Shown here: one piece after another, positions 1-29,321 of the stretch
Layout of the letters: the number at the start of each line of letters is the position of its first letter
Numbering within the stretch: the first letter of the stretch is position 1
Origin: a virus
Strand: one strand, 5' to 3'
IMG/VR virus record: IMGVR_UViG_3300042881_000563
Location: 1-29,321 of that record
Length of the DNA: 29,321 nt
Translations under genes and position numbers: made by a program
Notes under the pieces: model-generated
What the model saw: only the letters and a program-made list of their open reading frames with translations
Told to the model about the DNA's origin: nothing
Databases searched by the model: none

Positions 1-369
1 ACATGTATCTATATCAATATTTAAACTAATAACATTAGCAGTATCACAACAATTAAAAATGGAATAGGCTGGAAATTTAGGTCCACATTCTGCACATACT
101 GGATCATCACAGTCATTGCTTGCAGTTAATGTTATAGTAGCTGAATTAAAAGCTGATGGATATGGTGTAACAGTTGTACCTTGAAATACTACTGTATAAC
201 AAAAATTAGAGTTAAATACCATACCTGTTACAGATTCTGTAAAAGTAGGCCCATTATATTCATACACCCCACTTGGAAGTGTTCCTAAGCCTGGTATACG
301 AAATAAACCAGACATAACTGTTTGAGAGCAACAACTAGTTATTAAATAATAAGGAACGGGTGCAGCCAT
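1..369 (-). CDS. Cys-rich structural-type protein, partial (N-terminal 123 aa)
   Basis: This open frame starts at ATG 367-369 and runs off the left edge, so only the first 123 residues are visible. The start MAAPVPYYLITSCC is followed by a mainly beta-type, Thr/Ser/Gly-rich sequence with paired and CxxC cysteines (SCC near residue 13, a CDDPVCAECG cluster near 92, NCCD near 110). I do not recognise a named family. The composition, the CC pairs and the position downstream of the 552 aa and 189 aa proteins suggest another virion or tail component, perhaps built from repeated Cys-containing modules. It is separated from the upstream zinc-ribbon gene by 5 bases and is probably cotranscribed with it. 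The product role is inference; the coding frame itself is well supported. Confidence 0.75.
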   Translation of the reverse strand, partial: MAAPVPYYLITSCCSQTVMSGLFRIPGLGTLPSGVYEYNGPTFTESVTGMVFNSNFCYTVVFQGTTVTPYPSAFNSATITLTASNDCDDPVCAECGPKFPAYSIFNCCDTANVISLNIDIDTC

Positions 370-374
370 TTTGT

Positions 375-533
375 TTATTTAGTGAATTTCTGTAAATTAT
401 CTTTTGCTTTATTAGCTTTTAATTTTGCTTCATAATTTGTTATGCAATTTGAGCATACTTGCTGTCCATCAGTTGCTTTTCTTCTTTGACATCCACAAGA
501 TAGTTTTGCTTTGCAATTACCACATACTGACAT
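375..533 (-). CDS. 52 aa zinc-ribbon-like protein
   Basis: A short gene of 52 codons fills the gap between its neighbours. The protein begins MSVCGNCKAKLSCGCQRR and has cysteines at 4, 7, 13, 15, 27 and 30. The pairs C4xxC7 and C27xxC30 would make a four-cysteine zinc ribbon, with the CGC motif between them; the C-terminal 20 residues are Lys/Asn-rich and probably helical. Such small Cys4 proteins recur in phage genomes, but I cannot name a function for this one: nucleic-acid binding or a structural zinc knuckle are both possible. The ATG follows an A-rich leader (AAATAAAAACCAATAATT) rather than a Shine-Dalgarno site, like many genes here. It lies 21 bases downstream of the 189 aa gene. Confidence 0.75.
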   Translation of the reverse strand: MSVCGNCKAKLSCGCQRRKATDGQQVCSNCITNYEAKLKANKAKDNLQKFTK

Positions 534-554
534 AATTATTGGTTTTTATTTAGT

Positions 555-1124
555 TTAACAATTTCTACATTCCATTTTATTCAAAAGCTTTAAAGCATAG
601 TTGTATAAGCTCATACCTTTCTGTGGCTCATGACAAAACTCTACTTTAGACTTTGCTGCTTGAAGATACATAAATATTAATCTAAGTTCTTCAAGTTTAT
701 CTTTAATTTTATATGGAGGATCACATGCTGCAACATCTACATCACAAAGTATTTTGTAATATTTATTTAAAGCATGTGTCATTCTCATATGATTATACTC
801 TACATATACAGTATCATTTGGAGATACACTGTATTTTATAATATATATGCCATCTGGTAAATTAAAATACTTAGTACCGCAATTTGTAGTTTGTAATTGT
901 AAATCACATGCAGTTAAAGTTATGTGACCTGTATTAACAAAATTAGTCATCACAGTTCCTTCTATCTGGTTAGAATAACCAAATCCAGGTACTGTAACAT
1001 TTAGTGTAGGACATACAATTGGGATAGCAGGATCTACTGTCTGATATACACTTGTGTCAAGTATTTTAAGAATGCATTCATTCATTACTTGAGGCACCTC
1101 TAAACTTAATACATGATTTGCCAT
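555..1124 (-). CDS. Conserved phage protein of unknown function, 189 aa
   Basis: The protein has a beta-rich first half and a helical second half. A distinctive block around residues 85-115 reads LPDGIYIIKYSVSPNDTVYV, followed by EYNH and a helical region with LCDVDVAAC. The C-terminal part contains KLEELRLIFMYLQAAKSKVE, FCHEPQKGM and a final CRNC. I recall similar sequences in Bacteroidota phage structural regions, but no function is established to my knowledge. The gene starts only 16 bases downstream of the terminator that follows the 552 aa gene, so it must be reached by read-through, by a cryptic promoter, or by an RNA processed at that hairpin. A virion-assembly role is inferred from position alone. 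Confidence 0.8.
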   Translation of the reverse strand: MANHVLSLEVPQVMNECILKILDTSVYQTVDPAIPIVCPTLNVTVPGFGYSNQIEGTVMTNFVNTGHITLTACDLQLQTTNCGTKYFNLPDGIYIIKYSVSPNDTVYVEYNHMRMTHALNKYYKILCDVDVAACDPPYKIKDKLEELRLIFMYLQAAKSKVEFCHEPQKGMSLYNYALKLLNKMECRNC

Positions 1125-1139
1125 ATACTTTATTTTAAT

Positions 1140-1171
1140 AAAAAAAGGAGAGGAGTATAAACTCGCTCTCC
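1140..1171 (-). terminator. Rho-independent terminator after the 552 aa virion gene
   Basis: On the plus strand GGAGAG (1147-1152) and GAGT (1153-1156) pair with ACTC (1161-1164) and CTCTCC (1166-1171), giving a 10-bp stem with one bulged G and an ATAA loop. On the minus strand the hairpin is followed directly by seven U residues (A tract at 1140-1146). It lies about 30 bases past the stop codon of the 552 aa gene. Confidence 0.85.
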
Positions 1172-1200
1172 CCTTTTATTTATTTATTAACCTTTAATTC

Positions 1201-2859
1201 TTAGATTCCGCACTGAGCTGGAAGAGCTGGGAATGCAACTGCTGTACAAGTTGACAAGCAACCAAAGTTCTCAAGCTCACATACACCACAAGTACCTAAC
1301 CAAACTGTAGTTTGACTTTCAAATGCACCTGCAGAAGCAGCATCAGTAAAGATAACTTCTAACAAGTATTGATCATTATCAAATGTACCAGAAGGATTGT
1401 TAAATCTTGGAACACTGTGTTGTAAGTAAGTTCTATAGTAAAGTGCTTGTCTGTTGATAGCATTTACAATTTGGTTACCTTGAGTGATCTCCCGGATTCT
1501 GAAGTCAGAAGAGAAGAAGTTTTGTCTGTAAGACTCAGAAAGAATAATATCTCTCAATACTGATTCTCCAAGACCCATTGCTTGAGAACCTAAACACTCA
1601 TTAACAACACAAATTCCTGTAAACTCACATGGATCACCATTTAAATCTACTTCACTTACAATTAAGTTAACTGGTTGTTTCTCATAGAAGTCAGAAATTT
1701 GGAAAGTACAATCTCCAAATCTAGTATCTACATAAGCACCATTAAGGATTAAACCTGCACAAGCATTAGTGATGTGTCCTGGAGATACATAATTATCCCA
1801 AGTATTAGCACCTTCAGCAGCTAAGAAAGCAGCATTTGTTCCTGGAGCATACCAAATAACACCAGTCTCATCTTGAATAGCAATCTGAATGAATGGAGAT
1901 ACAATTGGAGAGTTTAATAAATCATTAGCCCAAAGGATCATTACTTCAGTAGAATCTACTGGAGTTGGAGCAATAGCTCCTGCTGGACAACATCCTGTGT
2001 AAGCAGTTGCAGTATAGTATGCATTGTGATTTAAGAATCTCAAAGCTGGAGAACCTTTAACATCTAAACGAAGATTATAAGTCTCACCACATAAGAACTC
2101 TTTACAACAGTTAGTTCCTGGGATAACTGGATCAATTGCAGGAGTAACAAATACAATAGTATATACTGCAAGAGTTCCAGGTGCAAATCCAGCCCAGTCA
2201 TTAATTGTTACAGTATCACCAACTTCATAACCTTTACCAAGACTTGCAATTCCTGTTACAGTTGGAATACCAGCAGCAACAGTAATAAACAATGTAAGAC
2301 CAGTACCAGTACCAGTTACAGTTGTTGTTTCAGTAAGTTCTGGTGTAGCTGTAGCAGTATATCCAGCACCAGGAGTTGTAACAGAACCAGTTGTTACACC
2401 ACCACCTAAACTAGAATAAGTAGAACCAACGTGTACTACATTGTTAGATGGAGCACAAGAATCTACACTGTAGAATCTAGATACATATCTAGGGTTGATC
2501 AATTTAGACTTGTTAGTCTCTTGGTATCCACCTAAGAACGGACTAATTCTGTCTTCACAGTAGATTGCAGAACCTACTAAGTAAAGTGGGCAACAAGATG
2601 CATAATCACCACCAGCAGCAGAAACACCATCTCTAGTAAAGTAACCAACATAGTTGTTTTCATAGTTACCATTGATTGCAGTAGACGCAGCAGCAAGTTG
2701 ATTCAATGCATAAGTTGGTAAAAGGGTAGTAGTTAAGAAACCACCATTTGCAGCAGCAGTACCTAAAGATCCACCTGAAGGATTTGTGATTGGAACAGGA
2801 CCAATAGTAGCTCCTGTTGCAAGAAACGTTTTCTTAAACGCATGATTAAAATAAGCCAT
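1201..2859 (-). CDS. Cys-rich virion protein, 552 aa, probably abundant
   Basis: The protein begins MAYFNHAFKKTFLATG. I count 19 cysteines, several as CC pairs (ASCCP, TNCCKEF, TGCCP) and a cluster near the C-terminus (GTCGVCELENFGC). Around residues 155-220 there is a Gly/Thr-rich insertion with the pattern GxGY...GKGYEVGDTVTI, a module common as a graft in phage virion proteins. The C-terminal third contains ESVLRDIILSESYRQNFF, a RIREITQG motif, and HSVPRFNNPSGTFDNDQYLL, which looks like a well-conserved structural core. Its own upstream AT-rich gap (2860-2921) and a strong terminator 30 bases after it suggest high, separate expression, as for the capsid gene. I infer a major tail, appendage or decoration protein. 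A sheath or tube role cannot be excluded. Confidence 0.8.
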   Translation of the reverse strand: MAYFNHAFKKTFLATGATIGPVPITNPSGGSLGTAAANGGFLTTTLLPTYALNQLAAASTAINGNYENNYVGYFTRDGVSAAGGDYASCCPLYLVGSAIYCEDRISPFLGGYQETNKSKLINPRYVSRFYSVDSCAPSNNVVHVGSTYSSLGGGVTTGSVTTPGAGYTATATPELTETTTVTGTGTGLTLFITVAAGIPTVTGIASLGKGYEVGDTVTINDWAGFAPGTLAVYTIVFVTPAIDPVIPGTNCCKEFLCGETYNLRLDVKGSPALRFLNHNAYYTATAYTGCCPAGAIAPTPVDSTEVMILWANDLLNSPIVSPFIQIAIQDETGVIWYAPGTNAAFLAAEGANTWDNYVSPGHITNACAGLILNGAYVDTRFGDCTFQISDFYEKQPVNLIVSEVDLNGDPCEFTGICVVNECLGSQAMGLGESVLRDIILSESYRQNFFSSDFRIREITQGNQIVNAINRQALYYRTYLQHSVPRFNNPSGTFDNDQYLLEVIFTDAASAGAFESQTTVWLGTCGVCELENFGCLSTCTAVAFPALPAQCGI

Positions 2860-2921
2860 TTTTTTAAATTTTAGTTAAACATATATATTATAATATAGTA
2901 AAAATATCTCTAATTCCAAAA

Positions 2922-3440
2922 TTATTTTAAGAAAAGTAATTTGTACTTAGCAGAGTTAAGAGCATCTTTTACTAAATCAAGATTGTTTACAATTTCAGAA
3001 TAAGGTAACATGCCTTGTAACTTGTTAATCATTCCATAGATGTCTCTAATATAATTAACACCATCAGCAACTGTATCAAGAGTTCTTGGTGTTACTTCTT
3101 TATATGAAAGTAACTTCTCAGCAGCTCCTTGATATCCTTCAATTAAAGTATCTGCAAAATCTGGTAATGCATCATAAAGCTCATTCAATGCTTTGTGTGC
3201 AGCATAAGATCCTTCTCCTGTTACTTTTAAGTGTAATTTATGAATACTTGTTCTTGCATTCATTAATTCACTAGCACAAGAAGATACCATGTTGTCTAAT
3301 GAACTACCACCTACTCCAGTATCCGGAGTTGGTTGTGGTTTTGCAGGCTCACTTTTTGGTTGAGTTACTGTTACCTGTGGTCTAGCTATAGTTCTAGTAG
3401 GTTCAGGATTTCTTTTTAAAAGTCTAGATTTTGTTTCCAT
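2922..3440 (-). CDS. Dps/ferritin-like protein with Pro-rich N-terminal arm
   Basis: Residues 1-45 are a basic, Pro/Thr/Lys-rich arm (TRTIARPQVTVTQPKSEP). From about residue 50 the protein is helical and matches the Dps ferroxidase pattern in spacing. His70 (in HLKVTG, equivalent to the HWNVxG helix) is followed by His82 exactly 12 residues later, then Asp97 at +15 and Glu101 at +19. These correspond to E. coli Dps His51, His63, Asp78 and Glu82. The fifth ligand position (Dps Asp67) is Asn86 here. Dps proteins form shells that oxidise and store iron and can bind DNA; phage members exist but are mostly uncharacterised. The gene lies 2 bases after the connector-like gene (TAA-TA-ATG) and before the 552 aa virion protein, so it may be part of the particle. 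Fold assignment is fairly sure; activity is inference. Confidence 0.75.
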   Translation of the reverse strand: METKSRLLKRNPEPTRTIARPQVTVTQPKSEPAKPQPTPDTGVGGSSLDNMVSSCASELMNARTSIHKLHLKVTGEGSYAAHKALNELYDALPDFADTLIEGYQGAAEKLLSYKEVTPRTLDTVADGVNYIRDIYGMINKLQGMLPYSEIVNNLDLVKDALNSAKYKLLFLK

Positions 3441-3442
3441 TA

Positions 3443-4144
3443 TTAGTTGTTGCGTTCTGCAGTTTCTGTACCTCTAGAGAATTGATTGTTAGATTCAATA
3501 TCTCCAGCTAGAATACTCACTGCTTCATCTATTAGTATTTCTATTATATCATCTTTAAATTCACATGTAACATTTACAGGAGATTGTAAATTAGTGTATG
3601 GATCCACACACCCTTGAATTTGAATTTTTCTTGGTTGTCTATAGTAAGTTAAATCTACTTCCGGAACATTAAACTCTCCATTAGTATAGACATTGATTCT
3701 ATCATCTATAAGAGTAGCAAATGTTTCTGCCCACTCAAAGCTTGGTCTTTTTAACTTATCTCTTAAGAGTATAGATACGTTACCTTCCTCTGCAAGATAG
3801 ATTACCATTCTTCTTTTATCACAGCAATCTCTTTGAGCATATACATCTACTCTTTTCCACTGAAGATAATTTCCGGGAATACTTAAAAAAGAATAATCTC
3901 CTTTATCTGTTAAATTAGTTATGGTAGTTTTATTAAGAAGAACTTGCATGTCATCTTTTCTCCGGGTAGATTGCTCATCACCCTCCTTAGTTATATTAAT
4001 ACCATGCAACTGTCTTCTAGACCATTCTACCTGAGCTTTATTAAATGCCTCAACTATCTGCCAACATTCTATGTTGTCATAGTCATTGCTATCTAACTTA
4101 TTCAGCCTTTGCTTAATCTTTACAGTTATAGTACTATTTAACAT
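3443..4144 (-). CDS. Head-to-tail connector / ring-type adaptor candidate, 233 aa
   Basis: The N-terminal helices (ITVKIKQRLNKLDSNDYDN, ECWQIVEAFNKAQVEWSRRQ) resemble head-completion adaptors, where a helical bundle docks on the portal. The middle has LSIPGNYLQWKRVDVYAQ, then RPSFEWAETFATLIDDRINV, followed by VDLTYYRQPRKIQIQG, a beta-strand and YYRxPRxI pattern that I associate with connector or ring proteins of Bacteroidota podoviruses. The C-terminus (DDIIEILIDEAVSILAGDIES) is typical of the last helix of such adaptors. The gene overlaps the 144 aa gene upstream by 11 bases and is followed by the Dps-like gene after 2 bases. No enzymatic motif is visible. The connector call is by pattern and position, not by a firm domain match. 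Confidence 0.6.
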   Translation of the reverse strand: MLNSTITVKIKQRLNKLDSNDYDNIECWQIVEAFNKAQVEWSRRQLHGINITKEGDEQSTRRKDDMQVLLNKTTITNLTDKGDYSFLSIPGNYLQWKRVDVYAQRDCCDKRRMVIYLAEEGNVSILLRDKLKRPSFEWAETFATLIDDRINVYTNGEFNVPEVDLTYYRQPRKIQIQGCVDPYTNLQSPVNVTCEFKDDIIEILIDEAVSILAGDIESNNQFSRGTETAERNN

Positions 4145-4568
4145 TTTTTATTTTCTTTTTAACTCTACCACCTCTTTTATATGCATCACTTTCAGTAAGC
4201 CCCAGACCATAATTAAAATCTCCGTATGGAGATCTTAATGACTCTTCTTCTCTAGACCTATCTTGTGCTTCAAGTTTTGATGTTCTATCCCAACCAAAGC
4301 TGCTTGGTCTTGCTACTTTATCTCTTTGATCAGCTTCATAACTAGGATCTACAGGACCTGTAAATTTCATTGCTGTACCAGGATATTTAGTATCAAGATA
4401 TTTTGCAGTACCTTCTTCATAAGGTCCTGCAACAACACCATTTTGAGCTTTTTTCAAACTCTGTTTAGGTTCCGCGGATTTTTTTGTTTTCTGAGAATTA
4501 AAATAGGCAAGTGGATTTCCAAGTGGTGTTCCTAATAAACCCTTCTTAACTTTATTTTTTTTATTCAT
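4134..4568 (-). CDS. Basic small protein with KAQxG and C-terminal KRGG boxes, 144 aa
   Basis: Not a family I can name. The protein starts MNKKNKVKKGLLG, then has NPLAYFN, a box SLKKAQNGVVAGP near residue 38, a charged central region (SSFGWDRTSKLEAQDRSREEE) and ends YKRGGRVKKKIKNVK. The neighbouring 177 aa protein has the same order of boxes (NPLTHFN, SLKKAQTGIAAGP, terminal KKRGG), so the two are paralogs. No enzyme motif, signal peptide or membrane span is seen. The strong positive charge and the shared basic-GG end suggest a DNA-associated or capsid-bound protein of the virion. The ATG follows AGATAATC, the same start context as several neighbours. Confidence 0.7.
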   Translation of the reverse strand: MNKKNKVKKGLLGTPLGNPLAYFNSQKTKKSAEPKQSLKKAQNGVVAGPYEEGTAKYLDTKYPGTAMKFTGPVDPSYEADQRDKVARPSSFGWDRTSKLEAQDRSREEESLRSPYGDFNYGLGLTESDAYKRGGRVKKKIKNVK

Positions 4569-4580
4569 GATTATCTATTA

Positions 4581-5114
4581 TTATTTTCTTTTTCTTTTTG
4601 TAGTAATAGCTCCTCCTCTTTTTTTAATCATTCCCACACCTACATTTGAATATGGATCTGATAAGTCTTGTTCTCTAGTCCAAGAATCTTTTTTATCTGC
4701 TTTTTTATACATTTCATTATATCCCTTATTAAAATCACCACCTTTAAATGGTGTTTCCATAATACCATCATAGTATGGATATTTTTTATTTAACTCATTT
4801 ACTTGATCAGCTAATGGTACTATTGGTCCATATGGTTGATAATTATCAATTAATGCTTTATATTCTCTTTGTGCATCTTCATCATAATTATTAGATCTTT
4901 CACGAGAAGCAGTATATCTATCTTGTGCATCACTCATTGCTCTTTTTTCAGTACTATTATACCAATAATTATTTTGTGGACCAGCAGCAATACCAGTTTG
5001 AGCTTTTTTCAATGACTTCTTATATGTAGACATTTCTTTACCAGCTTTCTTAACAGCAGCAGCTTTAAGATTATTAAAGTGAGTAAGTGGATTTACTTTA
5101 TTATTTTTTTTCAT
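4581..5114 (-). CDS. Basic protein paralogous to the 144 aa neighbour, 177 aa
   Basis: The order of boxes matches the 144 aa gene product: NPLTHFN near residue 8, SLKKAQTGIAAGP near 34, a long polar and charged middle rich in Tyr, Asp and Arg, and a terminal KKRGGAITTKRKRK. Compared with its paralog it carries an extra central segment of about 35 residues containing PYGPIVPLADQVNELNKKYP. The function is unknown. The protein is likely soluble and partly disordered, with a basic tail that could touch DNA or the inner capsid surface. The start overlaps the end of the upstream 107 aa gene by 4 bases (ATGA-type coupling), so it is part of the same small-gene operon. Confidence 0.7.
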   Translation of the reverse strand: MKKNNKVNPLTHFNNLKAAAVKKAGKEMSTYKKSLKKAQTGIAAGPQNNYWYNSTEKRAMSDAQDRYTASRERSNNYDEDAQREYKALIDNYQPYGPIVPLADQVNELNKKYPYYDGIMETPFKGGDFNKGYNEMYKKADKKDSWTREQDLSDPYSNVGVGMIKKRGGAITTKRKRK

Positions 5115-5434
5115 GATTGTTTATTTTTACGCATTTTACCTAATGTAATAGCAAGTCTTGCTCTTTGTCCAAGTTTACCACCTTTTTTTGCAGCAGCTTC
5201 TAGTTTAGCTTTAGGAATTTTTTCACCTTTCTTAACACCAAGAGATGCTCTTAATGCTCCAGGTTTTTTAATAGCTCCCTGTATCCAACCACCTTTTTTA
5301 AACTCAGTTCTATCAGGCTCTCTTTCTCCTACAGCCGTATACCCTTGATCTTTAGAAGATCTGATTTTACCAGGATATCCTCTCTGTACTTTTACAGATG
5401 CTCCAAACTTTGCAGTAGCTTTTTTAGTTGCCAT
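5111..5434 (-). CDS. Small basic conserved phage protein, 107 aa
   Basis: The C-terminal half has a pattern seen in many phage and some giant-virus small proteins: WIQGAIKKPGALRASLGV, then GEKIPKAKLEAAAKKGGKLG, then QRARLAITLGKMRKN. The N-terminal half is basic and low in complexity (MATKKATAKFGASVKVQRG, followed by KSTAVGE-like polar residues and EFKKGGW). Two basic-GG boxes are present, FKKGGW near residue 46 and AKKGGK near 86. Function is not established as far as I know; DNA or capsid association is a guess from charge. It lies 3 bases past the tiny 12-codon frame and overlaps the 177 aa gene downstream by 4 bases. Confidence 0.75.
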   Translation of the reverse strand: MATKKATAKFGASVKVQRGYPGKIRSSKDQGYTAVGEREPDRTEFKKGGWIQGAIKKPGALRASLGVKKGEKIPKAKLEAAAKKGGKLGQRARLAITLGKMRKNKQS

Positions 5435-5437
5435 GAC

Positions 5438-5476
5438 TTACTTTTTAACTTTACCTTTTCCTCTACAACTACACAT
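5438..5476 (-). CDS. Possible 12-residue micro-ORF (MCSCRGKGKVKK)
   Basis: The 44-base space between the 109 aa and 107 aa genes holds ATG-TGT-AGT-TGT-...-AAG-TAA. It starts at the same TAATCATG junction used by longer genes here (stop, TC, ATG) and stops 3 bases before the next ATG. The CxC and Lys/Arg content match the style of the neighbouring basic proteins. It may encode a real micropeptide, be the remnant of a longer Cys/Lys gene, or simply carry ribosomes to the next start. Too short to be sure. Confidence 0.35.
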   Translation of the reverse strand: MCSCRGKGKVKK

Positions 5477-5478
5477 GA

Positions 5479-5808
5479 TTATTTCTTTTTAGCTTTTTTC
5501 TTAATTGCAGTAATAATGTCTGCTCTAGTAATTTTATTTTTAGGTGCAGCCATTGCAGCTAATTTAGCATTTTTAGTTGTTCCACCTTTTTTGTATGAAT
5601 ATCCAGCAGTTCTATTGTTTCCAGTAGGTCCTGCATTGGGAACACCATAGATACCCATTTTAACATTGTCTCCACCACTTTGAGCATCCGCATATCCACG
5701 TGCTTTATTTAAAGCTTGACCACCATTAGCCATCTTCTTTACTTTCTTAACAGGACCACCGGATTTCATTTTGCCGCAACCCATTTTACAAGTCTTCATA
5801 GTTTTCAT
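5479..5808 (-). CDS. Small basic protein with three GG boxes, 109 aa
   Basis: The N-terminus is Met/Lys/Cys/Gly-rich (MKTMKTCKMGCGKMKSGGP) with a CxxxC pair. Three basic-GG boxes follow: KMKSGG near residue 17, KMANGGQ near 29 and YKKGGTTK near 74. The central region (GGDNVKMGIYGVPNAGPTGN) is glycine-rich. The C-terminus ITRADIITAIKKKAKKK is a probable basic helix. No known domain is recognised. Low complexity and strong positive charge suggest a disordered, DNA- or capsid-interacting protein. It follows the DUF6321-like gene by 16 bases and ends two bases before the micro-ORF ATG. Confidence 0.7.
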   Translation of the reverse strand: MKTMKTCKMGCGKMKSGGPVKKVKKMANGGQALNKARGYADAQSGGDNVKMGIYGVPNAGPTGNNRTAGYSYKKGGTTKNAKLAAMAAPKNKITRADIITAIKKKAKKK

Positions 5809-5824
5809 AATTATATATAATAAA

Positions 5825-6097
5825 TTAACAATTCCACTTTCTTAAAGAAAGAGCTTTTCTAGTTGGTCTTCCTTTTTCATCTTTCATTGGTCCTGGCATT
5901 CCAGACATTCTAGCACAAAAACTTTTACGTCTTTTAGCATCCTTGCTTCCAGGTTTTAGTTTTGATGGTTTAGTAGTTACAGCTGTCTGAAGTTTACTTC
6001 CTGGATTAGCTGCTCTATAACTAGCCACACCTTTAGCATTAAGACCACCTGTTGGGTTCTTACCTTCTTTTCTTTGCCATGCGGGTGACTTTGCCAT
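5825..6097 (-). CDS. DUF6321-like small basic protein, 90 aa
   Basis: The protein begins MAKSPAWQRKEGKNPTGGLN followed by AKGVASYRA, and the C-terminal half reads RRKSFCARMSGMPGPMKD followed by EKGRPTRKALSLRKWNC. This combination (SPAWQRKEGKNPxGGLNAKG plus RRKSFCARMSGMPGPM plus ALRKW-C) is highly characteristic of a family present in many large phages, which I recall as DUF6321. Its function is unknown to me. Two cysteines (about 62 and 90) and many Lys/Arg are conserved in the family pattern. The start is secure because the family motif begins at this Met. The gene overlaps the end of the upstream 94 aa gene by 38 bases in another frame, which is unusually long for this window. Confidence 0.85.
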   Translation of the reverse strand: MAKSPAWQRKEGKNPTGGLNAKGVASYRAANPGSKLQTAVTTKPSKLKPGSKDAKRRKSFCARMSGMPGPMKDEKGRPTRKALSLRKWNC

Positions 6098-6344
6098 TTC
6101 CTTTACCTTTATATTTATACTCAGGGTTATCCTTATGCCATTTCTTTGTAGCAGCTACACCCTGCGCAACTGTCTTGGCTTTACCTTTTGCAGTAAGATC
6201 TATTGTATCCCACTGACCTTTATCTTTAGTAGGATGATTAACCATTATATGACCAATCTTTCCTTCACCTTTTTTTGTAGTCTTCTTATAAACTACATGT
6301 TTTTCTCCACCAGCTGTAACCTTTACTTTAGCTGTTTTTTTCAT
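6060..6344 (-). CDS. Small basic conserved phage protein, 94 aa
   Basis: A basic protein with the central pattern GKIGHIMVNHPTKDKGQWDT followed by IDLTAKGKAKTVAQGVAATK and KWHKDNP. I recall this HPTKxxGxWDxIDLT...TVxQGVxATKxWHKxNP pattern from other phage small-gene clusters, with no assigned function. The N-terminus has an AGG box (KVTAGGEKHVVYKK). The last 38 bases are also the start of the 90 aa gene in a different frame, so the basic tail KGKGNGKVTRMAKKRR is encoded over the neighbour's first codons. The ATG comes two bases after the stop of the 142 aa gene (TAA-AA-ATG), indicating coupled translation. Confidence 0.75.
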   Translation of the reverse strand: MKKTAKVKVTAGGEKHVVYKKTTKKGEGKIGHIMVNHPTKDKGQWDTIDLTAKGKAKTVAQGVAATKKWHKDNPEYKYKGKGNGKVTRMAKKRR

Positions 6345-6346
6345 TT

Positions 6347-6775
6347 TTATGAAATTGGAAATACATTTGTGCTATCAGTAGAATCCACAGCAATAAATCC
6401 TTTATGCTTTACAGCAAAGATGTATAGTGGTGGATATACTACTGAATATAATGGAGCTCTTAAAGTAAGAGTGCTCCAGTTATCTTCATAACCTGCTGCA
6501 ACTAAAGCTGCCTCAGCTTCTGCTTCTGTCATCTCTAGTGGCATGTCAATTACTAAGTCATCAAGATAAGGAGAAGGCATTCCAGTAACCATTGTGTTAC
6601 CTCTGTCATCTACCATAACAATATAAGATGGATACTTCATGTCACCTTTAAAAATAACTTGCATAACAACCATTTCTTTACCAGTAATTGCTTGGTAAAG
6701 TTGTGCCATTAAAGATTCTTTTTTCATTGCATCACATGCTGCTTGCAACATCTGATCAAAGTTTAATTTTTCCAT
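6347..6775 (-). CDS. Hypothetical protein, 142 aa, acidic and beta-type
   Basis: I do not recognise a family. Unlike the surrounding genes the product is acidic and has ordinary complexity: a helical start (MEKLNFDQMLQAACDAMKKE), a beta-type middle (VVMQVIFKGDMKYPSYIVMV, DDRGNTMVTG), an acidic helix MTEAEAEAALVAAGYE and a hydrophobic strand segment near residues 110-125 (SVVYPPLYIFAVKHKG). It may balance or chaperone its basic neighbours, or be a capsid component; neither is shown. It ends two bases before the 94 aa gene start and begins 8 bases after the 115 aa gene. Confidence 0.7.
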   Translation of the reverse strand: MEKLNFDQMLQAACDAMKKESLMAQLYQAITGKEMVVMQVIFKGDMKYPSYIVMVDDRGNTMVTGMPSPYLDDLVIDMPLEMTEAEAEAALVAAGYEDNWSTLTLRAPLYSVVYPPLYIFAVKHKGFIAVDSTDSTNVFPIS

Positions 6776-6783
6776 GACTTAAA

Positions 6784-7131
6784 TTATTTTTTCTTTGTCT
6801 TTAATGTACCACCTTTTTTATAAGTACCAAAAGACGGTCCAGAAATAGGTTGAAAATTTTTCTTTTCTCTTCTAGCACTTTTTCTTTTAATTCTTTTATT
6901 ATCTCTTTCAATAGCTTCTTCAGAATCTTTATTTCTATTAGCTAATATTGTTCCAGCTAAAATACCTGAACCACCTCCAATAAGACCTAATATATTACCC
7001 AATACTCCTTTGCTAGGACCTGGTCCTGGGTCTTTTGAAGATCCACCAGCTTTCATTTTTCTTTTAGGTGTTTTACCAGCTTTCTTCATTGAAATAGCTA
7101 TTGCTGCTTGTTGTGCTCTACTACTTTCCAT
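6784..7131 (-). CDS. Basic GG-box protein with hydrophobic Gly-rich segment, 115 aa
   Basis: After a basic N-terminus (SMKKAGKTPKRKMKAGGSSK) there is a glycine-rich hydrophobic stretch at about residues 40-65 (GVLGNILGLIGGGSGILAGT) that could insert in or disturb a membrane. A highly charged helix follows (EEAIERDNKRIKRKSARREK), and the protein ends SFGTYKKGGTLKTKKK. The same build, basic GG box, Gly-rich hydrophobic stretch and terminal KKGG tail, is seen in the 102 aa protein at 19697-20005. Function unknown. A packaged or ejected virion protein is a reasonable guess from this architecture. The ATG follows TAATC, coupled to the 78 aa gene stop. Confidence 0.7.
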   Translation of the reverse strand: MESSRAQQAAIAISMKKAGKTPKRKMKAGGSSKDPGPGPSKGVLGNILGLIGGGSGILAGTILANRNKDSEEAIERDNKRIKRKSARREKKNFQPISGPSFGTYKKGGTLKTKKK

Positions 7132-7133
7132 GA

Positions 7134-7370
7134 TTAAAACTTTTTACCAGCAGCTATACTATTAAACTCTTTAGCTTTTTCTGCTGCTAATCTCTTAACA
7201 TCATTCATAAGCTTTGCATTCTTCTGAATCTCAGAAGCTCTTTGTAGTGTAGACATAGCAGATTCAATTTCCCATTTTCTCATGTCTGCTTTGCTTCCAC
7301 CTAAAATAGAAATACCAACTGAAGAAGATTTCTTAGCTGGTGTTGATTTTGTTGTTTTCTTAATTGCCAT
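7134..7370 (-). CDS. Conserved small helical protein, 78 aa
   Basis: A Lys/Ser/Thr-rich N-terminus (KKTTKSTPAKKSSSVGISIL) is followed by a helical domain, KADMRKWEIESAMSTLQRAS followed by EIQKNAKLMNDVKRLAAEKA. The pattern of a DMR(W/K)xxExxxxTLxRAxEIxxxxxxMxxVxxLAxEK helix is one I recall from several Bacteroidota phage small proteins. No function is known to me. It is likely a short helical hairpin with a disordered basic arm. It is translationally coupled on both sides by two-base stop-start spacings (TAG-TT-ATG upstream, TAA-TC-ATG downstream). Confidence 0.75.
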   Translation of the reverse strand: MAIKKTTKSTPAKKSSSVGISILGGSKADMRKWEIESAMSTLQRASEIQKNAKLMNDVKRLAAEKAKEFNSIAAGKKF

Positions 7371-7372
7371 AA

Positions 7373-7711
7373 CTATACATTTTTAACTCTTCTTCCCATT
7401 CCTACTCTTGACTTCTCAGCTTTTTTAGCAGCTAGTTTAGAAGGAGTTAGTTCATACTTTGTTTTTGGTGTATCCTTAGATACTCTTTTTGTAGGCCGGC
7501 AGTATTCATTTTTACCACCGGCACCACAAGCTTTTCCTGTTTTAGTATCTTGCCATTTCTCTGCTTGCCATCTTTTTAACTCTGCACCCTTCTCAGTCTT
7601 TCTAACTTGACCTTTACCTTTACGGCATTTAGCAATAGCTTGTGAGGCTCTTGCAGAAGGGAACACAGCATACCGTGCTTTTACACTATGATAGCATGCA
7701 TCCTTTGCCAT
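7373..7711 (-). CDS. DUF5872-like small basic protein, 112 aa
   Basis: The N-terminal pattern CYHSVKARYAVFPSARASQA followed by IAKCRKGKG, then LKRWQAEKWQDTKTGKACG followed by AGGKNEYCRPTKR, matches the DUF5872 type of protein (CYxxVKARYxVFPSAxAS..I.KCRK, then L.RW..EKW.D, then CG and a late Cys). This family occurs in many phages and giant viruses and has no established biochemical role that I know of. Four conserved-looking cysteines (about 6, 29, 62 and 71) could bind metal. The C-terminus is Lys/Arg-rich. The start is fixed by the family motif. The ATG follows TAATC from the 57 aa gene. Confidence 0.85.
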   Translation of the reverse strand: MAKDACYHSVKARYAVFPSARASQAIAKCRKGKGQVRKTEKGAELKRWQAEKWQDTKTGKACGAGGKNEYCRPTKRVSKDTPKTKYELTPSKLAAKKAEKSRVGMGRRVKNV

Positions 7712-7713
7712 GA

Positions 7714-7887
7714 TTATGGGTTTGCTTTTTTAGGAGCTTTAGATGTACCACCTGAACGTCCTTTAGCAACTTTAGATGCAGAGACTTTAGAATTAACTCC
7801 AGACTTTGTACCCTTAGTACCAGCAACCTTTAATGCAGAAACATTATTGTTTAAACCAACATATGTTCCAGTTTTTGTCTTTTTCAT
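7714..7887 (-). CDS. 57 aa Lys/Ser/Gly-rich small protein
   Basis: A 57-codon frame fills the space between the 341 aa and DUF5872-like genes. It starts MKKTKTGTYVGLNNNVSALK and shows an internal pseudo-repeat (VSALKVAGTKGTKSG against VSASKVAKGRSGGTSK), ending in APKKANP. It contains one GG box (RSGGTSK). The protein is very basic with no acidic residues visible, fitting a disordered nucleic-acid-binding peptide. Evidence for translation is its exact fit: stop codon two bases before the next ATG (TAA-TC-ATG) and start 12 bases after the upstream stop. Function unknown. Confidence 0.7.
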   Translation of the reverse strand: MKKTKTGTYVGLNNNVSALKVAGTKGTKSGVNSKVSASKVAKGRSGGTSKAPKKANP

Positions 7888-7899
7888 TTTATGTAATAT

Positions 7900-8925
7900 T
7901 TACGAGTTCCATAGTTTTTCAACAGAAGCTGTAACATCTTTAAGAATATCTTCATTTAAAGGGTTCTTAAAGTACTCTACAACATCTGATACATTTCTAC
8001 CAAGTAAGCTATTAGACTTAGCATGATAAATATAACCATCTGCCTTACTTATAATATACTTAAAAAATACGGAATCTCTAACAACTGATTTAATTTTTAG
8101 TGTTTCCATATCCATATTTACTGCATCAATGAAAGATTTAGCTGCTCTTTCTTTGTTGCTTTCTCCTCCTTCACCATTTATGTACATATCCATGTTTTCA
8201 TAAATGACATCATTTGGAGTAGATTTTCTATACTGTGTGCTATTAATATCTACTATTTTAGCAACATAGAATAGTTTTGTACTGTTCTTATCAAATAACT
8301 TCTGTAATTCAGAAAGTGCTTTGTTACGCATTTTCTTGTACTCAGTTCTAATCATTACAGTTTCTTCTTCCTTATCTAAATAAAACTTAGGCGGTTTAGC
8401 TTTTGATCTTGCATCTTCATAGCTCTTTGCTACAATTGAAAATCCTCCAGCTTCAATAGCATAAATTTTAATTCTATCAAAAGGATCTTTTGGATCAAGA
8501 TAAACTGGCTCATTGCCACATTTAATATCTATCTTATTCCAGAAGTCTTTATTTGTTGGAGTAAGTAACTTTACTTTGTTCCAAAAATCTTTATCTTCAA
8601 TCTCAATAACATTTGCTGCTAGTTCTCTTTCTAGTTCAGCAATAGCTGTTCTGATTTCTTTAATCTTAGCTGCTCTTTGATCAGCGGGTAAAAGTTTAAT
8701 TTCAGGTGCAAATTCATTTAAACCTGTAACATACCTAATTACTCCATTGACTTCTAAGCAAGATAATTGTTCTTGATGTTTTACACCATCAAACAATACT
8801 TGATCATAAATTTCTAGCCCCATGTTAGCGGCATTTTTATCAAAGAACGGTCTAATAGCAATAGCTGTTTTTCTTGCGGTGGCAGCCTTATTAATTTCCA
8901 CCATTGTAAATCCTGTACTTTCCAT
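7900..8925 (-). CDS. Conserved virion-region protein, 341 aa, function unknown
   Basis: The gene follows the major capsid gene directly, after a terminator. The protein is soluble, mixed alpha/beta, with a central helical stretch (DQRAAKIKEIRTAIAELERE) near residues 81-100 and two similar short elements, KDFWNKVKLLTPTNKDFWNK near 113-132. The C-terminal part has SVVRDSVFFKYIISKADGYI followed by YHAKSNSLLGRNVSDVVEYF. No catalytic motif is evident to me. The position suggests capsid assembly, maturation or internal virion structure. An alternative start at Met8 (MVEINKAAT) is possible; I kept the longer frame. It begins with an A-rich leader (TTTAAAACCAACAAAAAA). Confidence 0.75.
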   Translation of the reverse strand: MESTGFTMVEINKAATARKTAIAIRPFFDKNAANMGLEIYDQVLFDGVKHQEQLSCLEVNGVIRYVTGLNEFAPEIKLLPADQRAAKIKEIRTAIAELERELAANVIEIEDKDFWNKVKLLTPTNKDFWNKIDIKCGNEPVYLDPKDPFDRIKIYAIEAGGFSIVAKSYEDARSKAKPPKFYLDKEEETVMIRTEYKKMRNKALSELQKLFDKNSTKLFYVAKIVDINSTQYRKSTPNDVIYENMDMYINGEGGESNKERAAKSFIDAVNMDMETLKIKSVVRDSVFFKYIISKADGYIYHAKSNSLLGRNVSDVVEYFKNPLNEDILKDVTASVEKLWNS

Positions 8926-8950
8926 TTTTTTGTTGGTTTTAAATTTTAAA

Positions 8951-8987
8951 AAATAAGTAAAAAGAGGGAGCTATTACACTCCCTCTT
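8951..8987 (-). terminator. Rho-independent terminator after the major capsid gene
   Basis: AAGAGGGAG (8962-8970) pairs perfectly with CTCCCTCTT (8979-8987) around an 8-base loop. On the minus strand the stem is followed by UUUUU-ACU-UAUUUUUU. It begins 14 bases past the capsid stop codon and lies 26-37 bases before the next ATG, so it should cap capsid mRNA while permitting some read-through. Confidence 0.9.
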
Positions 8988-9000
8988 ATACTCTGATCTA

Positions 9001-10620
9001 TTATAGAGAGCCTCCGGTAATTGGGTTTCTCATAACAATTTTCAAGACTTTTGTAGGGTCTTTTACCCAGATAGCTGGCATTGTTTGAGACATCATCACA
9101 CGGTACCCGTTGAATTGTCCAGAAGACTGGAATCCTTGAGTTCTTCCCATGTAGTCCATAGTACCATTTTGATACCACCACTTCAATTGGTTATCCCAAG
9201 AAAGTTTCAACATATAAATATTATCATTAGTGTTATCAGTGATATCAAAGATGATAAAGCTATAAGAAGATAATGGGAAACCATCAATGATTGGGTTCTC
9301 AATATCATTTGTATGAACATTGTCAAATGCTGGGTTAAGAACAAACTTAACATTTGCCAAGAATGGAATTACATATGAAGTATAAGCAAATCCAAAGTTC
9401 AAGTCCATACCTTTACCAGTGATAGCACCTATATCAGCAGCCTGAATTAACAAACCTGATGCGATAGCTTCTTGTCTAATGGCCTCATTAACCATACGCA
9501 TACCACCCATACCAGTTTGTACAATAAGAGATCTTTTTGGATCTGGTCCTTGGAACTCAACTTTACCATTGAAGAAGTTATAGATTTCTCCACGGAATAA
9601 GTCAAGAGTAAAGTTATTTTTGTTATATACTCTTTTGAACGCATTGTTCAATTGTTGCCAAAGTCCAACAGATAATCTGATATCATCTGGACCATCTTGC
9701 TTAACTCTACCTCCTTGTCCCCACATTAAGTAAGTCTCAATGTCAGTTGCAATTTTAGAAAGGTGAGCTGCTTCCATGTTTGTCAAGAAAGTTCTAGACA
9801 AATCTCCGTTATCAAATGCTTTCTTAACAGCATCTTTACCCATAACTTTAACCATATCCTCTAAAGATGTGATTGATGGGTCTAATACATTTTTGTCAAA
9901 TGTTCTCCAGATCTCAGTTACAGGAACTGTACCATCTGCATTCATACCACCTTTGATCATTAAGTCTGCTCTAGAAGAGATAGAATAATGTACGTGAGCT
10001 TCTGCACCACCAACAAAGTTATAGTATTCACGGAATCCTGCATTGGTCATGATGTCAGAGAATCTTTCACCATACTCACCTCTTGCAGAACCTTTTCTGA
10101 ACATTCTTGTTCCGTTAGCTAAGAATCTATTATCTAAGAATCTTGTGTTGTCATTGTTAACAAGTTGAACTGTGTAAACATAACCATCACCTAATGGAAG
10201 AATATCCTCATCTGTAATGTACATCTCAACCCCATTGTATTTGTCATAAGTGATGATATCACCATGTCCAAACTCTCTGCGGCTTAATTTAATTCTAAAA
10301 GTAGAACCATCTACTCCTTTGAAGTCATTAAGTGGTTCAATGTCTTCAAGTACATATGGAAGATCTGTAGAGACAGGAGTCTGCCACTTATACTCTCCAC
10401 GAGCATTATCAACCATAATTACATTTTTGCCACCAAAGCTAGAAAGCTGGTAAAGCGGCATTTCTACTTTCTGAGCCATAGCCCATAAATCAACTGGACC
10501 TAAATCCATAGGTTCAGCATCCTTTAACATATTCACTAAGTGATAAGAGTCTACATGCGATGAAGCTTGGTAGGCTGTATCTCTTAGGAATATCCCATTG
10601 TTTAAAACTGGAGTTGCCAT
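9001..10620 (-). CDS. Major capsid protein (HK97-fold type), 539 aa
   Basis: This is the coat subunit that forms the icosahedral head. The assignment rests on the order terminase, portal, scaffold, capsid, on length (539 aa, near 500 aa for Bacteroidota podovirus coats) and on sequence that resembles crAss-like coat proteins: N-terminal arm MATPVLNNGIFLRDTAYQAS, an E-loop-like region around residues 60-150 (GEYKWQTPVSTDLPYVLE, REFGHGDIITYDKYNGVEMY), a central AFKRVYNKNNFTLDLFRGEI segment, and a C-terminal domain with IVQTGMGGMRMVNEAIRQEA. The final residues are NPITGGSL. The leader is A-rich without Shine-Dalgarno (AACAAATAAAACAAATATAAAA). A strong terminator follows, consistent with high expression. 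There is no obvious N-terminal protease domain or delta-domain, and the separate scaffold gene fits that. Confidence 0.85.
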   Translation of the reverse strand: MATPVLNNGIFLRDTAYQASSHVDSYHLVNMLKDAEPMDLGPVDLWAMAQKVEMPLYQLSSFGGKNVIMVDNARGEYKWQTPVSTDLPYVLEDIEPLNDFKGVDGSTFRIKLSRREFGHGDIITYDKYNGVEMYITDEDILPLGDGYVYTVQLVNNDNTRFLDNRFLANGTRMFRKGSARGEYGERFSDIMTNAGFREYYNFVGGAEAHVHYSISSRADLMIKGGMNADGTVPVTEIWRTFDKNVLDPSITSLEDMVKVMGKDAVKKAFDNGDLSRTFLTNMEAAHLSKIATDIETYLMWGQGGRVKQDGPDDIRLSVGLWQQLNNAFKRVYNKNNFTLDLFRGEIYNFFNGKVEFQGPDPKRSLIVQTGMGGMRMVNEAIRQEAIASGLLIQAADIGAITGKGMDLNFGFAYTSYVIPFLANVKFVLNPAFDNVHTNDIENPIIDGFPLSSYSFIIFDITDNTNDNIYMLKLSWDNQLKWWYQNGTMDYMGRTQGFQSSGQFNGYRVMMSQTMPAIWVKDPTKVLKIVMRNPITGGSL

Positions 10621-10648
10621 TTTTATATTTGTTTTATTTGTTACTTAA

Positions 10649-11896
10649 TTATCCTCTCTTGAAGAAATTTCCTCTTGAGATTGTTCTTTGTGGTTTTGGG
10701 GAAGAAGATTGTGTTCTTCTAGGAGCTTCTTCAGGCTCTACTACAGATGAACTTATTCTTCTACCTTGTTCCGTTTTTAATTGTCTTACTGCTTTCTCAG
10801 TAGCTTGTCTTGATCCTTGGTCTCTCATTTTAGATTTATAACCATCTGGATCTGCAAGTAGCCATAGAGCTTCTGCAATAAGATCGTGTCTTGGTTCTAC
10901 AAACTGATACTTCTCTAATAAGTGTCCAAGTAAGTTTGTAGGTTTACCAGAAATAGAAGGGTAGTTAGGTTGAACTAATCCTGAAAATAATAAACCTTGT
11001 ACTTTTCTATCAAGTTTAATTCCTCCAAGCTCACCAGCAGATAGTGTATTGTATACATTATCTTGGTATTGTTTTGCTGCTTCAGCTTGTTGTTCTCTTT
11101 TCATTTCTTGTTCAGCCAACTGTCTTTCAATGATAGACTCTTGCATTTTATCCAACTTTGGTTTGAACTGTTGTGCTTTTTTCTCAAGCCTTCCCATGTC
11201 CATCCAATCTTCAATCTCTGACTCAATTTCTTCAGCAGTACCAAAGTTTGTTGCATATAAGTATTGTCTTGCAATAACTACCTGATCATTCTCATCATAA
11301 GGATCTAGGTCTCTCATCTCTTCTACATGAGCAAGAGTTCTAAACAATCCTTTAAGATCAGTACCACCATCTGCAACATACTTAGCAGCAATTTGAAGTT
11401 CTTCTGGTAAAGCTTGAAAAAATTCTTTTGGTGTGTTTTCTCTAATTGCATTTTCTCTTTCTTGAAAGTTTGCCTCAAATAGTTCACGGAAATCTTTTGT
11501 TGTATAATCCTCTAGTGACTTATCATCATCAAAAGGAATAAGAGTTCCTTCCTCAATCATTTTAGTTGCTAACTCAGCAAGACCTGATTTATCAACCTTT
11601 GGTCTGCCTTTGTTACCAGCATCTTCTTCTTGAGAAATTAAACTATCTAACTCAGCAATAGTTTCTTCTACTTCTTCTTTCTTTGCTACTTCTTCTTTAG
11701 AAGCAGGCTTGTCAAGGAACGTTGTGTCTACACTTTCTTTTGAAAACATAGACTTAGGTTTTTCATCTTCTGATGGAAGCATTACACTTTCTGCTCCCGG
11801 AAGACCAAACATTTCATCAATGTTTACATCTACTTGATCTACCTTTGTAGTATCTTGCACTTGGTCTTCACCAAGTACTTTATCTAATTCATCCAT
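10649..11896 (-). CDS. Scaffolding-type protein, 415 aa
   Basis: Scaffolds direct coat assembly and leave the prohead. The sequence fits this role: the first 120 residues are very acidic (VDQVDVNIDEMF, KKEEVEETIAELDSLISQEE), the middle is helical with a coiled-coil-like stretch at about residues 225-285 (KLDKMQESIIERQLAEQEMK followed by REQQAEAAKQYQ), and the C-terminal 40 residues are basic and Ser/Pro-rich (EEAPRRTQSSSPKPQRTISR, then GNFFKRG), a typical coat-binding tail. It lies immediately upstream of the capsid gene (28-base gap) and downstream of portal. I see no Ser-protease triad, so it is probably scaffold only. The ATG is preceded by TATAAACAAAACCAACACAT, similar to other A-rich leaders here. 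Confidence 0.8.
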   Translation of the reverse strand: MDELDKVLGEDQVQDTTKVDQVDVNIDEMFGLPGAESVMLPSEDEKPKSMFSKESVDTTFLDKPASKEEVAKKEEVEETIAELDSLISQEEDAGNKGRPKVDKSGLAELATKMIEEGTLIPFDDDKSLEDYTTKDFRELFEANFQERENAIRENTPKEFFQALPEELQIAAKYVADGGTDLKGLFRTLAHVEEMRDLDPYDENDQVVIARQYLYATNFGTAEEIESEIEDWMDMGRLEKKAQQFKPKLDKMQESIIERQLAEQEMKREQQAEAAKQYQDNVYNTLSAGELGGIKLDRKVQGLLFSGLVQPNYPSISGKPTNLLGHLLEKYQFVEPRHDLIAEALWLLADPDGYKSKMRDQGSRQATEKAVRQLKTEQGRRISSSVVEPEEAPRRTQSSSPKPQRTISRGNFFKRG

Positions 11897-11980
11897 ATGT
11901 GTTGGTTTTGTTTATAATTTAATATAAGAAATAAACTTCAAAAATTTAACCTCTTGAAATTAATTTTTTGCACTATATAG

Positions 11981-14737
11981 CTAAGACTTATCTTTTGATT
12001 TTGTAGAACCGCCCTTGTCATACTTGTTTTTATTGACTTGAGCTATCTGCAACTGCTTATCAGCTACTTCTCTTTGCATATTTATCTTCTCTCTTTCTAA
12101 AGCTATCTTATCTCTATCAGCATTTACTCTGTTATCTTCTTTAGTTTTTTGAAGATCAGTTTGTTGCTGATATTGTTGTGTTGCTCTAATATCTTTCATA
12201 GCATCTGCATAGTCTGACATTTCATTCTGATTAACATCTGCCATAGATCCATAACCTGCTGCTCTAATTTCTGCAACCAAGATATCTCTTTGTCTATCTT
12301 TTTCTTTCTCAGCTGCAACTGAATCAATCTTCATTTTCTCTATTTCCTGTTGAGATTTAATTTGTTGTTCTTGCATTTGCTGTTGTTGTTGCATTTCTTG
12401 TTGCTTAAGCTCCTGTTGTTTTTGTTCAGAAGACTTAAGAACTGTATTAAGTTGTGCAATTGAATCAGACTGTACAATTTTACCAAGGTCATAAATACTA
12501 GCACCAGCTGTATTATTAGTCATGGCCATTTGTTTTAATTGCTCAAGAACAGCTCTGTGGTTTGCGGTAGTACTACAGAATATATTAAGATCTCTCATTA
12601 AAAGATCTGTACCGTTTATTTCAAAATTAACTTTCTCATCTGCTGTAGTAATATAAGTTAATCTTGAAGATGGTTTTGTAGAGTGATAGTATTGTGCTAA
12701 GTCTGTACGCATTTGGTGTACTCTAGGCATTAGATAATCACAGTGCTGGATAAAGAACACCTCTGTCTGTGCGTAAGATGCTGCAGTGGCTTGTTCTACC
12801 CCTGTAGCTGTCATCTGAGACAACTGTTGTCCCATTCTTTGTGGGTTAACTCCAATTACTTCATAAGCCTGAGACTTAAAGTAGTTTGCTATCTGAATCC
12901 TAGACATTAATCTTTCTGTCTGAGATAGATCTAGTTTCTGAAAGTGTTGGAAGTTAAGAGCATTCTCAGTGTTTGTAATAGATGTATCTAATGGTAGCAT
13001 CTGGAAATTCTTCATTGCTACATAAGCCTTAGCATAGTTACCTTTACCCCAGTCTTCACCAAGAGAGTGCTTAGGTAAAGTATTCTGGTCTAACATGATG
13101 ATAGTACCAAGTTCATCTACTAAGATGTCTGCTATCTGATTGTTTACAATATTATATCCAATCTGATATGGCTTCATTAAGTCTAGTAGAGCAGTAGATC
13201 TAGTATTTCTATCTGAGAATACAGACCCTTCTACAGGAAGCTTACATCCATATAGTGTACTATCACCTTTAAATTGGAAAGGAATAGGTCCAAGCTTTGA
13301 TTTATTTATTCCTATGTACATTGGAGTAAATCCACCTGGATTATTCATACCCCAAAAAGATGGAATGTTTGGTCCAATCTTAATACCACCCCATACTTCA
13401 TTGATCCAGATCCAGTCTATATGCTCACCATAAATAAGAGTATCTTTAGTTTTATTCTTATTTAATCTAGTATCATAAATTGGTTTAGTTGTAATTTCAT
13501 AGTCTTCATCAACTATATCCATTTTAACTTCACCATTATCATCTATAGAAATTAGATGTCCAACCTTTCTTTGTGACTTCCAATAGATTGTACTTACTCT
13601 TAATAAGTATGCAATACCTTGGTCATAATAGTCTTCTCCTTCAGAAAGTATCTGTGCAATAATATCCCCACCACTGTATACTGAATTAGACATTGCTGTA
13701 GTATATTGTCTATATGCAAGAGACGGCATATTGACATTCCAGTCATGTGATTTTGTAGCATCATATCTTGTACCATCATTTTGGTAACCTCCAATAACAT
13801 AACCAGCAGATCTAATAGGATAAATTGCCTCTAAAGCTTTTAACTGTTCTTCATCCATTAAATAGCCATACTTGTCTATTACATCTGATGGAGTCATCAT
13901 ATCTGTTTTACCAACCCAGTTAGCTTGTGATATATATCTAGCATCTGGAGATTTGTGGTAGAAAGTAATTGCTGGATTCCAAAGTTCTACTTCATAGTCA
14001 TCTTCCATCATTCTAAAATGCCAGAACTCTCTATCTGTAATAAGCATGTCTCTAAATGCTCTTTCCTCAAGTTCATCCATTCTAAATCTTTCTACATCCA
14101 CTTTATGTTGATGAGAAGCCCACTCTTCAATCATTGATCTGTAATCTTTCTTGAAGTACATTTCTATCTCAGGAAGAGTTTTTAATTTTTCATCAGATGT
14201 TTCTTGCATAAATTCTTCAGATGCTGGATCTAATCCTTGATCCATTAGTGCAGATGAAATTTTCATCTTAGCATCTTCTAATAAAACATCCTCTACCATT
14301 TTTCTTTTTTGCTCTAGCATCTCATTATATGAGAACTCATCTACAGCACGGTAAGTAAGTTTAGTAGACCTTTTAGCAAATTCAGCTACAAGAACATTAA
14401 TAACATTTGGGATAATGGGATAAAACTTTAACTCTAGTGCAGAAGCATCTTCCTTAGTGAGTAATTCTACTATATCTCTATACTCATTATTATCTTCTAC
14501 AATATAATCAGACTTATCTATAATACCTTTTGCAAGTTTGTAGTTCTTCATTAACCTTCTGGCATTTCTTCGGATTTGTTTTAATCCTTGCCATTCTACC
14601 CAATCCAAGTTCCAGGCAGCCCATGCTTCATCTTTTTCCTTTTTAGGTAAAAATTGTAATGGCTGAGTAACAGTACCCATTCTACTGTTTTCAGCTTTTG
14701 CTCCTTTCTTTAACTGTAATGCGTTATATACTTGCAT
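11981..14737 (-). CDS. Portal protein, 918 aa
   Basis: Portal proteins form the dodecameric ring through which DNA enters and leaves the head. The start region has the helical FAKRSTKLTYRAVDEF element near residue 118; the clip/stem region contains LITDREFWHFRMMEDDYEVE followed by LWNPAITFYHKSPDARYIS at about residues 232-270, a motif I associate with crAss-like portals. Residues around 655-675 (GQQLSQMTATGVEQATAASY) correspond to the stem/crown helices. From about 760 to 905 the protein is a long Gln/Glu/Lys-rich coiled coil (EQKQQELKQQEMQQQQQMQE), and it ends KYDKGGSTKSKDKS, the same basic-GG tail found on the small proteins. It follows the terminase with a two-base gap (TAA-CT-ATG). The length, over 900, is on the long side because of the coiled coil. 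Confidence 0.85.
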   Translation of the reverse strand: MQVYNALQLKKGAKAENSRMGTVTQPLQFLPKKEKDEAWAAWNLDWVEWQGLKQIRRNARRLMKNYKLAKGIIDKSDYIVEDNNEYRDIVELLTKEDASALELKFYPIIPNVINVLVAEFAKRSTKLTYRAVDEFSYNEMLEQKRKMVEDVLLEDAKMKISSALMDQGLDPASEEFMQETSDEKLKTLPEIEMYFKKDYRSMIEEWASHQHKVDVERFRMDELEERAFRDMLITDREFWHFRMMEDDYEVELWNPAITFYHKSPDARYISQANWVGKTDMMTPSDVIDKYGYLMDEEQLKALEAIYPIRSAGYVIGGYQNDGTRYDATKSHDWNVNMPSLAYRQYTTAMSNSVYSGGDIIAQILSEGEDYYDQGIAYLLRVSTIYWKSQRKVGHLISIDDNGEVKMDIVDEDYEITTKPIYDTRLNKNKTKDTLIYGEHIDWIWINEVWGGIKIGPNIPSFWGMNNPGGFTPMYIGINKSKLGPIPFQFKGDSTLYGCKLPVEGSVFSDRNTRSTALLDLMKPYQIGYNIVNNQIADILVDELGTIIMLDQNTLPKHSLGEDWGKGNYAKAYVAMKNFQMLPLDTSITNTENALNFQHFQKLDLSQTERLMSRIQIANYFKSQAYEVIGVNPQRMGQQLSQMTATGVEQATAASYAQTEVFFIQHCDYLMPRVHQMRTDLAQYYHSTKPSSRLTYITTADEKVNFEINGTDLLMRDLNIFCSTTANHRAVLEQLKQMAMTNNTAGASIYDLGKIVQSDSIAQLNTVLKSSEQKQQELKQQEMQQQQQMQEQQIKSQQEIEKMKIDSVAAEKEKDRQRDILVAEIRAAGYGSMADVNQNEMSDYADAMKDIRATQQYQQQTDLQKTKEDNRVNADRDKIALEREKINMQREVADKQLQIAQVNKNKYDKGGSTKSKDKS

Positions 14738-14739
14738 AG

Positions 14740-16941
14740 TTATTTTATATTTTTAAATGGTGATTTTTTAAAAGCCTGACCATTAATTAAGTTACCGCGT
14801 CCACCAATATGCCTAAATGGACTACTATTTAATTTAAACAAATTTTCTGACTTTTGCAAGTTTTTAGCTACATCATCCATGATTGTTCTTTTAGCATAAC
14901 CTCTATTAGATTGCTGTATTCTCATGAATGCAACCAATGCTGTAAATGCTACAAGTCTATCCACGTTGAGTCCTTCCACATATTCTTGCATCTCTTTGAT
15001 TAACATGGGATCTGGAATTCTTTCTATTCCATACTTTGTTCTTACTATTGTACCATCAGGTTTTGTTTCTGTATCTAGTTCTTCTTTACAATACTCAATA
15101 ACATAACTAAGCATGTGAGCCTTAAATAGGTTACCGGTATTTCTCCAACCATACTCCTGGTAAACATTAGTATTTGCACCAAGATCTTTTAAGAACATAA
15201 TCTGACCTTTTGGTACAAGATATCTTTGCTTCTTTCTAGATATCATATATTGTATAAACAAAGACACGTTACTTTCTATAAGTGCCCATGCATTATACCA
15301 TTCTATTATTAGTTCTAATCTCTGGTGAGTTTTATTAATATCATCAAATCTACCACACCAAGCAGCTACTATTTTATCTTGTTCTAGATAAGTCTCTGTT
15401 TCTATGCCAGTTACTTTAGTTACTTCAACTGGAGCTTTCATCACATATATAGAACATAGTGATTCTGAAGTAGTTGTTTTACCTTCTGATACGGGGTCAA
15501 TAGATGCATAGTACTGACCAAAGGTAGGATCCTTAATTGGTCTTTCCCATACAACAAGAGTTCCTGTTTTATCTTCTAACTTTTTAGATACTGGGAATTG
15601 CATAATAGGTAACTTATTAGTTTCCTTTACTGCAGGTCTTCCATTCTCATCATAGAATATATCTAGGAATTCATATGCATATTCTTTCTCATCTATTCTT
15701 CTCTGTTGTGCTGCAACAAGATGTGGTGGGAATACAGATACAGATCTATGTGCAAATGCTTCTTCAATATTTCTAGGGTGCTGAGATATCCTTAATTGAT
15801 AATCTTCTGGAGATAGATCTTTTTTCCACTGTTCAAACTGTCTATCTAATGCTTCTAATGCATCTTCTACAAGTGAATTACCATATATATCTATATGTGG
15901 AGGCATAGACCATTGCTCAGGAATAAACAAACCTGAGAGACCTTCTGTTCCTTTACTATCTATTAAGTTTGTCTCTACTGCATAGATATCTTTAGATGTA
16001 GGATTTAGAATCATATCCTTAAGTGGATTACACTGAGACAAATCCCCTACAGATCCTGCAGCTATAAACATCCCTGTAGTAATTAAACCAGATCTCATTG
16101 CTGGTCTCATATACTCATAGGTCTGATCCATCTTTGGTGCAATACCAGCCTCTTCATGAAAGAAGAACTTTACCGGACCCCCTACACCATTTGTAGGATC
16201 TTTCTCAAATGACATACCTTGCATTGTACCTTTGAGACCTACTTCATTCTTTCTATCCCCTTTTCTTACCTCAATCTTCTGTTGCCACATCATTACTTTA
16301 TGTGGAGTCATTGGTCTATACCATGCAGTATGTTCATTTAAGAAAGCAGCATATTCATCTAAGAACTTCCATGAACCTTTCTCATTTATATAATCTTTAA
16401 GACTTGCTCCTATCTTCAGAGTAACCCCAGCTTCAAACCAAATTTGATTTAATAGCTTAGCCATGTGAAAATAAGAAGAAGCTATCTGACGTTTCTTAAG
16501 AATAGCTACATGCTTAAAGTTGAGCTCTGCCAATAGTTCATAGAGGGCCATGTGATACTGGGCATCCCTGATTTTAGCAAAGTCAAAAATTTGTTGCTCC
16601 TTATCAAATATTGGTAAGAAGTTAAGCCACATGTAGTAATCTCTTGTAAGGTACCAAGTTCTTTCTCCTGACTTGTAAATGACTCCTCTTCTACATCTAA
16701 GTTTTTGGTCATCCCAGTAATTGATGAAGTCTTTGGACTTAAAGGGAGAGTCGCAGTAATATCCATTGTCTCTGAACTTTCTTGATTCAGAATTAAATAA
16801 TAAGCTAGTTTCATCAAAATTATATTTACCGGGTTCATCAAAAATATTTCTTACAAACTTGGCAAACTCTTCTCTTGAAGAAAAGTCTGTAACAGTCCAA
16901 GTTCCATTGTCATAGGTTGGTATGTTTTCAAATATCTCCAT
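14740..16941 (-). CDS. Terminase large subunit, 733 aa
   Basis: This is the packaging motor and nuclease. The Walker A position is LKKRQIASSYFHMA at residues 149-161, aligned with the RQxGKT form of T4-like terminases but without the canonical Gly-Lys. The Walker B segment is VKFFFHEEAG at 257-266 with Glu263-Glu264; the coupling region (AAGSVGDLSQCNPLKDM) is at about 295-310. The nuclease acidic residues are Asp482 (YYASIDPVSEG), Glu556 (WALIESNVS) and Asp661 (NVDRLVAFTALVAF). The N-terminal 120 residues are an extra domain before the ATPase core. The C-terminus is basic (HIGGRGNLINGQAFKKSPFK). The start overlaps the preceding gene's stop by one base. The call is secure from motif order and from the following portal gene; the altered P-loop is the odd feature. 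Confidence 0.9.
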   Translation of the reverse strand: MEIFENIPTYDNGTWTVTDFSSREEFAKFVRNIFDEPGKYNFDETSLLFNSESRKFRDNGYYCDSPFKSKDFINYWDDQKLRCRRGVIYKSGERTWYLTRDYYMWLNFLPIFDKEQQIFDFAKIRDAQYHMALYELLAELNFKHVAILKKRQIASSYFHMAKLLNQIWFEAGVTLKIGASLKDYINEKGSWKFLDEYAAFLNEHTAWYRPMTPHKVMMWQQKIEVRKGDRKNEVGLKGTMQGMSFEKDPTNGVGGPVKFFFHEEAGIAPKMDQTYEYMRPAMRSGLITTGMFIAAGSVGDLSQCNPLKDMILNPTSKDIYAVETNLIDSKGTEGLSGLFIPEQWSMPPHIDIYGNSLVEDALEALDRQFEQWKKDLSPEDYQLRISQHPRNIEEAFAHRSVSVFPPHLVAAQQRRIDEKEYAYEFLDIFYDENGRPAVKETNKLPIMQFPVSKKLEDKTGTLVVWERPIKDPTFGQYYASIDPVSEGKTTTSESLCSIYVMKAPVEVTKVTGIETETYLEQDKIVAAWCGRFDDINKTHQRLELIIEWYNAWALIESNVSLFIQYMISRKKQRYLVPKGQIMFLKDLGANTNVYQEYGWRNTGNLFKAHMLSYVIEYCKEELDTETKPDGTIVRTKYGIERIPDPMLIKEMQEYVEGLNVDRLVAFTALVAFMRIQQSNRGYAKRTIMDDVAKNLQKSENLFKLNSSPFRHIGGRGNLINGQAFKKSPFKNIK

Positions 16942-17456
16942 TACTGATCATATGCCATTCCAATACCACCTCTTACTCTACTAGATTGTTCCTCTTGTAG
17001 ATCTTTGTATGCACCTTTAAATGATGCTCTAATTGCCTCATAGTTCTTAGCAGCATTTACTAAAGCTGTAATATTACCATCCCGCCCGTGTGTGATAGGT
17101 GTAGTTTCCATATATCTACCTAATCTATCTAACATGGATGCAATACCTTTGTATGCTCTGGATGTAGGTGTTTCATACATTCTCTGGCAAAACTGTAAGG
17201 CTATAAATATGTCTTGGTCTTCAGTAGAAAATTCTGCATCTATTTGTTCCAGAATTAAAGACTCCTTATCTAAATCCGGTGTATAGAAAAATGGATTAAG
17301 ATCTGGATTAGGACATGTCATATAAAACAAGTACTGATATATCTTAAGATAATCATCTGGATAGTTATCCATAACCACCTTAAGTGCCTTTAAGGTATAG
17401 CAATGCTCTGTTGGAATTACTTTACCATTCTGTATGTCAAATAGTTTTACAATCAT
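16941..17456 (-). CDS. Conserved packaging-operon protein, 171 aa; small-terminase candidate
   Basis: A mostly helical protein between the nuclease and the large terminase, overlapping both by 4 and 1 bases. The N-terminus MIVKLFDIQNGKVIPTEHCY and a helix ALKVVMDNYPDDYLKIYQYL resemble upstream partners I recall in Bacteroidota phages. The middle has FIALQFCQRMYETPTSRAYK followed by GIASMLDRLGRYMETTPITH, and the C-terminus SSRVRGGIGMAYDQ looks conserved. No helix-turn-helix is obvious. In many phages the gene before TerL encodes the small subunit that recognises the packaging site; that is the reason for the suggestion, not a motif. Function otherwise unknown. Confidence 0.7.
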   Translation of the reverse strand: MIVKLFDIQNGKVIPTEHCYTLKALKVVMDNYPDDYLKIYQYLFYMTCPNPDLNPFFYTPDLDKESLILEQIDAEFSTEDQDIFIALQFCQRMYETPTSRAYKGIASMLDRLGRYMETTPITHGRDGNITALVNAAKNYEAIRASFKGAYKDLQEEQSSRVRGGIGMAYDQ

Positions 17457-18286
17457 TTCTTTTTAATTTTATCTTTATTATCATGCATGTAATGCATAAT
17501 AGCTGTTACTTCATCTTTTAGATATGGTATCTCCATTTGTACTACATCTTTAACAATAGGATCTCCATTGTCATCATAGCTTGTTAAAGGATACCCATAT
17601 CTATCTTCTCCCTCTGTCTCAAATAGTATATGATGGATAAACATTTTCCCAGGTTGCAATTTAGGATTGTGCTTTAGTATCATATACATATAGATACTCA
17701 ACTGTAAACTGTAGTGATTAAAATTACAGTCATCTAAGTTAGATACAGGAGAGAGTAGCTTTTCAGAAACTCCCTCCCAATCTTTGTAAGATTCAGTCTT
17801 AATCTCTTTATTAGTTTTGTAATCAATAATGTTTACTTTACCATTAACTACTTCTACGAGATCTGACTGACCACAGATGCCTGCTGATTTAAGATAAACC
17901 ATATGCTCTGGATACACGCCTGGTTCTAATTTTTGTGGAGGAGCTGTCTTGATTCCATTTGCTAAATCATTAGGTTTAAACACTGGAACTGTAACACCTT
18001 CTCTTTCTATTGAAGCTAAAGAACATAAGTCAGCTTCTCTTTGGTTATGGTAGAATGTTCCAAGAGTAACTGCTCTTTCTGATTCTGCATTCCAAATAGA
18101 TATAATATCTTTTGGTGAAAAACCATACCATTTAGATCTCTTATTCTTGCAAACCTTCTTTGCAATCTTCTCTGCATCAAAAGGTTTTTTAAAATGAGAT
18201 ACTAGTGTAGTAACACTTATCCAATTAATCTCTGAGCCATCATTGCTTTTATAGCTATGATCTTTGGCATTAAATACTATACTCAT
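17453..18286 (-). CDS. PD-(D/E)XK (RecB/Cas4-like) nuclease, 277 aa
   Basis: The protein has the ordered motifs of RecB-type nucleases: GTFYHN (His80), a Glu in VYPEHMVY (Glu127), ICGQSDLVEVV (Asp142), VNIIDYKT (Asp155-x-Lys157), and YSLQLSIYMYM (Gln195xxxTyr199). These support a metal-dependent DNA exonuclease or resolvase that could act in recombination or in trimming packaging substrates. The start chosen is the second Met of a longer 298-codon frame: its ATG overlaps the stop of the upstream Cys-cluster gene as ATGA, and the protein then begins MSIVFNAKDHSY, as expected for this family. The extra upstream 21 codons (rich in Arg) lie inside the neighbour gene. The next gene overlaps by 4 bases. 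A nuclease of this type close to terminase is a feature I know from crAss-like genomes. Confidence 0.85.
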   Translation of the reverse strand: MSIVFNAKDHSYKSNDGSEINWISVTTLVSHFKKPFDAEKIAKKVCKNKRSKWYGFSPKDIISIWNAESERAVTLGTFYHNQREADLCSLASIEREGVTVPVFKPNDLANGIKTAPPQKLEPGVYPEHMVYLKSAGICGQSDLVEVVNGKVNIIDYKTNKEIKTESYKDWEGVSEKLLSPVSNLDDCNFNHYSLQLSIYMYMILKHNPKLQPGKMFIHHILFETEGEDRYGYPLTSYDDNGDPIVKDVVQMEIPYLKDEVTAIMHYMHDNKDKIKKK

Positions 18287-18576
18287 AGTTTCTCTAATTC
18301 TTGTTCTTCTTCTTCTGTCATTATAGCTTGCCATTTGCCAAGAGGACACTCTGCTGATAATGATCTAGTTTTAAATGTAAGTGAACACCCACATTCATTG
18401 CAGCAAGGAGCTGTGCCTTTTACTGCACACTTCTTGCCTTTGCTTGGGCACTCATCACAGATATCATATCTGAGTCTAGATATTTCTTCTACTGTCTCAT
18501 CTCTAATTACAGAGTTTTTAATTCCTTCAAGAATCTGTGATCTATTTTGCCAAATAAGATTAAGTACGTTCTTCAT
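18283..18576 (-). CDS. Cys-cluster (DUF6171-like) protein, 97 aa
   Basis: The N-terminal 35 residues are helical (MKNVLNLIWQNRSQILEGIK). The core contains RYDICDECPSKGKKC, then APCCNECGCSL, then SAECPLGKW, giving about nine cysteines arranged as CxxC, C, CCxxCGC and C. This resembles a family I recall as DUF6171, with spacing RxxxCxxCP...CxxCGC..K.R....CPxgkW. It probably binds one or two zinc ions. The protein ends in an acidic helix (TEEEEQELEKL). The start overlaps the end of the HU/IHF-like gene by 17 bases, and the stop overlaps the nuclease ATG. Role in packaging or DNA handling is inferred from the neighbourhood. Confidence 0.75.
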   Translation of the reverse strand: MKNVLNLIWQNRSQILEGIKNSVIRDETVEEISRLRYDICDECPSKGKKCAVKGTAPCCNECGCSLTFKTRSLSAECPLGKWQAIMTEEEEQELEKL

Positions 18577-18934
18577 TGTTTTTGGTTTTTAAAAATTCTT
18601 CCTTTCTAGTATTTACTTTTTCTAACTTAGAGCTTAACTTTAACAATAGCTCTAGTTTATTTTCCATTGCCTTTTTATTATGATATGCTTTGAAAGTAGA
18701 AGTATCATGATCATCAAGTGATTTAGTTATCTTATCAATTGAACCTGCTACTGCTTTTGGTTTTGCTACAAATTGACCAAGACCATCTATATTTATTCTT
18801 GGATATTCTAGATTAGTAAGTAGCTTTCTAACATCTTTATAATAAAACTCTACTAAGTCTTCAACTAAATCTTTTTTAATGTTTAGATCTTCAGATACTA
18901 CATCATAGATTCTTTTAGCTTTCCTTGGATTCAT
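18560..18934 (-). CDS. HU/IHF-like DNA-binding protein, 124 aa
   Basis: The protein starts with a helix pair (RKAKRIYDVVSEDLNIKKDL followed by VEDLVEFYYKDVRKLLTNLE), then YPRINIDGLGQFVAKPKAVA, the (R)I.I.GLG.F.vk turn that is the hallmark of HU/IHF subunits. After this the usual beta-arm region is short, and the C-terminal half is a long charged helix (HNKKAMENKLELLLKLSSKL followed by EKVNTRKEEF). HU/IHF proteins bend DNA and organise nucleoids, and virus members are known from crAss-like genomes near packaging genes. The lack of a clear long beta-arm is odd and could mean reduced intercalation. It overlaps both neighbours by 17-20 bases. Confidence 0.75.
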   Translation of the reverse strand: MNPRKAKRIYDVVSEDLNIKKDLVEDLVEFYYKDVRKLLTNLEYPRINIDGLGQFVAKPKAVAGSIDKITKSLDDHDTSTFKAYHNKKAMENKLELLLKLSSKLEKVNTRKEEFLKTKNNEERT

Positions 18935-19292
18935 CTCCTAAAAATTTGTAATCTAAAAGAATAGTTCCTTCTGTCTGAATTTTTAAATCTGGATTTAGTT
19001 TAATTAACTTTTTGTTAGATGCATCTTTAATTACCAAATTATTTTTCTCAGCTTTATTTACACTGTTTCTCACAGTTTGCGGAGATTTAAAGATTGGTTC
19101 TTCCTCAGAAGATGCATCATAACAAAAGTCTGTTAATTCTATTGGTTCATTAAAACTTAGTAAAGTCAAGCAATTAAGATCTGAGTCACTAAGATTAATT
19201 CTCTTAATGTAGCAGTGTGTAAGAATCTGGAATTTAACCACATCCCATTTGGGCATTCTTACTCTTTTCTGTACTTGATTTACTATGGCCAT
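18915..19292 (-). CDS. Winged-helix type regulator or DNA-binding protein, 125 aa
   Basis: The first 50 residues are helical (PKWDVVKFQILTHCYIKRIN, then DSDLNCLTLLSFNEPIELTD), and residues 70-90 form a recognition-type segment, SPQTVRNSVNKAEKNNLVIK, typical of a winged helix where the second helix reads DNA and the following strand makes the wing. The C-terminus (IKLNPDLKIQTEGTILLDYK) is beta-type. It is coupled to the first gene of the operon by TAATCATG and overlaps the HU/IHF-like gene. It may regulate late transcription or help mark the packaging site. I do not know a named family; the fold call is by pattern. Confidence 0.65.
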   Translation of the reverse strand: MAIVNQVQKRVRMPKWDVVKFQILTHCYIKRINLSDSDLNCLTLLSFNEPIELTDFCYDASSEEEPIFKSPQTVRNSVNKAEKNNLVIKDASNKKLIKLNPDLKIQTEGTILLDYKFLGDESKES

Positions 19293-19294
19293 GA

Positions 19295-19576
19295 TTACCC
19301 TCTTTTAAGCTTTCTGCCCTCAGATTTGTTTGGTTCAGAAGATTCTTCTTGATCATCTTCCTCTTCTTGTTGTGGGCCATTTACCATCATGGCAAATTGA
19401 TATTGAATACTAGATCTTTTAAATCTTGTTTCATCAATTTCTAAAAGCATTTTTTCATAATCCAACTGAGCTCTTAAATAAGGCATTGATTCTCTATAGA
19501 ATTCAAGCATCTTTTCTTTTTGCTCAGCTAATTGTTCTGGAGTCATCTCCATTTCTGGTTGTTGGTTTGTTTCCAT
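19295..19576 (-). CDS. Acidic helical protein, first gene of the packaging operon, 93 aa
   Basis: The product is predicted to be mostly helix: EMTPEQLAEQKEKMLEFYRE and MPYLRAQLDYEKMLLEIDET, followed by a disordered acidic tail (QQEEEDDQEESSEPNKSEGR) with a final KLKRG. No known domain or catalytic residue is seen. The pattern YLRxQLxYEKxLxxIxExR is one I recall from crAss-like phage operons, without function. It lies directly downstream of the best promoter in the window and is the first gene of the long operon leading to terminase, portal and capsid. The leader is 20 bases long from the likely transcription start. Confidence 0.75.
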   Translation of the reverse strand: METNQQPEMEMTPEQLAEQKEKMLEFYRESMPYLRAQLDYEKMLLEIDETRFKRSSIQYQFAMMVNGPQQEEEDDQEESSEPNKSEGRKLKRG

Positions 19577-19602
19577 AAGACTTTAATTTATATTAGTTTA
19601 CA

Positions 19603-19635
19603 CAAATATATATAAAATAAGTTTAAATAAAACAA
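19603..19635 (-). promoter_or_regulatory. Bacteroidota-type promoter for the packaging/capsid operon
   Basis: On the minus strand, TTG (complement of CAA at 19633-19635) is followed after 22 bases by TATATTTG (complement of 19603-19610), matching the Bacteroidota consensus TTTG-N19-21-TAnnTTTG with a slightly long spacer. It sits 27 bases before the ATG at 19576 and just after a terminator. The flanking AT-rich DNA holds a direct repeat, AAGTTTAAATAAAA, near 19619-19648. Confidence 0.6.
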
Positions 19636-19643
19636 GTTTAAAT

Positions 19644-19673
19644 AAAAAATCCAGGTATACTACATACCTGGAT
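19644..19673 (-). terminator. Rho-independent terminator after the lysis and small-gene operon
   Basis: ATCCAGGTAT (19649-19658) and ATACCTGGAT (19664-19673) form a perfect 10-bp stem with the loop ACTAC. On the minus strand the hairpin is followed by six U residues (A tract 19644-19649). It is 24 bases past the stop of the 102 aa gene and immediately before the promoter of the next operon. Confidence 0.9.
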
Positions 19674-19696
19674 CACCTTACTTAGAGAACAGTAAT

Positions 19697-20005
19697 TTAT
19701 TTTTTTCTTTTAGTTGTAGAGCCAACTGATCTTTTGGTTTTAACAGATCCTCCTTTTTTGTTTTCTTTAAGGTCTTGAATTTTATCTTTAATTCCACCAA
19801 CATTTTTAGTATATGCTAAAGCTCCAGCTGCTATTGAACCAATTGCTGTACCAATTTTTTTAAGAACAGGTCCTGCTGCATTTGCAGCAGCTCTTCTTTT
19901 ATTAGCTTTTTGTGCTCTTTTATGACCACAGCCTCTTATAGGATCACATTGTTCTTCTTTAGCCCCTCCTGCCTCATATTTTTTAACTGATTTAATTTTT
20001 TTCAT
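19697..20005 (-). CDS. Basic GG-box protein with hydrophobic segment, 102 aa
   Basis: The N-terminus carries a basic/GG box (KKIKSVKKYEAGGAKEEQ) and a Cys pair (CDPIRGCGHK). A small-residue hydrophobic stretch follows at about residues 46-70 (GPVLKKIGTAIGSIAAGALA), then the C-terminal tail NKKGGSVKTKRSVGSTTKRK. This is the same layout as the 115 aa protein at 6784-7131, 12 kb away, and belongs to the group of KGG-tail proteins. It may be a virion cargo or ejection protein, or a membrane-active accessory of the lysis cassette that precedes it. The gene is the last before the terminator and starts at TAG-TC-ATG after the 52 aa gene. Confidence 0.7.
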   Translation of the reverse strand: MKKIKSVKKYEAGGAKEEQCDPIRGCGHKRAQKANKRRAAANAAGPVLKKIGTAIGSIAAGALAYTKNVGGIKDKIQDLKENKKGGSVKTKRSVGSTTKRKK

Positions 20006-20007
20006 GA

Positions 20008-20166
20008 CTAGCGATTTTTAATTGTTAGATTTAATATAGTTAGTAAGTAAAAGTTTCTGGATATATCCATTTCAAATGATAGGATATCTAATGATGATAA
20101 TCTTATTCTGATCATTATTTTATCCCATTGTTTTGTGGATGATTTCCAAGAGTTTCTAAATTTCAT
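20008..20166 (-). CDS. 52 aa small protein filling the gap after the amidase
   Basis: A 52-codon frame starts at ATG 20164-20166, one base after the amidase stop (TAA-A-ATG), and ends TAG two bases before the next ATG. It begins MKFRNSWKSSTKQWDKIMIR followed by IRLSSLDILSFEMDISRNFY, then LLTILNLTIKNR. The layout is a basic N-terminus and a hydrophobic, strand-like second half, with no clear transmembrane span. The exact fit between stop and start codons on both sides argues for translation. Family unknown; I recall similar short proteins ending in IKNR in related phages, but cannot name a role. Confidence 0.65.
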   Translation of the reverse strand: MKFRNSWKSSTKQWDKIMIRIRLSSLDILSFEMDISRNFYLLTILNLTIKNR

Positions 20167-20167
20167 T

Positions 20168-20815
20168 TTATAGGTTTTTTAACATGTCTATTACTTTAGG
20201 ATCTGGATACATATCACTCTTATCTTTTCTCACAGAGTTATGTGTATAGATTCCAGGAACCCCTTTAAATGCTTCTCTATCAATTGCCCAGATTTCTGAT
20301 CTATAAGTCTTAGGAATATCATATGTTTCACATAAGTATTCCACTAGTTGTCTTAGAGATTCAATCTGTGCATCTGAATATTTATACCAATATTTGGTAC
20401 CTTTAAATGGTGTCTCAAGAGTTGTTACATTCTCTGGTTTAACTACACCATTTACATAGTTATAGTATTTGCCATTGCGGAGTTTTAATGGCCCCCAGTT
20501 GCAAACTTCTATACCTACAGAAAGTTTATTTAAGTTCTGATACTTTGCACCATTCTTAGTAAAGTCTTCTGAATCTATACCTAAATGCCAAGCCCAATGT
20601 TTAGATGAGAAACATTGTACAATGTCCCCATTCTCACCAATAACAAATGCAGTTGCTATTCTTGTATCATTACTATTCCAGTATCTTGATACAGCTACTG
20701 CATTGCCTCCACCTGCTGTATGATGTAGGTAGATTTGTGTCTTCTTAGACTCTTCAGCATAGAACTGATCTTTGTCTAATCTTGCTTGAACAATTTTATT
20801 AATATCCAGTTTCAT
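20168..20815 (-). CDS. Endolysin: N-acetylmuramoyl-L-alanine amidase (Amidase_2 type), 215 aa
   Basis: The enzyme cleaves the bond between N-acetylmuramic acid and L-alanine in peptidoglycan for host lysis. Visible motifs are KTQIYLHHTAGG (zinc ligand His31 or His32), SVGIEVCNWG with Glu103, and IYTHNSVRKDKSDMYPDP containing His192, Lys199 and Asp201, which fit the zinc-binding His/Asp and catalytic Lys positions of T7-lysozyme/AmpD-like amidases. Length (215 aa) suits a single-domain enzyme, with no extra cell-wall binding domain and no signal peptide, so it needs the holin to reach the wall. The start overlaps the holin stop by one base. Confidence 0.9.
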   Translation of the reverse strand: MKLDINKIVQARLDKDQFYAEESKKTQIYLHHTAGGGNAVAVSRYWNSNDTRIATAFVIGENGDIVQCFSSKHWAWHLGIDSEDFTKNGAKYQNLNKLSVGIEVCNWGPLKLRNGKYYNYVNGVVKPENVTTLETPFKGTKYWYKYSDAQIESLRQLVEYLCETYDIPKTYRSEIWAIDREAFKGVPGIYTHNSVRKDKSDMYPDPKVIDMLKNL

Positions 20816-21312
20816 TAGTTCTTGATGTCTTTGTAAGTGTCTGATGCGTCTTTTAAACCTTTTCTTAATTTCTTTACAGTATCACAAGTTTTTCTAAGTA
20901 CATTGTTTCCGGTAATATCAAACCAGTTTTCATTAATAGAAGCTAATTCTATAATTGAGAATATACCAAGTAGGATATTAGTAAGAATTGCAGGTACTGC
21001 TATAACAAAGTCAAAACTTAAAAACTTTAGTAATCCATTGAGGAATGGAGTTAATGCATAATAGTCTAATGGAAATACTACACCTGCAGTGATATAATAC
21101 CCTAGAGATTTGTATACATATCCCTGTCTAAGAATTCTAGATTGGAATACATCTCTGTATTTTCTTTTAGTCTGTTTAGCTATTTTTCTAAGAGAAATTA
21201 ATTTAACTACAGTATCTACAAAGATGATGAACATTAAAACAAGCACCATAATTTCAATTGGTGCAAAGAAAGAAGAGACTGCCAAGATTCCTAAAGTTAT
21301 ATTTGTTTTCAT
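20815..21312 (-). CDS. Holin (phage_holin_4-like), 165 aa
   Basis: The protein has hydrophobic spans at about residues 8-35 (GILAVSSFFAPIEIMVLVLM), 70-85 and 98-122 (DFVIAVPAILTNILLGIFSI), with a basic loop between the first two (RKIAKQTKRKYRDVFQSR). The C-terminal IIELASINENWFDITG motif is typical of the holin_4 type, where an Ile-Glu-Leu-x-Ser-Ile-x-Glu-Asn pattern follows the last membrane span. It would form membrane lesions that release the amidase. It overlaps the spanin gene by 4 bases and the amidase gene by 1, forming a standard lysis cassette. The charged tail (TVKKLRKGLKDASDTYKD) is cytoplasmic or periplasmic, unclear. Confidence 0.8.
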   Translation of the reverse strand: MKTNITLGILAVSSFFAPIEIMVLVLMFIIFVDTVVKLISLRKIAKQTKRKYRDVFQSRILRQGYVYKSLGYYITAGVVFPLDYYALTPFLNGLLKFLSFDFVIAVPAILTNILLGIFSIIELASINENWFDITGNNVLRKTCDTVKKLRKGLKDASDTYKDIKN

Positions 21313-21797
21313 ATTGTAGGTATTTGAGCTTTAATCAGACGGTATATAATATATAATATAATAATTATTAACCATATACCACCTAACCATGCTAGGAAAT
21401 TAACCCAACCGGGGATGTATTTTATCTTTTGTGGCTTTTGAGTTTTTGTAATCAGCTGTGTTTTATAAATAGTATTGCCTCTTACAGTTCTGTAAATAGT
21501 ATCTACGCGGGCAACTACTTTGTATTTATTGTCTCTAACTCTTGATTGTAACTTAATAATAGTTCCATCTTTTTCTGCTAGTCTAGAGGCATATACATTA
21601 CCTAATGAATCACAGAATAATGTATCTTCTATATATACAGTTTCTCCCGGGATATTAATAGTTGTATCTCTAATTTGAGTTATAGTAACTATACTATCTT
21701 TCTGAGTACATAGTGGACAGTATTTTTCAAGTCTTCTTTCTAATGAGCAAGAAGTAATAAATACTAACAGTAAAGAAAGTATAATTAAATGTTTCAT
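21309..21797 (-). CDS. Unimolecular spanin (u-spanin), 162 aa
   Basis: The N-terminus MKHLIILSLLLVFITSCSLE has a signal peptide with a lipobox, so Cys17 should be lipidated and placed in the outer membrane. A periplasmic beta-rich region follows (TITQIRDTTINIPGETVYIE, then KYKVVARVDTIYRTVRGNTI). Near residues 131-152 there is a single transmembrane helix (WLGGIWLIIIILYIIYRLIK). A lipoprotein N-terminus plus a C-terminal inner-membrane anchor in one chain is the layout of u-spanins such as T1 gp11, which fuse the two membranes at the end of lysis. This implies a Gram-negative host. Gene order spanin-holin-amidase and 4-base overlaps support the call. Confidence 0.85.
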   Translation of the reverse strand: MKHLIILSLLLVFITSCSLERRLEKYCPLCTQKDSIVTITQIRDTTINIPGETVYIEDTLFCDSLGNVYASRLAEKDGTIIKLQSRVRDNKYKVVARVDTIYRTVRGNTIYKTQLITKTQKPQKIKYIPGWVNFLAWLGGIWLIIIILYIIYRLIKAQIPTI

Positions 21798-22003
21798 TCT
21801 GTTACTTGATATAAAGCTTGAACAAATAAATTAATGTCATCATATGATACTTCATCTATAGAGCATGATAGATCAAGTAATAGAATTCCTTTATCTGTTG
21901 GTATATGAACTTGTGTTTCACTAATGATCTCATATTCTCCATCAAATATATATTCAACAGCATTGAATATAAAACCATTCTCAATTGTTACTATATTAAA
22001 CAT
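21794..22003 (-). CDS. Hypothetical acidic protein, 69 aa
   Basis: A small protein with alternating hydrophobic and acidic residues (FNIVTIENGFIFNAVEYIFD, then TDKGILLLDLSCSIDEVSYD), probably a beta-sheet fold followed by a short helix (DDINLFVQALYQVTE). No family recognised. It lies between the fibre module and the lysis cassette, overlapping the 165 aa gene by 8 bases and the spanin gene by 4. A role as a fibre-assembly chaperone or lysis accessory is possible but unsupported. Confidence 0.65.
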   Translation of the reverse strand: MFNIVTIENGFIFNAVEYIFDGEYEIISETQVHIPTDKGILLLDLSCSIDEVSYDDINLFVQALYQVTE

Positions 22004-22493
22004 AAGCTAAAACTTTACAAAGATCAATATTTGCAATATCAGATGCTTGTTGACATTGCATAGTTAATAGGATGTAGTTATCTACTGTTGCATTGAATGG
22101 CACATTAAGAACTGAACCATTTGTATAATCTGAATAAAAAGGATTAGTAAAATTAATCAAATCAGTTCCATTGTAACTGAATACCCGTTGACAATGACCA
22201 AGATATTGAGTACCACCACCATTCATTGTAAAGGTAGTATTGAATAAGGTAGCACCTGTCAAGCTGTTGGTAGTGTTGAAATAGATACGTCCATATAACT
22301 GACCAAGATTACCTGATTGTCTAAACATTCTAAATACAACTTCAAGAATGTTATCATTAGTAAAGGTATTTGCAGGTATTAAAAAAGACTTCGCTACTGT
22401 TATAGTTGTTGAACTTGTTTGTGTACCGGTTGTTCCAGAAAAACCAATTATTTTTGGATTAGAAGGACTTGAAACTTGTATTGTTGTACTCAT
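21996..22493 (-). CDS. Fibre-tip type beta protein, 165 aa
   Basis: The whole protein is beta-type (TIQVSSPSNPKIIGFSGTTG start). Residues 30-75 include AKSFLIPANTFTNDNILEVV followed by FRMFRQSGNLGQLYGRIYFN. The C-terminal domain of the 335 aa fibre at 25368-26375 has a matching IPANTFNNSTNPILNIKAFV followed by SKQPSAGTFIVRVYMTNN, so the two share a domain that I infer to be a receptor-binding or trimeric tip fold. It has no collagen-like stalk or MDILNF anchor of its own, and may attach to another fibre or be an unanchored copy. An A-rich leader precedes the ATG. Confidence 0.65.
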   Translation of the reverse strand: MSTTIQVSSPSNPKIIGFSGTTGTQTSSTTITVAKSFLIPANTFTNDNILEVVFRMFRQSGNLGQLYGRIYFNTTNSLTGATLFNTTFTMNGGGTQYLGHCQRVFSYNGTDLINFTNPFYSDYTNGSVLNVPFNATVDNYILLTMQCQQASDIANIDLCKVLAYV

Positions 22494-22520
22494 TATAAAT
22501 TAATATGTTTTATTTATAGC

Positions 22521-23771
22521 TTATCTACTTATTTCTTCCCAATCTACAGAAACATATGCACCTAAAGTTCCTCCTATAGCATCAATAGCCATTTCAATTA
22601 CTAATTCAAAAGGAGTTCCTGTAAAAGTATTTCTTTCAAGTTGAGTTGCAAATAAAGCTTCTTTTAATATGTTAATACTTGGAGAACCTTGGTTAGAAGA
22701 GTTTACATATCCTTGTGCTAATACTCTACCTCCAGCAGCAGATGTACCTGTTAAGTTATATGCAACAGCAGAATCAACCCCAACAGCAGTCCATAAACCA
22801 CCAGTTATAGTTGCAGATTGAACAACTCTCCAAGCATAGTTTTTACCATTACCTAAACCTAATATAGACGCAGCAGTAAGTATTACAATTCCATCTAGTT
22901 TAGTTGGTATAAGTCTTAATCCTACAATAGGATAAAATGTCCCTGCTACTGGAAATGTTCTTGGAGTAAGTATTGGTGTACCAACAGCTTGTTGTGCTCC
23001 TCTTAACTCATATCCTCCCTCTGATATTACAGAAGAACAAACTTGTTTTAATGTGGTTGCTGTTGCAGTTGATGCATTAAGTATCTCGTATCTTAATGGT
23101 AATGAAGCTGTAGTAATGTAAGTAGAAGTAATTAAGTTAGCATGATTAAATCTATGACAAACTATAAAGTTCCCATCTATTATAAATCCTATTCTTACTG
23201 TGCCTTCACCTAACCACTCAATATCCATAAATAGAATCTGAGCTTTACTAATATCTAAAGTTATTCCTGATGGTCCATTACCATCCATTGTGTCAGCATT
23301 CCAAGAAGCTTGGGGTACAACAGTTTCAGTTACTACACCTGTAACTAGACTTCTTTCTACAAAACTTAAAGTATTATCTCTTAATTCAATGTATATACCA
23401 TTTTCTGTTCCAAAATAACCTACTCTTTGTCTTAAGTTAGTTTGAGCTGGAGCCATTACAAATGTATTCATAACCAACAAAGACTTACCTGGTTGATAAG
23501 AAAACACTTTTGCTGTTTCTCTTATTACTTCAGATCCAGCTGTACCAGTTACATTTAGATTTACTAATCCTTCATTTGGACTAAATACTGCAGTACCTCC
23601 ACTTGTTGTAGAAGTATTCCATAAACCATTATCTCTATATCTATGAGATGAATCAAATAATGTTAATGGTTGTGCGGTTCTAATTCTACCAAATGCATCT
23701 GTGAGCATTGGGTATTGGGTAAGAATATCATTAGAACCTGAACCTCCAGCTATGGAAACTATGGTACTCAT
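22521..23771 (-). CDS. Widespread phage virion protein, 416 aa
   Basis: This is a conserved structural family seen across many large phages. Key blocks: DAFGRIRTAQPLTLFDSSHR (about residues 26-45), VFSYQPGKSLLVMNTFVMA near 89-107, the LRQRVGYFGTENGIYIEL strand pair, LDISKAQILFMDIEWLGEGT near 172-191, VRIGFIIDGN, LPLRYEILNAS and VISEGGYELRG near 250. The family is found in virions, often near tail-fibre or baseplate genes, but its role is not settled to my knowledge. The N-terminus has a glycine-rich SIAGGSGSND linker. It is in the fibre module, 3 bases after the 112 aa gene, so an appendage or baseplate role fits. Confidence 0.8.
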   Translation of the reverse strand: MSTIVSIAGGSGSNDILTQYPMLTDAFGRIRTAQPLTLFDSSHRYRDNGLWNTSTTSGGTAVFSPNEGLVNLNVTGTAGSEVIRETAKVFSYQPGKSLLVMNTFVMAPAQTNLRQRVGYFGTENGIYIELRDNTLSFVERSLVTGVVTETVVPQASWNADTMDGNGPSGITLDISKAQILFMDIEWLGEGTVRIGFIIDGNFIVCHRFNHANLITSTYITTASLPLRYEILNASTATATTLKQVCSSVISEGGYELRGAQQAVGTPILTPRTFPVAGTFYPIVGLRLIPTKLDGIVILTAASILGLGNGKNYAWRVVQSATITGGLWTAVGVDSAVAYNLTGTSAAGGRVLAQGYVNSSNQGSPSINILKEALFATQLERNTFTGTPFELVIEMAIDAIGGTLGAYVSVDWEEISR

Positions 23772-23774
23772 AAG

Positions 23775-24113
23775 TTATTGTATCCAAGTAATTAAAAATG
23801 TAGTACCTGTTGCATCATAAGTAATACCACTTAGAGTGTTATTCTTATCAGGAGCAAAATTTACAGTTGTTCCTGCAGGTATTGTAACACCATTGACTGT
23901 TCCAGAAGCAGTTCCAACATTGGCTATTGAAAAACCATATGTTACTGATATACCTCCAGCACCAGTATCAGAAAGAATTACAGGTGTTCTTGTTGCTACT
24001 GCACTACTCCCTACTAAAAAATCATAAATTTTTTGTAGACCTTCAAGTACTTTTAATTGCCATGGGAAGTTATTTCCCTTGTTTCCGTAATCTTTTAAAT
24101 TTCCTATTGACAT
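23775..24113 (-). CDS. Small fibre-module protein, 112 aa
   Basis: The start MSIGNLKDYGNKGNNFPWQL followed by KVLEGLQ is a pattern I recall from short Bacteroidota phage fibre-associated proteins. The second half is beta-type and Gly/Thr/Val-rich (VNGVTIPAGTTVNFAPDKNN followed by TLSGITYDATGTTFLITWIQ). It is probably a small virion protein with an N-terminal docking helix and a C-terminal beta domain. The gene is between the 156 aa anchor paralog and the 416 aa virion protein, with gaps of 12 and 3 bases, and no own promoter is seen. Function inferred from company only. Confidence 0.7.
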   Translation of the reverse strand: MSIGNLKDYGNKGNNFPWQLKVLEGLQKIYDFLVGSSAVATRTPVILSDTGAGGISVTYGFSIANVGTASGTVNGVTIPAGTTVNFAPDKNNTLSGITYDATGTTFLITWIQ

Positions 24114-24125
24114 AATTAGTATTTG

Positions 24126-24596
24126 TTAATTAATAATCATAAAGTGAATTCTTACTGCTTGGTTTAAGGCAGCATTTCCACCATTTCCAATGGTAACACC
24201 AAAAGATCCTGCTTGCACAATTCCCAAAATTAAAGAGGGTATACCCGCTGCTGCTCCTCCATATTGCACTGTAAGAAGTACTTTTGATGTTGCAGTAACT
24301 TTATCATTAAGCACAGTAAAACTTGTTTTTGCATTTGCAGCAAGAGTAGAAGATACTGTAGTAATTACTCCATTATGAGCATTTATTTTAACTGGTGTTG
24401 TAATACTTGTCAACTGAGTTACAGTATCAGTATCATATAGTGATTGTAATGGTGCAGCATTAACTGCTAGTGGTAACCAACCGTCATCTCTAGAAGAATC
24501 TTGAGCCCCAATAGGTAATAGGTTAGTAACATCTGTAGGAAGGGTTTCTCTGTAGTTTCCTGCTTTAATCCAGGAAATAAAATTTAGAATATCCAT
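24126..24596 (-). CDS. Fibre-anchor paralog C, 156 aa (MDILNF family)
   Basis: The first 50 residues are an anchor module shared with two other genes: MDILNFISWI, then a Leu-Leu-Pro-Ile-Gly motif (LLPIGAQ), then SRDDGWLPLAV. The remaining 100 residues are beta-type and replace the C-terminal domain of its paralogs (TVTQLTSITTPVKINAHNGV followed by ITTVSSTLAANAKTSFTVLN). It should attach to the virion via the anchor and present a short beta domain. It starts 3 bases after the 38 aa gene. C-terminal sequence shows no clear similarity to the 209 aa or 335 aa copies, a sign of domain exchange behind a fixed anchor. Confidence 0.75.
   Translation of the reverse strand: MDILNFISWIKAGNYRETLPTDVTNLLPIGAQDSSRDDGWLPLAVNAAPLQSLYDTDTVTQLTSITTPVKINAHNGVITTVSSTLAANAKTSFTVLNDKVTATSKVLLTVQYGGAAAGIPSLILGIVQAGSFGVTIGNGGNAALNQAVRIHFMIIN
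24567..24596 (-). repeat. Fibre-anchor coding repeat, copy 3 (paralog C)
   Basis: Third copy of the 30-base MDILNFISWI coding repeat. The three copies could serve as sites for homologous exchange of the downstream domains. Confidence 0.8.
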
Positions 24597-24599
24597 GAT

Positions 24600-24716
24600 C
24601 TATCTTTTACCTTGTTCAACATATTTTTGTTTCTGATTATCATATTTATCTAAAACTTTTTTAGAGTCTTTACCATACTTTTTTTCTAGATATGTTCTTA
24701 AATTATTTGTTGCCAT
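24600..24716 (-). CDS. 38 aa Lys/Tyr-rich small protein
   Basis: A 38-codon frame lies between anchor paralogs B and C: it starts MATNNLRTYLEKKYGKDSKK followed by VLDKYDNQKQKYVEQGKR and ends with TAG 3 bases before the next ATG. Predicted as a charged amphipathic helix pair. The start lies 10 bases after the upstream stop. No family recognised. Tight placement supports expression; it may be an accessory of the neighbouring fibre proteins. Confidence 0.6.
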   Translation of the reverse strand: MATNNLRTYLEKKYGKDSKKVLDKYDNQKQKYVEQGKR

Positions 24717-24726
24717 AATGTATATT

Positions 24727-25356
24727 TTAATTAAAGAATTCTACTGTTGCTGATATAGGCACAGCTATTGTAAAGTCAATTACTACTGTTGCATCAAAAG
24801 AGGTACCTGCTGTCATTACTAATGTAAACCAATGATCTTCTGGAGCACTAATTGTATCATCATCTGCTATAAAAGTAGATGCTGTTGAAATTAAATTACC
24901 AGAGCCATCTGCTACCAAAACAGTTCTTGCCATTGCAGAAGCAACAGTGTCATATACATTTGTGTTATCAGCAAGAATAACAGAGTCTTCTCTAACTCTT
25001 AATAGCTTATCAGAACCTACAACAACACCAATTAATAATGCATAACTAGCAGCACCATTAACTACTGCTATTCCTTGTATTCTGTATTTTTTATATATGC
25101 TACCATTAGATAGTGTAATAGTCCCTCCTATTGTAGACATAGTAGCTTGAACAGCTGGTTCAAGTGAACCATCAACAAAAGTTACTGAAGGATCACCTAC
25201 TTGACTAGCAAAGTCAGAAACTTTTATAGCTACAGTAGTGTATTTATCATCTCTAGTTTCTGTTCTGATTCCAATAGGAAGCAAAGCATCATCAGGAGCT
25301 GATGTAACAACTCTTCTTTTACTAGCTATCCAGGAGATAAAATTTAGTATGTCCAT
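24727..25356 (-). CDS. Fibre-anchor paralog B, 209 aa (MDILNF family)
   Basis: The anchor module is MDILNFISWI, ASKRRVVTSAPDDALLPIGI, then TRDDKYTTVAIKVSDFASQV (residues 1-53). Behind it is a beta-rich domain (ATMSTIGGTITLSNGSIYKK, SYALLIGVVVGSDKLLRVRE, DATVVIDFTIAVPISATVEF). Compared with paralog A the collagen-like stalk and the carbohydrate-binding-like module are missing. It is 11 bases downstream of paralog A and 10 upstream of the 38 aa gene. Likely a short virion appendage or adhesin. Confidence 0.75.
   Translation of the reverse strand: MDILNFISWIASKRRVVTSAPDDALLPIGIRTETRDDKYTTVAIKVSDFASQVGDPSVTFVDGSLEPAVQATMSTIGGTITLSNGSIYKKYRIQGIAVVNGAASYALLIGVVVGSDKLLRVREDSVILADNTNVYDTVASAMARTVLVADGSGNLISTASTFIADDDTISAPEDHWFTLVMTAGTSFDATVVIDFTIAVPISATVEFFN
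25327..25356 (-). repeat. Fibre-anchor coding repeat, copy 2 (paralog B)
   Basis: Second copy of the 30-base MDILNFISWI coding repeat, with a few third-position changes relative to the other two. Confidence 0.8.
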
Positions 25357-25367
25357 GATGTATTAAA

Positions 25368-26375
25368 TTAGATTCTAACAACTGAAAGAAATCTTCTACT
25401 GATGTTAGCAAACGCACCTACTGCTTCAACAGTAACTGCAATATATACATTTTGTGACCAGTTTATAACTCCGGAAGATGTAGCATTGCTAAATAAAGGA
25501 GAATTATAGTTAGTCGCAGTTGCAGCAACTGAACTATCAGAATTTGAATCTCCGTCAATAAGACCATTGTTTACAGAATAAAGTGTATTTATGTTACACC
25601 ATACATCTCTTTCAAACTTAGTTCCTATTTGTGTAGATCCAACTGTAGCAGTGTTTGTTCCACCAAGTAAAAATCCACCAGCAGTGTATACATTGCCAAC
25701 ATTAGGAATATTATTTGTCATGTAAACTCTAACAATAAAAGTACCAGCACTAGGTTGTTTACTAACAAAAGCTTTTATATTAAGAATTGGATTAGTACTA
25801 TTATTAAATGTATTTGCTGGAATGGTAGATGCAGACATTGTATACTGGTTTCCATTATTTGGAAAACCATATGTTGGTTGAAATGTATTACTAAAACTTG
25901 GAGAAGCTGTACCAGATGGGCCAACAGGACCTTGGATACCTTGCGGACCTTGAGGTCCAGTAGCTCCTTGAGAAGCTAACAATGCCCACTTAGTAGGATC
26001 TAAGTTAGGTGTAGTTGTTGTAGGGCCTACATTAGCAGTACAGAACCAAGAAGCTCCACCATAACCTACTGCATCATCAACTACATAACTATTTAATGCT
26101 GACCATGCACCTTGCCAATTAAGACCTGCTGGTCCTACTGGTCCTGGTACACCTTGTGGTCCTTGTGGTCCTTGTGCTCCTGGTATACCTTGTGGTCCTG
26201 GAGGAAGTCCAGCAGCAACTTGTGTTGCAAAGTTTTGTACAGAAATTGCAGCTGTTAAATATGAGTCATCTCTTCTTTCGTCTAGTAATGCAACAGGTAA
26301 CAAACTTGTTGCAGGATCTGCAGAAGTAACTACTCTACGACCTCTAATCCAAGAAATAAAATTTAAAATATCCAT
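25368..26375 (-). CDS. Fibre-anchor paralog A with collagen-like stalk, 335 aa
   Basis: Domains in order: anchor 1-55 (MDILNFISWI, LLPVAL, RRDDSYLTAAISVQNFATQV); collagen-like Gly-X-Y stretch 59-84 (GPQGIPGAQGPQGPQGVPGP); a module at 87-133 with WQGAWSALNSYVVDDAVGYG then GASWFCTANV and a late Trp, the pattern of small carbohydrate-binding modules (CBM5/12-like); a second collagen-like stretch 137-155 (GATGPQGPQGIQGPVGPSG); and a beta-type C-terminal domain 160-335 that begins with an IPANTF motif also found in the 165 aa protein. It is probably a trimeric adhesion fibre that binds host surface glycan. It starts with the A-rich leader TTTTTAAAAACAAAAACAATC. Confidence 0.8.
   Translation of the reverse strand: MDILNFISWIRGRRVVTSADPATSLLPVALLDERRDDSYLTAAISVQNFATQVAAGLPPGPQGIPGAQGPQGPQGVPGPVGPAGLNWQGAWSALNSYVVDDAVGYGGASWFCTANVGPTTTTPNLDPTKWALLASQGATGPQGPQGIQGPVGPSGTASPSFSNTFQPTYGFPNNGNQYTMSASTIPANTFNNSTNPILNIKAFVSKQPSAGTFIVRVYMTNNIPNVGNVYTAGGFLLGGTNTATVGSTQIGTKFERDVWCNINTLYSVNNGLIDGDSNSDSSVAATATNYNSPLFSNATSSGVINWSQNVYIAVTVEAVGAFANISRRFLSVVRI
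26346..26375 (-). repeat. Fibre-anchor coding repeat, copy 1 (paralog A)
   Basis: Thirty bases encoding MDILNFISWI. They are nearly identical to 25327-25356 and 24567-24596 (core AGGAAATAAAATTTAGAATA-type on the plus strand). The similarity at DNA level extends further, more weakly, over the first 150 bases of the three genes. Confidence 0.8.
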
Positions 26376-26447
26376 GATTGTTTTTGTTTTTAAAAATAAT
26401 TATATACACTATATCTATAATATAATGAAAATTATTTAGATAACAAA

Positions 26448-26597
26448 TTATTTCTCCTGGATATTTTGTTCTTGCGGTGGGTTTTGCTCTTGTATTATTT
26501 TTTCTAAGTACTGCACTAACGGTAATGCATACTTAAATGGTATCTCAGCTAAATAAGTTTTTAGCTCCTCAATGTTTTTTTCTTCTAGTGTTATCAT
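26448..26597 (-). CDS. 49 aa helical small protein
   Basis: A 49-codon frame begins at ATG 26595-26597, overlapping the stop of the 82 aa gene as ATGA. It reads MITLEEKNIEELKTYLAEIP followed by FKYALPLVQYLEKIIQEQNP and a Gln/Pro/Glu tail, probably two amphipathic helices. The following 72 bases to the next gene are AT-rich with no further frame. The ATGA overlap supports translational coupling. No family recognised; a fibre-assembly helper is one option. Confidence 0.65.
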   Translation of the reverse strand: MITLEEKNIEELKTYLAEIPFKYALPLVQYLEKIIQEQNPPQEQNIQEK

Positions 26598-26842
26598 GAT
26601 ATTATTGTTACTCCTATAGCATCTGCTACATATTTATTTACTATATTGTTATCTGTACCCCATGCAGCAAACTGCTCCTCCGTCATGGTGTAGTTGCCAT
26701 CCAATAAGCCTGTGCCATCCTCATCATATAGTTGCCAATATGTTGTAGCTGTGGTAGCATTGGTAGCAAAGTTCAAAACAAGCACTGACATCTGAGATGC
26801 TGTGCCTTTGGTTGGTATGTTAAGTGGTTCTATGTGTATCAT
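26594..26842 (-). CDS. Small fibre-companion protein, 82 aa
   Basis: I placed the start at the ATG at 26840-26842, the ninth codon of a longer frame, because it overlaps the TAA of the preceding fibre gene by one base (TAATG) and gives MIHIEPLNIPTKGTASQMSV. The beta-type start is followed by ATTYWQLYDEDGTGLLDGNY followed by TMTEEQFAAWGTDNNIVNKY and VADAIGV. This WxLYDxxGxxLxxGNxxMxxxxFxxWGTDxxxVxxYVAxxIG pattern is one I recall from small proteins next to Bacteroidota phage fibre genes. Its role could be fibre assembly or tip capping, which is inference. Confidence 0.75.
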   Translation of the reverse strand: MIHIEPLNIPTKGTASQMSVLVLNFATNATTATTYWQLYDEDGTGLLDGNYTMTEEQFAAWGTDNNIVNKYVADAIGVTIIS

Positions 26843-28140
26843 TATACTGATGTTATTGTTTCCCAAGCTGATGCAGTTCTAACACATAGCTTGTTTAATG
26901 TTGTATCATATACCACTAAGCCTGCAGCAGGTGAAGCTATTGCATTCTTTTGTGTGGTTGTCATTCGTGGGGGTAGGAAGCCACGAGTAGTTGAGTCAAC
27001 TGCTAATTGTGCTGATGCTTGATAGGTCAAACCTCCCACACTACTTATTGACACAGATGAGGTAGTAACTTTTACTGCATCCGTTCCTGCAGATAATGCC
27101 CGAATTTCCATTCCATCAGTTGGAGTACCCGTACCACGTGCAATATAGATATTGTTGTTATTCATTAACAAAGAACCACCCGTTAAAGTCAAGTTACCAC
27201 TCACCCTAGCAGTACCATTCACATTTAACTTAAATCCTGTATCTGTGGTGGTGTTAATTAAAAAGTTACCTGTAGAGCCAGTAAATTGTGCAATCTGAGC
27301 TGCTTTTCCGTTGTAAATTAACGTATCTCTAAAATGTGTAGTTCCTGCTGAAGCACCACTATAATTCAAAATCAGAGATGAATTTGCATTGGTTCCATAG
27401 TTACCATTAATGGAATTACCAAAAGCATATACTTGCCCTAAATTATTTACTTGTGTTATTGATGAGGTAATTAATAACATTCCAGTACCTTTAGGACTAA
27501 GGGTTAAATTTATATTAGAACTACTACCTATTAAGGAAATAGTATTATAACTTATTCCTATCCCTTGTGTTAAATTATTAGCAAAAACACTTAATGTGTT
27601 ACCACCTAAATTATCTGCACTAATGATATTTGCATCACCCCTTAAATCAAATGTTTTTGTTGGTGTACTTGTACCTATCCCTAGTCTATTATTTGTGTTA
27701 TCCCAAAATAAGTTAGCACTCTGCTGTAGCACATTACCTGTACCTTGGAATAGTACCCCGCCAATAGTACCTGATGCTATTGCTGTGGTGCCTACTGTGA
27801 GGCTACTGCTACCACCATATTGTGGTATATTTAAAGTAGATCCAGTTAAAGTAGCTGCACCTGACGTACCTGTAGTAGTTAAAGTTAGTAAAGGTTGATA
27901 AGTTGCTGCAGCTGTGGCAGATGTAATAAATCCTGAAGGATTAGTAAGAGGATAATACTGTAAGTCATAAGTGGGTAAACCATTACTCCATACTACTCCT
28001 GGGTTAGGATAAAATCCAGAAAGATCTCCACCAGCAGCTCCTGTTGGAGGACCACCACCAATAGTCTTTGGCTTACCATCTGGACCATTTACTTGTAATC
28101 CACCACCAAATATATTTCCGTCTTTATCAACTATCTGCAT
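26842..28140 (-). CDS. Tail fibre / adhesin, 432 aa
   Basis: The N-terminus MQIVDKDGNIFGGGLQVNGP may dock to the partner 103 aa protein. Residues 36-60 have AAGGDLSGFYPNPGVVW, a repeat unit common in Bacteroidota phage fibres, followed by YYPLTNPSGFITSATAAATY. The shaft is Gly/Thr/Asn-rich with LFWDNTNNRLGIGTSTPTKT near 145-165. The C-terminal 60 residues (RGFLPPRMTTTQKNAIASPA followed by AGLVVYDTTLNKLCVRTASA) are a tip element also seen in other fibres. There is no peptidase S74 intramolecular chaperone dyad visible. The start overlaps the 103 aa gene by 14 bases. It is the longest fibre in the window and probably a receptor-binding protein. Confidence 0.8.
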   Translation of the reverse strand: MQIVDKDGNIFGGGLQVNGPDGKPKTIGGGPPTGAAGGDLSGFYPNPGVVWSNGLPTYDLQYYPLTNPSGFITSATAAATYQPLLTLTTTGTSGAATLTGSTLNIPQYGGSSSLTVGTTAIASGTIGGVLFQGTGNVLQQSANLFWDNTNNRLGIGTSTPTKTFDLRGDANIISADNLGGNTLSVFANNLTQGIGISYNTISLIGSSSNINLTLSPKGTGMLLITSSITQVNNLGQVYAFGNSINGNYGTNANSSLILNYSGASAGTTHFRDTLIYNGKAAQIAQFTGSTGNFLINTTTDTGFKLNVNGTARVSGNLTLTGGSLLMNNNNIYIARGTGTPTDGMEIRALSAGTDAVKVTTSSVSISSVGGLTYQASAQLAVDSTTRGFLPPRMTTTQKNAIASPAAGLVVYDTTLNKLCVRTASAWETITSV

Positions 28141-28438
28141 AATCTATACCGTATACATAATAAGTTGTACCAGGAATGTTTGAATATACAACCAATTCAT
28201 CCCCTTCTTTTAATGCGTATGTTAAACCATCAGTAACTGTATCTCCAGCACTCAAGTTTAATTCATATAATGTTTCACTACTGGCAGATAATGCATCATA
28301 TCTTTCTAATGTAAGAACATATACTAAAGGATTGTAAAATCTTAAGGTTAATATTTTAGTTAATAAAGGGCTACCACTACCTATATATAAGATAGTTCCA
28401 GCAACATTAACTTCTCCTTGTTTAACAAATTCTGCCAT
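28127..28438 (-). CDS. Small beta protein of the fibre module, 103 aa
   Basis: A beta-type protein with VAGTILYIGSGSPLLTKILT followed by LRFYNPLVYVLTLERYDALS and ELNLSAGDTVTDGLTYALKE followed by GDELVVYSNIPGTTYYVYGI. This sandwich-like pattern suggests a small virion protein, perhaps a fibre collar or adaptor. It is the first gene after the terminator at 28451-28479 and only 12 bases separate the U tract from its ATG, leaving no space for a standard promoter downstream of the hairpin. It overlaps the fibre gene by 14 bases. Confidence 0.7.
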   Translation of the reverse strand: MAEFVKQGEVNVAGTILYIGSGSPLLTKILTLRFYNPLVYVLTLERYDALSASSETLYELNLSAGDTVTDGLTYALKEGDELVVYSNIPGTTYYVYGIDYADS

Positions 28439-28450
28439 ACATCAATATAC

Positions 28451-28479
28451 AAAAAAATCCCCAGCTTTGCAACTGGGGA
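28451..28479 (-). terminator. Rho-independent terminator between the 64 aa and 103 aa genes
   Basis: TCCCCAG (28458-28464) pairs with CTGGGGA (28473-28479) around the loop CTTTGCAA. On the minus strand seven U residues follow (28451-28457). It lies 41 bases past the 64 aa stop and 12 bases before the next ATG. Confidence 0.9.
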
Positions 28480-28520
28480 CTATTTTGCTGTATTACTAGA
28501 AACATGGAAAGAAATACAGA

Positions 28521-28715
28521 CTAGAGTATTAGGCCGATTGTTAGTGCAAGGGATAACATAACTGCAATGCAAACATTTGCAATTTTAAAATCATCTTCAT
28601 TAATTACATACTGTTGTGATATCTTATCATATACTGGTTTGTATAAGATATGTGCTATTGCCCAAAGCATAGCAATGCATGTAAATAACACAATAATTGC
28701 AACTATTTTCATCAT
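28521..28715 (-). CDS. Small membrane protein, 64 aa, two spans
   Basis: Two hydrophobic helices are visible: residues 3-25 (KIVAIIVLFTCIAMLWAIAH) and 45-64 (IANVCIAVMLSLALTIGLIL), joined by a polar loop (KPVYDKISQQYVINEDDFK). No signal peptide cleavage site or lipobox is seen. It could be an inner-membrane protein for superinfection exclusion or similar accessory function; that is a guess. Its start overlaps the 84 aa gene by 4 bases, and a strong terminator follows, so it ends the operon running in from the right side. Confidence 0.7.
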   Translation of the reverse strand: MMKIVAIIVLFTCIAMLWAIAHILYKPVYDKISQQYVINEDDFKIANVCIAVMLSLALTIGLIL

Positions 28716-28966
28716 TCCATTTTTAATAGTTTCTCAGACATAAGTAAAGCTCTTGTCAAGTCACCAATTGTCTGATCAAATAATAAACTCTTTACTGGAG
28801 ATCTATTAAGATTATAATTCTCTTTAAGATCTTCCGCTAATTTAGAAAATACTTTTCTAAGTTCAATAATTTCTTCTGACTCATTAATCTCTTCTGAGTC
28901 TAAACCAACTAAGATATCCCCAAAGGAATAGATCTTAGTTTCTTTAAAAGCTGCTTGCTCACTCAT
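28712..28966 (-). CDS. Small helical protein, 84 aa; faint resemblance to Acb2-type hook fold
   Basis: The protein is helical with a first helix EEIIELRKVFSKLAEDLKEN and a second region RSPVKSLLFDQTIGDLTRAL followed by LMSEKLL. The order ELRxxFxxLAxxL...xRxxxSL.....L..AL....K.L resembles the compact anti-CBASS/Thoeris sponge protein Acb2 (DUF7681-type hook fold), in which a helix pair ends in a SxAxTxLExAxMWAxxAI-like segment. The match is by eye and weak: the characteristic late Trp is absent. The neighbours (DUF3310-like, membrane protein) are typical early/middle accessory genes. Unknown function is the safe call. Confidence 0.65.
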   Translation of the reverse strand: MSEQAAFKETKIYSFGDILVGLDSEEINESEEIIELRKVFSKLAEDLKENYNLNRSPVKSLLFDQTIGDLTRALLMSEKLLKME

Positions 28967-29271
28967 AATCTATCAATTCTTCTTTGTAAATATACTAAAG
29001 CTTTTTGTAAATCTTCTTTTTTAGTAGAAGTTTTTTTACCAGCTCGTGCTAAATACTTTATAACATTCCCTAGATAAAAGTCTTCATCTAAACCCCAGGC
29101 TTCTAATACATTAAATACCTCATAAGTATTTCCTGCTCCACCATAATACTTGGGTCTATCAAGATTTACCAATCTATCTGTCAATGGTATCTGCTTAGAT
29201 ACTATCTTATCAAAGGGTGTATACATCTTACTGTTATACAAGTTCTCTGATTCTTCTGTAAAGTTTACCAT
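28963..29271 (-). CDS. DUF3310-like protein, 102 aa
   Basis: The C-terminal two thirds show the DUF3310 pattern: PKYYGGAGNTYEVFNVLEAW, then LDEDFYLGNVIKYLARAGKK, then KKEDLQKALVYLQRRIDRL. The GNxIKYLxRAGKK...EDLxKAxxYLxxxI motif is characteristic. Relatives include the T7 gp1.7 nucleotide kinase, though most members are uncharacterised, and a nucleotide-metabolism role is inferred only. The N-terminal 40 residues (NLYNSKMYTPFDKIVSKQIP) look specific to this lineage. It overlaps the upstream partial gene by 7 bases and the 84 aa gene by 4. Confidence 0.8.
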   Translation of the reverse strand: MVNFTEESENLYNSKMYTPFDKIVSKQIPLTDRLVNLDRPKYYGGAGNTYEVFNVLEAWGLDEDFYLGNVIKYLARAGKKTSTKKEDLQKALVYLQRRIDRL

Positions 29272-29321
29272 ACAATTGCAATGTCTCTTTCAGCAACCAT
29301 TAACTTCATTCCATCTTCTAG
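29265..29321 (-). CDS. C-terminal end of an unidentified gene, partial
   Basis: The last 18 codons (LEDGMKLMVAERDIAIVW, then TAA) enter from the right edge and overlap the DUF3310-like start by 7 bases. Too little is visible to suggest a family. The frame is supported by the stop-start overlap typical of this operon. Confidence 0.55.
   Translation of the reverse strand, partial: LEDGMKLMVAERDIAIVW

Follow-up and report, generated by a model that had tools for sequence, protein, structure and literature searches.

Locus and conserved neighbourhood

The window, by which we mean the whole stretch of DNA analysed, is the virus record IMGVR_UViG_3300042881_000563 (29,321 bases), which is classed as a fragment. 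Its source is a freshwater phage, and by sequence comparison a divergent crAss-like one, because its terminase and capsid protein match those of crAss-like and related phages in tblastn searches. The terminase large subunit (14740..16941, minus strand; PHROG_6681) finds matches in crAss-like, Flavobacterium and Cellulophaga phages, and the major capsid protein (9001..10620, minus strand; PHROG_11589) in Leptolyngbya phage Lbo-JY46, csAssE-Sib and Cellulophaga phage phi4:1. The portal protein is encoded at 11981..14737 on the same strand (PHROG_6547, E 1.4e-89).

The gene under study (2922..3440) is a real open reading frame of 172 aa with an ATG start; it lies on the minus strand, a point that the preliminary description had left unstated. 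Directly upstream is the gene of a 233-aa protein (3443..4144, minus strand), whose stop codon is separated from the ATG by the two bases described earlier (TAA-TA-ATG). This neighbour, first described as connector-like, is a crAss-type ring (tail-barrel) protein: it belongs to PHROG_29507, and profile searches match it to gp062 of phi4:1, which was annotated from MS/MS, and to the ring protein of csAssE-Sib. Directly downstream is the gene of a 552-aa protein (1201..2859, minus strand), which had been noted only as an abundant-looking virion protein. A sequence search of the PDB found no kin for either neighbour. An AlphaFold2 model of the 552-aa protein (mean pLDDT 74.5) matched chain a of 7QOF with a Foldseek E of 5.9e-6 and a VIA-align Z of 13.9 over 295 of 333 residues; in length and domain make-up this 333-residue chain agrees with the description of gp36 of PhicrAss001, the capsid auxiliary protein whose copies cover the capsid. 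Judged by predicted fold, the 552-aa protein is a homologue of gp36 and a capsid auxiliary (coat) protein. With the ring gene upstream and the gene of this gp36-like protein downstream, the Dps-like gene is therefore seated between tail-barrel and capsid-coat genes. Scans for promoters and terminators around it returned nothing above chance.

Among relatives the gene is encoded within a conserved virion block. The ring gene lies directly upstream in 96/96 viral-contig loci, mostly at a distance of 2 or 5 bp (2-5 bp in most relatives), and a homologue of the 552-aa protein lies directly downstream in all 85 loci with enough sequence. One relative sharing this gene order was found in the genome collection, on a 7.9-kb contig (1-7912) of a Sphingomonadaceae MAG; here the ring gene is followed by a DUF5856 gene (142 aa, with a short arm, 61% identical in the core) and a 456-aa coat homologue, and the contig is probably phage DNA binned with the MAG. 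In three distant crAss-like relatives (csAssE-Sib, phi4:1 and Lbo-JY46) a large gene, structural or hypothetical, comes next after the ring gene and no small gene separates the two, which suggests that the Dps-like gene was inserted in the window lineage. A search for the Dps-like gene in these three phages was empty, which is weak evidence.

We note some further features of the window. A gene block at 4134-7711, flanked by the capsid gene region and the ring gene, encodes small and strongly basic proteins, eight or nine in number, with 20-29% Lys+Arg; it is broken by one non-basic 142-aa protein, and the basic ones are possibly DNA-condensing internal virion proteins. The motif K(K/R/D)GG with basic residues after it, often near the C-terminus, recurs in several of these basic proteins, at the portal C-terminus and in a small pre-lysis protein (carriers at 4134-5808, 6784-7131, 11981-14737 and 19697-20005), and two of the carriers (144 and 177 aa) have LKKAQ(N/T)G in common. 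At 20168-21312, an amidase endolysin (Amidase_2) adjoins a holin-like protein that falls just under the Pfam cut-off.

Predicted fold and ligand residues

The 172-aa protein is a member of DUF5856 (PF19174), passing the curated cut-off of 34.6 bits with 53.4 bits (E 5.8e-14), and of PHROG_858, named 'starvation-inducible transcriptional regulator' (E 2.3e-20). PF19174 was matched by 43/43 relatives at E up to 0.1, and its cut-off was exceeded in 10/10 related large contigs. Searched as a single sequence against solved structures, the protein gave weak matches to Dps (MrgA, E 0.035), with His, His, Asp and Glu aligned gap-free. A profile built from the 43 relatives found HP-NAP as its best match (E 4.8e-6), and nearly all of the other matches were also Dps proteins.

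AlphaFold2, run with the relatives' alignment, predicted a four-helix bundle in which most core blocks exceed a pLDDT of 90, with the first ~45 residues disordered. By DSSP assignment of the model, helix A covers residues 47-72 (3225..3302), helix B residues 78-107 (3120..3209), helix C residues 124-144 (3009..3071), and helix D residues 148-170 (2931..2999), all on the minus strand. The top Foldseek matches of the model were MrgA and other Dps proteins with a probability of 1.00 but an E of only ~0.002. VIA-align superposed it on MsDps2 with a Z of 16.0 (2.3 Å, 127 residues), which exceeds the Z of ~13-14 attainable for helical bundles by arrangement alone; many other ferritin-like proteins reached 13-15. 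The protein thus combines a predicted four-helix bundle with detectable Dps kinship, which places it in the Dps/ferritin superfamily, and from the profile and the model we regard homology to Dps and a Dps fold as almost certain.

The ligand spacing given in the preliminary description was borne out by the translation. His70 (codon 3231-3233) lies in helix A, and His82 (3195-3197; +12), Asp97 (3150-3152; +15 from His82) and Glu101 (3138-3140; +19) lie in helix B, giving the Dps core set of H, H(+12), D(+27) and E(+31) counted from the first His. The fifth position, at +4 from His82, is Asn86 (3183-3185). A further histidine, His67 (3240-3242), precedes the first ligand by three residues, and a His at this place is also found in the aligned MrgA and HP-NAP chains. 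All five residues (H67, H70, H82, D97 and E101) are unchanged in 58/58 distinct close relatives, are invariant at 26-33% identity (T4, RB49, phiR1-37, a kuttervirus, two small phages and a huge phage), and are invariant in 43 sequences across lineages; the codons of the ligand sites show synonymous change only. Neither outcome that the preliminary description had named as refuting, a predicted structure other than a four-helix bundle or His/Asp/Glu residues that vary among close homologues, was thus observed. Asp155 in helix D, Ser78, Ala84, Tyr89 and Gly105 are also invariant or nearly so, with no assigned role. In Dps, the first two His of the metal site come from one subunit and the Asp and Glu from its dimer mate. 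Because such sites straddle two subunits, the ligand conservation argues for a Dps-type dimer, and we consider it quite probable that the window protein binds metal.

The likeness to bacterial Dps (MrgA, HP-NAP, E. coli Dps and MsDps2) therefore holds for the four-helix bundle, the four ligands and their spacing, and breaks down elsewhere. Position 86, an acid in Dps (Asp67 in E. coli), is N, G, E, D or A across the family, so that the conserved +4 carboxylate of canonical Dps is missing, and where the aligned Dps chains have a Trp after the first ligand His, the window family has Leu. With H-[FW] and E-R taken as signature motifs of canonical Dps, neither pattern is matched by any of the 43 members. 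The BC helix of Dps is absent from the model, which is of a monomer, and a Dps 12-mer is therefore doubtful. At E up to 0.1 the window protein had no match to Pfam Ferritin or among the NCBIfam models, and the best matches of its relatives to the Pfam Ferritin and NCBIfam Dps models (E 0.026 and 0.002) were unconvincing. Other assignments were rejected: (i) the one-subunit diiron centre of classical ferritin or bacterioferritin, as there is no ExxH motif among the invariant residues; (ii) the zinc finger annotated for the T2 homologue, because in the AlphaFold2 model both His of the HxxH pair lie within one long helix; and (iii) a transcriptional regulator, the PHROG_858 name being taken as inherited from Dps and no DNA-reading domain being seen.

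The N-terminal arm (residues 1-46; 3303..3440, minus strand) has low pLDDT, is Pro-rich and carries a net charge of +4. In the window lineage it is ~32-46 aa long and usually Pro-rich, and an RxLKR motif at its start is strongly conserved among close relatives; in other lineages the arm is absent or different. By analogy with Dps tails the arm could bind DNA, and by analogy with the head fibres of PhicrAss001, which dock by N-terminal segments of 38 and 58 residues, it could dock in a capsid pocket.

The DUF5856 family in other phages

Possible relatives occur in 1,197 phage records (tblastn, E up to 10), including many T4-like phages and kutterviruses. BFVD also lists DPS-like proteins in the crAss-like phages cr106_1, cr108_1 and ctDAq1, which may or may not belong to DUF5856. 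Family members include T4 RI.-1, its RB49 counterpart, phiR1-37 g280, kuttervirus gp217/gp46, and proteins of two small phages and a huge phage. They share with the window protein the invariant H67, H70, H82, D97, E101 and G105 and the four-helix core; the window lineage is set apart by the RxLKR arm and by the invariable placing of its gene after the ring gene and before the capsid auxiliary gene. The T4 member is encoded directly after rI, as rI.-1, and family-wide invariance of the Dps ligands makes RI.-1 a Dps relative. Overexpression of rI.-1 in T4 slightly delayed the collapse of lysis inhibition (PMC6832632). The T4 gene (2938-3324 of the T4 segment) encodes the full Dps ligand set, even with Asp at +4. 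The term DUF5856 itself had no occurrence in the literature searched.

A Dps-like shell or dimer packaged in particles, or protecting phage DNA, had been expected to be unusual; these numbers and a reported virion 'ferritin' make it less so. Salmonella phage Sajous1 gp217, called 'ferritin' by Phyre2, was detected with 10 spectra in CsCl-purified virions, next to its neighbours gp214-216 with 196, 32 and 20 spectra, and its authors caution that low spectral counts may be debris (PMC10892097). We found gp217 in the MW021757 record; translated, it is a member of DUF5856 and has the ligands of the window protein. It differs from the window protein in its length (117 aa), in the absence of an arm, in its host genome (a kuttervirus, Ackermannviridae) and in its unrelated neighbours. 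In kutterviruses, then, the gene sits in a block of virion-detected proteins; in the phiR1-37 record, g280 is noted as a 'phage structural protein', and in a small-phage lineage the DUF5856 gene follows a head-tail adaptor. Other members lie outside virion modules, in the rI operon in T4 and in a replication region in another phage, and these locations count against a universal virion role. For the virion association proposed in the preliminary description, support comes from gene position and from published mass spectrometry of members in phages other than the window phage; we judge the association somewhat more probable than its absence in the window lineage.

Members from huge and T4-like phages often start like MKKFSDF, and in many of them positions 4 and 7 are aromatic; such starts resemble the capsid targeting sequence of T4 internal proteins. 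Residues 4 and 7 of the T4 targeting sequence matter (PMC9026906), and these N-termini hint at head packaging in the huge and T4-like phages concerned. Some neighbours of these members start MKNFKDFMNEE or MKTYLEFIREN, and the kuttervirus gene before its member (5483-6052) starts MKPFIEYFKE.

Possible roles in the particle and in infection

Starting from what is established at this locus, namely homology, fold, ligand invariance and a fixed place between two virion genes, we infer the dimer, its metal, its chemistry, its packaging and its protective effect as follows. A minimal Dps-derived protein would form at least a Dps-type dimer with intersubunit metal sites, each made of His70 and His82 of one chain and Asp97 and Glu101 of the other, with His67 nearby. 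It would be produced alongside the tail ring protein and the capsid coat protein and be carried in or on the mature particle, where the disordered basic arm would tether it to capsid or DNA. The dimer would take up ferrous iron, or else a similar metal, and would remove peroxide or oxygen in the vicinity of the phage genome, limiting Fenton damage while particles are assembled, in free particles or at entry. To this chain as a whole, a metal-binding virion dimer that removes iron or peroxide near DNA, we give an even chance. Against it count the drifting +4 position and the Leu in place of the Dps Trp, the unconvincing matches to canonical Dps and ferritin models, the missing BC helix, the low spectral count of Sajous1 gp217, the members outside virion modules and the three crAss-like relatives in which no such gene was found. 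A bolder version is doubtful: that crassvirus-like particles carry a catalytically active, arm-docked Dps-type diiron dimer with which the virion detoxifies iron and peroxide, and that all DUF5856 proteins, T4 RI.-1 included, are phage-specific virion or infection metalloenzymes evolved from Dps.

The constant location of the gene, flanked by the ring and capsid auxiliary genes, would also suit a structural virion protein that keeps the Dps fold and metal site for stability only and has no redox role. Such a dimer, docked by its arm, would sit between ring, portal vertex and capsid coat as a clamp or as minor decoration. The loss of the +4 carboxylate and the Dps Trp fits this picture, as do the conserved lineage-specific arm, with its parallel in the docking segments of the PhicrAss001 head fibres, and the independence of kutterviruses from TonB and FeoB. 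Four ligands held constant at ~26% identity while position 86 drifts, however, are more in keeping with a functioning metal centre than with a simple clamp, and some members lie away from virion genes; we treat the purely structural role as a minority possibility. A further alternative is an unpackaged protein of the infection stage; it would act inside the infected cell as a regulator or as a Dps-like sink for iron or peroxide, and its late-operon seat would be incidental. Benler et al. 2021 propose such a role for phage DPS genes, T4 RI.-1 is encoded in the rI operon and has a mild effect on lysis inhibition on overexpression, and some members are in replication regions. In the window lineage, by contrast, the gene is always coupled to virion structural genes, and the kuttervirus and phiR1-37 relatives are reported as virion proteins, so that we consider a solely intracellular role rather unlikely.

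Virion iron has also been proposed, for Vi01-like phages and with Sajous1 gp217 and its neighbours as candidates, to be displayed as a 'Ferrojan horse' that exploits host siderophore receptors for entry. In a published test, however, Salmonella deficient in TonB or FeoB were infected with about the same success, and the window protein has no link to tail fibres, which makes this explanation highly improbable here. Least of all do we credit a chance spacing in an unrelated helical protein. The low score of the single sequence would allow it, and it is refuted by the profile match to Dps, by the first rank of Dps in fold searches and by the family-wide invariance of residues whose codons vary synonymously. 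We retain as our working model the metal-binding dimer carried by the particle.

Phage-encoded Dps-like proteins are already known, as is a reported virion 'ferritin', and the PHROG_858 name apparently derives from Dps. Gut phages (Gratiaviridae and others, PMC8008677) and Lactobacillus phages (PMC6669764) have DPS-like genes, described as DPS/ferritin homologues, which like the window gene encode ferritin-superfamily proteins; for these a role in helping the infected host withstand oxidative stress has been proposed. As far as the descriptions on which our comparison is based go, no place in a capsid operon is reported for them. What appears to be new, as far as the searchable literature shows, is (i) the invariance of the Dps ligand set across the aligned family, and (ii) the constant position of the gene in a crAss-like lineage, with the ring gene on one side and the capsid auxiliary gene on the other.

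PF19174, which is very common in phages and has a member even in T4, is officially of unknown function. Its ligand set and fold, together with the capsid-gene seat described here, lead to a direct question, whether there are iron enzymes in or on phage particles, and to the further question whether they would protect viral DNA, or the host during assembly. The finding bears on proposals of virion-carried iron, and the conserved metal site and capsid-operon position make a role in the particle testable. T4 RI.-1, so far loosely linked to lysis inhibition, would gain a biochemical handle.
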